Position numbers and translations under genes: made by a program. The notes beneath the pieces were generated by a model. That model ran no database searches, was not told where the DNA came from, and worked only from the letters and a program-made list of their open reading frames with translations. From NCBI GenBank assembly GCA_947453335.1, contig CANGFP010000003.1, forward strand, positions 1-64,000: a DNA stretch of 64,000 nt. The letters run 5' to 3'. This document shows positions 1 to 64,000 of the stretch, one piece after another (position 1 is the first letter of the stretch; every line of letters begins with the position of its first letter). The stretch comes from Opitutia bacterium (lineage in GTDB: Bacteria > Verrucomicrobiota > Verrucomicrobiia > Opitutales > UBA953).

Positions 1-295
<295 letters not shown>

Positions 296-322
296 AAAAA
301 GCCCCGGGTCACCCCGGGGCTT
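296..322 (-). terminator. Rho-independent terminator of ppdK
   Basis: Read on the minus strand, an AGCCCCGGGG / CCCGGGGCT-type GC-rich hairpin is followed immediately by a run of five T (the plus strand shows five A at 296-300). It starts about 22 bases beyond the ppdK stop codon. Confidence 0.8.
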
Positions 323-344
323 CGTCGGACCGATGCGCGATGGC

Positions 345-3104
<2,760 letters not shown>

Positions 3105-3269
3105 GGTAGAGTTTGAGGTAAAGGAGTTGGGCCGAGGTGGAGGAACAGCAGGTTCCCGCCCATCGACGAAGGGCAAAAGAAGGGGAAACCGCCAAGGGGT
3201 GTCAATGGATTAGGGGGAATCCGAGCCTATCCCCTTCCCTGGTGGTATGCGCCCCCCACCAAGCACCCC

Positions 3270-3664
3270 TTATCCGTGGCAATTCTTCAAACCGAGGACC
3301 AGCAGGACGGTGGCGACCAAAAACAGGGCGAATAGGGCGGTTTTCCATCCTTTAGTCTGCTTATCCGAGCTTCCGCGGTGCTCTTTCTTCCGAAAAGCCT
3401 TCCGACCGAGGGAAGTCACATGCTGAACGGTGACGTCAGGATAGGACCGTCCGGAGACTTCCTTAACAACCCCTTTGATCAGTCCTACTTCGATGAGTTC
3501 GACGAAAGCGCGGGCTTTGCGCTCGGCGGGTAGACGGTCGAATGCATTGCATTCGCGGCCCACGATCAGGCGTTCCAACCCTAGTTTGGCATCGGAAGTG
3601 ATGTGTCGGCGACCGGACTGGGATTCTTCTTTGCTCAAGCGGACGTTTACCCAAATGTTGTCAT
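3270..3664 (-). CDS. Winged-helix, tail-anchored hypothetical; likely 1-base defect near start
   Basis: About 122-131 residues. The body (RLPAERKARAFVELIEVGLI ... VTVQHVTSLGRKAF) resembles the small winged-helix proteins of the DUF2513 type, but here it is followed by a hydrophobic C-terminal segment (ALFALFLVATVLLVLGL), so it would be tail-anchored. The in-frame region has no ATG start. An ATG at 3664 sits 1-6 bases downstream of a G-run but reads MTTFG then stop. One extra G in the GGG at 3650-3652 would give MTTFGVNVRLSKEE and join it to the conserved body. Intact alternatives are TTG at 3686 or 3638. Base composition is less GC-rich than the neighbours, consistent with transfer. It is divergent from thiD. 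Function unknown. Confidence 0.55.
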
Positions 3665-3737
3665 CCCCCCGCTTCCATCGGCGCAAATCTTTTCGGGGGC
3701 CAATTGTAAAAATTATCAAATTCCCGGCCCCGCACGC

Positions 3738-4538
3738 ATGAGCCCGCACGCCTCCCCCTCCCTTGGCGACCTCCCGGTCGCCCTCAGCATCGCCGGCTCG
3801 GACAGCGGCGCCGGGGCCGGCATCCAGGCCGACCTCCTGACCTTCGCGGCCAATGGGGTCTACGGCACCACCGCGATCACCTGCCTGACCGCCCAGAACC
3901 CCCGCGGGGTTTCCGGCGTACAGGCCGCGACCCCGGCCTTCGTGGCCGAACAGTGCCGCCAAGTGGCGACGCATTATCGCCCAAAAGCCCTGAAAACAGG
4001 GATGTTGCTGGAGGTCGGCATCGTCGAAGCCGTCGCGGATTTCATCGCGGCAACGAAGATCCCCGCGGTCGTCGATCCGGTCATGGTAGCCTCGAGCGGA
4101 GCCACGTTGCTGTCCGCCGCGGCCGTCGAAGCCGTCCGCCAAAAGCTCCTGCCCTTGGCCGCGGTGGTGACGCCCAACCTCGATGAAGCCGCGATTCTCC
4201 TCGGACGAAAGCCCCTCGGCGGCGACCACTGCGCCGCGGAAGCCGTGGAACTCGCCAGAATCCACCAAGTGCCCATCCTCCTGAAAGGCGGACATGCCGC
4301 CGGGGACGACCTTGTCGATGCTTTGGCTTGGCCTGACGGCCGCGTGGTGACGTTCCTGGCTCGTCGAATCCCCGGGATTGATACCCATGGCAGCGGGTGC
4401 ACCCTCTCGGCAGCCATCACGGCCCAACTGGCCCTCGGCCACCCCCTGGAGGAAGCCGTCCGTCGAGCCCATGCCTACCTTCAATCTGGAATGAACCATT
4501 GTTTGCAAGTCGCTGGCATAAAGCATATTAAGCATTAA
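3738..4538 (+). CDS. thiD: Hydroxymethylpyrimidine/phosphomethylpyrimidine kinase
   Basis: 266 residues. Phosphorylates HMP and then HMP-P to give HMP-PP, the pyrimidine half of thiamine. The ribokinase-fold signature [16 protein letters not shown] opens the protein. DPVMVASSG sits mid-protein, and the C-terminal nucleotide-binding/catalytic [10 protein letters not shown] carries Cys221. The ATG at 3738 was chosen because homologous sequence begins a few residues later; an open frame extends upstream but is unlike the family. No other thiamine gene is nearby. A weak hairpin (GCCTG/CAGGC, 4568-4585) lies downstream. Confidence 0.95.
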
Positions 4539-4796
4539 TTATTGCGAGCCAATACCCCCAGCAGGTGGCCTGCCTAAAAACAGGCAAAACCCTTAGCGGC
4601 CGACCGGAGTTAAGCCCCAAGACGGACCTCCCAGCTCCCGCGGGTTCCGCAGGGGGGGGGGCGAACCAGGGCACACCTAGCATAGACGCCCGGGGCCCGA
4701 GAGAACTCCAGGGGAGTCGGGTTATTCACACTTGCCCCCTTCCCACCCTCTCCTTTTCTAACCCATTCCCTGCGGTCCCGCACCGCACCCCCGCAC

Positions 4797-6593
4797 ATGC
4801 CTAAAAAGAAAGCCGCCCAGTCCTCCTCGACCAAACCCGCCTCCGCCGCGAACGGCGCCAAGATGCGTGGTTGCGACGTCATGGTACGTTGCCTCGAGAA
4901 CCTCGGCGTCGACACCATCTTCGCCTACCCGGGCGGCGCCTCGATGGAGCTGCACCAAGGTCTCACGCGCTCCAAGAAGATCCGCACCATCCTGCCCCGC
5001 CACGAACAAGGCGGCGCCTTCATGGCGCACGGCTACGCCCGCGCCACCGGCAAGCCCGGCGTCTGCATGGCGACCTCCGGCCCCGGCGCGACGAACCTCG
5101 TCACCGCCATCGCCGACGCGCACATGGACAGCATCCCGCTGATCTGCATCACCGGCCAGGTCTACCAGCAGTTCATCGGCCGCGCCGCCTTCCAGGAAAC
5201 CGACTTCTACGGCATGACGCTGCCGATCGTGAAGCATTCCTTCCTCGTCCTCGACTACAACGAGCTGCCGAGCATCATGTACAAGGCGTTCAAGATCGCC
5301 ACCACCGGCCGCCCGGGCCCCGTGGTCATCGACATCCCCAAGGACGTCCAGCAGCACGAGTGGGTCCCGGTCTTCCCGAAGAACGCGGACGACGTCTCCA
5401 TCCCCGGCCTGCAGGTGCCGCCGAAGGCCGCTGACGCCGAGCTCGAACAGGTCCTGCGCCTCATCGAGAAGGCCGCGCAGCCCGTGATCTACATCGGCGG
5501 CGGCATCCTGTCCGGCGACGCCCACAAGGAGCTCCGCGCCTTCGCCGAAGCCACCGGCATCCCGGTCGCCTCCACGCTGATGGGCCTCGGCGCCTTCCCC
5601 TGCGACCATCCGCAGTCCCTCTACTGGTACGGCATGCACGGCACCGTCGCGGGCAACTGGGCCGTCTGCAAGAGCGACCTCCTCATCACCATGGGCGCGC
5701 GCTTCGACGACCGCATCACCGGCGCCGTCGACAAGTTCGCCCCCGACGCGACGATCGTCCACATCGACATCGACCGCTCCGAGCACCAGAAGAACAAGTT
5801 CGCCCACTACCCGATCCACTCGGACATCAAGCACGCCCTGGCCCGCCTCACCACGCTGGCCAAGAAGGGCTTCAGGAAGCCCGACCTGAAGAAGTGGTAC
5901 GCGACCATCAACGGCTGGAAGCACGAGCACCCGTACCCCTTCAGCTACGAACGCAAGACGAAGCACATCCTCCCGCAGGAAGCCGTCGAGACGCTCTACC
6001 AGGAGACCAAGGGCCAGGCCATCGTCGCCACCGGCGTCGGCCAACACCAGATGTGGGCCCCTCAGTACTACCGCTTCAGCGAGCCGCGCCGCTTCGTCAG
6101 CTCCCTCGGCGCCGGCACGATGGGCTTCGGCCTTCCGGCCGCGATCGGCGCCAAGGTCGCCTGCCCGGACAAGCAGGTCATCGACATCGACGGCGACGGT
6201 TCCTTCCTGATGAACATCCAGGAGCTCGCGTGCATGAAGATCGAAAAGATCAACGCGAAGATCCTGCTCCTCAACAACCAGCACCTCGGCATGGTCGTGC
6301 AGTGGGAGGACCGCTTCTACGACGGCGTCCGCGGCCACACCATCCTCGGCGACGCCAAGAACATCGGCAGCCCCGACAACCCGGGCGGCCTGTACCCCGA
6401 CTTCGTCAAGATCGCCAACGGCTTCGGCATCAAGGCCCGCCAGGTCATGAAGCGCGAGGAGCTGCGTGAAGCCATCCGCGAGATGCTCGCGCACGACGGC
6501 CCGTATCTCCTCGACGTCATCGTGCCTTACACCGAGCACGTCCTGCCCTTCATCCCGCAGAAGAAGTCGGCGATGGAGATCCTGACGAAGTAA
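4797..6593 (+). CDS. ilvB: Acetolactate synthase, large (catalytic) subunit
   Basis: 598 residues. ThDP-dependent condensation of two pyruvates (or pyruvate + 2-oxobutyrate), the first common step of branched-chain amino acid synthesis. It has [11 protein letters not shown], the ThDP-activating Glu70 in [11 protein letters not shown], and the metal/ThDP motif GDGS (466-469) continuing to [11 protein letters not shown]. The Lys/Ser-rich N-terminal 20 residues are an unstructured leader. No ilvN-like regulatory subunit follows; the next gene is convergent trxB beyond a terminator. The 258-base upstream gap contains a run of nine or more G and no obvious leader peptide. Confidence 0.95.
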
Positions 6594-6614
6594 TCCCTCA
6601 CGGGATTATTTCGA

Positions 6615-6646
6615 GGGGGCACGTGGGCCAGGGGACACGTGGACAA
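6615..6646 (+). repeat. Tandem 16-bp repeat, left arm (2 units)
   Basis: Two adjacent 16-mers share the form GGGGnCACGTGGnCmA: 6615-6630 (GGGGGCACGTGGGCCA) and 6631-6646 (GGGGACACGTGGACAA). Two similar units lie in the opposite orientation at 6780-6811, on the other side of the ilvB/trxB terminator, so the whole forms an inverted arrangement of about 200 bp. Confidence 0.7.
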
Positions 6647-6661
6647 GGGGGAATAAAAGAA

Positions 6662-6683
6662 CAGGGGCGCCTCGGCGCCCCTG
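6662..6683. terminator. Bidirectional terminator between ilvB and trxB
   Basis: Perfect 10-bp inverted repeat CAGGGGCGCC / GGCGCCCCTG around a two-base centre, with T-rich sequence after it in both directions (CTGCTTTATAAA on plus, TTCTTTTATTCC on minus). It lies between two convergent genes. Confidence 0.75.
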
Positions 6684-6779
6684 CTGCTTTATAAACTCGA
6701 AGGAAAACCCGGGGACCGGGTGATTGGCCGGGGAAACATGCACGCAGCCAACATCCCTGTCTCCTTTTTCATGCACCCC

Positions 6780-6811
6780 TCGTCCACGTGTCACCTTGCC
6801 CACCTGTCCCC
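6780..6811 (-). repeat. Tandem 16-bp repeat, right arm (2 units, inverted)
   Basis: Read on the minus strand, 6811-6796 is GGGGACAGGTGGGCAA and 6795-6780 is GGTGACACGTGGACGA, the same 16-bp unit as at 6615-6646 with a few changes. The array ends about 24 bases before the trxB stop codon. Confidence 0.7.
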
Positions 6812-6834
6812 TCGTCGCGGCGACGCCGCGACGC

Positions 6835-7758
6835 TCAGTGGCCCGCGAGCCAGCGCTCGGCCTCGATGGCGGCGCGGCAACCCATGCCGGCGGCCGTGAT
6901 GGCCTGGCGGTAGACGTGGTCGGCGCAGTCGCCCGCGACGAAGACGCCGGGGACCTGCGTGCTGACGGTGTTCGCCGCCGCCACGAAGTAGCCGCCTTCG
7001 TCGACCGCGAGGGCCGGCGTGAACGCCTGGGAATTGGGGACGTGGCCGATGGCCACGAAGACGCACTTCACGCCGAGGTCACGGGTCGCGCCCGACTTCT
7101 CGGTCACCTGCAGGGTGTGGACCTTGCCGTCGGCGCCGCCGAGGACCGCCTTGGGCGTGACGTTGAGGACGAGCTCGATCTTCTCGTGCGTCTTGACGCG
7201 CTGTACCATGATCTCGGACGCGCGGAAGGTGTCGCGACGGTGCACGAGGTAGACCTTCGAGGCGAAACGGGTGAGGAAGAGGGCCTCTTCGCAGGCGGAA
7301 TCGCCGCCGCCGACCACCGCCACGGGCACGTCGCGGTAGAAGGCGCCGTCGCAGGTCGCGCAGGTGGTGACGCCGTTGCCGCCGTAATATTCCTTCTCGC
7401 CGGGGATGCCCAGGAGGCGGGGCGAAGCGCCGGTCGCGATGATCACGGCCTTCGCCTCATAGGTGGCTTCGCCGCCCTTGAGCTTCTTGACCGGGCCGGA
7501 GAAATCGACCGATTCGATGCGGTCCCAGGCGAAACGGGCGCCGAAGCGCTCGGCCTGGCCCTTCATGTTCATGATGAGCTCGTTGCCGTCCACGCCGTGC
7601 ACGAAGCCCGGGAAGTTCTCGACCTCCGAAGTCGTGGTGAGCTGGCCGCCAGGCTGGCCGCCTTCGAGGACCAAAGGGCTCAGGCCGGCGCGGGCGGCGT
7701 AGATGGCGGCGGTGAGACCGGCGCAGCCGGTGCCGAGGATCAGGACGTTTTCAGCCAT
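6835..7758 (-). CDS. trxB: Thioredoxin-disulfide reductase
   Basis: 307 residues. An FAD flavoenzyme that passes electrons from NADPH to thioredoxin in the cytoplasm. The FAD dinucleotide motif GTGCAG lies at 9-14, the redox pair Cys133/Cys136 in CATCDGAF, the NADPH motif around GGGDSACEE (150-158) and HRRDTFRAS near 173, and the second FAD motif [10 protein letters not shown] near the C-terminus. The length is slightly short of the typical 310-320. The start at 7758 (MAENVLILG) places the FAD motif at the expected distance; 47 upstream in-frame residues are unlike the family. It is divergent from secA. Confidence 0.95.
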
Positions 7759-7982
7759 GGGGATGGCTTCATCTTGAGGCCTGCAAGCGAACGGCAAGGC
7801 GGAAACGCCCATCGTGAACAAGTGAGCCCCGCGACCCGACCCGGAAAACGCGGCCGGACAGGCCCCGGCGAGCGCGTCGCAGGACAATCGTCCCGACACG
7901 CCGTTTCGGGGCTGGATTCCGTGGTTTTTGGGCTTTGACTCGGCCTTTCCATCCCCAGTCTGCTACCTTTCGCGCCCGGACC

Positions 7983-10981
<2,999 letters not shown>

Positions 10982-10985
<4 letters not shown>

Positions 10986-12571
10986 CCGACCGCCGCCCGG
11001 CTCCGCTCGTTTCCGACGCCTGGCTCTGCTGGGGCGGAACGGGTCTGACCGCGCTGCTGCTGTTCCTGAGCCTGCCTCCCTTCGGGCATCCGTTCGTCGC
11101 GATGTTCGCGCTGATCCCCGCGACCCTCGCGGCGGGTGCGACCCCCGACTGGCGCCGCTGGCGTCGCGCGGCCTACGTGACGAACTGGCTCCTGTGGGTC
11201 GCGTTGCTCGCCTGGCTTCGGCATATCTATCCGCCGCTCGGCTGGCTCGGCCTCATCCTGCTCACAGGCTACTGCGCGCTGTTCCCCTTCGCCTGGCTGC
11301 TGGTGGTCCGCTGGGTCTTCCCGGCCTGCCGCGACGCCGGCGCGCCGGCCCGCTTGCTCGCGACGCTCGGCCTCGCGGGCGCCTGGGGCCTGCTCGAGTG
11401 GCTCCGCGCCACCGCGCTCACCGGCTTCGGCTGGCTGCCCTTCGCCGCCAGCCAACAGGGCAACGGCGTGCTCCTCTCGCTCTGCGCCTGGGTCGGCCCG
11501 ACCGGGCTATCGATGGGGCTGGTGCTCATCAACCTGGGCTTGGCCAGCTGGCTCGCGCGCCTCTGGGCGTCCCGCGAGGCGACGCTGGCGCCGGTGACGC
11601 CGGCGAGCTGGCTGCGACGCCTGACGCCGGAGCTCTACCTAGGGCTGGGCGTGATCGCCGCGGGCTTCTTCGTCGCGATGCCCCACCTCAAGCAAGCGCG
11701 CCGGACCGTGGTCCGCGTGGCCGCGGTCCGCACCGACTTCGATCCGACCGAGAAATGGGACGCGGCCAAGCTGGATCAGCACGCCAAAGCGCTGAACGCG
11801 GCGACGGTCGCCGCCGGCCAGGAAAAACCCGACGTCGTGCTCTGGCCCGAGGCCGCGTTGCCGGTCGCGACCGACAACGCCAACTACGTCGGTTTCCTCC
11901 GGGGGAACGTCGCGGGCGCGGGCTGTCCCCTGCTGCTCGGCGCGATCGAGCCCCGCCAAGGCGGCTACGCCAACGCCGTGGTCGTCGCCACGGCGGAGGG
12001 CCTCGCGAAACCCAGCTACGCCAAGCGCCATCTCGTGCCCTTCGGGGAATACGTGCCGGGCGCCTCCTGGCTGCCCCTCCGCAAGGTCGTGCCCATCGCC
12101 GAAGACTGCGTGCCCGGCGACGGCGCCACCCTCCTCCCGCTCACGGCGCGCGACGGCTTCACGTTCCTCGCCGGGCCGTTGGTCTGCTACGAAGATGTCT
12201 TTCCGGAGCTCGCCCGCGAACACGCCCTCGCCGGCGCCGACCTCCTGGTCGTCGTCACGAACGACGGCTGGTACGGCCACGAGGCCGGCGACGCGCAGCA
12301 TACCGCGCATTCGGTGCTCCTCGCGGCCGCCACGGGCCTGCCGGTGGCCCGCTCGGGCAACGCCGGCTGGAGCGGCGTCATCGACCGCCGCGGCGTCCTC
12401 CGGCCCACCGGCGGACCTGGTGAGCCGCTCACCGCGACGGTCGAACTCGACCGGATCCGGCAGGAACCGACCTTCTGGGTCCGACATGGGGATTGGGCGG
12501 TCGGCCTAGGCGGCCTCTGCTTCGGCCTGACCTACATCTGGCGCCGGCGCCGGACCATGGCGACGGCGTAA
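10982..12571 (+). CDS. lnt: Apolipoprotein N-acyltransferase
   Basis: 529 residues. Inner-membrane enzyme that adds the third acyl chain to lipoproteins. Several N-terminal membrane helices occupy residues about 18-235, followed by a periplasmic nitrilase-like domain with the expected triad: Glu290 (VLWPEAALP), Lys348 (KRHLVPFGEYVPG) and Cys402 (LVCYEDVFPE). The ATG overlaps the secA stop (ATGA). With lolC/lolD elsewhere in the window, this shows a complete-type lipoprotein maturation and sorting route, as in diderms. Confidence 0.95.
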
Positions 12572-12678
12572 GCGGCAATAACCGCAAGTCCGTGTCGACC
12601 TCCCCCGGAAACGTCGCACACTGCAGACCACCCCGGCGACGGAACCCTCCGCTTCGCCGCCACGCCTCCACCTAGAAC

Positions 12679-13602
12679 ATGCGCTTCCTGCTCGCCTGCT
12701 TCGGCCTCTGCCTCGCCGCCCAGCTTCCCGCCCAGGAGGTCAAGAAGCCCAAGGAGGAATTCCCGCCCGCCGGCATCGCGACCTTCAAGCTCCGGCTCAA
12801 GTCCATCCCTGTCGTGACCGTGAAGGTCAACGGCGTGACGCTCACCCTAGGGGTCGACACGGGCTGCCAAGGCAACGGCGTGCTCACCGAAGGCGGCGCC
12901 CGCAAGGCCGGCGTCGAAGAAGCGTTCACCTTGCCGACGATGGGGAACGACGGACGCGGCGAGACGAAATACGGCTACGTCGAGTCGCTCGAAGGCGGCG
13001 GCGCCGTCTGGAAGGACTTCCACATGGCCATCATGCCGCTCACGGGCATGGACCTCGATGGGCTCATCGGCGCGGACATCCTCTTCGCCAAGCCGTTCTA
13101 CATGGACCTCACCAACGCGGTGATGACGCTCGGCAAGACGCCGGACACGTCCGCGGCCCATGAGGTCTCCATCTTCAGCCGCGGCGGCCATTGCGGCGTC
13201 AACATCGAGGTCGAAGGCCAGAAGGTGCCTATGATCGTGGACTCGGGCGCATCGAAGTCCTACATGAGTTCGCTGAAGTTCCGCGGCAAGACGGTCTTCA
13301 AGGGCTACCTCCCCGTGGCGTCGGTCCGCGGCGTCGGCCTGACGCGCGTCGAGACCTGCCAGATCAAGTCCCTGCGGATCGGCGGCGCGCCGCTCACGGG
13401 CGTGGAGTTCATCCGCGACCAGGAACACAACCTGCTGGGCGACGATTTCCTGCGCGCGCACCCGATCGCCGTCGACATGGCTTCCCGCCGTCTCTGGCTC
13501 TTCGAGTCGCAAGGCCCGGGCAAGGGCTCCAAGTCCACGCTGCCCACGGAACTGGCGGCCCCCGCGGAACCCGCGAAGGAAACGCCTGCTCCGGCCAAGT
13601 AA
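12679..13602 (+). CDS. Secreted two-domain retropepsin-like aspartyl protease
   Basis: 307 residues. A signal peptide (about 1-19, ending LPAQ) is followed by two aspartyl-protease half-domains. Each has the active-site triad and the later hydrophobic-hydrophobic-Gly signature: D60-T-G with DGLIGADIL (127-134), and D188-S-G with NLLGDDFL near residue 255. A bilobal arrangement of two retroviral-type lobes in one chain would form an active site without dimerisation. The C-terminus is Ala/Pro-rich. Probably periplasmic or exported; the substrate is unknown. It stands alone after lnt, with a 107-base gap. Confidence 0.8.
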   Translation: MRFLLACFGLCLAAQLPAQEVKKPKEEFPPAGIATFKLRLKSIPVVTVKVNGVTLTLGVDTGCQGNGVLTEGGARKAGVEEAFTLPTMGNDGRGETKYGYVESLEGGGAVWKDFHMAIMPLTGMDLDGLIGADILFAKPFYMDLTNAVMTLGKTPDTSAAHEVSIFSRGGHCGVNIEVEGQKVPMIVDSGASKSYMSSLKFRGKTVFKGYLPVASVRGVGLTRVETCQIKSLRIGGAPLTGVEFIRDQEHNLLGDDFLRAHPIAVDMASRRLWLFESQGPGKGSKSTLPTELAAPAEPAKETPAPAK

Positions 13603-13617
13603 GCCGCTGGTCTGGCT

Positions 13618-14358
13618 TCAGCGACGACGGCTGCCGCCGCCGCCCGACTGGCCTTCGCCTTCCTCGCCGCCTTCGGCTTCCTCGGCAGGCTCCTCGTCAT
13701 CCCACTTGAGCTCCTTGTCGAGCTTCTCGTCGTCCTCGACCTCGGGGAGGTCGGAGATCTCCTCCGCCGCGGAAGCGGCCCGGCTGGGCTTCTCGTCGTC
13801 GTCCTCTTCGCCAGGGACCTCGTGGCCCTGCGGGACGAACTCGAGGATATCGGTGATCTCCTCGAAAGGATGGATGTCGCGGCCTTCGATGAGGGCCTGG
13901 TTGCGGAGCTCGCTGAGCTGCTCATCCACGTCCTCGACCGTGAGCTTCTGCTCGAGCTTGATGGTGTCGTTGATGAGCTTCACGCGCAGGCGCATGATGT
14001 GCTCGAGGAAGTCGGCGTAGGAACCCTTGTCGCCGTCCTTGACGTTGGGGAGGGCGAAGAGCTGCTCCTCGGAATCGAGGATGTGCTCGGCCACGCGGGC
14101 GAGGCGGACGGTCTCGTCCTTCTCGACGGAGTGGACCTGGAAGGGCACGAAGGCCGCCTCGAGGATCTCGTTGGACAGGCCGTACTCGCGCAGGGGGTCC
14201 ATCATGTCCAGGACCCAGGGAAACTGGAAGGGGTCGAGGATGCCGAGGCCGTCGGGCTCGTAGTGCTTGGGGTCGGAATTCTCCTTCACCCACCAGGTCC
14301 CCTTTTCCTTGTTGAAGCGGATGGTGCACCAAAGGAGCTTGGAAGTCGTGACAGCCAT
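13618..14358 (-). CDS. Conserved hypothetical protein with acidic tail
   Basis: 246 residues; not recognised as a named family. The globular part (about 1-150) begins MAVTTSKLLWCTIRFNKEKG and contains a predicted helical stretch. The C-terminal 80 residues are strongly acidic (EEDDDEK, EVEDDEKLDKELKWDDEE) and end in a Gly-rich, Arg-terminated tail. The start at 14358 is the first ATG giving a compact protein; an in-frame ATG lies 57 bases upstream. Strong coding bias supports it as real. It is convergent with the protease gene and divergent from pyrD. Cytoplasmic by lack of a signal. Confidence 0.75.
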   Translation of the reverse strand: MAVTTSKLLWCTIRFNKEKGTWWVKENSDPKHYEPDGLGILDPFQFPWVLDMMDPLREYGLSNEILEAAFVPFQVHSVEKDETVRLARVAEHILDSEEQLFALPNVKDGDKGSYADFLEHIMRLRVKLINDTIKLEQKLTVEDVDEQLSELRNQALIEGRDIHPFEEITDILEFVPQGHEVPGEEDDDEKPSRAASAAEEISDLPEVEDDEKLDKELKWDDEEPAEEAEGGEEGEGQSGGGGSRRR

Positions 14359-14481
14359 GGGGGGTTGGTTTGCCCAAGTCTGGCAGGGAGTCAAGAGGGG
14401 TCGAAACGGGTCCATCCCTCAAACGGGCCTAGGGTCGCCTTCTCCGCTTTCCTTCCGCGTTTTCCTACCTTAACTGGTGGC

Positions 14482-15534
14482 ATGTCTTTCCTGTACGACC
14501 AAGTCGCCGCCAAGGCGCTGTACGCCATGGACCCCGAGACGGCCCACCAGGTCGGCCTGCGCGGCATGGGACTCATCGGCGCCCTCCCGCCCCTGCGCTG
14601 GTGCCTCGAGCGCGGCCTGACCCCCAAGGGCGGCCGCCCCATCGAAGCGTTCGGCCTGAAGTTCCCCAACCACATCGGCCTGGCCGCTGGTTTCGACAAG
14701 GACGGCCTCGGCTGGCGCGGCGCCGCGGCGCTGGGCTTCGGCCACGTCGAAGTCGGCACCGTGACGCCCAAGGCGCAACCGGGCAACGAGCGCCCGCGAG
14801 TCTTCCGCTACCCCGAACTCAAGGCGGTCGTGAACGCCTACGGCTTCCCGAACGCCGGCATGGACGCCCTGCATGACCGCCTTTCCCGCCAACCGGGCCG
14901 CGGTCAGCGTCCGATCCCCCTCGGCATCAACATCGGCAAGAACAAGGACACCGCCAACGAACAGGCGCATGAGGACTACCTGAAGTGCTTCCGCCGGCTC
15001 GCCCCGCTCGCCGACTACGTCGTCGTCAACATCAGCAGCCCGAACACGCCGGGCCTGCGCGCCCTCCAGGACCGCGCACCGTTGGTCAAGCTCCTCGGCA
15101 CCATCGCCCAGGAAAACCGTTCGGTGGCGGGCGGCTCCGTCCCGCTGCTGCTCAAGGTCTCGCCAGACCTCAACCCCAACCAGCTCGAGGACATCGTCTC
15201 GGTGGTCGGCGAGTGCGGCTTCGCCGGCATCATCGCCACCAACACGACGATCGCGCGGCCGGCCGGCACCGAAGGCTGCTCGACCAAGGGCGGCCTCAGC
15301 GGCGCCCCGCTGCTGGAACGCTCGCTGCAAACGGTCCGCTTCCTGGTGAAGGCCAGCCAAGGGCGCATCCCGGTCATCGGTTGCGGCGGCATCACCTGCG
15401 CGGCCGACGCTGGTCGCTTCATGGATGAAGGAGCCTGCCTCGTGCAGGTGTACTCGGGGCTGGTCTTCCGCGGGCCCGAGCTCGCCCGCGAGGTCGCGGA
15501 TGGCCTCGCGTGGCGTCAACGCGCCTGGATCTGA
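14482..15534 (+). CDS. pyrD: Dihydroorotate dehydrogenase (quinone), class 2
   Basis: 350 residues. Oxidises dihydroorotate to orotate with membrane quinone as acceptor, in pyrimidine synthesis. Class 2 markers: an N-terminal hydrophobic helical extension, GLAAGFDKDG (67-76), and the catalytic base serine in VNISSPNTPGLR (around 183-193) rather than the class 1 cysteine. The FMN phosphate site is near GCGGI and SGLVF. GGTGG a few bases upstream of the ATG may be the ribosome site. The next gene begins 5 bases after the stop. Confidence 0.96.
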   Translation: MSFLYDQVAAKALYAMDPETAHQVGLRGMGLIGALPPLRWCLERGLTPKGGRPIEAFGLKFPNHIGLAAGFDKDGLGWRGAAALGFGHVEVGTVTPKAQPGNERPRVFRYPELKAVVNAYGFPNAGMDALHDRLSRQPGRGQRPIPLGINIGKNKDTANEQAHEDYLKCFRRLAPLADYVVVNISSPNTPGLRALQDRAPLVKLLGTIAQENRSVAGGSVPLLLKVSPDLNPNQLEDIVSVVGECGFAGIIATNTTIARPAGTEGCSTKGGLSGAPLLERSLQTVRFLVKASQGRIPVIGCGGITCAADAGRFMDEGACLVQVYSGLVFRGPELAREVADGLAWRQRAWI

Positions 15535-15539
15535 ACGTC

Positions 15540-16274
15540 ATGCGCCTTTCCACCCTGCCTCTCTGGTGCCTCTCGGCCTGCCTGGCCCTCGCCGCCGGCC
15601 GTCCGGCCGCGAAGAAAGGCGACCCGCTCGCCGCGGACTCGTGGCGCGCCGCCGCCGCGAACTTCGAAGGCAAGACCGTCAAGACCAACGTCCTCGAGGT
15701 CTCCGAGCCCGGGCTCGTCAGCGGCGACGCCCCCGCGGCCGTGGTCCGGATCGAGACCGGCAACGACCGTGACGAAACGGGTGGGCTGATCTTCGTGCTG
15801 ATGCCGCCGGACCGCTTCCAGGACTTCGTCGCGAACTTTTCGCAGCGCCAGCTCGGCTCCAACCGCGGCGGCTTCGGCGCGCTGTCCAAGGCGAAGACGC
15901 TCTCCGCCACCTACGCGACGATCAAAGGCGAAGGCGCCCTGCTCTACGGGATCGACGCCAAGGACGCGAAGACCCTCGCGAAACCGTCCGAACTCTTCGC
16001 CGCGCAGCTGCAGCTCGTGAAGGACGGCGCTAAGCCGACCAAGCCGGGCTGGACCGCCAAGGAATTCAACGTCGCCAAAATCGGCTCCGCCGGCGCGCCC
16101 GAAACGGCCCGCGAGTGGGAACGCCTGCAGGGGCTTTTGGCCGCGCAGACCTTGGCAGCCAAGCAGCCACGCTGGAAAAGCAAGGAACTACTCGACGCCC
16201 TCAAGGGCGGCACGACGCACCTGACCGTCGAAGACCCGGCGGCGAAGGTCGAGTGGACGCTGGTCTGGAAGTAA
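15540..16274 (+). CDS. Secreted hypothetical protein
   Basis: 244 residues with an N-terminal signal peptide (MRLSTLPLWCLSACLALAAG) and a mature Lys/Ala-rich protein of no family I recognise. Start at 15540 gives a standard signal; an in-frame ATG 30 bases upstream overlaps pyrD. It may be cotranscribed with pyrD (5-base spacing), but no functional link is evident. A Cys at position 14 of the signal is not in a good lipobox. Confidence 0.65.
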   Translation: MRLSTLPLWCLSACLALAAGRPAAKKGDPLAADSWRAAAANFEGKTVKTNVLEVSEPGLVSGDAPAAVVRIETGNDRDETGGLIFVLMPPDRFQDFVANFSQRQLGSNRGGFGALSKAKTLSATYATIKGEGALLYGIDAKDAKTLAKPSELFAAQLQLVKDGAKPTKPGWTAKEFNVAKIGSAGAPETAREWERLQGLLAAQTLAAKQPRWKSKELLDALKGGTTHLTVEDPAAKVEWTLVWK

Positions 16275-16286
16275 GCGGACCGGCCG

Positions 16287-16844
16287 TCACTTCACGCTCT
16301 TATCGACGACGCGCACCGGGAGGTGCACTTCCGACTGCTTGAGGAAGAACGGCACGAAGGGGCTGTTCCAATAGACGCCGTAAGCCTCGCCGGTCACCGC
16401 GAGGTCCTTCCGTTGCGCGACCCACGCGCGGAGCTTCGCCTCGGCTTCGCGGAAGTTCTCCTCGCTGTACGAGCCGCGGATGCCGATCGCGGCGACCTGA
16501 CGCACGGGGACGTCCTGTAGCTGCACCTCCGCGGACGGCAGCACGTCGACGCGCTTGGCCGAACCCGCGTCCATGTAGAAGACCATGACGCCGGGCTGGA
16601 GGCGCGCCTCCACCGGAGCGGTCATGGGGATCTGGTTCTGGCTGATGAACCGGAAGAGTTTCCCGAACAGGCGGTTGTTGGCCGAGAAGTAGCCCTGCGG
16701 TGTTTCGGCCAGCATCAGGCGGGCGGCAGGCAAGGACTTGACCTCCAGCACGCCGGGGGCGGTCCGAGGGTAGGCGTCTTCGACGCCTTGGGCGAAAGCA
16801 GGCAGGACGGCAGTCATGATAAAGAGGCGCCAGAAGCGTTCCAT
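16287..16844 (-). CDS. SOUL-family heme-binding-like protein
   Basis: 185 residues: a short signal peptide (MERFWRLFIMTAVLPAFAQG) followed by a SOUL/HEBP domain. The recognisable core is the stretch YFSANNRLFGKLFRFISQNQ and then IPMTAPVEARL, the hallmark of the family, with the paired beta strands ending SPFVPFFLKQSEVHLPV. Eukaryotic members bind tetrapyrroles; bacterial roles are mostly unassigned. Probably periplasmic. It is convergent with the preceding secreted hypothetical and divergent from the DUF502 gene. Confidence 0.85.
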   Translation of the reverse strand: MERFWRLFIMTAVLPAFAQGVEDAYPRTAPGVLEVKSLPAARLMLAETPQGYFSANNRLFGKLFRFISQNQIPMTAPVEARLQPGVMVFYMDAGSAKRVDVLPSAEVQLQDVPVRQVAAIGIRGSYSEENFREAEAKLRAWVAQRKDLAVTGEAYGVYWNSPFVPFFLKQSEVHLPVRVVDKSVK

Positions 16845-16937
16845 GCCGTGAACCTATGGGCGCCGCCCGGATTGGCAAGCGGACCGGCGGTTTCGACCAC
16901 CCTTGCCACCCGCGGCAAAAGGGGCTTTCCTGCCGCC

Positions 16938-17618
16938 ATGCCGGAAACGCACGAACACAGTTCCATGGGCTCGAGGGTCGGCCACAACTTCCTGACCGGG
17001 ATGTTCCTCATCCTCCCCTTGGGCCTGACGATCTACGTCGTCTCCTTCCTCATCGGCCTGATCGCCTCGCCGATCGAAGCGCTCTTCCAGGCCGTGTTCC
17101 CGCTTTTCTTCAAGCACGGGGAGTCCATGCCCGACTTCCGGACCGGCCTCAACCACGTGGTCCTCGTCCTGGCCTCCGCGCTGGTGATGGCGGTCTTCCT
17201 CACGATCCTCGGCTACCTCTCGAAGCGGATCTTCGGCAAGCTGCTGCAGCGCTGGTTCGCCAGCCTCGTCGAACGCATGCCCGGCCTCGGCGCGCTCTAC
17301 AACTCCATCCGCCAGATGGTCGACGCCCTCAGCGGCCGCAACAAGGACACCTTCCGCCGCGTCGTCCTCGTGCAGTACCCGCGCGCGGGCTGCTGGAGCA
17401 TCGCCTTCGTCACGCACGAGCAGCCCAAGGCCTTCTCCGAAGCCATCGGCCGCGACGTCGTCAACGTCTTCATCCCGGCCGCCCCGGCGCCCACTTCCGG
17501 CTTCATCCTGCAGGTGCCCGCCGACGAGATCCGCGAGACCAAGCTGACCGTCCCCGAGGCCATCGGCCTGCTCATGAGCTTCGGCGCCGTCATCCCCAAG
17601 TCCGAACCGAAGGCCTAG
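16938..17618 (+). CDS. DUF502 family membrane protein
   Basis: 226 residues. Two N-terminal membrane helices (LTGMFLILPLGLTIYVVSFLIG, and VVLVLASALVMAVFLTILGYL) are separated by a short loop, then the conserved DUF502 stretch MPGLGALYNSIRQMVDAL and a soluble C-terminal part. The biochemical role is unknown. Start at 16938 (MPETHEHSS) follows a GC-rich non-homologous frame; MGSRVGHN nine codons later is an alternative. The stop is 5 bases before the RecO-like gene, so this is probably one operon with the two DNA-repair-type genes after it. Confidence 0.9.
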   Translation: MPETHEHSSMGSRVGHNFLTGMFLILPLGLTIYVVSFLIGLIASPIEALFQAVFPLFFKHGESMPDFRTGLNHVVLVLASALVMAVFLTILGYLSKRIFGKLLQRWFASLVERMPGLGALYNSIRQMVDALSGRNKDTFRRVVLVQYPRAGCWSIAFVTHEQPKAFSEAIGRDVVNVFIPAAPAPTSGFILQVPADEIRETKLTVPEAIGLLMSFGAVIPKSEPKA

Positions 17619-17623
17619 GGCAC

Positions 17624-18226
17624 ATGTCGTCGGCCTCCCTCCGTTGCTTGGTGCTCGGGCGCGACCCTTCCGGGGAATCGCACCTGCTGCTCACCCTGCT
17701 GGAGCCGGAACAGGGCCTGGAACGCTGCCTCCTCCGGGTGAGCCGCGCGAAAGGCGCCACGCCGCCCGACCTCTTCGACGAGGCCGAACTGACGTTGGAG
17801 CGCGCCAAGGACGGCGGAACGCGGTTCGCGCGCGACTACCGGCTGCTGACGCGCCGCGTCGGCATCGCCCGGAGCCACCGCACGCTCGAACGCGCCTGCC
17901 GGTTCGCCGCGATGGTCCGACGCAACCCGCCGCCGCCCGAATCCGCGCCGGTCTGCTTCCGCATCGCGCAGGAGACCTTCGCCGCGATGGCGGAACGCCC
18001 CCGACCCGACTGCGCCTACTTCAAGGGTCTCTGGTTGATGATCAAGGACGGCGGCTGGCCGGTGTCCGAGCATTGGCTCGCCCACCTCGGCGGACGGCGC
18101 GACGCGGCCGCGGCCGTGCTGACGCAGCCGCTCGACGCCCAGACGACCGACGAGGAGACCGTCGCGAAGCTCTCGACCGACCTCGAACGCTGGGCCGCCG
18201 GCGAGATACACTTCGTCCTGCCCTAA
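17624..18226 (+). CDS. RecO-like DNA repair protein
   Basis: 200 residues. The first 75 residues resemble the RecO OB-fold (LVLGRDPSGESHLLLTLLEPEQGL ... LFDEAELTLERAKDGG), followed by a helical domain rich in Arg. RecO normally loads RecA on SSB-coated single strands with RecR. It is shorter than typical RecO (about 240) and no zinc CxxC is visible, so the name is provisional. It ends in TAATG, overlapping the nuclease-helicase gene by one base, which argues for coupled translation and a shared DNA role. Confidence 0.55.
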   Translation: MSSASLRCLVLGRDPSGESHLLLTLLEPEQGLERCLLRVSRAKGATPPDLFDEAELTLERAKDGGTRFARDYRLLTRRVGIARSHRTLERACRFAAMVRRNPPPPESAPVCFRIAQETFAAMAERPRPDCAYFKGLWLMIKDGGWPVSEHWLAHLGGRRDAAAAVLTQPLDAQTTDEETVAKLSTDLERWAAGEIHFVLP

Positions 18227-20520
18227 TGCGCATCGACGTCAAAGCGCGGCGCATCGAAGTGAGCGCCCAGGAGTTCGCCACGTTCCGTCCCGGCCCCGGC
18301 GCAGGCGCCGGCGGTTCGCCTTGGCGCGCCGAAGCCGGCCGGCAATGGCACGAGACGATGCGCAAACAGGCCGAGGCCGAAGGCGCCGGCTGGACCTTCG
18401 AGCAACCGATCACCTGCGAGATCGTCGCGCTCGGCTGGACCGTCGCCATCACCGGCCGGACCGACCAATGGCTCGAGGCCGGCGGCTCCATCCGCATCCG
18501 CGAGATCAAGACGGTCTCGGTGTCCCTGCCCCGTCGTCCGGAATACCTGCATGGGCGCTACCCGCACCACTTCCTGCAGCTCGGGGCCTATTGCCACGCG
18601 GCCCGGCTACGCCCTGACGCCGGCGAAGTCGTCGGCGAACTCGTCTTCGTCGACCCGACCGATGGCTCGAAGCAGACGGTGCCGCTGCCCGACACCGCCG
18701 AGGGCGACCTGCTGACGCAGGCCGAGACCCTCGCCGCGCACGCCGAGAACCGCCGCGCGAGCCACGCGCGCCTGCTCGCCCTGCCCGACCGCCTGCCGTT
18801 CAAGGAACCCCGGCCGGAGTGGCTGCAGGCCTGCGCCGACCTCGACCAAGCGACGATGGAATCGCCGATCCGCCTGATGGTGGCGCCCACCGGCTTCGGC
18901 AAGACCTCCGCGGCGCTGCGGCACGGCCTTTCGCTCCTGCGCAGCGGACGCGCCGGCCGCCTGCTCTACCTCACCGGCAAGGGCACGGGCCAGATCCAGG
19001 TGCTCGCCGAGCTCCGCCGCCTCGCCAAGCCCGGCGAGCTCCGGGCCCTCGTCCTCCGGCCCCGCTCGGAACATGAGATCGACGGCCTGCCGGACGACCC
19101 CGAGGAGATCCGGCGCAACTGGGCGCGGGCGGCGATCGACCCGCAGGCCCTTCTCGCCGACGGCGCCGAACTGCGCCGCGTACGCGAGCTCGGCCGCCTC
19201 GCGGGCGTGCCGCCGTGGGACATCACCAAGGCCATGCTGGGGCACGCCGAGGTCGTCATCTGCGACTACAACTACGTCTTCTCGCCGCGCAACCGTTCGG
19301 CGCTCGAGACCGTCCCGGGCTGGAACGACGGCGACACCGTGCTGGTCGTCGACGAGGCGCACAACCTCCCCGAGCGGGCGGCGGAATGCCTCTCGCTCCG
19401 CGACGACGCGCAGTCGGCGGCCGACTTCGCCTTCACGCTGAGCGCCTGCAAGGCACCCGCGCCGTGGTGCGCCACGATGCAGGCCTGGGCGGACTACCTG
19501 CACCGGCTCCCGAAGGCCGATGTGGTGTCCCCCGACGACCGCGCCGAAGCCCTGGCCTTGGCCGAGAAGATGTCGCTGCTCGGGGCGGCCTTCCCGCTCG
19601 ACACCGATACGCTGCCCGAGGAGGCCCGCGCCGGGGTGTGGAACGCCGCGCTCTGGTCCCAACGGCTCGAGGAATCCGACCTCGGCTGGCTGCTGTGGTC
19701 GCCCAAGCCCGGCCTGCTCAACCTCGACTGCCTCTCCGCCGCGAAGGCCACGGGCGAACGCCTTGGCGCCTTCGCCCATGTGCTGCTGATGACCGCCACG
19801 CCCGGCCCGCGCGGCGCGCTCGCCGCGGAATGCGGGCTGGATCCGGACACGCTCACCAAGGTGGATGCCGTGGCGCCGTGGCGCCAGGAGGCGTACACCG
19901 TCGCCATCGACGGCCGCGTCGACACCCGCCTCAAGACCCGCGACGCCCACGCGAACCGGACGGCGGACTCGCTCCTCAAGCTCGCCGAGGAAGGCTCGGT
20001 CGCGGCGTTCTTCCCCTCCTACCGCTACGCCGAAAGCATCGCGACGGAAGTCCGCCGCCTGCGGCCCGACGCCGTCGTGGCGCTGCAGCCGCGTGGCCTC
20101 GGCCCCGATGGCACCGCGCGGTTCGTCGAGGACGCGCTCGGCCGGAACACCATCCTCTGCCTCATCCTCGGCGGCTCGCTCGGCGAAGGCGTCGACATGC
20201 TGGGCGGCCGGATCCGCTCGGCGGTCGTCGTCGGCCCCGCCCTCCCCGAGGTGAACGCCCTGCAGGAGGCGCGCCGCAAGATGCACGTCCAGGACGGGGC
20301 GGAGGACGCCTTCGCCCTCGCCTACGTCCGTCCCGGGATGCGCAAGGTAAACCAGGCGCTGGGTCGGCTCGTTCGCGCGCCCGGCCACACGGCGCGGGTG
20401 CTGCTGCACTGCCGGCGGTTCGCGGACGAGACCTACAAGAACCTCCTGTCGACGGAATACGGCGACCCGGAGGTCCTCATGGACGAGGATGATTTCCGCC
20501 GGTGGGCGGGCAGGAGCTGA
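18226..20520 (+). CDS. PD-(D/E)XK nuclease fused to XPD/DinG-like helicase, Fe-S ligands absent
   Basis: 764 residues. Residues about 60-130 form a RecB/Cas4-type nuclease core: Asp80 (ITGRTD), Glu93-x-Lys95 (IREIK) and the QxxxY motif Gln118/Tyr122. A superfamily 2 helicase follows: Walker A APTGFGKTS (220-228), DEAH box VVDEAHN (374-380), and C-terminal motifs including the LGEGVDMLGG stretch and QALGRLVR (motif VI). XPD and DinG helicases carry four cysteines of a 4Fe-4S cluster between motifs I and II; here only Cys346 (VVICDYNYVF) is present. The N-terminal nuclease also lacks the four Cas4-type cysteines. Likely processes DNA ends or flaps with the RecO-like protein upstream. Confidence 0.85.
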   Translation: MRIDVKARRIEVSAQEFATFRPGPGAGAGGSPWRAEAGRQWHETMRKQAEAEGAGWTFEQPITCEIVALGWTVAITGRTDQWLEAGGSIRIREIKTVSVSLPRRPEYLHGRYPHHFLQLGAYCHAARLRPDAGEVVGELVFVDPTDGSKQTVPLPDTAEGDLLTQAETLAAHAENRRASHARLLALPDRLPFKEPRPEWLQACADLDQATMESPIRLMVAPTGFGKTSAALRHGLSLLRSGRAGRLLYLTGKGTGQIQVLAELRRLAKPGELRALVLRPRSEHEIDGLPDDPEEIRRNWARAAIDPQALLADGAELRRVRELGRLAGVPPWDITKAMLGHAEVVICDYNYVFSPRNRSALETVPGWNDGDTVLVVDEAHNLPERAAECLSLRDDAQSAADFAFTLSACKAPAPWCATMQAWADYLHRLPKADVVSPDDRAEALALAEKMSLLGAAFPLDTDTLPEEARAGVWNAALWSQRLEESDLGWLLWSPKPGLLNLDCLSAAKATGERLGAFAHVLLMTATPGPRGALAAECGLDPDTLTKVDAVAPWRQEAYTVAIDGRVDTRLKTRDAHANRTADSLLKLAEEGSVAAFFPSYRYAESIATEVRRLRPDAVVALQPRGLGPDGTARFVEDALGRNTILCLILGGSLGEGVDMLGGRIRSAVVVGPALPEVNALQEARRKMHVQDGAEDAFALAYVRPGMRKVNQALGRLVRAPGHTARVLLHCRRFADETYKNLLSTEYGDPEVLMDEDDFRRWAGRS

Positions 20521-20526
20521 ACGCGC

Positions 20527-21177
20527 TCAGACCTTCGCGATGACGCGCGCGGCGGGGTAGCGGATCTTCTTCATGGCCGCATACTTGTCTTCCGCCGAAC
20601 GGTAGCCGGCGGCGCAGGCCATCACGGTCTGGTAACCCGAGCCGGCGAGACCGAGAATCTCGTCATACTTCGCGGCGTCGAGGCCTTCGATGGCGCAGGT
20701 GTCGACGCCGAGGACGGCGGCCGAAGCCATGAACTGACCAAGCGCGATGTAGCACTGGCGCGCGGCCCATTCGCGCTGGCCGGCGAGGTCCTTGCCCTTG
20801 ACCACGCCACCGATCATCATCTGGCGGTAAGGCTCGAGCACCTTGGCGTCGGCGCCGCGCTCGGAGACCATCTGGTTGAAGAAGGCGTCCACGTCGGCCT
20901 CGGTGATCTCGGTGCGGCGGGCGAACACCACCAGGTGGGAGGCGTCGGTGATCTGGGACTGGTTCCAGGAGACCGGACGGAGCTTCGCGCGCACCGCCGG
21001 ATCGGCGATGACGAAGAACTTCCACGGCTGGAGGCCGTAGGACGAGGGCGCGAGGCGCAGCGATTCCTGCAGGGCCTCCCAGAGCGGCGCCGGCAGGGCC
21101 TTGGTGTCGAAGGCCTTGGTGGCGTAGCGCCAGTTGAGGGCGGAGAGGAGCTGGGCGGGCGCGAGGGGGGACGTCAT
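20527..21177 (-). CDS. NAD(P)H-dependent nitroreductase family protein
   Basis: 216 residues. FMN-binding nitroreductase fold of the NfsB type: N-terminal RYATKAFD (Arg for FMN phosphate), APSSYGLQPWKFFVI, and C-terminal GYRSAEDKYA. Such enzymes reduce quinones, nitroaromatics or flavins in the cytoplasm. The start at 21177 is the better of two in-frame ATGs five codons apart. It is convergent with the nuclease-helicase gene, 6 bases apart. Confidence 0.9.
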   Translation of the reverse strand: MTSPLAPAQLLSALNWRYATKAFDTKALPAPLWEALQESLRLAPSSYGLQPWKFFVIADPAVRAKLRPVSWNQSQITDASHLVVFARRTEITEADVDAFFNQMVSERGADAKVLEPYRQMMIGGVVKGKDLAGQREWAARQCYIALGQFMASAAVLGVDTCAIEGLDAAKYDEILGLAGSGYQTVMACAAGYRSAEDKYAAMKKIRYPAARVIAKV

Positions 21178-21215
21178 GGTCCTCCGACACAAACCGAACC
21201 GCCGACGGTGTCAAA

Positions 21216-21887
21216 TCAGGCGGGCGAAAGCGCGCCGTTGGAGAGGACCCACTGGTGGTCGGTCCGCGCCGCGAACTCGCGGCTATGCGTGACCAGGACC
21301 AGGGCCGTCCCGCGCTCCTTGACCACCTGAAGCAGGAGACGCATCACTTCGGCGCCGGTGGCTTCGTCGAGGTTGCCGGTCGGTTCGTCGGCCAGCAGCA
21401 CGCTCGGACGGTTGATCAACGCGCGGGCGATGGCCACGCGCTGGCATTCGCCGCCCGAAAGCTGGGCCGGAAGGTGTCCGAGGCGAGCGCCGAGCCCGAC
21501 GGCCTCCAGCAACGCGCGGGCCTCGGCGGCATCGGCCGAGCCACCGGTGATGCGCGCCGCCAACAGCACGTTCTCCAGCGCGGTGAGCTCGGGCATCAGC
21601 TGATAGTTCTGGAAGACGAAACCGACGCCCTTCCCGAGGTTCCGGCGGGCCGGCACGAGACCGCGGCCCGGCACGAGGAAATCGGCGGCACCCGCGTCGG
21701 CGACATCCAACCCGCCCAGCAGCTGGAGCAAGGTCGTCTTGCCGGAACCCGAGGAACCGCGGATCGAGACGGATTCCCCCGCGCGGACCGTGAGGTCGAC
21801 GGAGCGGAGCACGACGAGCGGGCCCGCGGGCGAGGCGAAGGCCTTGCGCAGACCCTGCGCGGCGAGGACGATGGGGGCTTCAGGCAT
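21216..21887 (-). CDS. lolD: Lipoprotein export ABC transporter ATPase LolD
   Basis: 223 residues. ATPase that powers release of lipoproteins from the inner membrane. Walker [10 protein letters not shown], signature [15 protein letters not shown], Walker [13 protein letters not shown] and switch His (VTHS). The start overlaps the end of the permease gene by 8 bases, so the pair is coupled. The MacB/LolD subfamily also serves other FtsX-fold permeases; the LolC/E-type partner supports the assignment. Confidence 0.92.
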
Positions 21888-23100
21888 CGCGCATGGCCTC
21901 CGAGGGTTTGCGGCCGGCGGCCCACATCGCCGGCACGAGGCCCGCGACCGTGGTCACGAGCAAGGTGAAGCCGGCGGCGACGACGAAATCCATCGCGTCG
22001 TAATGGAGCGGCACCTTCGAGAACTGGTAGACGTTGGCGACGAGGTTGCCGTCGCCGAAGAGCGCGTTGATGCCGCCGAGGATCTGCTCGCGGAAAGCCA
22101 GGATCAGCCAGGTCAGCAGGAAGCCCAGCCCCGTGCCCAGCGCGCCGATGAGGAGGCCCTGCAGGCCGAAGAGGCCGATGAGCTGCCAGCGCCGGGCGCC
22201 GAGGGCGACCAGCACGCCGACCTCGCGCGAGCGGCGGATGACCGCGGAGAAGAGCGTGCTGCCGATGGAGAACGACGCGACCAAGGTGATGATGAACATC
22301 AGGAAGAAGAGCATCGTCTTCTCGAAGCGGATGGCCTCGAGGAAGTTCTTCTTGATCTCCTGCCACGGCACGAACTGCAGGGCCGGGCGGCCGACGTTGA
22401 GGCGCGCGGCGGTCTCGTAGGCCGCGGCCGGGTCCTTGAGGCGGAGCGTGACGCCATGGACGCGGTCGCCCATCGACCAGAGCTGGTTGAAGCGCCGGAG
22501 CGGGATGAACGCCGCGCGGTCGTCGACCTCGGTGAAGCCGGTGCGCACCAGGGCGCAGACCTCGAACTCGGCCGGCAGCGGGGCCTTGCCCTTCTCGGCG
22601 CGCTCGGCCATCGCCGGGGACCAGACCTCGACCTTGTCGCCGACCTGCACGCGCAACGCGCGGGCCAAGCCGACGCCGAGGATCACGCGGCCGTCGTCCA
22701 ATTCATCGAACGCCCCCGCGTAGACGTAGCGGCGGGCGGGATGGCCGGCGTCGGCCGGATCGACCCCGCGCACGAAGGCCACGCCGGAGAAATCGCCGTT
22801 GCGGGCCAGCGCCGGGCCTTCCGAGAAAGGCGTCGCGGAAAGCACGGCCGGGTCGCGACGCAACGCGGCGAGGAGCTCCTTGGGCTGTTCGACCGGCCGA
22901 CGGCCGACGACCACGCAGTCGCCGAACGACTCGCGGATGCGGAGGCGATGCTCCTCGCCGAAGCCGTTCATCACCGTCTGCACCACCAGCAAGGCCGCGA
23001 CGCCGAGGCCCACGCCGAGGATCGACACCGTCGCGAACGCCGGGAAGCGCCGCCCCGGAGGGAAGAGCTGCCGCAGCGCGAGATGGAGGAACCAGGGCAA
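21880..23100 (-). CDS. lolC: LolC/LolE family lipoprotein-releasing permease
   Basis: 406 residues. An N-terminal membrane helix ([20 protein letters not shown]), a periplasmic domain of about 220 residues, then three C-terminal helices with the FtsX-type end. N-terminal [16 protein letters not shown] is typical of LolC/E. Only one permease is present, so it may work as a homodimer with LolD, as in LolF-type systems. It lies 10 bases after lysS and overlaps lolD. Confidence 0.9.
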
Positions 23101-23110
23101 AGGGAACGGC

Positions 23111-24595
23111 TCAGGCCTGCTTCTCGGGCGCGAGCGTCGGGAACAGGATGACGTCGCGGATGTTGGCCGCGCCCGTCAGCAGGATGACGAGGCGGTCGAT
23201 GCCGATGCCAAGGCCGCCGGCGGGGGGCATGCCGTGCTCGAGCGCGAGCAGGAAGTCCTCGTCGATCTTCTGGGTCTCGGCGCCCGCCTGGAGCTCGAGC
23301 ATCTTGCGCTGCACGCCGGGGTCGTTCTGCTCCGAATAGGCCGGGGCGATCTCCTGTCCGTTGATGCAGAGCTCGAAGACGTCGATGGTCGAGTCGTCGC
23401 CGACGGTGACCTTGGCCAGCGGGCAGAGCTCCTTCGGGATATGCGTGACGAAGGTGGGCTGGATGAGGCCCGGCTCGATGAGCTTGCCGAAGACCTCGTT
23501 GGTGACCTCGAAGTCCTCCCAGTCGGCGCGCGGCTCATGCAGGCCGAGGGCGAGGCAGGCGGCGATCTTCTGCTCCTTCGTGCGGGAGAACCAGGCGGGG
23601 TCGCCCGTGCGCTCGATGATGAGGTCCTTGTACTTCGCCTCGCGCCACTGGCCGCCGAGCTCGATGGCCACGCCGTCGGGGCGCGTGACGGTGGTCGTAC
23701 CGAGCACCTCGGTGCAGACCTGCTGGATGAGGGAGCGGACGAGCTCCATCATGCCGCGGTAGTCCGTGTAGGCCTGGTAGGCCTCGAGCATCGTGAACTC
23801 GGGGCTGTGCTTGACCGAGATGCCTTCGTTGCGGAAGACGCGGCCGATCTCGAAGACGCGGTCCATGCCGCCGACGAGGCAGCGCTTGAGGTGGAGCTCC
23901 AGCGCGATGCGCAGGAAGAAGCTGCAGTCGAGGGCGTTGGAATGCGTCTCGAACGGACGGGCGGCGGCGCCGCCGGCGACGGTGTGGAGGGCCGGGGTCT
24001 CGACCTCGGTGAACTGGCGGCTCCAGAGGAAACGGCGGATGGATTCGATGACGCGGCTGCGCACGAGCAGGCGCTTGCGCGACTCCTCGTTGACGACGAG
24101 GTCGAGGTAGCGCTGGCGGTAGATCTTCTCGGCGTCGGTGAGCCCGGCCCACTTCTCGGGCAGGGGCCGCAGCGACTTGGAGACGAGGCGGTAGGCGGCG
24201 ACGCGGACGGTCACCTCGCCGGTCTTGGTGCGGAAGAGCACGCCGCGCACGCCGACGAAGTCGCCGGAGTCGACGAGCTTCTTGAAGTGGGCGTCATAGG
24301 CGTCGCCGAGGGCGTCGCGCGTGAAGTAGGCCTGGATGACGCCGCCGCGGTCGAGGATCTTGACGAAGCTGGCCTTGCCCATGACGCGCAGCGCGACGAT
24401 GCGGCCGGCGATGGAGACCTCGGGGCCTTCCTCGACGCCCGTGGGCAGGAGCGCGGGGCACTGGTCGGAAACGTGCGTCTGGTCCCACTCCGCGCGGAAC
24501 GGGTCCTCGCCCTGCTCCCGGAGGACGGCGAGCTTCTCCTTGCGGACCGCATGGAGGTCATGGGAGATGGCGTTGAGGTCGTGCTTTTCGGTCAT
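23111..24595 (-). CDS. lysS: Lysyl-tRNA synthetase, class II
   Basis: 494 residues. Charges tRNA-Lys. An N-terminal OB anticodon domain ([21 protein letters not shown]) is followed by the class II core: motif 2 [20 protein letters not shown], then the stretch [17 protein letters not shown] and motif 3 [14 protein letters not shown]. Length fits the family. First gene of a lysS-lolC-lolD unit; divergent from thyA with a 114-base gap. Confidence 0.97.
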
Positions 24596-24709
24596 GTTGG
24601 CTTCCCCAATGGGGTGTCCCCGGGAGGGCTGGCTGGCAAGGGCGAAAGGTCCGTCCGCCCCGGCTTTCCGTGTTGCGGCGGGACGGTTCCGGGGAATAAC
24701 CGAGGACGC

Positions 24710-25555
24710 ATGAAGGCGTATCTAGAGCTGCTCCGCCACGTGAAGGAAACCGGGGAAGTCCGCCGCGACCGCACGGGCGTCGGCACGCTCGGGATCTTCG
24801 GAGCCCAGCTGCGCTTCGACCTCGCCGCAGGCTTCCCCCTCGTCACGACGAAGAAGGTCCACACGCGCTCCATCATCCAGGAGCTGCTCTGGTTCCTCGC
24901 CGGCCGCACCGACAACGGTTGGCTGACCGAGCGCGGCGTGACCATCTGGAACGAGTGGGCGACGGCCGAGCAGTGCGCGCGCTTCGGCCGGACGGAGGGC
25001 GACCTCGGTCCGGTCTACGGCCACCAGTGGCGCCGTTTCGGGGCCACCAAGAAGCCCGACGGCACGTACGCCGACGACGGCGTCGACCAGATCAAGCGCC
25101 TCATCGAGCAGCTCCGGAAGAACCCGGCCAGCCGGCGGCACCTCGTGACCGGCTGGAATCCGCAGGAAGCCGACGCCGTCGCCCTCCCGCCCTGCCATAC
25201 GCTCTTCCAGTTCCACGTCTCGGAGTCCGGCCGCCTCAGCTGCCAGCTGTACCAACGCAGCGCGGACCTCTTCCTCGGCGTGCCGTTCAACATCGCGAGC
25301 TACGCCCTGCTGACGCACATGCTGGCGCAGGTCACGGGCCTGAAACCGGGCCATTTCGTGCATACTTTCGGCGACGCGCACATCTATTCTAACCATCTGG
25401 AACAGGTCGAACTGCAGCTCTCGCGCGAGCCGCGCGCCCTGCCCCGCCTGGTGCTGAACCCCGAGGTGAAGGACCTGTTCGCGTTCCGTTTCGAGGACAT
25501 CGCCATCGAAGGCTACGACCCTCACCCCGGCATCAAGGCGCCGGTCGCGATCTAA
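24710..25555 (+). CDS. thyA: Thymidylate synthase
   Basis: 281 residues. Methylates dUMP to dTMP with methylene-THF, producing DHF. Motifs: [13 protein letters not shown], phosphate-binding Arg, active-site Cys in [13 protein letters not shown], and C-terminal [12 protein letters not shown], complete to the functional C-terminal residue. GAGGA 4 bases before the ATG is a good ribosome site. folA begins 4 bases after the stop, a logical pair because FolA recycles the DHF made here. Confidence 0.97.
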
Positions 25556-25559
25556 ACCC

Positions 25560-26039
25560 GTGCTCTTCGGTCGCCCGCTCATCGCCATCGCCGCCGTCGC
25601 CCGCAACCGCGGCATCGGCCTCGACAACAAGCTCCCCTGGCGCATCCCGGAGGACTTCGCGTTCTTCAAGGCCACGACGATGGGGCAGGCGCTGCTGATG
25701 GGCCGCAAGACCTACGAATCGATCGGCCGGCCCCTGCCCGGCCGCACGACCATCGTGCTGAGCCGCAGCGGGTTCACGGCCCCAGGCGTGCTCGTCGCCC
25801 GCGACTGGCAGGAGGCCGCCCGATCGGCGCCCGACCTCAAGCTTTTCCTCGCCGGGGGCGCTGCCCTCTATACCGAAGCCCTTCCCTGGTGCTCGGAGCT
25901 CCTTCTCACCCACGTGGACCTCACCCCCGAGGCCGACGCCTTTTTCCCTGATTGGTCCCAGCGGTTCGATGCCGGGGAAGTCCTCCAGACGCACCCCACC
26001 TGCGTCATGAAGCGTCACCTCCCCCTCCACGGGGCTTAA
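25560..26039 (+). CDS. folA: Dihydrofolate reductase
   Basis: 159 residues, GTG start. Reduces DHF to THF with NADPH. IAAVARNRGIGLDNKLPWRIPEDFAFFK contains the substrate Asp/Glu position (PED), MGRKTYESIGRPLPGR is the NADPH motif, and LAGGAALY the second. The GTG is four bases after the thyA stop; homology begins at once (MLFGRPLIAIAAVA), so no later start fits. Confidence 0.95.
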   Translation: MLFGRPLIAIAAVARNRGIGLDNKLPWRIPEDFAFFKATTMGQALLMGRKTYESIGRPLPGRTTIVLSRSGFTAPGVLVARDWQEAARSAPDLKLFLAGGAALYTEALPWCSELLLTHVDLTPEADAFFPDWSQRFDAGEVLQTHPTCVMKRHLPLHGA

Positions 26040-26179
26040 AGGACTGAAATCAATCGTTTAAAGGGCGTTTTGGGAGTCCTTCTTGGGGTACCCCACTAGT
26101 CGACCCCAAAAAACGGCTAAAAACGGCTTTTAATTCGTTTTCTCCTTTCCAAGGAGCCCCCCCGTCCTACGTTCGAAAC

Positions 26180-26716
26180 ATGCCGGACGGCCTGTTTATT
26201 TTCTTCGCTGCGCTGACCCTCGGTGCGGCCTCCCTCTTGGTCCTCAGCCGCAACGCGGTGACCTCAGCCATGGGGATGATCCTCGCCCTCGTCGGGGTGG
26301 CGGCGGACTTCTTCCTGTTGGACGCCTACTTCCTCGGGGTGCTCCAGGTGCTCGTCTACGCGGGCGCCGTGATGGTGCTCTTCCTCTTCGTGATCATGCT
26401 GCTCACGGACACCGCGGAATCCTCCGAAGGCTACCCTTGGAAATCCGCCGCGGTCGGCCTCGCGGTCTTCTTCTTCCTCACCGCGGGGGTGCTCTGGCTG
26501 TTCGTGTGGTCCGGCGCCGTCCCCGCCACCGCCGCCGGCGCGACGCCGCCCGAGCTCAGCGCCAACCCCGGCGAGTTCATCACCGCCGCCAAGGGTTTCG
26601 GCCGTCTCCTCTACACCAAGTACCTGCTGCCGCTCGAGATCGCCGGCTTCCTGCTCCTCGTCGCCCTCGTCGGCGTCGTCTCCCTGAGCAAGGACCCCGT
26701 CGAGGAGAACGCCTAA
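26180..26716 (+). CDS. nuoJ: NADH-quinone oxidoreductase subunit J
   Basis: 178 residues with five membrane helices. Part of the proton-pumping membrane arm of complex I. The family signature is [24 protein letters not shown]. First gene of nuoJKLMN; the 140-base upstream gap is AT-richer (TTTTAATTCG, AAACGGCT repeated) and probably carries the operon promoter. Confidence 0.95.
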
Positions 26717-26726
26717 GCCCGCCGCC

Positions 26727-27035
26727 ATGGAACACACCACCCTTGCCCACCACCTGCTCGTCGCCGGCCTGCTCTTCGCGCTCGGCCTGACGGGCGTGCT
26801 CGTCCGCCGCAACCTGCTCGTCGTCTACATGTGCCTCGAGCTCATGCTGACCGCCGCCACGCTGGCTCTCGTCGCGTTTTCGCGCTTCAACCGCACGATG
26901 GACGGCGCCGTCTTCGTCTTCTTCATCATCACCGTCGCCGCGGCCGAGGTCGCCGTGGGCCTCGCCCTGATCGTCGCCCTCTACCGCCGCCGGGGCAGCA
27001 TGAAGTCCGACGAACTGACCACCCTCCGCGACTAA
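26727..27035 (+). CDS. nuoK: NADH-quinone oxidoreductase subunit K
   Basis: 102 residues, three helices (an MrpC-like subunit). Conserved [22 protein letters not shown] contains the buried Glu typical of NuoK, and a second Glu lies in [14 protein letters not shown]. It starts 10 bases after nuoJ. Confidence 0.95.
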
Positions 27036-27044
27036 GCTTTTCCG

Positions 27045-28886
27045 ATGTCCCCCGACCTTTCGTCCTTGGTCCACTGGATCCTGTTCCTGCCGCTGGGAGC
27101 TGCCGCGCTCTCCGCGCTGTTCCTGCGCCGCTCCGGCGCCGTCGCCGCCTGGTTCTCCACCGCAACCGCCTTCGCCATCGCCGCGCTGTCGCTGCGCCTG
27201 CTCACGCAGTCCACCGGCGACGTCACCTGGCACGTCGAGCTCGCGAAGCTCGGCGAGATCAGCCTCGGTTTCGGCTACCTCATCGACGCCAACGCGCGCC
27301 TGATGCTCTTCGTGGTGTCGTTCGTCGCCGCCTGGATCCACCTGTTCTCCGTCGGCTACATGCAGGACGACGCGGCCCGCGGGCGCTTCTTCGCCGGCCT
27401 CTCCATCTTCATGTTCTCGATCCTCGGGATCGTGGTGGCCGACAACCTCCTGATGACCTTCATCTTCTGGGAGCTCGTCGGCTTCAGTTCCTACATGCTG
27501 ATCGCGCACTACTTCGACAAGGACTTCGCCGCCGCGGCCTCGAAGAAGGCGTTCATCACGAACCGCCTCGGCGACCTCGGCTTCATCCTCGGTATCGCGC
27601 TCTGCCTGCACCTCTACGGCACGCTCGACTTCGCCGCGCTCAAGGCCCACGCCGGCCCGGCCGTCCCCGTGGCCGTCGGCGCGTTGCTCATGTGCGGCTT
27701 CCTCGGGAAATCCGCCCAGTTCCCGCTGCACGTCTGGCTGACGGACGCGATGGCCGGCCCGACGCCGGTCTCGGCGCTGATCCACGCCGCCACGATGGTC
27801 GCCGCGGGCGTCTACTTCATGGCGCGCGTGAGCTTCCTGCTCGCCCCCGAAGTCCTGCAGTGGATGGCCATCTCCGGCGCCGGCATGGCCGCGCTCGCGG
27901 GCCTCTGCGCCCTCGCCCAGACGGACATCAAGAAGTCGTTGGCCTACTCGACCCTCGCGCACCTCGGCATCATGGGCTGCGCCCTCGGCCTCGGCCACCC
28001 CGAGCTCGCCGTGCTGCACATGGCGATGCACGCGTTCTTCAAGGCGACGCTGTTCCTCGGCGCCGGCTCCGTCATCCATGGGTGCCACCACGAGCAGGAC
28101 ATGCTCAAGATGGGCGGCCTGCTCAAGAAGATGCCCCTCACCGCGGCGACGTTCATCGCCGCGACGCTCTCGAACTGCGCGGTGCCGTTCTTCGCGGGCT
28201 GGTACTCCAAGGACGCCATCCTCGAGGCCGCCTGGCATGGCCACCATGTCGCGGTCTTCGCGTTCCTCGCGCTCGCGGCGCTCGCGACCTGCCTCTACAG
28301 CGGCCGCATGATCCGCCTCGTCTTCCTCGGCGAAGCAAACTCGGAAGCCGCGGAACATGCGCACGAATCGCCTTGGACGATGACGCTGCCGATCTCGGTG
28401 CTCGGCCTGGTCTTCGCCGTCGGCGCCGGCTTCGCCGCCCATTACCTGATCCCCGCGTCGTCCCTGCAGGTCGTGCATGAATCGCTGGCCGAGATGCGCT
28501 TCAGCTTCACCGCCCCCTCCACGATCGTCGGCCTCCTCGCGCTGGCCCTCGGCCTCGGCGGCGCCCTCAAGTTCTACGGCACCGTCCGCGGCGCCGACGC
28601 CCTCCAGGTCGTCTCGCCTCGCGCCTACGCGCTCCTCGAACGCCGCTGGATGGACGGCCTCTACCGCTGGTGGATCGACGGCCCGCAGCGCCGCCTCGCG
28701 GAGTTCGTCGCGTTCCTCGACCTCCTGCTCATCAACGGCGTCGCCGTCCGCTGGATCGCCGGCGGCGCGACCGCCGCGCTCGGCCATCTCACGGGCCGCA
28801 GCTTCCACCGCGGCCAGACCCGGGGCTACGCGCTCTGGATCGTCGTCGGCTCCCTCCTCTTGGCCTGGTACCTCCTCGCCCGCTAA
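27045..28886 (+). CDS. nuoL: NADH-quinone oxidoreductase subunit L
   Basis: 613 residues, about 15 membrane helices and the long lateral helix at the C-terminus. Antiporter-like pump subunit. Motifs include LMTFIFWELVGFSSYMLI (conserved Glu), FLGKSAQFPLHVWLTDAM (Lys) and PTPVSALIHAATMVAAGVY. It lies 9 bases after nuoK. Confidence 0.96.
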   Translation: MSPDLSSLVHWILFLPLGAAALSALFLRRSGAVAAWFSTATAFAIAALSLRLLTQSTGDVTWHVELAKLGEISLGFGYLIDANARLMLFVVSFVAAWIHLFSVGYMQDDAARGRFFAGLSIFMFSILGIVVADNLLMTFIFWELVGFSSYMLIAHYFDKDFAAAASKKAFITNRLGDLGFILGIALCLHLYGTLDFAALKAHAGPAVPVAVGALLMCGFLGKSAQFPLHVWLTDAMAGPTPVSALIHAATMVAAGVYFMARVSFLLAPEVLQWMAISGAGMAALAGLCALAQTDIKKSLAYSTLAHLGIMGCALGLGHPELAVLHMAMHAFFKATLFLGAGSVIHGCHHEQDMLKMGGLLKKMPLTAATFIAATLSNCAVPFFAGWYSKDAILEAAWHGHHVAVFAFLALAALATCLYSGRMIRLVFLGEANSEAAEHAHESPWTMTLPISVLGLVFAVGAGFAAHYLIPASSLQVVHESLAEMRFSFTAPSTIVGLLALALGLGGALKFYGTVRGADALQVVSPRAYALLERRWMDGLYRWWIDGPQRRLAEFVAFLDLLLINGVAVRWIAGGATAALGHLTGRSFHRGQTRGYALWIVVGSLLLAWYLLAR

Positions 28887-28889
28887 CCC

Positions 28890-30464
28890 ATGGAATCCTT
28901 CAACGCCTACCTGCTGGCTTCGGCCATCTTCGCGCCGGTCGTCGCCGGCCTGCTGCTGATCGCCGGCCGCATCCTGCCCCGGAACTGGGTCTCCGGGCTC
29001 GCCTTCGTCGGGTTCGCGCTTCCGGCCGCCGCGGTCCTCTGGTTCCTGCTGCCCGCCTCCGGCCCGCTGGACGCCCTCCTGCGCCTCCGCTTCACCGGCC
29101 CGTGGCTCTTCCAGCTCGGCCTGAACGGCCTCTCCGCGCCGCTCTTCGCGATGACCGCCGCCGTCGGCCTCGCCGCCGGCCTCAAGGCCCTCATCCAGGA
29201 CGTCGAAGCCCGTTCGACCTACCTCGGCCTGATCCTGTTCATGTTCGGCGGCACCTTGGCCGTGTTCGCGACGGACAACATCCTCGGGTTCTACTTCTTC
29301 CACGAGTTCGCGCTCATCCCGACGTTCATCCTCACGCTCTTCTGGGGCGGCGAAGGCCGCCGTTCGGCCGCCATGCAGATGGCCATCTACCTGACCGTCG
29401 GGGCGATGCTCTCGCTCGCCGGCATCCTCATCGCGATGCAGGTCGCCGGCCTCGGCTGGGGCGACGCCACCTTCGCGGCGCTCTTCCAGGGACTCTTCGC
29501 CGCGGACGCGCCGCTGCCCGCCGCCACCGGGGCGCTCACGCTCTTCGGCCTCGGCACGCTCGCCTCGCTCTTCCCGTTCCACTCCTGGGCGGCCCCCGGC
29601 TATTCCGCCGCCCCCACGCCGGTCTCGATGCTCCACGCGGGCGCGCTCAAGAAGTTCGGCCTCTACGGCATCGTGATCGTCGCCGCCGCCTCGATGAAGA
29701 TCGGGCAGGGCGCGCTCGGCCAGTGGTTCTTCTGGTGCGCGTTGGCCAACCTCGTCGTCGTCGGCCTCATCTGCGTCGCGCAGCGCGACCTGAAGCAGCT
29801 GCTCTCCTGGAGCTCGGTCGCCCACATGGGACCGATCTTCCTCGGCCTTTGGGTCGGCACCGCGAAGGGCCAGGCCGCCGGCATCGACGCGGCGCTCTTC
29901 CTGATGGTCGCCCACGGCCTGTCCTGCGCCGCGCTCTTCCTCCTCGCCAACGCCGTCCGCACCCGCGCCGGCACCTACCGCTTCGAGGAGCTCGGCGGCC
30001 TCGCCGCGCGCACGCCGGTGCTCGCCGCGTTCTTCGTCGCCGCCACCATGGCCTCCATCGGCCTGCCGGGCTTCGGCAACTTCTGGGGCGAGGTCGGCGT
30101 CTTCCTCTCCCTTCGCGCCGAACCGCTCTGGGTCCAGGCGCTGGTCGCCTCGACCGTCGTCATCTCCGCCATCTACGCGTTGCGCGCCGTGGCGACCGTC
30201 TTCTTCGGCCCCGAATCCAAGCAGGTCGCCGAACGCGCCGCGCATGCGCCCTTCGGCGACCTCGGCTTCACCGAACGCCTCGCGGCCGTCGTGCTGCTCG
30301 GCGCCTCGCTGACGATCGGCTTCTGCCCTTCCCTCGTCACCCGCTGCACGAACGCCGACGCCCAGGGCATCGCCCAGGCCGCCGTCCGCAGCTCCGCCCC
30401 CAAGGCCCCGGCCATCCCGGTCCAGGCCCCTAAGGCCGTCGCTCCCGCCCCTTCCGCCCGATGA
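28890..30464 (+). CDS. nuoM: NADH-quinone oxidoreductase subunit M
   Basis: 524 residues, about 14 helices, second antiporter-like subunit. Motifs include FYFFHEFALIPTFIL (Glu) and TPVSMLHAGALKKFGLYG. The C-terminal 30 residues are Ala/Pro/Lys-rich (APKAPAIPVQAPKAVAP), an unusual tail for NuoM. It overlaps nuoN by 4 bases. Confidence 0.95.
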   Translation: MESFNAYLLASAIFAPVVAGLLLIAGRILPRNWVSGLAFVGFALPAAAVLWFLLPASGPLDALLRLRFTGPWLFQLGLNGLSAPLFAMTAAVGLAAGLKALIQDVEARSTYLGLILFMFGGTLAVFATDNILGFYFFHEFALIPTFILTLFWGGEGRRSAAMQMAIYLTVGAMLSLAGILIAMQVAGLGWGDATFAALFQGLFAADAPLPAATGALTLFGLGTLASLFPFHSWAAPGYSAAPTPVSMLHAGALKKFGLYGIVIVAAASMKIGQGALGQWFFWCALANLVVVGLICVAQRDLKQLLSWSSVAHMGPIFLGLWVGTAKGQAAGIDAALFLMVAHGLSCAALFLLANAVRTRAGTYRFEELGGLAARTPVLAAFFVAATMASIGLPGFGNFWGEVGVFLSLRAEPLWVQALVASTVVISAIYALRAVATVFFGPESKQVAERAAHAPFGDLGFTERLAAVVLLGASLTIGFCPSLVTRCTNADAQGIAQAAVRSSAPKAPAIPVQAPKAVAPAPSAR

Positions 30465-31957
30465 TCACCTCGCTCGCCAACATCGACGTCGCCTTCAAGG
30501 CGCTCGCGCCGCGCAACGCCGACTGGGCATCCGTCCTTCCCGAGATCGCCGTCGCCGGCCTCGCGCTCTTCTGCCTGCTGCAGGCGATGGCGCTGCCTAA
30601 GGCCCTCCGCTGGCTGATCCCGACGACCGCGCGCATCGGCCTCGCCTTGGTCATGGTCATGGCCCTGCAGCCGGGGACCCCCTGGAACCCCGCCGAGCCG
30701 ACGACGTTCTTCGCCGGCCTCACCAAGCTGTCGGCCGAATCGGCCCAAGGCGTGCGCCTCACGTTCCTCCTGAGCGCCCTGTTGACGAGTTTCCTCGCCG
30801 GCCGCTTCTTCCGCGAACGCCCCGCGCCCATCGCCGACTACCACCATGTGCTGCTCGTCGTGACGGCGGCGTTCATGCTCCTCGCGCAGTCCAACCACTT
30901 CGTGACGCTCTTCGTCAGCCTCGAGACCGCGGCGGTCGGCCTCTATGTCCTCGTCGGCTACCTGCGCCGCAGCCAGGCTTCCCTCGAAGCCGGCGTGAAG
31001 TACCTCGTCTCGGGGGGCCTGAGCTCCGCCCTGCTGCTGATGGGCATCGTGCTGGTCTACGGCTCGCTCGGCGCGCCCGGCGTCGATTCCCTGAACTTCG
31101 ACCAGATCAACGCGGCTCTCGCGGCCGGCAAGGCCTCCCCCCTGACCATGGTCGGCCTCGCCCTGATCCTCGGCGGAGCCGCCTTCAAGCTGGGCGCCTT
31201 CCCCTTCCACGCGTGGATCCCCGACGTCTACCAAGGCGCCCCCACCCCGACGACGGCCCTGCTCGGCACGGCCTCCAAGGCAGCCGGCGCGTTCACGTTG
31301 CTGCTGCTGGTGACCGGCCCCTTCGCCCCCTTGGCCGGCAAGCTCGCGCCGCTCCTGGCCATCGCGGCGATCCTCACGCTGCTCGTCGGCAACCTTGCGG
31401 CGCTCGCCACGAACGACGTGAAGCGGGTGCTCGCGCTCTCCGGCGTCTCGCACGCCGGCTTCCTCCTGGCGGCCATCGCGGGCATCGTCATCGGCCGCGT
31501 CAGCGACGGCGCCGGCATCCTCTCGATCTACCTGATCGCCTACGCGATCGGCACGTTCCTCGTCTCGCAGGCGCTCATCGAGCTCCCGACCGCCGAGGAC
31601 CATGACCGCCCCCTGCTCGGTCTCCGCGGCCTGCTCCGTCGTTCGCCCATCCTCGCTTCGGCGCTGGGCTTCGGCATCGGTTCCCTCGCGGGCATCCCGC
31701 CGTCGATCGGCTTCCTCGCCAAGCTGATGATCCTCCTCTTCCTCGCCAAGCTCCACCTCTGGTGGGTCTTCGGGGCGGCGCTCCTCAGCGTCGCGGTCAG
31801 CATCCACTACTACTTCGCCATCCTGCGCGAAGCCGTGGTGCGCCCGACCGATGACCAGGAGCAGGTCGTTCCGCTCGAGGTGTCCTTCACCTCGCGCTTC
31901 CTGATCGGCGCGCTGTCCGCGGCGACGATCCTCGGCGGCCTGCTCGCGATCCGCTAG
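30461..31957 (+). CDS. nuoN: NADH-quinone oxidoreductase subunit N
   Basis: 498 residues, third antiporter-like subunit. Motifs include FVTLFVSLETAAVGLYVLVG, KLGAFPFHAWIPDVYQGAPTP and GVSHAGFLLA. Last gene of this nuo run. Its TAG stop is shared in palindrome with the convergent recombinase gene (CTAG, 31954-31957). Confidence 0.95.
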   Translation: MITSLANIDVAFKALAPRNADWASVLPEIAVAGLALFCLLQAMALPKALRWLIPTTARIGLALVMVMALQPGTPWNPAEPTTFFAGLTKLSAESAQGVRLTFLLSALLTSFLAGRFFRERPAPIADYHHVLLVVTAAFMLLAQSNHFVTLFVSLETAAVGLYVLVGYLRRSQASLEAGVKYLVSGGLSSALLLMGIVLVYGSLGAPGVDSLNFDQINAALAAGKASPLTMVGLALILGGAAFKLGAFPFHAWIPDVYQGAPTPTTALLGTASKAAGAFTLLLLVTGPFAPLAGKLAPLLAIAAILTLLVGNLAALATNDVKRVLALSGVSHAGFLLAAIAGIVIGRVSDGAGILSIYLIAYAIGTFLVSQALIELPTAEDHDRPLLGLRGLLRRSPILASALGFGIGSLAGIPPSIGFLAKLMILLFLAKLHLWWVFGAALLSVAVSIHYYFAILREAVVRPTDDQEQVVPLEVSFTSRFLIGALSAATILGGLLAIR

Positions 31958-32940
31958 GCCCCGGGACGGCGGCCGCGCGGGTGGTGCCGGCGGTGCGCGT
32001 CGCTCAGGGCCGCGCGCTCGACCGACGTGTAGACCTGCGTGGTCGCGATGTCGGCGTGGCCGAGCATCTCCTGGATCGAGCGGAGGTCGGCGCCGCCGGC
32101 CAGGAGGTGCGTCGCGAAGGCATGGCGCAGGAGGTGCGGCTTCACCGGGACCTCGACGCCCGAGCGCGCGGCGGCCTGCTTGACGCTCAACCAGAACGTC
32201 TTGCGCGACAGCGCCTGGCCGCGGGCGCTCAGGAACAGCGCGCTGCCGGTCTTCGGGCGCGTCAGGAGCGGACGGCCGGCGGCGAGGTAGGCGCGCAACG
32301 CCGTCACCGCGGCTTCGCCGACCGGAACGATGCGGTCCTTGGAGCCTTTGCCGCGGACGCGCACCAAGGCCGACTCAAGGTCGATGGCCTGAAGTTCGAC
32401 GCCGCAGAGTTCGGAGATGCGCAGACCGGACCCGTACATCAGTTCCAGCATGGCTCGGTCGCGCAGGCCTTGGGGCGTCGAGGTGTCGGGAGCGGAGACG
32501 ACCCGGGCCGCCTGCTCGGCGGTCAGCGTGCCGGGGAGCCGGCGCCGGAACTTCGGGCCGCGGGCCAGCTCCGTGAAATCATCCCGGCGCGCCCCGCTCC
32601 GGACCAGATGGGCGGCGAACGTCCGCACCGCGGAAAGCCGGCGGGCCAACGAAGCGGCCGCGTGCCCGCGCCGGTCCAAGGCCTTCACCCAGGATTCCAC
32701 TTCCGCCAGGCCGACGTCCGTCCAGCGCTCCTTGCCCAAGCGGGCGCAATGCGCGGCGAAGCGGGCCAGATCGTCCTCGTAGGCCGCCACCGTCAGCTTC
32801 GCCAGGCCGCGCTCGAGCGCCAGATAGGCCAGGAAGGCGTCGACCGACTCCTGGAGGTCGGGCGGCACCACCGTGGCTTTCTGTCGGCGCGGGGCTCCCA
32901 TGCGTTCATCCAGTGTTGCGGAAACCGCGGGCGAGTCCAT
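31954..32940 (-). CDS. Tyrosine recombinase, XerD-like
   Basis: 328 residues. N-terminal SAM-like core-binding domain (LQESVDAFLAYLALERGLAKLTVAAYEDDL), then the catalytic domain with the complete R-K-H-R-H-Y set: GSGLRISEL, GKGSKDR, PHLLRHAFATHLL, LGHADIATTQVYT. Members of this family resolve chromosome dimers at dif with a partner; a second Xer gene lies at 55968-56909. Start is uncertain: 32940 leaves 11 bases to the divergent argA start, while MGAPRRQK at 32901 leaves more room. It is not next to an integron or phage. Confidence 0.9.
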   Translation of the reverse strand: MDSPAVSATLDERMGAPRRQKATVVPPDLQESVDAFLAYLALERGLAKLTVAAYEDDLARFAAHCARLGKERWTDVGLAEVESWVKALDRRGHAAASLARRLSAVRTFAAHLVRSGARRDDFTELARGPKFRRRLPGTLTAEQAARVVSAPDTSTPQGLRDRAMLELMYGSGLRISELCGVELQAIDLESALVRVRGKGSKDRIVPVGEAAVTALRAYLAAGRPLLTRPKTGSALFLSARGQALSRKTFWLSVKQAAARSGVEVPVKPHLLRHAFATHLLAGGADLRSIQEMLGHADIATTQVYTSVERAALSDAHRRHHPRGRRPGA

Positions 32941-32951
32941 AAGGATTCGGC

Positions 32952-34277
32952 ATGTCCAGCCAGCGTGAGCGCGCGATGAAGCCGACCGACCTCCGGGGAA
33001 TCCTCCGCTACGTCCCGATGTTCCGCGACCATGTCTTCGTGATCGCGGTCGACGGCTCGATCGTCGGCCACGAGAACTTCACGAACATCGTGACCGACAT
33101 CGCCGTGCTGCGCAGCCTGTCGATCAAGGTCGTCCTCGTCCACGGCATCGGCCACCAGCTCATCGCGCTCGCCGGCGAGCACAACGTCGCGCTTTCCGAC
33201 GTCCAAGGCGAAGGCGTCACCGACGCGGCGACCATGTCCCTGGCCCGCGAGGCGGCCGCGCTCGTCTCGCAGACCGTCCTCGAGCACCTGACGCAGGCCG
33301 GCCTGCGCTGCGCCATCACCAACGCCGTCCGCGCCACCAACGTCGGCGTGCTCAAGGGCCGCAACCACCTCTTCACCGGCAAGATCGAGAAGGTCGACGC
33401 GGCGATCCTCAAGTCGATGCTCGCCCAGGACATCCTGCCCCTCGTGACGCCGATCGTCTGCGACCGCGAGGGCCAGTCCCTGCGCGTCAACAGCGACCAC
33501 CTCGCGATGGAGCTCGCCGTCGCCATGGGCGCCTCGAAGCTCATCTACCTCACGCCCTTCCCGGGCCTGCAGGTCGACGGCGTGGTCAAGGTGAACCTCC
33601 CCGAGGACGAGCTCAAGGCCCTGCTCGCGGACAAGAAGGTCGTGCTCGACCCCCGCATCCGCAGCAAGGCCGCGCAGGCGGCCAAGGCGCTCGACGAGGA
33701 CGTGCCGCGCGCGCACATCCTGGACGGCCGCGTCTTCGGCGGGCTGCTGACGGAGATCTTCGACAAGGTCGGGCTCGGCACGATGGTGCACGCCAACGAC
33801 TACGACCGCATCCGTCCGGCCAAGAAGAAGGACGCCCAGGCCCTCTACAACCTCGCCAAGCACGGCGCCAAGACGGAGGCCCTCGTGCTCCGCACCCGCC
33901 AGCAGATCGAGCAGGCCATCGGCGACTTCTTCGTCTACGAGATCGACGACAGCATCATCGGCTGCGCGGCCCTCCGCGCCTACCCCGACGGCAAGGCGAT
34001 GGAGCTCGGCGCCCTCTACGTGCAGCCGTTCTACCATGGCCGCGGCGTCGGCAAGAAGCTCGTCGAGTACGCCAAGCGCCGGGCCAAGGACCGCGGCGCC
34101 AAGAAGCTGATCGCGCTGACGACCCAGACGTCGGGCTTCTTCCAGTCGAGCTGCGGCTTCGCCGAGGCCGAGCTGAAGGACCTGCCGGCCGCGCGTCGCG
34201 CCGAGCTGAAGGCCAGCGGACGCAACTCGCACGTCCTGCAGTTCCCGCTCAAGAAGCTCGCCGACTCGGTCCGCTAG
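32952..34277 (+). CDS. argA: N-acetylglutamate synthase (kinase-like + GNAT)
   Basis: 441 residues. Makes N-acetylglutamate from glutamate and acetyl-CoA, the first step of arginine synthesis. The N-terminal 280 residues are an amino-acid-kinase domain (VLVHGIGHQLIAL, LRVNSDHLAMELAVAMGASKLIYLT). The C-terminal 150 are a GNAT domain with the acetyl-CoA loop YHGRGVGKKLVEYA. The AAK domain normally senses arginine for feedback control. MKPTDLRG at 32976 is an alternative start. No arg genes are adjacent. Confidence 0.93.
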   Translation: MSSQRERAMKPTDLRGILRYVPMFRDHVFVIAVDGSIVGHENFTNIVTDIAVLRSLSIKVVLVHGIGHQLIALAGEHNVALSDVQGEGVTDAATMSLAREAAALVSQTVLEHLTQAGLRCAITNAVRATNVGVLKGRNHLFTGKIEKVDAAILKSMLAQDILPLVTPIVCDREGQSLRVNSDHLAMELAVAMGASKLIYLTPFPGLQVDGVVKVNLPEDELKALLADKKVVLDPRIRSKAAQAAKALDEDVPRAHILDGRVFGGLLTEIFDKVGLGTMVHANDYDRIRPAKKKDAQALYNLAKHGAKTEALVLRTRQQIEQAIGDFFVYEIDDSIIGCAALRAYPDGKAMELGALYVQPFYHGRGVGKKLVEYAKRRAKDRGAKKLIALTTQTSGFFQSSCGFAEAELKDLPAARRAELKASGRNSHVLQFPLKKLADSVR

Positions 34278-35254
34278 CCCTCGGCGCCTTCGCCGGCAGG
34301 CGCGCGCGGAGGAGCCAGGAAGAAGCCGCGCTGCTTGGCCGTGGGCTCCACGCCGACCTTCTCCATGATCAGGAGGAAGTCCTCCCACAGCGTGCGCTTC
34401 ACGGTGAGGCTGCTGTTGTGCAGGATGTAGTTCGGGTGGAAGGTGGGCATGAGCGGACGGCCGGCGAACTCCCGCCAGACGCCGCGTTCCTGGGTGATGG
34501 TGCGCTTCGTGTCCGCCAAGGCCTCGAGGGCCTGGGCGCCGAGCGCGACGATCACCTTGGGCTGGATGGCGTCGATCTGCGCGCGCAGGTAAGGAAGGTT
34601 GAACGCGACCTCGCCGGCGTTGGGCGGGCGCTTGCCGTAGGCGGTCGGCGGCTCCGGCCGCCAGCCCATGAGGCTGGTGACGTAGACCTCGCCGTCGCCG
34701 AGGCCGGTGGCGGCGATGACCTTCCGGAGCAGCTCGCCCGCCGCGCCGACGAAGGCGCGCCCGGCTTCGGCTTCCTCCACGTTCGGGGCTTCGCCGATGA
34801 AGAGGATCTTCGCTTCCGCCGAACCGTAGCCGAGCACGGGCTTCTCCCGGGGCTTCAGGTGCTCCAGCGTGACCGGGCAGCGCGCGATCTGGGCGTGGAC
34901 CCAAGCAAGGCGCTCGGCCTTGGAGCCGGCCGGCAACGTCAGCACCGGAGGGGCCGGCAAAGGACGGGCCGGCGGAGCCGAGACCACGACCTTCGGCTGG
35001 GTAGGCACCGCGGGGATGGCCGACGCAGGCTTGACCACGATGATGGGACGTGCGGATGCGGCCGCGCGATCGGCGGACACCGGAGACGCGGCACCCACCC
35101 GAGGGGCGGGGCTGGCGGCGACCGGCGCGACCCCGGCCATCCCCCGCAAGGCCTGGAGGGACTCGTCGGTCACGCTCACGCGACGCACTCCCGCCGCCTT
35201 TTGGCGATGGAGCTCGGCGAGCAAGGCGTCGATGGCTGCTACTGGGTCAATCAC
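34274..35254 (-). CDS. Family 4-like uracil-DNA glycosylase, Fe-S cysteines mostly absent
   Basis: 326 residues, GTG start. N-terminal 110 residues are a Pro/Ala/Val-rich linker region; the UDG fold occupies about 115-300. Motifs: ILFIGEAPNVEEAEAGRAFVG (active-site loop; GEAPN where family 4 has GEAPG), and HPNYILHN (273-280) for the leucine-loop side. Family 4 enzymes hold a 4Fe-4S cluster through four cysteines. Here only Cys126 remains; Trp198 stands in TSLMGWRPEPP where KCRPP is normal, and EVAFNLPYL replaces the usual EixxCxpyL. Excises uracil if active. It shares a CTAG with argA. Confidence 0.85.
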   Translation of the reverse strand: MIDPVAAIDALLAELHRQKAAGVRRVSVTDESLQALRGMAGVAPVAASPAPRVGAASPVSADRAAASARPIIVVKPASAIPAVPTQPKVVVSAPPARPLPAPPVLTLPAGSKAERLAWVHAQIARCPVTLEHLKPREKPVLGYGSAEAKILFIGEAPNVEEAEAGRAFVGAAGELLRKVIAATGLGDGEVYVTSLMGWRPEPPTAYGKRPPNAGEVAFNLPYLRAQIDAIQPKVIVALGAQALEALADTKRTITQERGVWREFAGRPLMPTFHPNYILHNSSLTVKRTLWEDFLLIMEKVGVEPTAKQRGFFLAPPRAPAGEGAEG

Positions 35255-35727
35255 GACAAGGTGAGGGATTGCCGACCTGGAGCGAGGGTCAAATCTTTCC
35301 CGGAAACACCCTTCCCTCCCACCAAAACGAACTATTCACACTTTCAACAGCCAGAAAACGCCTTTCTCCGAAAATATCCCCTAGTTTTTATTCATAAACA
35401 CCTAATGGACAAATTGATGCAAATATAGTTAATCCTTTAAAATCCGGTAAATCTCGGCTGCTCACCTGCCCATAAGCGCTGAAAAACCCATAAATACATC
35501 AGTTTTAGACCCCTAAACTCACCCAGGTGATTCAGCTGAATGTGAATAAACTTGCGGGACGGCCAGAAAAGTGCGTCCTTAAGGGTCAGGTTCGCTCCGA
35601 ATATAACCAAACCAAGAGCGAGACCCCGCAAGAATCCGGTGAGTTGACGGTCGTTAAGACGGCAAATCGAAATCCGAAGGTCGGAAACGGGCAATGCGGT
35701 GCAGGTAACACACAGAAAACAAAAGAT
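35255..35727. other. AT-rich intergenic region and long leader of the RRM gene
   Basis: 473 bases with clearly lower GC than its surroundings. It holds a promoter candidate at 35414-35442, a perfect 12-bp palindrome ATTCAGCTGAAT (35530-35541), and an A-rich stretch (AACACACAGAAAACAAAAG) directly before the RRM start without a Shine-Dalgarno. A short open frame on the minus strand has no recognisable domain and is not called. Confidence 0.6.
35414..35442 (+). promoter_or_regulatory. Candidate sigma-70-type promoter of RRM gene
   Basis: TTGATG (35414-35419), 17 bases, TTAAAA (35437-35442). It would give a leader of about 280 bases before the RRM start at 35728, which fits a temperature- or RNA-regulated gene. 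A guess from sequence only. Confidence 0.3.
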
Positions 35728-36183
35728 ATGGAAAACAAACTGTTCGTCGGCAACCTTCCTTGGGCTGCCACCGAATCCGACATCCGCGCTCACTTCTCCC
35801 AGGCGGGCGAAGTCGTCTCCGTGGAAGTGATGATGGATAAGTTCACGGGTCGTCCTCGTGGCTTCGCCTTCGTGACCATGGGCAATGCTCAGCAGGCCCA
35901 GGATGCGATCGCCAAGACCGAGAACGTCGACTTCATGGGTCGTCCCCTGAAGGTGAACGTTGCTCGTCCTCGTGAAGAACGCCCCTCCTTCGGTGGCGAC
36001 CGTCCCCGCTCCGGCGGCTTCGGCGGTGGTGACCGTCCCCGCTCCGGCGGCTTCGGCGGCGGCTCTCGCGGCGGCTTCGGCGGCGGCGAACGTCGCGGCG
36101 GCTTCGGCGGCGGCGACCGTCGTGGTGGTTTCGGCGGCGGCGATCGCGGCGGCTTCGGCGGCGGCGACCGTGGCGGCTACTAA
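35728..36183 (+). CDS. RRM RNA-binding protein with Gly-rich tail
   Basis: 151 residues. One RNA recognition motif (about 1-80) with RNP2 LFVGNL (5-10) and RNP1 RGFAFVTM (44-51), then a tail of repeated GGFGGGDR/GGFGGGER units with Arg, like the glycine-rich RNA-binding proteins of cyanobacteria and plants. Those respond to cold or act as RNA chaperones. The start has no Shine-Dalgarno but an A-rich leader. Strong terminator follows. Single-gene unit. Confidence 0.93.
   Translation: MENKLFVGNLPWAATESDIRAHFSQAGEVVSVEVMMDKFTGRPRGFAFVTMGNAQQAQDAIAKTENVDFMGRPLKVNVARPREERPSFGGDRPRSGGFGGGDRPRSGGFGGGSRGGFGGGERRGGFGGGDRRGGFGGGDRGGFGGGDRGGY
36015..36180 (+). repeat. In-gene tandem repeat (GGFGGGDR-coding)
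   Basis: Imperfect units of about 18-24 bases built on GGCGGCTTCGGCGGCGGC encode the Gly/Arg tail of the RRM protein. Copy number may vary between strains by slippage. Confidence 0.7.
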
Positions 36184-36211
36184 TCCCTTCGGATTCTAAC
36201 CTCCTCCTTTC

Positions 36212-36240
36212 GGGGCGTCCATCTGGACGCCCCTTTTTTT
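36212..36240 (+). terminator. Rho-independent terminator of RRM gene
   Basis: Perfect 9-bp stem GGGGCGTCC / GGACGCCCC with loop ATCT, followed by seven T. Confidence 0.92.
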
Positions 36241-36308
36241 GGCCTGGCGCCGCGGCGGACCTTACCGCTTGTGGCAACCGACGGCGGCCCCAGCATCGGC
36301 CGCACCCG

Positions 36309-37034
36309 ATGCGCCGCGCCCTGCTCTTCTCTGCTTCGTTTTCCCTGCTGATCGCCCTTGCCTGGTGGGTCCTCACGCCGGCCCCGCGGGAACTGCGTTT
36401 CGCGCAGCCGCCAGACTTCTATGGATTCATCGACGGGCGCGCGGCCCGGGGACTGGACACCGTGCAGCCGGTGCTGACGCTGCTGACCCAGCTGGCGCCG
36501 GCGCCGCAACGCGCCCAGGCCAAGCAACAGGCGGCGAGCTTGTTCGACGCACAGGAAACCACCGTCGGCCTCGGTTTCCGTCAGCCCAATTGGGAATGGC
36601 GCGCCGGCCCGCCGACCTCGGCGGATCGCATCGTCCACGTCGTGCCGACGCTCAACCTGCAGCAGTTGGCGGCCGTGCCCCACGGCTACCTCCTGCTGCG
36701 CAGCGAGTCGCCGGCGACGCTCGCCGCCGAACCTCGCCTGCGCCGCTGGTTCGGCGTCGCGATGAGCGACACGCTCGCCCAAGCCAAGGCCCTGACCGTC
36801 GTCGTCGGCGAAGAATCCACGCCGACGCGCGCCCAGGTCGGGCTGTGCCTGGAGTTCGCCCGCCCGGACGACGCCGTCGCCGCCGTGCACCGCATCGCCA
36901 CCCCGGCGGCCGGCAACGTCCTCAGCTTCCAGGTCAGCCCACAGGCGGAAACCGTCGCCCGTCGGACCGGGCTCGTGGTCATCCGCTTCGAGGTCGACGC
37001 GCTCTACCTCCGGCTCGCCGCGCAACCGCGCTGA
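36309..37034 (+). CDS. Hypothetical membrane-anchored or secreted protein
   Basis: 241 residues. Begins MRRALLFSASFSLLIALAWWVL, an uncleaved anchor or signal peptide, then a soluble part of no recognised family (GFIDGRAARGLDTVQPVLTLL, TVVVGEESTPTRAQVGLCLEF). Codon use is like the neighbours, and the coding bias is strong. It follows the RRM terminator and is convergent with hisI, so it has its own promoter. Function unknown. Confidence 0.7.
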   Translation: MRRALLFSASFSLLIALAWWVLTPAPRELRFAQPPDFYGFIDGRAARGLDTVQPVLTLLTQLAPAPQRAQAKQQAASLFDAQETTVGLGFRQPNWEWRAGPPTSADRIVHVVPTLNLQQLAAVPHGYLLLRSESPATLAAEPRLRRWFGVAMSDTLAQAKALTVVVGEESTPTRAQVGLCLEFARPDDAVAAVHRIATPAAGNVLSFQVSPQAETVARRTGLVVIRFEVDALYLRLAAQPR

Positions 37035-37442
37035 TCAGGCCTTCTCGAGGGTACCGTCGGCCTTGAGCCGGCGGTAATAGCAACCCGAGCGGGCCTTCCC
37101 GTTTTCCTTGGTGTGACAAGCGCCTTGGCCAGCCGGGCGGACCTTGTAGAGGATCGAGTTCTGCTCGCAGTTCACGCGGACTTCCAGGAGTTCGAGGAAA
37201 TCGCCTGACGTCAGGCCCTTGATCCAAAGCTCGTTGCGGGAAGTGCTCCAGAAGGTGGCTTTTTTCTCCTTCAAGGCCGTCTGGAGGGCGAGTTCGTTGA
37301 CATAGCCCAAGATGAGGACCTCCCCGGTCTGGGCATCCTGCGCAACCGCGGGGATGACATCGGCGGCTCCGGAGGCGATTTTCCGGAGTTTTTGGAAGTC
37401 CAGGCGGAGGGCTGAGCCTTCTTCGAGTTCTTTGTCGGACAT
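37035..37442 (-). CDS. hisI: Phosphoribosyl-AMP cyclohydrolase
   Basis: 135 residues, cyclohydrolase only (no HisE pyrophosphohydrolase domain). Opens the adenine ring of PR-AMP in histidine synthesis. Zinc cysteines: [19 protein letters not shown] and SGCYYRRL; preceded by [30 protein letters not shown]. The ATG at 37442 sits right before the family-like sequence; the open frame extends farther upstream into the tkt region. No other his gene nearby. Confidence 0.95.
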
Positions 37443-37518
37443 GCCCCTATCTGGCACGGAGGCCCCCCTGCATTCAAGGCTGGAAAGAGCAGCCCCTTTT
37501 GCCTTACGGATACGGACC

Positions 37519-39513
37519 ATGTCGCTCAATAATTCCGCCGACCTTTCCCGCGCCGCCACCGAGGCCCGTGGCCTTGCCATGGATGCCGTGGCCGCCTGCC
37601 ACTCCGGCCACCTCGGCCTACCGCTCGGCGCCGCCGAGATCGGCTCCGTCCTCTACGGCAACTTCCTCCGCCACGACCCTGCCGCGCCGCAGTGGCTCAA
37701 CCGCGACCGCTTCGTGCTCTCCGCGGGCCATGGCTCGATGTTCATCTACAGCTGGCTGCACCTGTCCGGCTTCGACCTGCCTCTCCAGGAAGTGAAGAAC
37801 TTCCGTAAGCTGCACTCCAAGACCCCGGGCCATCCCGAGTTCGGCGAGACCGTCGGCGTCGAGGCGACCACCGGCCCTCTCGGCCAAGGCACCGGCAACA
37901 TCGTCGGCATGGCCGTCGCCGCGAAGATGGCCGCAGCGCACTTCAACACCCCGGAACACAAGATCTTCGACCACATCGTCGTCGGCCTCGCCGGCGATGG
38001 CTGCCTCCAGGAAGGCATCTCGCAGGAAGCCGCGTCCTTCGCCGGCCGCTTCGGCTTGGACAACCTCATCATGCTCTACGACTCCAACGACGTCACCCTC
38101 GACGCCATGGCCTCGAAGACGCAGAACGAGGACACCGCCAAGCGCTTCGAAGCCGCCAACTGGGAAGTGTTCACGGTCAAGCAGGGCAACGAACTGGCCC
38201 CGATCGCCGCGGCCCTCGACCAGGCCCGCGCCAGCAAGAACGGCAAGCCGAAGCTGATCATCTGCAAGACCGTCATCGGCAAGGGCATCGCCGAAGTCCA
38301 AGGCACCTCCAAGGGCCACGGCGAAGCCGGCGTGAAGTTCGTCGACGCTTCCCGCAAGGCTCTCGGCCTGCCGGACGAGAAGTTCTTCGTCTCCCCCGAG
38401 ACCCGCGCGTTCTTCAGCGCCCGCAAGGCCCAGCAGGCCGCCGTCCACGCCGAATGGCAGAAGACCTTCGCCGCCTGGTCCAAGGCCAACCCCGAGAAGG
38501 CCGCCCTCCTCGCCAAGGCCCAGAAGGGCGACCACGGCGACGTCCAGTCCCTCCTCGCCGCCATCCCCGAGTTCGGCAAGAACGCCCTCGCGACCCGCGT
38601 CTCCGGCGAGACCTGCATCAACGCCGTCGCCAAGGCCTCGCCGCTCGTCCTCTCGGGCTCGGCCGACCTCCACGGCTCGACGAAGAACTACATCAAGGAC
38701 GTCGGCGACTTCGACATCGCCACGCCCGCCGGCCGCAACCTCTACTTCGGCATCCGTGAGCACGTCATGGGCGCCATCCTCAACGGCATCGCCTACCATG
38801 GCGTCTTCAAGGGCTCCGGCGCGACGTTCCTGACGTTCTCCGACTACCTGCGTCCGTCGATCCGCGTGGCGGCCCTCGCCAAGCTCCAGGCGTTCTACAT
38901 CTTCACGCACGACTCCGTCGGCGTCGGCGAAGACGGCCCGACCCACCAGCCGGTCGAGACCGTCAGCGCGCTGCGCTGCATCCCGAACCTCGACGTGGTC
39001 CGCCCGGGCGACGCCGAGGAGACCGCCGCGGCCTTCGCCCATGCGGTCGCGCGCAAGGACGGCCCCGTGGCCCTCATCCTCTCCCGCCAGAACGTCCCTT
39101 CGCTGGACGCGATCCCGGTCGCCACGCGCCGCCAAGGCACGCTCAAGGGCGCCTACGTCCTCCGCAAGGAAACCGCCGCGCTCACGCACATCATCATCGG
39201 CACGGGCAGCGAGCTCTCCCTGGCCCTCGCCGCCGGCGAGGAGCTCGGCGCGGGCGTCCGCGTCGTCTCGATGCCTTCGATGGAAGTCTTCGCCCGCCAG
39301 CCCAAGTCCTACCAGGAGGAGGTCCTGCCCTCGTCCTGCACGAAGCGCGTCAGCATCGAAGCCGGCGTGACGATCTCCTGGGGCCGCTACGTCGGCACCG
39401 CCGGCAAGGCCATCGGCACCGACACCTTCGGCCTCTCCGCCCCGGGCGAAGTGGTCATGAAGGAACTCGGCATCACCAAGGAAGCCGTCGTGAACGCCGC
39501 CAAGGCGCTCTAA
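37519..39513 (+). CDS. tkt: Transketolase
   Basis: 664 residues. ThDP enzyme that moves two-carbon ketol units between sugar phosphates. N-terminal [18 protein letters not shown], ThDP motif [14 protein letters not shown] ending with YDSNDVT, glutamate for ThDP activation in [12 protein letters not shown], and C-terminal domain with SMPSMEVF. Starts 76 bases after the divergent hisI start. Ends at a strong terminator. Confidence 0.97.
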
Positions 39514-39533
39514 GCGGTCCTTCGTCCATCCGC

Positions 39534-39572
39534 ACGGGCCGACCTTCGCAAGAGGGTCGGCCCGTCGTCTTT
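39534..39572. terminator. Bidirectional terminator, tkt / hypothetical
   Basis: 11-bp stem ACGGGCCGACC / GGTCGGCCCGT (39534-39544, 39555-39565) with loop TTCGCAAGAG, then CGTCTTTT on the plus strand. It lies between convergent genes; the minus gene stop codon follows at 39573. Confidence 0.85.
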
Positions 39573-40487
39573 TCAGGGGACGTCCTTGAGCGACGAGAGC
39601 GGGAGCTTGAACAGATCGCCTTGCTCCGACCCCAGGAGCAGGGTCTGCGCATCCAGCCACGCGCAGCCTTCGACCTGCCAGGATAGGAGCGGCGGGGACA
39701 AGGGCGCGACCTTCGCGCGGCCTTGGAGGAAGTTCTCCCCGGTGGCCGGCAGTTCGAAGACCCACGCCATGCGGTAGGTCAGGATCGCGAGCTGCCTGCC
39801 GTCAGGCGAGACCGAGGCGTCGGTCACCATGCCCTTGGCGTCGAAACGGGCTAGTTTGGTGAGGGCAAGCTGTTCGCCGGCGACGGGGAAGTCGACGCGC
39901 CAAAGATCAGTCAGAGTGTCGCGACGATGCTTGGTGAGCAGGTAGAGTCGACCGCGGACCACGAAGGTGGCTTCGCAATCATGCGAGAGCTCAGGGTCGG
40001 GATAGACGGTCTGGTCCGGCCACGAAAAGGTGTACTTCCGGATGTCGGCGACTTCCTTGGCTCCGGCCACGGGCTCCTTGAAGACGTAAAGCTGCAGTTC
40101 CTTCCGGCGCGAAAGGTTGTTCCCGACGTCCGCGACGATGAGATTGCCTTGGCCATCGGCGGTCATCGCTTCCCAGTCGACGTTCTTGACGCCCTTAAGC
40201 GTGACGGAGCTCCAAGGGCCCTGCGGGCCGGCCACAGGCGAGCCGTCGGCGTGGAGCGGGACGATCTCCGGCTTGTTGCCAGAATCGGAAAGCGTCCAGA
40301 AGACTCCGGGATGCAGCGTGCTGGCCCAAAGCGCAGAGCATTCCGGGACCTGGTGGAGGTTGAGCTTGGCGCAGGACTTCAGTTCCACCGACGGCATCTC
40401 CGGCACTTCCCGGTGGATGACTTCGGGCTCGGCGGCGGCGAGGGCGACGGCCAAGAGGGGGAGATGCCAGGTCCAACCTAGACGCAT
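39573..40487 (-). CDS. Secreted hypothetical protein (propeller-like)
   Basis: 304 residues with a signal peptide (MRLGWTWHLPLLAVALAAAE). The mature part has repeated strand-turn motifs with aromatic ends (ALWASTLHPGVFWTLSDSGN; NLIVADVGNNLSRRKELQLYV; MVTDASVSPDGRQLAILTYRMAWVFEL), suggesting a beta-propeller. Probably periplasmic. No specific function recognised. The start at 40487 is the one that begins the signal peptide. Confidence 0.7.
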   Translation of the reverse strand: MRLGWTWHLPLLAVALAAAEPEVIHREVPEMPSVELKSCAKLNLHQVPECSALWASTLHPGVFWTLSDSGNKPEIVPLHADGSPVAGPQGPWSSVTLKGVKNVDWEAMTADGQGNLIVADVGNNLSRRKELQLYVFKEPVAGAKEVADIRKYTFSWPDQTVYPDPELSHDCEATFVVRGRLYLLTKHRRDTLTDLWRVDFPVAGEQLALTKLARFDAKGMVTDASVSPDGRQLAILTYRMAWVFELPATGENFLQGRAKVAPLSPPLLSWQVEGCAWLDAQTLLLGSEQGDLFKLPLSSLKDVP

Positions 40488-40577
40488 GGCCCGATGGTGG
40501 AGTCCGGTCGGCCGAACGCAATCCGCGAGGCGCAAGTTTGCTGTCGAACCGGTCGGGGCGACAGGCCTTAATGCTCC

Positions 40578-41168
40578 ATGGCCCGATCGGCACGCTCACT
40601 CTGGACCGCCAAGCTGCAAGGGGGCTCCCTACCCGCACCGGCCAAGGCGCCCCAGCGCAAGTCCGTCGCCGCCGCGAGCCGCCCCCGCGGCGTCCGCGCC
40701 ATCATCCTGGGCATCGACCCTTCCCTTCGGGGCACCGGCCTGGCCGTGATCGACACGCGGACAGAACCACCTCGGCTTCTCGCCAGCCGCACCCTCAAGC
40801 TTGGGCCTAAGCTCGCCCCGTACGAATGCCTTGGGCGTATCGCGGACGCCGTCGAGGAACTGGCCCGCGTCCACGGAGCGACCGAGGCCTCCATCGAAGA
40901 GACGATCTTTGTCCAGAACTTCCGGACCGCCCAGGCGATGGGCGCCTCCCGGGGCGCCGCCCTCAGCGTGCTCCCACGCCTCGGCGTCAAGGTCTCGGAG
41001 TACGCACCCATGCGCATCAAGATGGCCGTCACCGGCCACGGGGCCGCCAAGAAGGAACAAGTAGGGAAGATGATCAAGTCCGTGTTCGGCCTCGCTGAGG
41101 AGCTACCCCTCGACGAATCCGACGCCGCAGCCGCGGCCCTTTGCCACGCCTATACCGGCAAGGCCTAG
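40578..41168 (+). CDS. ruvC: Crossover junction endodeoxyribonuclease RuvC
   Basis: 196 residues. Cuts Holliday junctions after RuvAB migration. A 40-residue basic N-terminal extension (ARSARSLWTAKLQ...) precedes the core: Asp47 (ILGIDPSLRGTG), Glu107/Glu108 (ASIEETIF), the MAVTGHGAAKKEQVGKMI stretch, and Asp179/Asp182 (DESDAAAAALCH). E. coli RuvC is 173 residues, so the extension is unusual; no nearer start is as well placed. It shares CTAG with the convergent gene. Confidence 0.93.
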   Translation: MARSARSLWTAKLQGGSLPAPAKAPQRKSVAAASRPRGVRAIILGIDPSLRGTGLAVIDTRTEPPRLLASRTLKLGPKLAPYECLGRIADAVEELARVHGATEASIEETIFVQNFRTAQAMGASRGAALSVLPRLGVKVSEYAPMRIKMAVTGHGAAKKEQVGKMIKSVFGLAEELPLDESDAAAAALCHAYTGKA

Positions 41169-41701
41169 GCCGAATAGACCGAAGGGAACGCACGCAACAG
41201 TCGCTCGCCGAGACGCCGCGATACCAGTTGGATGCTGCCCGAAGTGCCGTGTCCACGCGCGTTCAGAAGCATCCATGCGGTGGATCCATCACGACCTGCC
41301 GCCCCATCCGTCAGCAGCGTATCGTCGATTTCGAAAAGATCCCCCAGCACGACGGAGGATCCCATCCTGAGCGCGCCGTAACGGATGATGGTCAAACGGC
41401 ACTCCGACATGCGCGCATGATCAACCGTGGCGAGCGCACCGGAAAGACGCAGACAGACCCGGTCCTGGGCGGAAGCCGCGCTCAAGTCGAGCAGTTGCTC
41501 CACCTCGGTGAGCTCATTGGCCGCCTGGACCAAACCCAGACCGGCAGGCAAGGTCACATGCAGAACAGAGCTAGGCCCCAACATCCAAGCCAAGCACCGG
41601 TTGACGCGCCCCTGGTAGGCGGGGGCGAACTGACAGGACCAACGACGAGAAGGCCGGCGCCAACCACGGCGCGACCACATCCCCCTGACGTCGCGCCTCA
41701 T
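41165..41701 (-). CDS. Unknown protein translationally coupled to PEP-CTERM gene
   Basis: 178 residues, not recognised. The ATG overlaps the stop of the PEP-CTERM gene (ATGA), suggesting translational coupling. The first 35 residues are Arg/Trp-rich and unlike the rest. From MLGPSSVLHVTLPAGLGLVQ on it looks like an ordinary alpha/beta protein with repeated hydrophobic strands (CRLTIIRYGALRMGSSVVLG, GSTAWMLLNARG). Codon use is more mixed than in the neighbours. It could instead start at a later Met (Met8 or Met40). Reality is moderately supported by length and overlap only. Confidence 0.5.
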   Translation of the reverse strand: MRRDVRGMWSRRGWRRPSRRWSCQFAPAYQGRVNRCLAWMLGPSSVLHVTLPAGLGLVQAANELTEVEQLLDLSAASAQDRVCLRLSGALATVDHARMSECRLTIIRYGALRMGSSVVLGDLFEIDDTLLTDGAAGRDGSTAWMLLNARGHGTSGSIQLVSRRLGERLLRAFPSVYSA

Positions 41702-42843
41702 GCGCGGCGGACGCCGTGGCGGCGACGCACTACGACCACAACCACCGACAGCAGGCCCAAACCCAACCCATAGGTAGACGGCTCCGGCACGACGGCGGTG
41801 TAGACAAGTTCCAGGGTCTTCGACGTGGTGTTGTTGTTCAGCGTGAAATTCGCGGCATTGACCGGGCCGCCCGAGGCATCCTTGAGGCTCGTCGTATCTA
41901 CGACGTATAGACCGGACAAACTTGTGTTCGTACCAAGGTTCAGGCTTCCGTAGCTCATCAGCGTGAAAGTGGTGTTCTTGGTGGAATCGAAAACGACCGG
42001 GGCGCCCGACAATTGCAGCTGAAGCTTGTTGGCGGAAGTCAGACCCGAGAGATCGACCGCACCTGTGACGTTGAACTTATCGTATCCCACCCCAGCAGCC
42101 TGGGTGGCGTTAGCCATGTTCCAACGCACGCGCGATCCGCCCTGCAGCTGCATGCTGGCAACGGTCATTGCTCCGACTTGGCCGACGTTCAAGAGCCCGA
42201 CCGTGCCGGCGTCGAGACTGCCGTTTGCCAGCACGGTGACGGCCCCGACCGAACCGGTACCAGCCAGAAGGGAGTTTGAGTTCACCGTGACCGGCCCCAC
42301 GATGGATCCGTTGACCTGCAGCACGTTCAGGACAGCGCTCAAACCAGACACACCAGCCTGCAGGACCGTGCCGCCGGCGTAGGTGTTGGCCCCGGTCAGG
42401 ACAAGTTTTCCGGACCCCGTAAGGCTCAAACCCGAGGTGCCGCTGATGACGTTCCCGATCGTCACGCTTGAGGAAGCGCCGGCGACGTTAACCGTGGTCG
42501 GAGCCGATAGCGCAAGACCTGCTCCTTGCAGCACCCAGTTGCCGGTAGCCCCTCCGGTCACACCGAAAGTCAGGCCCGAAATGGACTGCTGGGCGTTGAC
42601 CGTGATCGTATCCGTCGACGCAGGGATGGCCTGGAACTCGGCCACGTTACCTCCGACCCACGGACCCAACGCCGTCCCCGCCGTGGACGTCGCCCACACG
42701 GAGGCATCCCAGGTATTGCTACCCCCCTGCAGGCCTGCCGCCGTGGACGTATCCCAATAGGAAGTCGCGGCGAAGACCGAGGACGCGGAAAGCGCCGCGG
42801 CGCAGGTGAGAAAGGACCGGAAGCATAGGTGCGGGAAGTGCAT
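41698..42843 (-). CDS. PEP-CTERM sorted surface protein with autotransporter-associated strand repeat
   Basis: 381 residues. Signal peptide (about 1-25, ending SSVFA), then Gly/Thr/Ser/Asn-rich beta sequence. One autotransporter-associated repeat GKLVLTGANTYAGGTVLQAG at about 145-165, and a C-terminal PEP-CTERM signal: VPEPSTYGLGLG, hydrophobic LLSVVVVVV and RRRHGVRR. Exosortase would cut at the PEP box and anchor or secrete the protein. No exosortase is in this window. GC is visibly lower than the core genes, consistent with a horizontally mobile or fast-evolving surface gene. Confidence 0.9.
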   Translation of the reverse strand: MHFPHLCFRSFLTCAAALSASSVFAATSYWDTSTAAGLQGGSNTWDASVWATSTAGTALGPWVGGNVAEFQAIPASTDTITVNAQQSISGLTFGVTGGATGNWVLQGAGLALSAPTTVNVAGASSSVTIGNVISGTSGLSLTGSGKLVLTGANTYAGGTVLQAGVSGLSAVLNVLQVNGSIVGPVTVNSNSLLAGTGSVGAVTVLANGSLDAGTVGLLNVGQVGAMTVASMQLQGGSRVRWNMANATQAAGVGYDKFNVTGAVDLSGLTSANKLQLQLSGAPVVFDSTKNTTFTLMSYGSLNLGTNTSLSGLYVVDTTSLKDASGGPVNAANFTLNNNTTSKTLELVYTAVVPEPSTYGLGLGLLSVVVVVVRRRHGVRRA

Positions 42844-42970
42844 GTCAGCACCTCAAGCGCCCGGATCCGAACGTGTAAACGAGAACACATCAAAACAGGA
42901 GATGAACCCTAAACCAATCTAAGGTTAACCTCCTAGACCGCGTGCATCAAAGGTTAGACGGGGCTCCCGC
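42844..42970. promoter_or_regulatory. Promoter/leader region of PEP-CTERM gene
   Basis: 127 AT-rich bases between the fusion gene and the PEP-CTERM start. It contains a perfect 10-bp palindrome AGGTTAACCT (42922-42931) and a related AAGGTTAG at about 42950. These could be an operator or binding site; no clear sigma-54 box was seen. Confidence 0.35.
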
Positions 42971-45580
42971 TCACTCTTCACCCAGCACGAACTCGTCGTC
43001 GCGCCCGCGCGCCTGGCTCCAGCGCGCCAGGCACTCGTCGAGGGGCACGGGCCGCACGTTCTGCTTCAGGTTGTACGCGCCGGCGTCGATGCAGGCCTTG
43101 ATCTGCGTCCAGACGGCGCCGTACGCGCGGCTGAAGCGGAGCGATTCGTCGCGCACGAGGCTGGAGACATGGCAGCAGCCGCCGACTTCCGTGACCATGA
43201 AGCGTCCGGCCTTCAGTTCCTCCTCGCTGGTCGCGCGCAGGTCGAAGCGGCCGAAATGCAGGCCCGGGAATCGCTTCGCGAACGTGGTGACGGCCGCGCT
43301 CAGGGCCGGCGTGTTGAGGTCGTGGCGGTGCACGCACCGGGCGCCGTGGCCGTAGCTGCCCGAGAGGTTGAGGACGACCTTCTCCCCGGCGGCGACGACG
43401 CGGTTGAGGTCGCGGTCGTGGCATTCGAGGTAGAGCTCCCCGCGCGACACGGCCACTTCGTCGAGCCAGATCAGCTCCTCCAGGGTCTGCTCGCCGTCGC
43501 CCATGACGACGACGTCCTGCTTCTGGACGACCACCAGCACGCGGCCGTCGTCCTTGCCGGGGTTGCGGCGCCAGACGACCTCGAACTCCAGCCCTTCGAG
43601 CTTCTTCTGCAGGACGAAATCCTCCTTGGCGCCGGCGACCCAGCGCTCCAGCTGCTCGTCGGTGCGGATGTAGCGCAAGCCGGCTCCGTCCTCGGCCACC
43701 TCAGGCTTGAGCACCAGGGGGAAACCGTGGCAGACGGCGAAGGCCTTGGCCTCCCGGAGGCGTTCCTCGGCCGCATCCTCGACGGACAGGGCCAAGGTCG
43801 GGCAGCACCGCGAATCGCGCTGGAAGGGACGCATGAGCAGCGACTTGGCGTCGCCGATGAAGCCTCCGACCCGACCCAGGGCGGGATTGGCGGAAGCGAA
43901 GGCGGTCAGGCGGCGGTGGCGCAGGCACAACGCGAGGATGCCGACGCGGATGGGCAGGTAGAGGATCCAGGAGGGCCAGAGCGAGGCCTGCAGGAGGTTG
44001 CGGACCTTCATCACGATCTGCCGACGGCCGCGCCAGGTGAGCGCCGGGACGACCCAGTGGGTGACGAAATGCAGGGCGCAGATGAAACCGAGGATGATCC
44101 ACAAGGCCTGGCTCTTGAAGCGGGCGAGAAGCTCCATCCCGTGCGCGCCGAACTTGAACCCGAGGTACATCAGCGGCGGCGTCCAGATCAACGCGGCCAG
44201 GAGCAGCAGACCGCCGAGGCGCGCGATGTTGAGCTTCATGATGCCGGCGGTGACGAACGTCGGCACGCGGCTCGCGGGGATGAAGCGCGAACTGACGACG
44301 ACGAGCAGCCCCTGCGGGGTCGAGAACCAGCCGGCCCACTGGTTCACCTTGCTCTCCTTGATGATCCACTTGAAAGGCGCGCGGGTGATCGCCTGCCGCC
44401 CGAAGAAGCGGCCGAGCGAATACAGCACGATGTCCCCGAGGAAGATGCCGACGGTGCAGGCGCCGGCGGCGGACCAGAAGTCGATGATGCCGACGGCCAC
44501 CATGAGGCCGGAAGCCAGGCAGGTCGGGTCCTCCGCCACGAACGTGCAGACGGTGATGATGAGGAGGAGGATCCAGTAATGCGAACCGGCGGCGGAAGGC
44601 AGCGGCGGGTAGCCTTCCAAGGCGGCGCGCTGGGCCGCCGGCGGTTCGGCGGTGAAGGCGACGACCTGGGCCGCCACCTTGGCCGACTCGGCGAACACCG
44701 CGTCGCGGCCGCCGGGGAGCATCACGAGCTGGGCCTGCGGCACGAGCTGGGCGCTGTAGGTCGCGGCCTGCGCCGGGGTCAGCCAATCATCCTCGCCGTG
44801 GACGATGAGCATGGGCTTGCGCCAGCCGGAGAGGATCTTCTTGGAATCGGAGAGGTCCGTGTCGAAAACGGTCGCGGCGTAGTCGCGGTCCCACGGCAGG
44901 AGGTCCGCCGCGCCGAAGTTCGGCGTCAGCCGCGAGACGCCCCAGAAGAACGCGCCCTGGAAGCCGTAGACGATCTTGTTGACGAGGGGATTGCCCAGCA
45001 GCTCGAACTCCTGCGCGCCCGGCGCGGAGAGCATCGTGAGCGAAAGGACGCGGTCGGGGTGGGCGGACGCGAGCTCCAAGGCCGCCACGCCGCCCAGACC
45101 TTGGCCGACGACGTGGTACTCCTTGACGCCGTGCTGGTCGACGAGCGCGGCGACGACCTCGGCGTTCGCCTCCATCGAATGGCTCGGCACGTTGCCGGGG
45201 GAGGTCGCGAAACCCGGCAGGAAAGGCTCGATGACGGCGACCTTCCCGGTCTTGGCCAGCTCTTCGCAGAAGGCGGTGCCACGGCTGTCCCACGGCGCCC
45301 GGTGCAGGTAGACGAGCACGGGCTTGTTGCCGGCGGAGCGGTTCGAGTCGAACCCGTGCAGGTTCGCGTGCACCGGGATCTTCGCCGGCGTCGGTACGAC
45401 CTTGTCCCCCTTGAAATCGAAGGCCGGCACCATGATCGGGTCGTCCTTGGAGATCCGTTCGATCGCGCTGAAGAACGGGAACAGGGCCGAGAGGACCAGG
45501 AGCCCTAGGTAGACGACGATACCCCACCACCTCCCGGGGACGCGCCCTAGGTTCTTCTTCATCTGTGTCGGGGTCGACAT
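42971..45580 (-). CDS. Fusion: degenerate alpha/beta hydrolase + DedA/VTT membrane domain + ATP-grasp
   Basis: 869 residues. (1) Helix 20-40, then an alpha/beta-hydrolase fold about 85-310. Its nucleophile elbow reads VVGQGLGGVAALE with Gly161 where Ser is required; the acid is present (HGEDDWLTP, Asp265), but the His position reads PGGRDAVF with Arg292. So it looks catalytically dead. (2) About 335-515, DedA/SNARE-associated (VTT) domain: AAGACTVGIFLGDIVLYSLGR, VVVSSRFIPASRVPTFVTAG. (3) About 535-840, linker WPSWILYLPIRVGILALCLR and an ATP-grasp-like ligase domain: PLVLKPEVAEDGAGLR, FGRFDLRA (Asp780), VTEVGG (Glu798). DedA proteins are lipid flippases or scramblases; the fusion suggests a ligase acting on a lipid or envelope substrate. 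MKKNLG at 45562 is an alternative start. Confidence 0.85.
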   Translation of the reverse strand: MSTPTQMKKNLGRVPGRWWGIVVYLGLLVLSALFPFFSAIERISKDDPIMVPAFDFKGDKVVPTPAKIPVHANLHGFDSNRSAGNKPVLVYLHRAPWDSRGTAFCEELAKTGKVAVIEPFLPGFATSPGNVPSHSMEANAEVVAALVDQHGVKEYHVVGQGLGGVAALELASAHPDRVLSLTMLSAPGAQEFELLGNPLVNKIVYGFQGAFFWGVSRLTPNFGAADLLPWDRDYAATVFDTDLSDSKKILSGWRKPMLIVHGEDDWLTPAQAATYSAQLVPQAQLVMLPGGRDAVFAESAKVAAQVVAFTAEPPAAQRAALEGYPPLPSAAGSHYWILLLIITVCTFVAEDPTCLASGLMVAVGIIDFWSAAGACTVGIFLGDIVLYSLGRFFGRQAITRAPFKWIIKESKVNQWAGWFSTPQGLLVVVSSRFIPASRVPTFVTAGIMKLNIARLGGLLLLAALIWTPPLMYLGFKFGAHGMELLARFKSQALWIILGFICALHFVTHWVVPALTWRGRRQIVMKVRNLLQASLWPSWILYLPIRVGILALCLRHRRLTAFASANPALGRVGGFIGDAKSLLMRPFQRDSRCCPTLALSVEDAAEERLREAKAFAVCHGFPLVLKPEVAEDGAGLRYIRTDEQLERWVAGAKEDFVLQKKLEGLEFEVVWRRNPGKDDGRVLVVVQKQDVVVMGDGEQTLEELIWLDEVAVSRGELYLECHDRDLNRVVAAGEKVVLNLSGSYGHGARCVHRHDLNTPALSAAVTTFAKRFPGLHFGRFDLRATSEEELKAGRFMVTEVGGCCHVSSLVRDESLRFSRAYGAVWTQIKACIDAGAYNLKQNVRPVPLDECLARWSQARGRDDEFVLGEE

Positions 45581-45697
45581 CGATTGCAGTCAAATACCCG
45601 CCCACGCGGGGCGCAAGGAGGGAAGGTTCACATTAATGGGGCCACTGCTCGATTTATGGCTTCCTAATGGACGGCATCCCCTCTTGGCTGACGGCTC

Positions 45698-46093
45698 GTG
45701 CAAGCCACCGGACAGGAACTTCCAGGCCTCAGGGTCACCGTCGACAAGGTGGTCCACCATCGCGACGCCAATTTCCCCGCCGAGACGCCCCACGCCTTCG
45801 TGTACTTCCTGACGGTCTCCAACCTCTCCCTTTCCACCGTCCGGCTCCTGGGCCGGAAATGGATCATCCGCTCCCCGGACGGATCGACCGAGGTCATCGA
45901 GGGCGACGGCATCGTCGGCCAGACCCCGCGCATCCCCCCGGGCGAGACGTTCTCCTACAACAGCTACCACCTGACCGGCCACCCGGTCACCGCCGAAGGC
46001 GCCTTCCATGGCACCACCGAGGACGGCCAGCGCATCTTCGTGCGCATCCCGGCCTTCGCGATGACCCCGCCGCCCGACCCCCTTACAGAATGA
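45698..46093 (+). CDS. apaG: ApaG-domain protein
   Basis: 131 residues, GTG start. ApaG/F-box-associated beta-sandwich fold: FVYFLTVSNLSLSTVRLLGRKWII, GIVGQTPRIPPGETFSYNSY, and GTTEDGQRIFVRIPAFAM. ApaG is linked in E. coli to Ap4A and cobalt/magnesium phenotypes; the biochemical role is not settled. It overlaps the next gene by ATGA, so the two are coupled. Divergent from the large fusion gene. Confidence 0.93.
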   Translation: MQATGQELPGLRVTVDKVVHHRDANFPAETPHAFVYFLTVSNLSLSTVRLLGRKWIIRSPDGSTEVIEGDGIVGQTPRIPPGETFSYNSYHLTGHPVTAEGAFHGTTEDGQRIFVRIPAFAMTPPPDPLTE

Positions 46094-47448
46094 GAATCAC
46101 CGACCTCAACTCCGGCCGCGAAATCGGCGCCAGCTGCATGCTCGCCGAATTCGGCGGGCTCCGCCTGGTCATCGACTGCGGGATGCACCCCAAGCACGCG
46201 GGCAAGCAGGCGCTGCCGCGGATCGACAAGATCGAGGGGTCCGTCGACGGCGTCATCCTCACGCATTGCCACCTCGACCACCTGGGCTCCCTGCCCCTCC
46301 TCGTCCGCGCCCATCCGGGCGCCCGGGTCTTCGCGTCCGCGGCGACGACGCTCTTCGCCCGGCGCCTGCTCTCCAACTCGATCCAGGTGATGAAGCGCCA
46401 GCGCGAGGAGACCGGCAACGTCGACCTGCCCCTGTACGTCGACCAGGACGTGGAGCGCGTGGAGAACGCGCTCACCGCCGTGCCGCTCGCCAACCCGCGC
46501 AAGATCGGCCGCGGCGGCGAGGAGATCCTCCTGAGCTTCCACCTCGCGGGCCACGTGGCCGGCGCCGTGGGCTGCATGATCGAACATCGCCGCCGCCGGC
46601 ACTTCTTCACGGGCGACGTCCACTTCCAGGCCCAACGCACCGTCGGCGGCGCCGACTTCCCGCGCCAACCGGTCGACACGCTGGTCATGGAATGCACGCG
46701 CGGAGCGACGGCGTCCTTCCCCGGCCATTCCCGCGCCAAGGAGGAGCAGCGGCTCATCAAGGCGATCAACCGCGTCTGCGACGGCGGCGGCACCGTGCTG
46801 CTCCCGGCCTTCGCGTTCGGCCGCATGCAGGAGATCCTGATGCTGCTCGACGAAGCCGCGGCCAAGGGCGACCTCGCCGACGTGCCGATCGTGGCCTCCG
46901 GCCTCGGCATGGACCTCTGCGACTACCTGGACGCGGCCGCGAAGAAGACCAAGCAGGTGAAGTTCAACCGCCAGGTCCTGCGCGACCTCAACGTGCTGCC
47001 GCTTTCGCGCCGCTACGTGCAACCGGGCAAGAACCTGCCCGAACGCGGCATCTACCTGCTCTCGAGCGGCATGCTCGTCGAGAAGACGCCGGCCTGGCGC
47101 ATCGCCGCCAACGTCCTCGACCACAAGGAGAACGCGGTCTTCTTCGTCGGCTACTGCGACCCGGAGACCCCCGGCGGCGAGCTCATCGGCATGGCCCCGG
47201 GCGGAGAATTCAAGTTCAAGGGGCTCGACCACACGGCGACGCTGCGCGCCGAGGTCGAGCGCTTTCACCTCAGCGGCCACGCCGACCGCGAGGAGCTGGT
47301 CGACTTCGCGAAGTCGCTCGCGCCGAAGGACCTCGTGCTCACGCACGGCGACCCGCCCGCCCGCGAATGGATGAAGGAGACGCTGGCGAAGGAACTGCCG
47401 GCCACGCGCATCCACGACCCCGAGCCCGGGGTGCCGCTCGACCTGTGA
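46090..47448 (+). CDS. Metallo-beta-lactamase / beta-CASP RNA nuclease-like protein
   Basis: 452 residues. MBL zinc motif THCHLDHLG, third His in LAGHVAGAVG, and GDVHF. Beta-CASP domain with ECTRG (motif A), FHLSGHADREELVDF (His) and VLTHGDP (His). This is the arrangement of the CPSF73/archaeal KH-less and bacterial MBL RNA nucleases, so it is likely an RNA endo- or exonuclease. No KH or RNase J C-terminal domain. Upstream apaG and downstream amidase overlap on both sides (4 bases each). Confidence 0.85.
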   Translation: MRITDLNSGREIGASCMLAEFGGLRLVIDCGMHPKHAGKQALPRIDKIEGSVDGVILTHCHLDHLGSLPLLVRAHPGARVFASAATTLFARRLLSNSIQVMKRQREETGNVDLPLYVDQDVERVENALTAVPLANPRKIGRGGEEILLSFHLAGHVAGAVGCMIEHRRRRHFFTGDVHFQAQRTVGGADFPRQPVDTLVMECTRGATASFPGHSRAKEEQRLIKAINRVCDGGGTVLLPAFAFGRMQEILMLLDEAAAKGDLADVPIVASGLGMDLCDYLDAAAKKTKQVKFNRQVLRDLNVLPLSRRYVQPGKNLPERGIYLLSSGMLVEKTPAWRIAANVLDHKENAVFFVGYCDPETPGGELIGMAPGGEFKFKGLDHTATLRAEVERFHLSGHADREELVDFAKSLAPKDLVLTHGDPPAREWMKETLAKELPATRIHDPEPGVPLDL

Positions 47449-48722
47449 ACCTGGCTCCTGTCTCAGTCGAAGACTGGCGGGAGTTCACCCTGACCCGCGG
47501 CCCCAGGATGGCCGCCGAGGCTTTCCTGCTCAAGCTGGCGGAGCTATCCCCCGCCGAGCAACGCGCGTCTCTGTGCGGCCTGCCCGACGCGCGCAGCCTG
47601 ACGCAGCGGTTCGAGAACGCCTGGCCGCTGCGCGAGGCGGCCCTGGGCGGCGTGCCGTTCCTGACGAAGGACCTCTATTTCCGTCCGGGGCATCCGACGT
47701 TCGCGGGTTCGACGTTCCTGCCCGAGGAGATCGGGCTGCCGCGGCAGGGCTCGTCCCTGCCCGCGGCCTTCCAGCACGATGGCGGCGCGGTGGAATGCGG
47801 ACGGACGCAGCTCAACGAGTTCGCCTTCGGCCTGTCCGGCGAGAACCCGCACTTCGGCGACTGCCCCCACCCGCTCGACGCCGCGCGTCTCGCCGGCGGA
47901 TCCAGCTCCGGCTCGGCGTTCGCCGTCGCCCGCGGGCTCGTCCCCTTCGCGCTGGCGACCGACACGGCCGGCTCCATCCGCGTACCCGCAGGCTACTGCG
48001 GCGTCTGGGGGCTGCGGCTCTCGCCCGACGTCGCGCCCGTCGGCGACATCTTCCCGCTGTCGCCCGGCTATGACACGCAGGGTTGGCTCGCGCGCTCCGC
48101 AACCGACCTCCTCGCGGTCTCGACCGCGGTGCTCGGCGAGTCGCCGCCGGCCGGCGCCGGGCTCTGGGCCGGCGACCTCGGCCTCGGCCTCCCGCCTTCC
48201 GTCCTGGAACCGATGCGACGGAAGGCGCTCCGATGCGGCGCGCAGGAGGACCCGGCGGCGGCCGAACTGCTCCGGCTGGCCTGCGCCACCGCCGCCGACG
48301 CCTACCCGGTCCTCGGCGGAGCCGCCGCCGCGAGGGTCCATGCGCCGTGGCTCGACCGCCGGCGCGAAAGCTACGATCCCGCCGTCTGGCGACGGCTCGA
48401 CGCCGGACGACGCCGCACGCCTGAGGAGCTGCGCGCGGCCGAGACGGTCCGCAGCCGCGTCAGCGAGGCGTTCCGCGCCGTGTTCGCGCGCCACCACTAC
48501 GTGGTGCTGCCCGCGACGGCCGGCGCGGCCGTCGGCAAGGCGGCCTGCGACGAGGCGCATCGCCGTCAGCTGCTGGCCCTCAACGCCCCCGGCTCGCTCG
48601 CGGGCCTGCCCGCCGTGGCCGCGCCGGTGCCGCTGGACGACGGCTTCACCGCCGGGCTCCAGGTCCTGTTCCCGGACATGGCGAACTTCGGCTGGCGGTC
48701 GGTGCTCGAACGGCTGCGCTGA
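47445..48722 (+). CDS. Amidase signature family protein
   Basis: 425 residues, GTG start overlapping the previous stop. Amidase-signature triad visible: Lys in FLTKDLYF, cis-Ser in LAGGSSSGSAFAVA, nucleophile Ser in DTAGSIRVPAGYCGVWGLR. Related to GatA, but there are no gatB/C neighbours and it is shorter than GatA (about 480), so a free-standing amidase is more likely. Substrate unknown. Its stop (TGA) abuts the convergent rpoN stop (TGATCA). Confidence 0.88.
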   Translation: MNLAPVSVEDWREFTLTRGPRMAAEAFLLKLAELSPAEQRASLCGLPDARSLTQRFENAWPLREAALGGVPFLTKDLYFRPGHPTFAGSTFLPEEIGLPRQGSSLPAAFQHDGGAVECGRTQLNEFAFGLSGENPHFGDCPHPLDAARLAGGSSSGSAFAVARGLVPFALATDTAGSIRVPAGYCGVWGLRLSPDVAPVGDIFPLSPGYDTQGWLARSATDLLAVSTAVLGESPPAGAGLWAGDLGLGLPPSVLEPMRRKALRCGAQEDPAAAELLRLACATAADAYPVLGGAAAARVHAPWLDRRRESYDPAVWRRLDAGRRRTPEELRAAETVRSRVSEAFRAVFARHHYVVLPATAGAAVGKAACDEAHRRQLLALNAPGSLAGLPAVAAPVPLDDGFTAGLQVLFPDMANFGWRSVLERLR

Positions 48723-50168
48723 TCAGAGACGGCGGCGGCGCATGTGCGCCGAAGGCTGCCCCAAGGCCTCGCGGTACTTGGCCACCGTGCGGCGCGCGAT
48801 CTGGATGCCGCGCTTGCGGAGCTCGGCGGTGATCGCCTCGTCGGCCAACGGCGCCGCGGGGTTCTCCCGGGCGAGGATGTCCGCGATGATCTCCTGCACG
48901 CCTTCCTGCGCGACGGTGCCGCCGCCTTCGGTGGCCACGCCCGAGGTGAAGAACCAACGGAACTCGCGCAGGCCGTGCGGGGTGAGGATCCACTTGTTCG
49001 CGGCGGCCCGGCCGACCGTGGTCTCATGGACGCCCATCTCCTTCGCGACGTCTGTCATGGTGAGGGGACGGAGCTGGGCGGGGCCGTGCTCGAAGAAGCC
49101 GCCCTGGCGTTCGACGATGATGCGGGCGAGGCGCTCGACGGTGCGCTGACGCTCCTCGATCGCGCCGATGAGGAACTTGCCTTGGCGCATGCGCTCCAGG
49201 ATGTACGTGCGCTCCTTCTCCCCCAAGGCCTGCCCGGCAAGCATGTCCTTGTAGGCCGCGGCGAGGCGCAGCTTGGGGATGTAGCGGTCGTCCATGGTGA
49301 CCTTCCACGAGCCGTCGTCGGCCTTCTCCACGGTCGCGTCCGGCGTGACGACGCGGTTGTCGTCGCGCATGAAGCGGCGCGCGGGGGCCGTCTCGAGCTT
49401 GGCCATCTCCGTGAGGCCCTCGCGGACCTCGTCGGCCGTGAGTTCGCAAAGGCGGCCGCACTCGTCGAGACGTCGCGCCATCAAGGGTTCCCAGGCGTCC
49501 TGCACGAGGCGGGCCGCGAACGACAGGCCGCGGCCGCGCTGACGGAGCTGGGCGAGGAAGCATTCGCGCAGGTCGCGGGCCCCGATGCCGACAGGGTCGA
49601 AGCCGAGCAGCAAGGCATGGGCGGCGACGAGCGCATCGTAGCCTTGGCCGGACCGCAGGGCGATGGAGGAAAGGTCGTCGTCCAGGAACCCGCGCTCGTC
49701 GAGCGAAGCGATGAGCAGCTTCAGGGCCTCCTGCACCTGCGGGTCGTCCGTGGCCGTGCGGGCCTGCTCGGCGAGATGCTCGGACAAGGAGGACTCGCCG
49801 GTGACCGACTCCAGCATGTGCCGGCGGCGCTCCTCGTCGTCCTGGGTATAGCCCTGCGAACGGATCTCCTCGTAGTAGCTATCGTCCCAATCCTCCTTCA
49901 TCCGGCGCAACGCGTCGAAGTCCTCGTCCCCGAGCGCGAGCTCGCGCGGGCCGTCCTCCTCGGACTCCTCCGCGGGCGGGGCGTCCAGGCGTTCGACGGA
50001 GGTCGGCTCGACTTCCTCCAGCAAAGGATTGGCCGCCATTTCATCGGCGATTTCACGCAACAATTCCGCGGCCGGAACCTGCAGGATGCGCAAAGATTGC
50101 CGGAGCTGGGGCGTGAGGACGAGCCCCTGCACCTGCTTCTGCGATTGGTTGACACCCTGATTGGCCAT
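48723..50168 (-). CDS. rpoN: RNA polymerase sigma-54 factor
   Basis: 481 residues. N-terminal Gln-rich activator region (VLTPQLRQSLRILQVPAAELLREI and then ANPLLEEVEP), acidic linker, core-binding domain, helix-turn-helix, and the RpoN box ARRTVAKYREAL near the C-terminus. The start at 50168 gives the canonical MANQGVNQSQ. Activators of sigma-54 promoters (AAA+ enhancer-binding proteins) are not in this window. The RBS may be hidden in the hairpin described next. Confidence 0.96.
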   Translation of the reverse strand: MANQGVNQSQKQVQGLVLTPQLRQSLRILQVPAAELLREIADEMAANPLLEEVEPTSVERLDAPPAEESEEDGPRELALGDEDFDALRRMKEDWDDSYYEEIRSQGYTQDDEERRRHMLESVTGESSLSEHLAEQARTATDDPQVQEALKLLIASLDERGFLDDDLSSIALRSGQGYDALVAAHALLLGFDPVGIGARDLRECFLAQLRQRGRGLSFAARLVQDAWEPLMARRLDECGRLCELTADEVREGLTEMAKLETAPARRFMRDDNRVVTPDATVEKADDGSWKVTMDDRYIPKLRLAAAYKDMLAGQALGEKERTYILERMRQGKFLIGAIEERQRTVERLARIIVERQGGFFEHGPAQLRPLTMTDVAKEMGVHETTVGRAAANKWILTPHGLREFRWFFTSGVATEGGGTVAQEGVQEIIADILARENPAAPLADEAITAELRKRGIQIARRTVAKYREALGQPSAHMRRRRL

Positions 50169-50175
50169 TAAGGCT

Positions 50176-50193
50176 CCGATGCAAAAGCATCGG
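50176..50193 (-). promoter_or_regulatory. Hairpin in rpoN leader near ribosome site
   Basis: CCGATGC AAAA GCATCGG, a perfect 7-bp stem. On the minus strand its 3' end (CGG) runs into GGAG, the likely Shine-Dalgarno, followed by CCTTA and the rpoN ATG at 50168. Such a hairpin could partly hide the ribosome site. Confidence 0.5.
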
Positions 50194-50299
50194 ACGGTAT
50201 TTTGCAAAGGGGAAGCATACCCCCTATCGGCTTGCCTCAACTCCCCCAGAGACTACCCTCGCAAAGGCCCTAAACCCCCTTTCCGGCCACCACGCCCTT

Positions 50300-51943
50300 A
50301 TGCGTCATTTTGCCCTTTTCATCGAAAACGAAGTCCGCGGCCCGCTCAGCGAATACGAGGTCCAGGACCTGATCAACGCCGGCTCGGTCAACGCCGAGAC
50401 GCTCTGCGCCCCCGCCGGCTCGACCGAGTGGGAGCCTCTCTCCAACCATTTCTCGTTCGGCAGCTCGATCAAGCTCGCGAAGAAGGCCGAGAAGAGCGAA
50501 GCCGAAGCCGAGGTCGACGCCAACCGGCTCGACGTCGACGTCCGCCGCAAGCTGCTCATGTACGGGCTGGCCGACTCCGCGACGGTCGACCAGATCTCCA
50601 AGGCCCAAGCCGAGATCGTCCTTGGCGGCCATGAGGCCGACCTGCGGAAGCGCATCGGCCTGCACCGCAACGCCGGCATCGCGGCGTTCTTCGTCGGGCT
50701 CGCGCTCACCGCCTATGTCGGCGCGGCCACCGAGGTCGGCGGCAACCTCCTCGGCAAGGCGGCCGCGAAGTTCGCCAAGGACGACCCGAAGGCCCAGGAC
50801 GGGGTGAAACGCTTCGATTCCGACGTGAAGCACTTCGAGGAGATCCAGGCGCAGGCCCAGGCCGCCACCTTCTTGCGCCCGGCCGGCGGCCAGGCGCTCC
50901 GCCCGATCCTGCTCAACCGCCTCCGCGTCCCCGAGACGCAGGCCTTCAAGGTCTCCGGGGCCGTCGACACCTCCCCGCTCGGCAACCTGCTGACGAAGTG
51001 GAACATCAAGGTCGACGACACGGTCAAGGTCTACGCCCTGCCTGCCGCCATGCCGGCCGACGTCCAGCAGAAGGTCGCCGAACAGGCCGCCGCGCTCGAT
51101 ACGGTGCTGTCCCCGATGCTGGACGAGGCGTCCTTCGAGAAGCTCCGCGCGGACGTCGTCGCGTCCTTCCCCAACGACGCCGCACCCGAGGCCGCCCGGC
51201 TCCGCTCGGAGATGGACCAGCTGAAGCTGGGCGAGCTCAAGACCGCCATCGACCGCGTCGAGTTCCGCTCCCGCGAGGCCGAGAAGTCCGGCAACGGCAA
51301 GTGGGCCGGCGAGCTCCGCGCGTTCACCGGCAAGCTGCGCGACCTGCAGAACCGCATCCGCATCAACGTCGACCCCAACGCCCGCAAGAAGGTCTGGAGC
51401 GAATTCAACGCCGGCCCCGGCGCCGAGCTCGGAGCCTGGGTGCTCGCCTCCAACGCCAAGGAGATCAAGGTCGACCAGAACGGCGCCTTCCTCGTCCCCG
51501 AGATGGGCAAGATCGAACCCGACGCCGCCCCTGCCCGCCTGCTGGTGACGACGCAGATCAACGGCGACACGGTCTACCTGGCCTGGGGCTCCAAGTTCCT
51601 CGCCTGCCGCGACCTGCGCTCCGAGGAGATCCCCAAGGACGCCTTCCTCACCCGCGAACAGTACAAGGTGCTCGACAAGCCGGTCACCGGCAACCGCCGC
51701 CACTTCGTGCGCTACCGCGTCGGCGACAAGGAGATCTTCGCCAACCGTCTCTCGCCGAAGTGGTGCTTCTTCGTGGTCGCCCGCGACAAGGACACCGACC
51801 CGCTCATCGTGATGGTGGACGCCGAGACGCACGCCAAGTTCCCCGTGGGCGGCGTGGTCCCGACCGAGGTGCTCGAGAAGTGCGAGTCGTTCCCGCGGCT
51901 CACGGAATCCCCCGCCCCCGCCCCGCTCCTCGCGGGGGAGTAG
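50300..51943 (+). CDS. GYF_2-domain protein with a membrane segment
   Basis: 547 residues. N-terminal GYF_2/DUF4339-type domain (ALFIENEVRGPLSEYEVQDLI, then GSTEWEPLSNHF), a Lys/Ala-rich charged linker, and a hydrophobic segment (IAAFFVGLALTAYVGAATEVGG). A long helical or coiled segment with LRSEMDQLKLGELKTAIDRV and a C-terminal beta-rich part follow. Divergent from rpoN across 131 bases. Function unknown; GYF domains bind Pro-rich peptides in other systems. Confidence 0.7.
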   Translation: MRHFALFIENEVRGPLSEYEVQDLINAGSVNAETLCAPAGSTEWEPLSNHFSFGSSIKLAKKAEKSEAEAEVDANRLDVDVRRKLLMYGLADSATVDQISKAQAEIVLGGHEADLRKRIGLHRNAGIAAFFVGLALTAYVGAATEVGGNLLGKAAAKFAKDDPKAQDGVKRFDSDVKHFEEIQAQAQAATFLRPAGGQALRPILLNRLRVPETQAFKVSGAVDTSPLGNLLTKWNIKVDDTVKVYALPAAMPADVQQKVAEQAAALDTVLSPMLDEASFEKLRADVVASFPNDAAPEAARLRSEMDQLKLGELKTAIDRVEFRSREAEKSGNGKWAGELRAFTGKLRDLQNRIRINVDPNARKKVWSEFNAGPGAELGAWVLASNAKEIKVDQNGAFLVPEMGKIEPDAAPARLLVTTQINGDTVYLAWGSKFLACRDLRSEEIPKDAFLTREQYKVLDKPVTGNRRHFVRYRVGDKEIFANRLSPKWCFFVVARDKDTDPLIVMVDAETHAKFPVGGVVPTEVLEKCESFPRLTESPAPAPLLAGE

Positions 51944-51959
51944 GCCGCCCGGGCCCCGC

Positions 51960-53162
51960 TTAGTTGCGGCGGACGTGGCAGGCCGGCTGCGAACACTCGC
52001 CGAGCTTGCTGTCGGTGAGGCGCGTGGCCTTGCCGGTCTTGGTGTCGACGATGGCGATCCAGGACTGCGAGCCCAGCGACTGCGTCGCGAGCAGGTGGCG
52101 GCCGTCGGCGCACCACGAGGCGTGCGCGAAGCTCATCGGCGAAACGGTGGGGACGGCGACGATCGCGCCGGACTGGATGTCGACGACGGCGAGGTGCAGG
52201 CCGCCCGACTGGTAGGTGAAGGCGATGAGGCCGGTCTCCACCGGGTTCCAGGCGGGCTCGGCGCTGTAGCCGTAGCCGGTCGAGAGGCGCGTGAGGCCGC
52301 CGCCGGCGGCGGAGGCTAGGTAGATGCCCGGGCGACCCGTCGGACCGCTGGTCAAGACGAGGCGGGAGCCGTCGGGCGACCAGGCCGGATCGGCGTCGAC
52401 GTCGGGCGTGCTCACGACGGCGCGCGCGCCGCCGCCGTCGGCGGCGGCGACGTAGACGTCCATGTTGCCCTTGTTCGAGGACGCGAAGGCGATGCGGCCA
52501 TCCGGGCCGGCGCTCGCCGCGCCGAGGGCGCCGCGGACGTTCGTGATGACGCCGCGGGGGTTGCCGATGCCGTTCGTGGAGTAGATCTCCGGGAAACCGG
52601 TCATGGCCGAGGTGATGAAGTACAGGCGCGCGCCGTCCGGGCTCCAGCGGGGCGAGTGCGTGGTGTTGCGGAGGTTCGTGATGCGCGCGGTCTTAGAGTG
52701 GACGAGGTTGGTCGTGTAGATCTCCTGGTTGCCGGTGTACTTCGAGACGAAGGCGACCTTGGTCGCGGCGAAGAGCGGCCGGAGCTTCCAGGCGCGGCCG
52801 AGGCCGACGACGGCGGCGTCCGCGACGCGCAGGGCGAGCTCGTCCTGGTCGCGGGCCTCGACGGTGGTCTGGAAGGCGAAGCTGGCGTGGTCGCAGGCGA
52901 CGACGGCCGAGGTCCCGGTGCGGCCGATGGAGACGCGGACGGCGGAGTTGGCGCGGACGCTGAAGGCGCCGTGCGCGCCCAAGGCGAAGCGCACGAGGTC
53001 CCCGACGGCCTGGTCGTCGCTTACGATGGTGACGGGCATGATGCCCTGCTTCATGAGGGCGTCGATGCTGTCGTTGACGACGACGCGGTCCTGCGCGATC
53101 AGCGGCGCGAGCCCGGCGATCGCCACGGAAAGGCACGCCAACGGGAGACGGAGGAACTTCAT
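51960..53162 (-). CDS. TolB-like beta-propeller protein
   Basis: 400 residues. Signal peptide (MKFLRLPLACLSVAIAGLAPLIAQ), an N-terminal domain like the TolB D1 domain, then repeats of the WD40-like PD40 type: HSPRWSPDGARLYFIT, GPDGRIAFASSNKGNMDVYVA, ADPAWSPDGSRLVLTSG, AEPAWNP. TolB helps the Tol-Pal system maintain the outer membrane. No pal/tolA/tolQ/tolR neighbours, so identity as TolB proper is uncertain. A Cys pair near the end (CSQPACHV) is unusual for TolB. Confidence 0.8.
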   Translation of the reverse strand: MKFLRLPLACLSVAIAGLAPLIAQDRVVVNDSIDALMKQGIMPVTIVSDDQAVGDLVRFALGAHGAFSVRANSAVRVSIGRTGTSAVVACDHASFAFQTTVEARDQDELALRVADAAVVGLGRAWKLRPLFAATKVAFVSKYTGNQEIYTTNLVHSKTARITNLRNTTHSPRWSPDGARLYFITSAMTGFPEIYSTNGIGNPRGVITNVRGALGAASAGPDGRIAFASSNKGNMDVYVAAADGGGARAVVSTPDVDADPAWSPDGSRLVLTSGPTGRPGIYLASAAGGGLTRLSTGYGYSAEPAWNPVETGLIAFTYQSGGLHLAVVDIQSGAIVAVPTVSPMSFAHASWCADGRHLLATQSLGSQSWIAIVDTKTGKATRLTDSKLGECSQPACHVRRN

Positions 53163-53219
53163 GGTTGGGAAAAGCGATAGCAGTTTGACCTAAGGTAGGG
53201 CCGGACTTCAATCCCGCTC

Positions 53220-54296
53220 ATGCCGCTCGACAAGGATTCCGTCCAAAAGGCCCTCGGCCAGGTCCGCTACCCGGGCTTCAGCCGGGACATCGTCTCCTTC
53301 GGCCTGCTCCGCGGCATCGAGGTCACGGCCGCGGGCAAGGTGACCGTCGGCCTGGCGGTGACGACGTCCGACCCGAAGATCCCGAAGCAGCTGTACGACG
53401 AGATCGAAGCCGTGCTGAAGGCCGCCGGAGCGGTCGACCCTGAGATCGCGATCACGGTCACGGTCCCGAAGGCCGCCCCCGGGGCCGCCGCCGAAGCGAA
53501 GCTCCCCGCCGACGCCGGCGTGGGCAAGGTGAAGCACATCGTCGCGGTGGCCAGCGGCAAAGGCGGGGTCGGCAAGTCCACCTTCGCGGTCAACCTGGCC
53601 TGCGCCCTCGCCCGCGCCTTGGCCGACCAGGGCCGACCAGGCAGGGTCGGGCTCATGGACTGCGACATCTACGGTCCTTCGGTGCCCTTGATGATCGGGC
53701 TCAACGCCCGCCCGCAGATGGAGGGCGACGTGCTGCTGCCGCTCGAGAACTTCGGGGTGAAGGTCATGTCCATGGGCCTGCTCATCGAGCCCGACGCGCC
53801 GGTGGTCTGGCGCGGGCCGATGATCATGAAGACGATCTCGCAGTTCGCGACGAACGTGCGCTGGGGCGAGCTCGACGTCCTGCTCATCGACCTGCCGCCA
53901 GGCACGGGCGACGCGCAGCTGTCGATCGCCCAAGCGATGGCGCTCAGCGGCGCGGTCATCGTGACGACCCCGCAGACGGCCGCGGTCTCGGTCGCGCTGC
54001 GCGGGGCGGCGATGTTCGGCAAGGTAGGCGTCCCGGTCCTGGGCGTGGCCGAGAACATGAGCTATTTCGAGGGCCCCGACGGACAACGGCAGCATTTGTT
54101 CGGGCAAGGCGGCGGCCTCAAGGTCGCGACGGCCCTCGACACCGAACTGCTGGGCGAAGTGCCGCTCGACCCCGCCGTCCGGCAAGGGGGTGACCACGGG
54201 ATTCCGGTCGTGGTCAGCCATCCGGACAGCAACGCGGCCCGGGTCTTCAAATCGGTCGCGCTCACGGTCCTGCGCAAACTGGCGACGGCGGCGTGA
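53220..54296 (+). CDS. Mrp/ApbC-like P-loop ATPase
   Basis: 358 residues. N-terminal MIP18/DUF59 domain (about 1-90), then the deviant Walker A GKGGVGKST (113-121), CDIYGPSVPLMIGL and the switch sequence LIDLPPGTGDAQLS. Family members carry or transfer Fe-S clusters. The CxxC that usually bridges the dimer after ENMS is absent: the sequence reads ENMSYFEGPDGQRQHLF. Some bacterial Mrp homologues share this lack. A 74-residue protein follows, 58 bases later. Confidence 0.9.
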   Translation: MPLDKDSVQKALGQVRYPGFSRDIVSFGLLRGIEVTAAGKVTVGLAVTTSDPKIPKQLYDEIEAVLKAAGAVDPEIAITVTVPKAAPGAAAEAKLPADAGVGKVKHIVAVASGKGGVGKSTFAVNLACALARALADQGRPGRVGLMDCDIYGPSVPLMIGLNARPQMEGDVLLPLENFGVKVMSMGLLIEPDAPVVWRGPMIMKTISQFATNVRWGELDVLLIDLPPGTGDAQLSIAQAMALSGAVIVTTPQTAAVSVALRGAAMFGKVGVPVLGVAENMSYFEGPDGQRQHLFGQGGGLKVATALDTELLGEVPLDPAVRQGGDHGIPVVVSHPDSNAARVFKSVALTVLRKLATAA

Positions 54297-54354
54297 CGGC
54301 GGCGTCACGAGCGGCTTGCCAAAACGGGCGGTTAGGTTCTAACTTTCGGCAAGG

Positions 54355-54579
54355 ATGAACCAGACGCCTCCGACCACCGCCCAAGACGCCGACCTGGCGG
54401 CGCGGTCGTCGCTCTACGCGGAGTTCCTCGCCGAACGGGAGGAGATCCTCCGCCACAAGTGGATCGAATCCGAGAAGGCCGGCAAGGACATCGGCTTCGA
54501 ACGCGCGATGATCGACTGGAAGAGGCATCATCGGGCCCGCTGGCGCCTGGAGCGCCGCTCCGGCCAAGCCAGCGCCTGA
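54355..54579 (+). CDS. Small conserved protein, RHKW/SEKAG type
   Basis: 74 residues. Core YAEFLAEREEILRHKWIESE, then KAGKDIGFERAMIDWKRHHR. The pattern RHKWxxSEKAGxDxGxExA recalls the C-terminal motif of DUF4032-type proteins; this is an inference. It follows mrp and is probably cotranscribed. Function unknown. Confidence 0.65.
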   Translation: MNQTPPTTAQDADLAARSSLYAEFLAEREEILRHKWIESEKAGKDIGFERAMIDWKRHHRARWRLERRSGQASA

Positions 54580-54598
54580 CCGGGCGCCCCGGAAAAGC

Positions 54599-54628
54599 AG
54601 AAGGCCGATGCGGATGCATCGGCCTTCT
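54599..54628. terminator. Bidirectional terminator, small protein / rpmG
   Basis: Perfect 13-bp stem AGAAGGCCGATGC / GCATCGGCCTTCT with loop GGAT, between convergent genes. Flanked by AAAAG on the left and CTTTA on the right. Confidence 0.85.
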
Positions 54629-54651
54629 GGCTTTACGGGGAAAGCGAGGGC

Positions 54652-54822
54652 TTAACCCTTGATTTCCTTGTGCAGGGTGTGGCGACGGAGGGCCGGGTTG
54701 TACTTCTTGAGTTCAACCTTCTCCTGGGAAAGCTTCTTGTTGCGAGTGGTCATGTAACGGGAGGGGGTCTTACCTTCCTTACGGGCTTCGGTGCACTCGA
54801 TGATAACGGTTTCGCGGGCCAT
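54652..54822 (-). CDS. rpmG: 50S ribosomal protein bL33
   Basis: 56 residues: [20 protein letters not shown] ... [19 protein letters not shown]. Typical bL33 length and ending. The zinc-binding CxxC pair is absent, so it is a C-minus form. Stands between two terminators. Confidence 0.93.
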
Positions 54823-54889
54823 GGTTTTGGGTGTTGTGAGGGGTCAGACTTGGGGGGTGGGCGGGGGTGGAGCAAGCCCGAAAACAAGT

Positions 54890-54912
54890 CGGGCGGCCGA
54901 ATTGGCCGCCCG
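54890..54912 (-). terminator. Terminator of bS22-like gene
   Basis: CGGGCGGCC / GGCCGCCCG 9-bp stem with loop GAATT (plus strand), followed on the minus strand by ACTTGTTTTCGG. Confidence 0.75.
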
Positions 54913-54941
54913 TGCTTGGGTTTGGGACCTGGAGGGTCAAC

Positions 54942-55040
54942 TCAGCCCCACAAACGCTTCTTATGGCGGGAATCCTTGGAGCGCTTACGGCGCTTGTGCT
55001 TGTTCATCTTCAGACGACGCTTTTTCTTGAGGCTTCCCAT
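54942..55040 (-). CDS. bS22/COX24-like tiny ribosomal protein
   Basis: 32 residues, extremely basic: [20 protein letters not shown], then [12 protein letters not shown]. It matches the AURKAIP1/COX24 (bS22/mS38) type of short ribosomal peptide by opening MGS-KKKR and by composition. Own terminator and an AT-rich start region. Confidence 0.75.
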
Positions 55041-55094
55041 AGTTTGGTTGGTGCCTGCATCTAGGCGAGGGGCTGGCCCGCAGTAAAGCCGAAA

Positions 55095-55964
55095 CTACGC
55101 GGAAATTCGGGTATCGCAAAACCAGGTTCCCGGGCCCCATTGCTGGACAAGGGCTCCGCGGATGGCTTCGGCGACGGTGCCTTCGCCCGGAAACGCGAAA
55201 CAGGCGCTACCGCTGCCGGTCATGCGGAAAACGATTCCAGGATTGCGCACCAAGGCGTCCAGGGCGGCCGGAAGGGCTAGGTATTTGGCGAAAACCGGGT
55301 CGGCCAGCGTATTACCTAACGAGGAAGGGTCTCGCTGCGGCTGGGCCAACCATTCCGCCAAGGCGGCTTCGACGGCGGCGGCCTCGGCGTAAGCCTTGGT
55401 CTTGGCCAAGAGGGCATAGGCTTCCGGTGTCGGCACGCCGAAGGGCGGCTTCGCCACCAGGACCCGACGCCCCTTCAAGGCGGTCGCAGCGGCGACAGGG
55501 ACGCGCTCCAAGCGCTCTCCCCTCCCCCGCATGATGGCCGCCTGCCCACGCACGAAGTAAGGACAGTCGGAGCCGATCTCCGCGGCGAGTTCCTCCAGCG
55601 GATCCAGGCCCGATGGCTCGGCCATGGTACGGTCAAGGATCCGTAGCGCGGCGGCGGCGTCCGAACTGCCGCCGCCCAAACCAGCCCCGCTGGGGACCTT
55701 CTTGGTCAGATGGAAATGCCCCGGGACGACGTCGGGCCGGACCCGCGCATAGGCGGCGGCCGCCTTGAGCACGAGGTTCGATCCATCGATGGGCAACGCA
55801 GGGTCGTCGCAGGTCAGGCGCCAAGGACCTCCGGGAGTGAAATCCAGGCGGTCGGCGAGCTCGAGCGAAGCGACGAGGCTGACGAGCTCATGGAAGCCAT
55901 CCGCGCGACGGCCGGTGACGGCGAGCGAGAGGTTCAGCTTGGCGGGAGCGGCTTCGGTGAACAT
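55095..55964 (-). CDS. ispE: 4-diphosphocytidyl-2-C-methyl-D-erythritol kinase
   Basis: 289 residues. GHMP kinase of the MEP isoprenoid pathway: phosphorylates CDP-ME. N-terminal APAKLNLSLAVTGRRADGFHEL, ATP loop VPSGAGLGGGSSDAAAALR, C-terminal VFRMTGSGSACFAF. Three bases separate it from xerC. With dxr and ispG it makes three MEP genes in 9 kb. Confidence 0.96.
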   Translation of the reverse strand: MFTEAAPAKLNLSLAVTGRRADGFHELVSLVASLELADRLDFTPGGPWRLTCDDPALPIDGSNLVLKAAAAYARVRPDVVPGHFHLTKKVPSGAGLGGGSSDAAAALRILDRTMAEPSGLDPLEELAAEIGSDCPYFVRGQAAIMRGRGERLERVPVAAATALKGRRVLVAKPPFGVPTPEAYALLAKTKAYAEAAAVEAALAEWLAQPQRDPSSLGNTLADPVFAKYLALPAALDALVRNPGIVFRMTGSGSACFAFPGEGTVAEAIRGALVQQWGPGTWFCDTRISA

Positions 55965-55967
55965 GGG

Positions 55968-56909
55968 TCAGGCCCGCGGATGGGCCTTGCGGTGGATGTC
56001 GCGCAGCTTCGAGACGGTGAGGTGGGTGTAGATCTGCGTCGTCGAGAGCGACGCGTGGCCGAGCTGCTCCTGCACGAGACGGAGGTCCGCGCCGTTGGCG
56101 AGGAGGTGCGTGGCGCAGGCGTGGCGCAGCTTGTGCGGCGTGAGGTCGGCGGGCAGGCCCGCGGCGGCGAGCTTGCGCTTGAGCATGAGCTGCACGGCGC
56201 GGGGATGCAGGCGGCCGCCGCGCGGGGCGAGCAGGAGCGGTTCGCCTCGCGCGGGCTGGCCGCGCAACGCGAGGTAGGCGCGCACGGCGGCCAAGGCGGT
56301 CTCGCCGACGGGCACGACGCGCTCCTTGGAACCTTTGCCGAGCACGCGGACCAAGCCCGTGGCGAGATCCAGGTCGCCGCCGTCGAGGCCGCACAGTTCC
56401 GAGACGCGGAGGCCGCCGCCGTAAAGCAGTTCGAGGACGGCCTGATCGCGGGCTTCCGCCGCGGGGCCTTTCTCCTCAAGGGGACCGACCTCCAGCAGCG
56501 CCTCGGCCTGGGGTTCGGTCAGGAACTTCGGCAAGGCGCGCGGCAGCTTCGGCAGGACGAGGCCGGCGGCGGGCGTCGCGGCGATGCCCCCGCGCTCGCG
56601 CAGATCCGCGAGGAAGGCCCGCAGCGCGGAGACTTGGTTGTGCACCGAGCGACGTTGATGCGTGCCCTGTCGCTCGATGACGAAGTCGCGCAGGTTGCGC
56701 GCGGTCAGCTTCGACCAGGCGCCGTCCCAACCGCCGTTGGCGTCCATCCAGCGGGCGAAGCCCTTCAGCGAACGGCCGTAAGTCAGGCATGTCCGCGGCG
56801 AGAGCCGCCGGCCCGCGAGCTGCCGGCCAAGGTAGTCGGAGACTTCCTTGCTGCCGGGCCAATCGGTCGGATCCCCGTCGTCGTCAGACTGGACGGGGCG
56901 AGGCTTCAC
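55968..56909 (-). CDS. xerC: Tyrosine recombinase, XerC-like
   Basis: 313 residues with a GTG start that overlaps the queF stop (GTGA). Catalytic set complete: GGGLRVSEL, LGKGSKERVV, PHKLRHACATHLL, LGHASLSTTQIYTH. It is the second Xer-type recombinase of the window (other at 31954-32940). Together they could be the XerC/XerD pair for chromosome dimer resolution; a dif site was not found. Confidence 0.92.
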   Translation of the reverse strand: MKPRPVQSDDDGDPTDWPGSKEVSDYLGRQLAGRRLSPRTCLTYGRSLKGFARWMDANGGWDGAWSKLTARNLRDFVIERQGTHQRRSVHNQVSALRAFLADLRERGGIAATPAAGLVLPKLPRALPKFLTEPQAEALLEVGPLEEKGPAAEARDQAVLELLYGGGLRVSELCGLDGGDLDLATGLVRVLGKGSKERVVPVGETALAAVRAYLALRGQPARGEPLLLAPRGGRLHPRAVQLMLKRKLAAAGLPADLTPHKLRHACATHLLANGADLRLVQEQLGHASLSTTQIYTHLTVSKLRDIHRKAHPRA

Positions 56910-57319
56910 GCCTGGGGCTTCTTGCCGTGTTCGGCGCGCACCGTGATGCCGATGCCGCCGCGGACGCCGAAGGCGCCGGTGACCTCGCACCAGACGGGAT
57001 CCAAGGCCGCGACGAGGTCGTCGAGGATCTTGTTCGTCAGGTGCTCATGGAACACGCCCTGCTGGCGGTAGCTCCAGAAATAGAGCTTCAGCGACTTCGA
57101 TTCGACGATGCGCGGGCCGGGGACGTAGCGGATCGTGATCTTGGCGAAATCGGGCTGGCCGGTGGCCGGGCAGAGGCAGGTGAACTCCTCCGTCGAGAGC
57201 TCGACGGTGTAGTTCCGGCCCGCGTTGCGGTTCGGGAAGGTCTCCAGCGTCTGCTGGGGCTTGTTTTGGGTGTTCCCGAGGTGGGAGAGCCCGGAGAGGT
57301 CTTGAGGCTGCGTGGCCAT
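56906..57319 (-). CDS. queF: NADPH-dependent 7-cyano-7-deazaguanine reductase, type I
   Basis: 137 residues. Reduces preQ0 to preQ1 in queuosine synthesis. Active-site Cys in TCLCPATGQPDF, and the NADPH-binding QueF motif ESKSLKLYFWSYRQQGVFHEH. Overlaps xerC, so xerC is likely expressed in the same transcript. No riboswitch was recognised upstream. Confidence 0.95.
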   Translation of the reverse strand: MATQPQDLSGLSHLGNTQNKPQQTLETFPNRNAGRNYTVELSTEEFTCLCPATGQPDFAKITIRYVPGPRIVESKSLKLYFWSYRQQGVFHEHLTNKILDDLVAALDPVWCEVTGAFGVRGGIGITVRAEHGKKPQA

Positions 57320-57442
57320 GGCCCCAAGGGAAGCAGAGGCCGCCCCGGTGTCCAGCGGAGAAGCAGGAAAGAGCGGCGATGGCCGCCGAACCGGCTTGCC
57401 TAGGCGAGCGGGTGCGGTTGCCTCGAAAGCACCCAAGCGTGC

Positions 57443-58609
57443 ATGGAACCTAGGCCCATCGCCATCCTCGGGGCCACCGGCTCCATCGGCACGACCACCT
57501 TGGCGGTTGCGCGGGCGCATCCGACGCTCCTGCGCGTCGCCGGACTGGCCGCCCGCTCGCGCTGGGAGGAACTCGTCGGCCCCGTGCAGGAATTCCGGGT
57601 CCGGACGATCGCCCTAGCGGATCCGGCCGCCGCCGCCGCCGCCCGCGCGTCGGGCGCGTTCCCGGGCGTCCGGATCCTCGAGGGCACTGACGGACTGACG
57701 GAAGTCGCCTGCCTGCCGGAGGTCCACACGGTGGTCTCGGCGGTCGTCGGCACGGCCGGGCTAGCCCCGACGCTCGCCGCCCTGCGCGCGCGCAAGCACG
57801 TCGCGCTCGCCAGCAAGGAACTGCTCGTGCTGGCCGGCAAGTTCGTCACGGCCGCGGCCCAGGCGGCCGGGACGCCGCTCCTGCCCGTCGACAGCGAACA
57901 CAATGCGATCCACCAGCTGCTCCGCGGGAAGGAACGCGCGGAGATCGCCCGGCTCGTGCTCACGGCCTCGGGTGGGGCTTTCCGCGACACGCCGCTGGCC
58001 GAACTGGCGAACGTCACGGTCGCGCAGGCGCTGCGGCACCCGAACTGGAACATGGGCCCGAAGGTGACCATCGATTCCGCCACGATGGCCAACAAAGGGC
58101 TCGAGGTCATCGAGGCGCGCTGGCTGTTCGACCTGCCCGAGAGCCGCATCGACGTGGTCGTGCACCCGCAGAGCATCATCCATTCGCTGGTCACGCTGAC
58201 GGACGGCAGCCTGCAGGCCCAGCTGTCGCCGCCCGACATGGCCTACCCGATCCAGGACTGCCTGCTGTTCCCCCGCCGCCTGCCCTGCCCCGCGCCGCGG
58301 CTCGACCTGTCGGCTCCGCTGGGGCTCGCGATGTCGCCGCCCGACCCGGCACGCTACCCTTGCCTCGGGCTCGCCCGCGCGGCCGCCGCCGCAGGGGGAA
58401 CGGCTCCGGCGATCTTCAACGCCGCCAACGAGGTCGCCGTCGAGGCCTTCGTCGCCGGTCGGCTGGCCTTCCCCGGCATCGCCGAACTGGTCGCGCGGAC
58501 GCTCTCCGCGGTCGCCGCGCGCGAACCGGGCTCGCTCGAGGACGTCCTCGCCGCCGACGCCGACGCGCGTTCGGCCGCTTCCAGGCTCGCCCCGGGGCTG
58601 GCCCGCTGA
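57443..58609 (+). CDS. dxr: 1-deoxy-D-xylulose 5-phosphate reductoisomerase
   Basis: 388 residues. Converts DXP to MEP, the committed step of the pathway. NADPH motif GATGSIGTTTLAVA, then SKELLVLAG, metal and substrate DSEHNAIHQ, and HPNWNMGPKVTIDSATMANK. Divergent from queF. rseP begins 21 bases after the stop, the common dxr-rseP order in bacteria. Confidence 0.97.
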   Translation: MEPRPIAILGATGSIGTTTLAVARAHPTLLRVAGLAARSRWEELVGPVQEFRVRTIALADPAAAAAARASGAFPGVRILEGTDGLTEVACLPEVHTVVSAVVGTAGLAPTLAALRARKHVALASKELLVLAGKFVTAAAQAAGTPLLPVDSEHNAIHQLLRGKERAEIARLVLTASGGAFRDTPLAELANVTVAQALRHPNWNMGPKVTIDSATMANKGLEVIEARWLFDLPESRIDVVVHPQSIIHSLVTLTDGSLQAQLSPPDMAYPIQDCLLFPRRLPCPAPRLDLSAPLGLAMSPPDPARYPCLGLARAAAAAGGTAPAIFNAANEVAVEAFVAGRLAFPGIAELVARTLSAVAAREPGSLEDVLAADADARSAASRLAPGLAR

Positions 58610-58630
58610 CACACCTTATCTTTTCACTAA

Positions 58631-60481
58631 ATGGACAATAATTTCCTCGGCGACCTCGCGACTTCCGCGCGCGGCGTCCTCCTCCTCGCCCTCTTCTTCG
58701 GTGGCTCGATCTTCGTCCACGAGCTCGGCCACTTCCTCGCCGCGCGCTGGCGCAAACTGAAGATCGAGCGTTTCTCCATCGGCTTCGGCCCGAAGGTCTT
58801 CGGCTGGACGGGCAAGGACGGCGTCGACTACCGCGTGTCCTGGATCCCGCTCGGCGGCTACGTCGCCTTACCGCAGATGGGCGATTCCGAAGCCATCGAA
58901 GGCGCGACGGAAAGCGACGCCGAGAAGCTCCCGGAGATCTCCTACGCCGACAAGATGATCGTCGCCGTCATGGGCGCGGTCTTCAACGTGATCTTCGCCT
59001 TCACGCTCGCCACCATCCTCTGGTTCACGGGCATGCCCGTCCCCGAAGGCAGCGGCAGCACCATCGTCGGCTACGTCCCGGCGCAGGTCGTCACGAGCTC
59101 GGGCCAGCTGTCCGAACTCGGCCTCGGCCAGACGGTCCCGGGTCCGGCCTTCGTCGCCGGTATCCGCTCGGGCGACGAGATCCTCGCCATCGACGGCGTC
59201 GAGGTGAAGTCCTTCACGCAGGTCACCGAGGCGGTCATGCTCGGCAACGGCAAGAACGCCCAGGGTCAGCCGGTCGCGACGTTCACGGTGAAGCGCGGCG
59301 AGGAGAAGCTCGACCTAACGGTCCTCCCGGCCCGCGTCGAGCTCAACGCCCGCAGCGGCGACAAGGTCCGCGTCGCCGGGCTCATGCCGCGCGCCGACGT
59401 CATCCTGACCGCCCCCGCGCCGGGCTCCCCGGCCGCCAAGGCCGGGCTGCGCCGCGAAGACCGCGTCGTGGCGGTCGATGGCCATCCCGTCAACAATCCG
59501 ACGGAGTTCCTCGAACGCATGCGCCAGGCCGGTCCCGGCGAACGCACGCTCCAGCTCTCCCGCGTCGACGCCGAGGGTAAGGGCCAGTTGCTCACCGTGA
59601 AGGTCGACCCGAAGATCAGCCCGACGACCAACCCCGTGGGCCTCGTGAGCTACGGCGAAGGCGACCAGCGCCACTCCGTCGTCCTCGTGCCGGTGACGCG
59701 CGAGCTGACCACCAACGACCCGCAGGCGCCCCGCGACCAGCTGATGGTCTTCGGGGTGTCCCCTGAGGACCCCGCCCTCGCCGACCAGCTGCGCGTCGGC
59801 ACCATCCTCGACAAGGTCGACGGCAAGGACCTGACGGCCCTGCGTTCGCTCGACGACCTCGAGAAGGCCGCCGGCCCGGGCCGCCGCACGCTGACCTTCT
59901 ACTGGAAGCGGCCCAACGGCGACGCCGGCAACTTCTCGCTCGAGAACGCCGAGGTGAAGCGCGGCAAGCCGGTCGAGCGCGCCCTGATCGGCGTGTCCTT
60001 CCTGGCCAAGCCCGAGATCGCCCACCACAACCCCGTCGAGACGTGCGCGCACATCGTGAAGCAGACGTTCACGACGCTCGGCCGGCTCTTCGACCGCGGC
60101 TCCGACATCAAGGTCAACCAGCTGGCTTCGGTCATCTCCATCGGCAAGACGTACTACAACATCTCCGAGGACCTGCGCCGGGTGCTCTGGTTCACCGTCC
60201 TGATCAACCTGAACCTGGCCATCCTCAACCTGATGCCGATCCCGGTCCTCGACGGCGGCCACATGCTCATCGCGACCATCGCGCGGCTCTCCAAGAAGGG
60301 GCTCAACGCCAAGGCGGTCACGATCGTGCAGTTCGCCTGCATGGGCCTGATCCTGTCGCTGATGGGCTACATCATCCTCAACGACGTCCGCCGTTGCTCC
60401 GGCGACAGCGAGCGCCAGCTGAAGCAGCAGATCCTCGACCGTCACGTCAACCGGTCCGTGGACTACGCCGAGAAGCGCTGA
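58631..60481 (+). CDS. rseP: Site-2 intramembrane protease RseP
   Basis: 616 residues, longer than the usual 430-460. N-terminal HELGHFLAARW (zinc His30/Glu31/His34) and C-terminal NLMPIPVLDGGHML give the metallo-site. Between them are three PDZ-like segments: around GIRSGDEILAIDGVEV, GLRREDRVVAVDGHPV and LRVGTILDKVDGKDL. E. coli has two. Cleaves anti-sigma factors or signal-peptide remnants. Cotranscribed with dxr. Confidence 0.95.
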   Translation: MDNNFLGDLATSARGVLLLALFFGGSIFVHELGHFLAARWRKLKIERFSIGFGPKVFGWTGKDGVDYRVSWIPLGGYVALPQMGDSEAIEGATESDAEKLPEISYADKMIVAVMGAVFNVIFAFTLATILWFTGMPVPEGSGSTIVGYVPAQVVTSSGQLSELGLGQTVPGPAFVAGIRSGDEILAIDGVEVKSFTQVTEAVMLGNGKNAQGQPVATFTVKRGEEKLDLTVLPARVELNARSGDKVRVAGLMPRADVILTAPAPGSPAAKAGLRREDRVVAVDGHPVNNPTEFLERMRQAGPGERTLQLSRVDAEGKGQLLTVKVDPKISPTTNPVGLVSYGEGDQRHSVVLVPVTRELTTNDPQAPRDQLMVFGVSPEDPALADQLRVGTILDKVDGKDLTALRSLDDLEKAAGPGRRTLTFYWKRPNGDAGNFSLENAEVKRGKPVERALIGVSFLAKPEIAHHNPVETCAHIVKQTFTTLGRLFDRGSDIKVNQLASVISIGKTYYNISEDLRRVLWFTVLINLNLAILNLMPIPVLDGGHMLIATIARLSKKGLNAKAVTIVQFACMGLILSLMGYIILNDVRRCSGDSERQLKQQILDRHVNRSVDYAEKR

Positions 60482-60570
60482 ACGCGGGAAATGTTCCCCC
60501 GCCCGCGGCTAAATTTCCGCAGGCGCTAGGCTGGGCTTGATGCACTAGGGGCTTTCTCTAACGTGCGGTC

Positions 60571-61602
60571 ATGCCCTCCCCCGAAGACTTCGCCTCCTCC
60601 CGCCGCTCGTTCCTCGGCGCCGCCGCCGCGGCCGCCGCCTTCGCCGGCCTCGCCCTCCCGGGCTCCTTGGCCGCCCAGGAGGCCCCGAAGAACGGCTCGA
60701 AGAAGAACAACAAGAAGAAGGCCTACATCTACGCCTTCCATGTCGGCAAGATCGAGGCGTGGTCCATCAGCGACGGCTGGGGCACCTTCAACAAGGGCGT
60801 GACGGGCAAGATGTGGCCGCCCGCCCAGCGTCCGGCGATGCAGCAGGCGCTCAAGGACCTCGGCGAGCGTCCGGACGACATGACCCTCTACATCAACGTG
60901 CTGGTGCTCCGCCTCGGCAAGGAGGTCGTGCTCGTCGACGCGGGCTTCGGCGCCGCCAACAAGAACGCCAACTGGGGCTGGCTGGCCGACGCGCTCGACA
61001 CCATCGGCATCAAGCCCGAGGACGTGACGCACGGCCTGCTCAGCCACTCCCACTCCGACCACATCGGGGGCTTCTTCCAGGGCAACAAGATCCTCTTCCC
61101 CAACGCGGCCGTCCACGTGCTGCAGTCAGAGGTCGACTTCTGGCGCGCCGCCAAGCCCGACTTCTCCGAGTCCCACCGCACCGACGACATCCCGGGGCTG
61201 ATCAAGATGGTCCGCAACGGCTTCGACACGCTGCAGCCGAACCTGGTCGTCCACAAGGACGGCGACCAGATCCTCAACGGCGCCATCACGATCATCGCCG
61301 CGCCGGGCCACACGGCCGGCCATGCGATCTACCGCATCAAGGACGGCCAGGATTCCCTGCTCCACCTGTCCGATCTGGCCCACAACCATGTGCTGATGCT
61401 CCACGATCCTTCGTGGTTCATCGACTTCGACCACCACCCCGACCAGGCCATCGCCACGCGCCGCAAGGTGTTTGCCGAGATCGGCGCGACCCGCGAGCGC
61501 GCCTACGGCTTCCACCTTCCGTGGCCGGGCCTCGGCGTGATCGTGCCGAAGGGCAAGGACAGCTACTTCTGGTCCGCCGAGAGCTGGCGCTGGGACGTCT
61601 GA
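60571..61602 (+). CDS. Tat-exported metallo-beta-lactamase-fold hydrolase
   Basis: 343 residues. Twin-arginine signal SRRSFLGAAAAAAAFAGLAL, Lys/Asn-rich linker, then an MBL fold with SHSHSDHIGG (zinc), AAPGHTAGHAIYR and SDLAHNH. Periplasmic hydrolase of the class that includes quorum-quenching lactonases and related enzymes; the substrate cannot be read. The preceding 89 bases hold an interrupted hairpin-like GCGG...CCGC but no clear terminator. Confidence 0.85.
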   Translation: MPSPEDFASSRRSFLGAAAAAAAFAGLALPGSLAAQEAPKNGSKKNNKKKAYIYAFHVGKIEAWSISDGWGTFNKGVTGKMWPPAQRPAMQQALKDLGERPDDMTLYINVLVLRLGKEVVLVDAGFGAANKNANWGWLADALDTIGIKPEDVTHGLLSHSHSDHIGGFFQGNKILFPNAAVHVLQSEVDFWRAAKPDFSESHRTDDIPGLIKMVRNGFDTLQPNLVVHKDGDQILNGAITIIAAPGHTAGHAIYRIKDGQDSLLHLSDLAHNHVLMLHDPSWFIDFDHHPDQAIATRRKVFAEIGATRERAYGFHLPWPGLGVIVPKGKDSYFWSAESWRWDV

Positions 61603-61643
61603 GGTGCGTTGACGAGCCGAAGGAAAGGGGTTGAGATGACCCC

Positions 61644-63656
61644 ATGTCCTCGGAGTACTGCCCGTCCCGCCACCGCACGGTGCGCCGCCTGACCCGCGTG
61701 GTGCAGGTGGGCGGCGTGGGCGTGGGCGGGACGAACCCGCTGCGGCTGCAGTCGATGACGACGTCCGACACCGAGGACGTGCGCGCGACGGTGGGCCAGT
61801 GCATCCGCCTGGCCGAAGCGGGCTGCGAGATCATCCGCATCACGGCCCCGAACAAGGCGGCCGCGCAGGCGCTCAAGGAGATCCACCGCGGGTTCCGGGC
61901 GGCGGGTTTCGCCCAACCGCTCGTCGCCGACATCCACTTCCTGCCGGCGGCGGCGATGGAGGCGGTCGAGCACGTCGAGAAGGTGCGCGTGAACCCCGGC
62001 AACTACGCCGACAAGAAGAAGTTCGCGGTGCTGGAATACACCGACGCGGCCTACGCGGAGGAGCTGGAACGGCTGCACGAGGCTTTCACGCCGCTGGTGC
62101 TGCGGGCCAAGGCGCTCGGTCGCTCGCTCCGCATCGGCACCAACCATGGGTCGCTGTCCGACCGCATCATGAACCGCTTCGGCGACTCCCCCCACGGGAT
62201 GGTGGAGTCGGCCTTGGAGTTCATCCGGATCGCGGAGTCGCACGGGTTCAAGGACATGATCCTGTCGATGAAGTCCTCCAATCCCAAGGTGATGGTGGAG
62301 GCCTACCGGCTCGCGGCCGCCCGCATGTCGACGCTGGGCATGGACTACCCGCTCCACCTCGGGGTGACCGAGGCGGGCGAAGGCGAGGACGCCCGCATCA
62401 AGTCCGCCATCGGCATCGGCGCGCTGCTGGCCGACGGCCTGGGCGACACGCTCCGGGTCTCCCTCACCGAGGACCCTTGGCACGAGATCCCGGTCTGCCG
62501 CGAGCTCGCCGCGCGCGCGACCGACCTCGCCGCGCTCGGGGCCGCATCCGACGTCCGCCTACAGGCCGACCCGGCGGATCCTTTCTCTTTCGCGCGCCGC
62601 GCGACGGATGCGCTGGCACTGTCGCCGAAATGCCCCGCGGGCTCCGCCGAGGTCCCGCGCGTCGTCGTGCGCAGCCGCGCCGGCCTCGCCGACTGGCAGG
62701 CTGTCGCCAAGGAGCTGCTCGACGCCCACGCGGCGCAGCGCGAGGTGCGCGCCGAAGGCTTGCTGGTGCGGCTCGACGACCCCGCCCACGCCGTCGGCCT
62801 GCGCTCGCTGCGCAAGGCGCTCGGTCCGACCGTGCCGGCGCTCTTCGTCGAGACGAGCCTGTCGACCGCTGATTTCCCGTTCGCCGGCGAGGGCTGCCGC
62901 CTGGTCGTGGTCCAGGGTTTCTCCGCCGCGGACGGCGCCGCGGTGCGCGCTTGGGGTTCGGCGGTCACGCAGCACGACGCCATCCTCGCGGCCGACGTGG
63001 ACGGTCCGACGCTGACGGCCCTGTCCCCGGATTTCGCGACGATCCCAGCCGGACGGCTCATCCTCACGTCCTCCCAACCGCAGAACGGGCTGCACGCGAC
63101 CGGGACCTACCGCGAACTGGCGCGCGCGTCGGCGGCCGTCGGCCTGCGCGCGCCGCTCTGGATCCGCGCCACGGCGGCCAACGCAGTGCGGCTCGATCCG
63201 GGCTTCCAGTCACGGCTGCTCGAGGCGTCCATCTTCGCCGGCGGCTTGCTCGTCGACGGGTACGGCGATTTCCTGTCCTGCGAGACCCCGACCACGGCGG
63301 CGAAATCGCTGACCTTGGCGTACGACATCCTCCAGGGGGCGCGCATGCGCCAGACGAAGACCGAATACGTGGCCTGCCCCAGCTGCGGTCGCACGCTCTT
63401 CGACATCCAATCGACGACGCTGAAGATCAAGGAGCGCACGGGGCACCTGAAGTCAGTCACGATCGCGGTCATGGGCTGCATCGTGAACGGCCCGGGCGAG
63501 ATGGCCGACGCGGACTTCGGCTACGTCGGGGGCGCGCCGGGCAAGATCAACCTCTACGTCGGCAAGACCCCGGTGAAGTTCAACATCCCCCAGGAAGAAG
63601 CCGTCGAACGCCTCGTCGACCTCATCAAGGAGAAGGGGAAGTGGACGGAAGCCTGA
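61644..63656 (+). CDS. ispG: 4-hydroxy-3-methylbut-2-enyl diphosphate synthase, long form
   Basis: 670 residues. Makes HMBPP from MEcPP with a 4Fe-4S cluster. Long (plant/Chlamydia-type) layout: TIM barrel about 1-290 (GGVGVGGTNPLRLQSMTTSD), an insert domain, and the C-terminal Fe-S domain with Cys578 and Cys581 (CPSCGR), Cys612 (GCIVNGPGE) and a downstream Glu in GEMADADFGYVGG. E. coli IspG is 372 residues. GAAAGGGG upstream may be the ribosome site. Confidence 0.96.
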   Translation: MSSEYCPSRHRTVRRLTRVVQVGGVGVGGTNPLRLQSMTTSDTEDVRATVGQCIRLAEAGCEIIRITAPNKAAAQALKEIHRGFRAAGFAQPLVADIHFLPAAAMEAVEHVEKVRVNPGNYADKKKFAVLEYTDAAYAEELERLHEAFTPLVLRAKALGRSLRIGTNHGSLSDRIMNRFGDSPHGMVESALEFIRIAESHGFKDMILSMKSSNPKVMVEAYRLAAARMSTLGMDYPLHLGVTEAGEGEDARIKSAIGIGALLADGLGDTLRVSLTEDPWHEIPVCRELAARATDLAALGAASDVRLQADPADPFSFARRATDALALSPKCPAGSAEVPRVVVRSRAGLADWQAVAKELLDAHAAQREVRAEGLLVRLDDPAHAVGLRSLRKALGPTVPALFVETSLSTADFPFAGEGCRLVVVQGFSAADGAAVRAWGSAVTQHDAILAADVDGPTLTALSPDFATIPAGRLILTSSQPQNGLHATGTYRELARASAAVGLRAPLWIRATAANAVRLDPGFQSRLLEASIFAGGLLVDGYGDFLSCETPTTAAKSLTLAYDILQGARMRQTKTEYVACPSCGRTLFDIQSTTLKIKERTGHLKSVTIAVMGCIVNGPGEMADADFGYVGGAPGKINLYVGKTPVKFNIPQEEAVERLVDLIKEKGKWTEA

Positions 63657-63685
63657 CCAGGTAAGGTCGGGGCGGCGTCACGACC

Positions 63686-64000
63686 TCATTTCGCTTCTTT
63701 CGTGAACAGTTCGATCAGGGGCTTGGGGTCCGGCAAGCCGTGGGGATGGTGGTCGCCGCCTTCCTTGGGGAATACTTTGGTCCGTCCACCGTTCTTCTCC
63801 CAGAACTCGACCACAGGCTTGGCGTTGTCGACGAAGGGCACGACGGTGTCGGCGGTGCCGTGCACGGACACGAGGAGGACGCCGGCCTTGATGGCGGGGC
63901 CGAAACCGTCGGTCGGATGCAGCGACTGAGCGAGGGCTTCCTCGTCGGAGGCGAACTTGAACTCGGTCTTGTAGAGCTTCCAGTCGTTGGCGCTACCCTT
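63686..64000 (-). CDS. Alpha/beta hydrolase, C-terminal part (truncated by window end)
   Basis: 105 codons visible, start beyond the window. VHGTADTVVPF (acid Asp) and GGDHHPHGL (His) match the C-terminal half of a dienelactone-hydrolase/esterase-like fold, such as polyhydroxyalkanoate-depolymerase or prolyl-peptidase relatives. The nucleophile is not visible. Convergent with ispG. Confidence 0.75.
   Translation of the reverse strand, partial: KGSANDWKLYKTEFKFASDEEALAQSLHPTDGFGPAIKAGVLLVSVHGTADTVVPFVDNAKPVVEFWEKNGGRTKVFPKEGGDHHPHGLPDPKPLIELFTKEAK

Follow-up and report, generated by a model that had tools for sequence, protein, structure and literature searches.

For most DedA proteins the substrate is, to our knowledge, an open question. 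DedA/UptA proteins are described to move undecaprenyl phosphate, and fusions of DedA with PAP2 have been reported in a work whose main text leaves ATP-grasp or hydrolase domains unmentioned (PMC9876793). The ATP-grasp ligases of the cyanophycin synthetase (CphA), GshF and RimK-LysX types have in common with the protein analysed here the fold, a VxKPxxGxxGxG loop, a GDGxxTLEEL motif and a Lys/Glu/Asp pocket, while the esterase-type alpha/beta hydrolases, including the membrane-anchored PlaF (6i8w) and ABHD6, share the fold of its N-terminal domain. PlaF carries a single N-terminal anchor helix, as does this protein. Finally, ornithine-lipid synthesis by OlsB/OlsA or OlsF is a related system by virtue of its genes, whose likes neighbour intact forms of the fusion in other phyla. 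A search of part of the openly accessible literature found no published description of the fusion or of DedA proteins combined with ATP-grasp domains, hydrolase fusions or ornithine lipids.

The window, a stretch of 64,000 nucleotides from the Opitutia bacterium contig CANGFP010000003.1, contains an uninterrupted open reading frame of 869 codons on its minus strand, in which a signal-anchor helix, an alpha/beta-hydrolase, a DedA/VTT domain and an ATP-grasp ligase follow each other. In comparison with UptA, its DedA domain has a hydrolase on one side and an ATP-grasp domain on the other, and in comparison with the CphA, GshF and RimK-LysX ligases its ATP-grasp domain is membrane-attached. That one chain holds three known folds had been claimed in an earlier note made from the letters alone, and the intact frame together with Pfam, profile and AlphaFold2 evidence bears this out. 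Since in nearly all sampled genomes of the same genus the homologue is likewise encoded by one open frame of comparable length, a frame error, which that note had named as grounds for dropping its claim, is ruled out, as is an assembly artefact.

Table. Coordinates of the features discussed; positions refer to the window except where a locus handle is given.
Feature	Position	Strand	Basis or remark
Whole fusion gene, 869 aa	42971..45580	-	Single ORF; full-length homologues in nearly all genus genomes sampled
N-terminal hydrophobic helix, residues 22-40, predicted signal anchor	45461..45517	-	Hydropathy 2.27; four K/R precede
Alpha/beta-hydrolase domain, residues ~45-315, predicted extracytoplasmic	44636..45448	-	Pfam Abhydrolase_1; fold match 4uhd
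Gly161 codon, nucleophile Ser position	45098..45100	-	Gly in all f1 members read
Asp265 codon, catalytic acid kept	44786..44788	-	Asp in 43/43 genus members
Arg292 codon, catalytic His position	44705..44707	-	Genus n=43: Arg 33, His 10
DedA/VTT transporter domain, residues ~332-512	44045..44587	-	Pfam VTT_dom; five charged residues intact
Membrane-proximal segment, residues 515-600	43781..44038	-	Common to stand-alone ATP-grasp relatives, e.g. L039
ATP-grasp domain, residues 601-850	43031..43780	-	Profile and fold matches to CphA/GshF/Ddl
Mg-ligand motif VTEVGGCC (ancestral IELNGVTS)	43172..43195	-	Asn to Gly at 800; new Cys802, Cys803
Loci with recurrent nucleophile loss	L195 6001-8604; L208 5830-8436; L102; L212-L215		
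DinB-like and NRDE/TANGO2-like pair loci	L031 4727-6108; L034 7788-9094; L039 2353-3578		

The whole-chain AlphaFold2 model (mean pLDDT 82.9) places the first helix at residues 15-32, and a structure search with it returned hydrolases. Four Lys/Arg residues ahead of this helix predict an N-terminus inside the cell, so that, by the positive-inside rule, the hydrolase would lie outside the cytoplasm; the ATP-grasp domain is expected inside because of its need for ATP. Two-domain relatives begin with a similar first helix, which a short loop joins to the DedA domain. The DedA domain itself is found above the curated cut-off of VTT_dom (PF09335; 6.5e-13, 49.7 bits vs 33.9) and shares with the family, UptA included, the conserved Glu/Asp and Arg residues: Glu350, Asp351, Asp383, Arg432 and Arg438 are invariant both in alignment A6, which numbers them one lower, and in the family of the window protein, hereafter f1.

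The hydrolase domain matches Abhydrolase_1 above the Pfam cut-off (1.6e-15), and its part of the model aligns with the esterase 4uhd over 241 residues (Z 25, rmsd 2.9). Unlike the esterase-type hydrolases, it has no Ser nucleophile, most of its genus also lacks the His, and its oxyanion HG reads HR. The replacements noticed earlier, Gly161 for the Ser and Arg292 for the His with Asp265 kept, are all read as described. Conservation of both Gly161 and Arg292 in orthologues, which the earlier note would have counted in favour of a non-hydrolase role, held in part: the motif of the window protein is GQGLG and the Ser of GxSxG is absent from all f1 members read, whereas Arg292 varies, the catalytic His being retained in 10/43 genus members and in most sister genera. 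Orthologues with both Ser and His, which the earlier note would have taken as refuting its reading, do exist outside f1; they leave the residue observation correct and show the protein of the window to be derived. The Ser, His and Asp, as well as the Glu and Asn of the ATP-grasp site, are all kept in 20/20 of the order's three-domain proteins that belong neither to f1 nor to the family f4.

Changes in the hydrolase are also found elsewhere. It has decayed or been lost in families f4, f14, f21 and f47; among 12 loci from other phyla the Ser is present in ten and replaced by Gly in two Fodinibius proteins; and a further sample of other Verrucomicrobiota lineages includes three with a decayed domain and one with Gly in place of the Ser. 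Nucleophile loss as such recurs outside f1 in Fodinibius, f4, f47 and L215, with E-x-N intact where readable. A rule by which hydrolase loss follows partner loss is unsupported, since hydrolase-less two-domain forms keep NRDE and DinB and since in Fodinibius the Ser is lost and OlsBA is kept. An OlsI-type O-acyltransferase was discarded as the identity of the hydrolase, its match being weak (7.8e-5, below cut-off) and absent from those of intact relatives. Separately, three proteins of the gut genus (L093, L094 and L095; frames of 1036-1072 aa) are longer at the N-terminus, with roughly 100-170 additional residues ahead of the hydrolase.

For the ATP-grasp domain a single-sequence search gave a Pfam match to CPSase_L_D2 below cut-off (E 0.036), and the family profile matched solved structures of a glutathione/cyanophycin synthetase (7ta5, 1.9e-7), D-Ala-D-Ala ligase (1.2e-6) and cyanophycin synthetase (5e-6). 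When the domain was modelled on its own with AlphaFold2 (pLDDT 91.6), Foldseek assigned the model to the ATP-grasp fold (E 5e-11), and it superposed on cyanophycin synthetase 7wae over 258 residues (Z 16.8, rmsd 4.3). The best structural matches were cyanophycin synthetase, LysX/ArgX and GshF, the nearest folds thus being amino-acid and peptide ligases. The residues of the putative ATP pocket, Lys625, Lys687, Glu665 and Asp780, with roles assigned by homology (Asp780 as the first Mg ligand), are invariant in f1.

The Mg-ligand site differs. The sequence VTEVGG had been noted as missing the usual Asn after Glu, and indeed Glu798 is kept and the Asn is Gly800. This Asn is present in 36/36 members of the order outside f1 and in 12/12 from other phyla, and E-x-N is intact in the further Verrucomicrobiota sample wherever the region is readable; on the contrary, every f1 member read has Gly, Asp, Lys, Ser or Glu in its place, so that f1 departs from the CphA, GshF and RimK-LysX ligases in lacking the Asn and in having the motif after it replaced. 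Judged from these sequences, the missing Asn is a derived loss. The E-x-N motif is not universal in the superfamily, some ATP-grasp enzymes, for example of the PurT type, being without the Asn, and residual ligase activity is therefore possible. The window genus has also acquired strongly conserved residues in this region, namely Cys592, Cys593, Cys617, His618, Cys720, His745, Cys749, His751, Cys802 and Cys803. About ten Cys/His of the linker and ATP-grasp region (43031-44038, residues 515-850) are mostly absent in relatives.

The protein is present in nearly all genomes of the same genus sampled, and whole-genome searches found it in 79/273 genomes of the order and in 38/388 of the phylum. 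Scanning 84,980 species genomes yielded 406 stretches encoding relatives. Three architectures occur: hydrolase-DedA-ATP-grasp, DedA-ATP-grasp and ATP-grasp alone. Close relatives span about seven other phyla, the closest loci outside Verrucomicrobiota belonging, judged by their names, to Balneolota, Acidobacteriota, KSB1, Rhodothermales, Gemmatimonadota and Planctomycetota as well as to Desulfobacterota together with a related deltaproteobacterium. The window genus consists of freshwater Opitutae genomes, and g22, which like g25 is a sister genus within f1, comes from animal gut. In a tree built by a quick method without the Mg-motif columns, with many open forks outside f1, f1 comes out as a single clade with a long stem (SH-aLRT 100), and the rows used show one change of the Asn and three of the Ser. 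Hydrolase loss is thus recurrent, and ATP-grasp loss is seen only in f1.

In other families of Opitutales the fusion usually comes third, after a DinB-like and then an NRDE/TANGO2-like gene, all on the same strand and a few bases apart, and NRDE is found in 39/45 of their loci. The DinB-like and NRDE/TANGO2-like genes, to neither of which a part in lipid synthesis is assigned, also form a conserved pair directly upstream in some other Verrucomicrobiota. In other phyla, 12/12 sampled loci have OlsA/OlsB-like or OlsF-like genes close to the fusion (OlsF-like in two; OlsA only in L197), with NCBIfam matches for OlsB of 1e-36 to 1e-40, for OlsA of 1e-40 and for OlsF of 1e-110 that are all below equivalog cut-offs and do not give the amino acid. 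At least one partner gene (Ols-, NRDE- or DinB-like) accompanies 8/15 loci of a further, held-out Verrucomicrobiota sample. On the contrary, no such partner was detected in the flanks of f1 loci (0/24), the window gene included, and a profile search found NRDE and DinB-like partners in 0/79 f1 genomes, the same profiles recovering both genes in 9/9 control genomes. Many genomes of the window genus do encode an OlsF-like synthase elsewhere, so that a lipid role in trans is possible; the gene was not found in the window's own genome, which is 63% complete, nor in the g22 gut genomes (0/8), in which the fusion is still kept. Beside a stand-alone ATP-grasp relative, L039 encodes an OlsF-like bifunctional acyltransferase (3571-5349; 1e-110), which also scores with the glycine-lipid GlsB/GlsA models.

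Considering all the above, we judge it somewhat better than an even chance that the window protein is a DedA-type lipid transporter with two retained pseudoenzyme domains serving as binding or regulatory modules, descended from an ancestral aminolipid machine. The ancestral protein, still present in many phyla, would be a one-chain machine for amino-acid-containing membrane lipids that acyltransferases of the OlsB/OlsA or OlsF type produce: in the cytosol, its ATP-grasp domain would couple a further small molecule to the carboxyl or amine of the lipid, its DedA domain would move the product across the membrane, and its hydrolase, outside the cytoplasm, would cut off or pass on an acyl or ester group. 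In f1, comprising freshwater and gut Opitutales, the looked-for partners are gone from the neighbourhood, and the hydrolase has lost its nucleophile and the ATP-grasp domain a magnesium ligand, with the protein kept; this presumably left a pseudo-ligase that binds ATP on the inner side and a pseudo-hydrolase that binds a ligand on the outer side. The architecture, the losses of residues and partners and the purifying selection are thus established by the sequences, and the lipid substrate, transport, topology and regulation are inferred from them. The earlier suggestion of a membrane ligase modifying a lipid or envelope polymer accordingly finds strong support in its lipid part for the relatives, with their Ols-like neighbours, and is weaker in its ligase part for this organism, because the Mg-ligand position is altered and the looked-for partners are absent from the flanks. 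A wider proposal, which we advance tentatively as possible rather than probable, is that a widespread and so far unrecorded lipid machine combines ligase, translocase and hydrolase, and that in one family both enzymes turned into sensors, of nucleotide inside and of lipid outside, gating DedA.

Purifying selection acts on all domains of the protein. In f1 clusters pN/pS amounts to 0.04-0.36 in every domain, so the altered domains are maintained and a plain pseudogene is ruled out. The same values, far below 1 in both enzyme domains, also weigh against these domains being relics on their way to loss, kept merely in frame with a needed DedA domain. Such decay would agree with the state of the hydrolase in the four families mentioned, and with DedA being conserved best (0.53 vs 0.36 for the enzyme domains) when the genus is compared with its sister genera, but nearly all members are without stop codons or truncation and the genus has gained new conserved residues; we regard it as very improbable. 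Within the window genus, moreover, conservation among the three large domains is highest in the ATP-grasp domain (75% mean identity), and together with the preceding segment (residues 515-600, 81%) this domain is more conserved than DedA.

This slow evolution (pN/pS 0.07-0.16 in genus clusters) and the new conservation could mean a changed chemistry rather than none. The ATP-grasp domain would then still be an enzyme, its site rebuilt with the new Cys/His, perhaps for another metal or a thioester, ligating something to a lipid, and the retained nucleotide-pocket residues are in keeping with it, as are His745, Cys749, His751, Cys802 and Cys803, each of which the genus conserves at 90% or more and relatives mostly lack. 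Nonetheless, most of the new Cys/His are absent from the sister genera, and Glu798 is also gone in three genus members, g22 and g25 having neither Glu798 nor Asn800, which indicates that the Mg site tolerates loss across f1; a rebuilt enzyme thus appears rather unlikely, although it is the chief alternative to the preferred reading. The fusion might otherwise serve envelope polymer or undecaprenyl-phosphate traffic in the manner of UptA, the aminolipid neighbours being incidental. The known substrate of UptA and the wall-peptide ligases among the nearest ATP-grasp folds lend themselves to this role, and the DedA part does match the UptA model NF052604 (9e-13 for the window, 5e-20 for L196), but the window score of 48.7 bits is far below the equivalog cut-off of 250, and incidental neighbours fit poorly with Ols-like genes at every locus sampled in other phyla; we hold it improbable.

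With respect to the preferred reading, a DedA-type transporter with two pseudoenzyme domains, the occurrence of its relatives in aminolipid operons provides a directly testable candidate for a DedA substrate, and the order of the fusion suggests a way of coupling modification to flipping and processing. Moreover, f1, which retained the protein while both its active sites changed, offers a natural experiment on enzymes becoming regulatory domains. As for other genes of the window, a protein that combines a passenger-associated-transport repeat with a weak PEP-CTERM motif adjoins the fusion (41698-42843), and at 50300-51943 a 547-residue protein carries an N-terminal GYF_2 domain, its remainder being without Pfam match.
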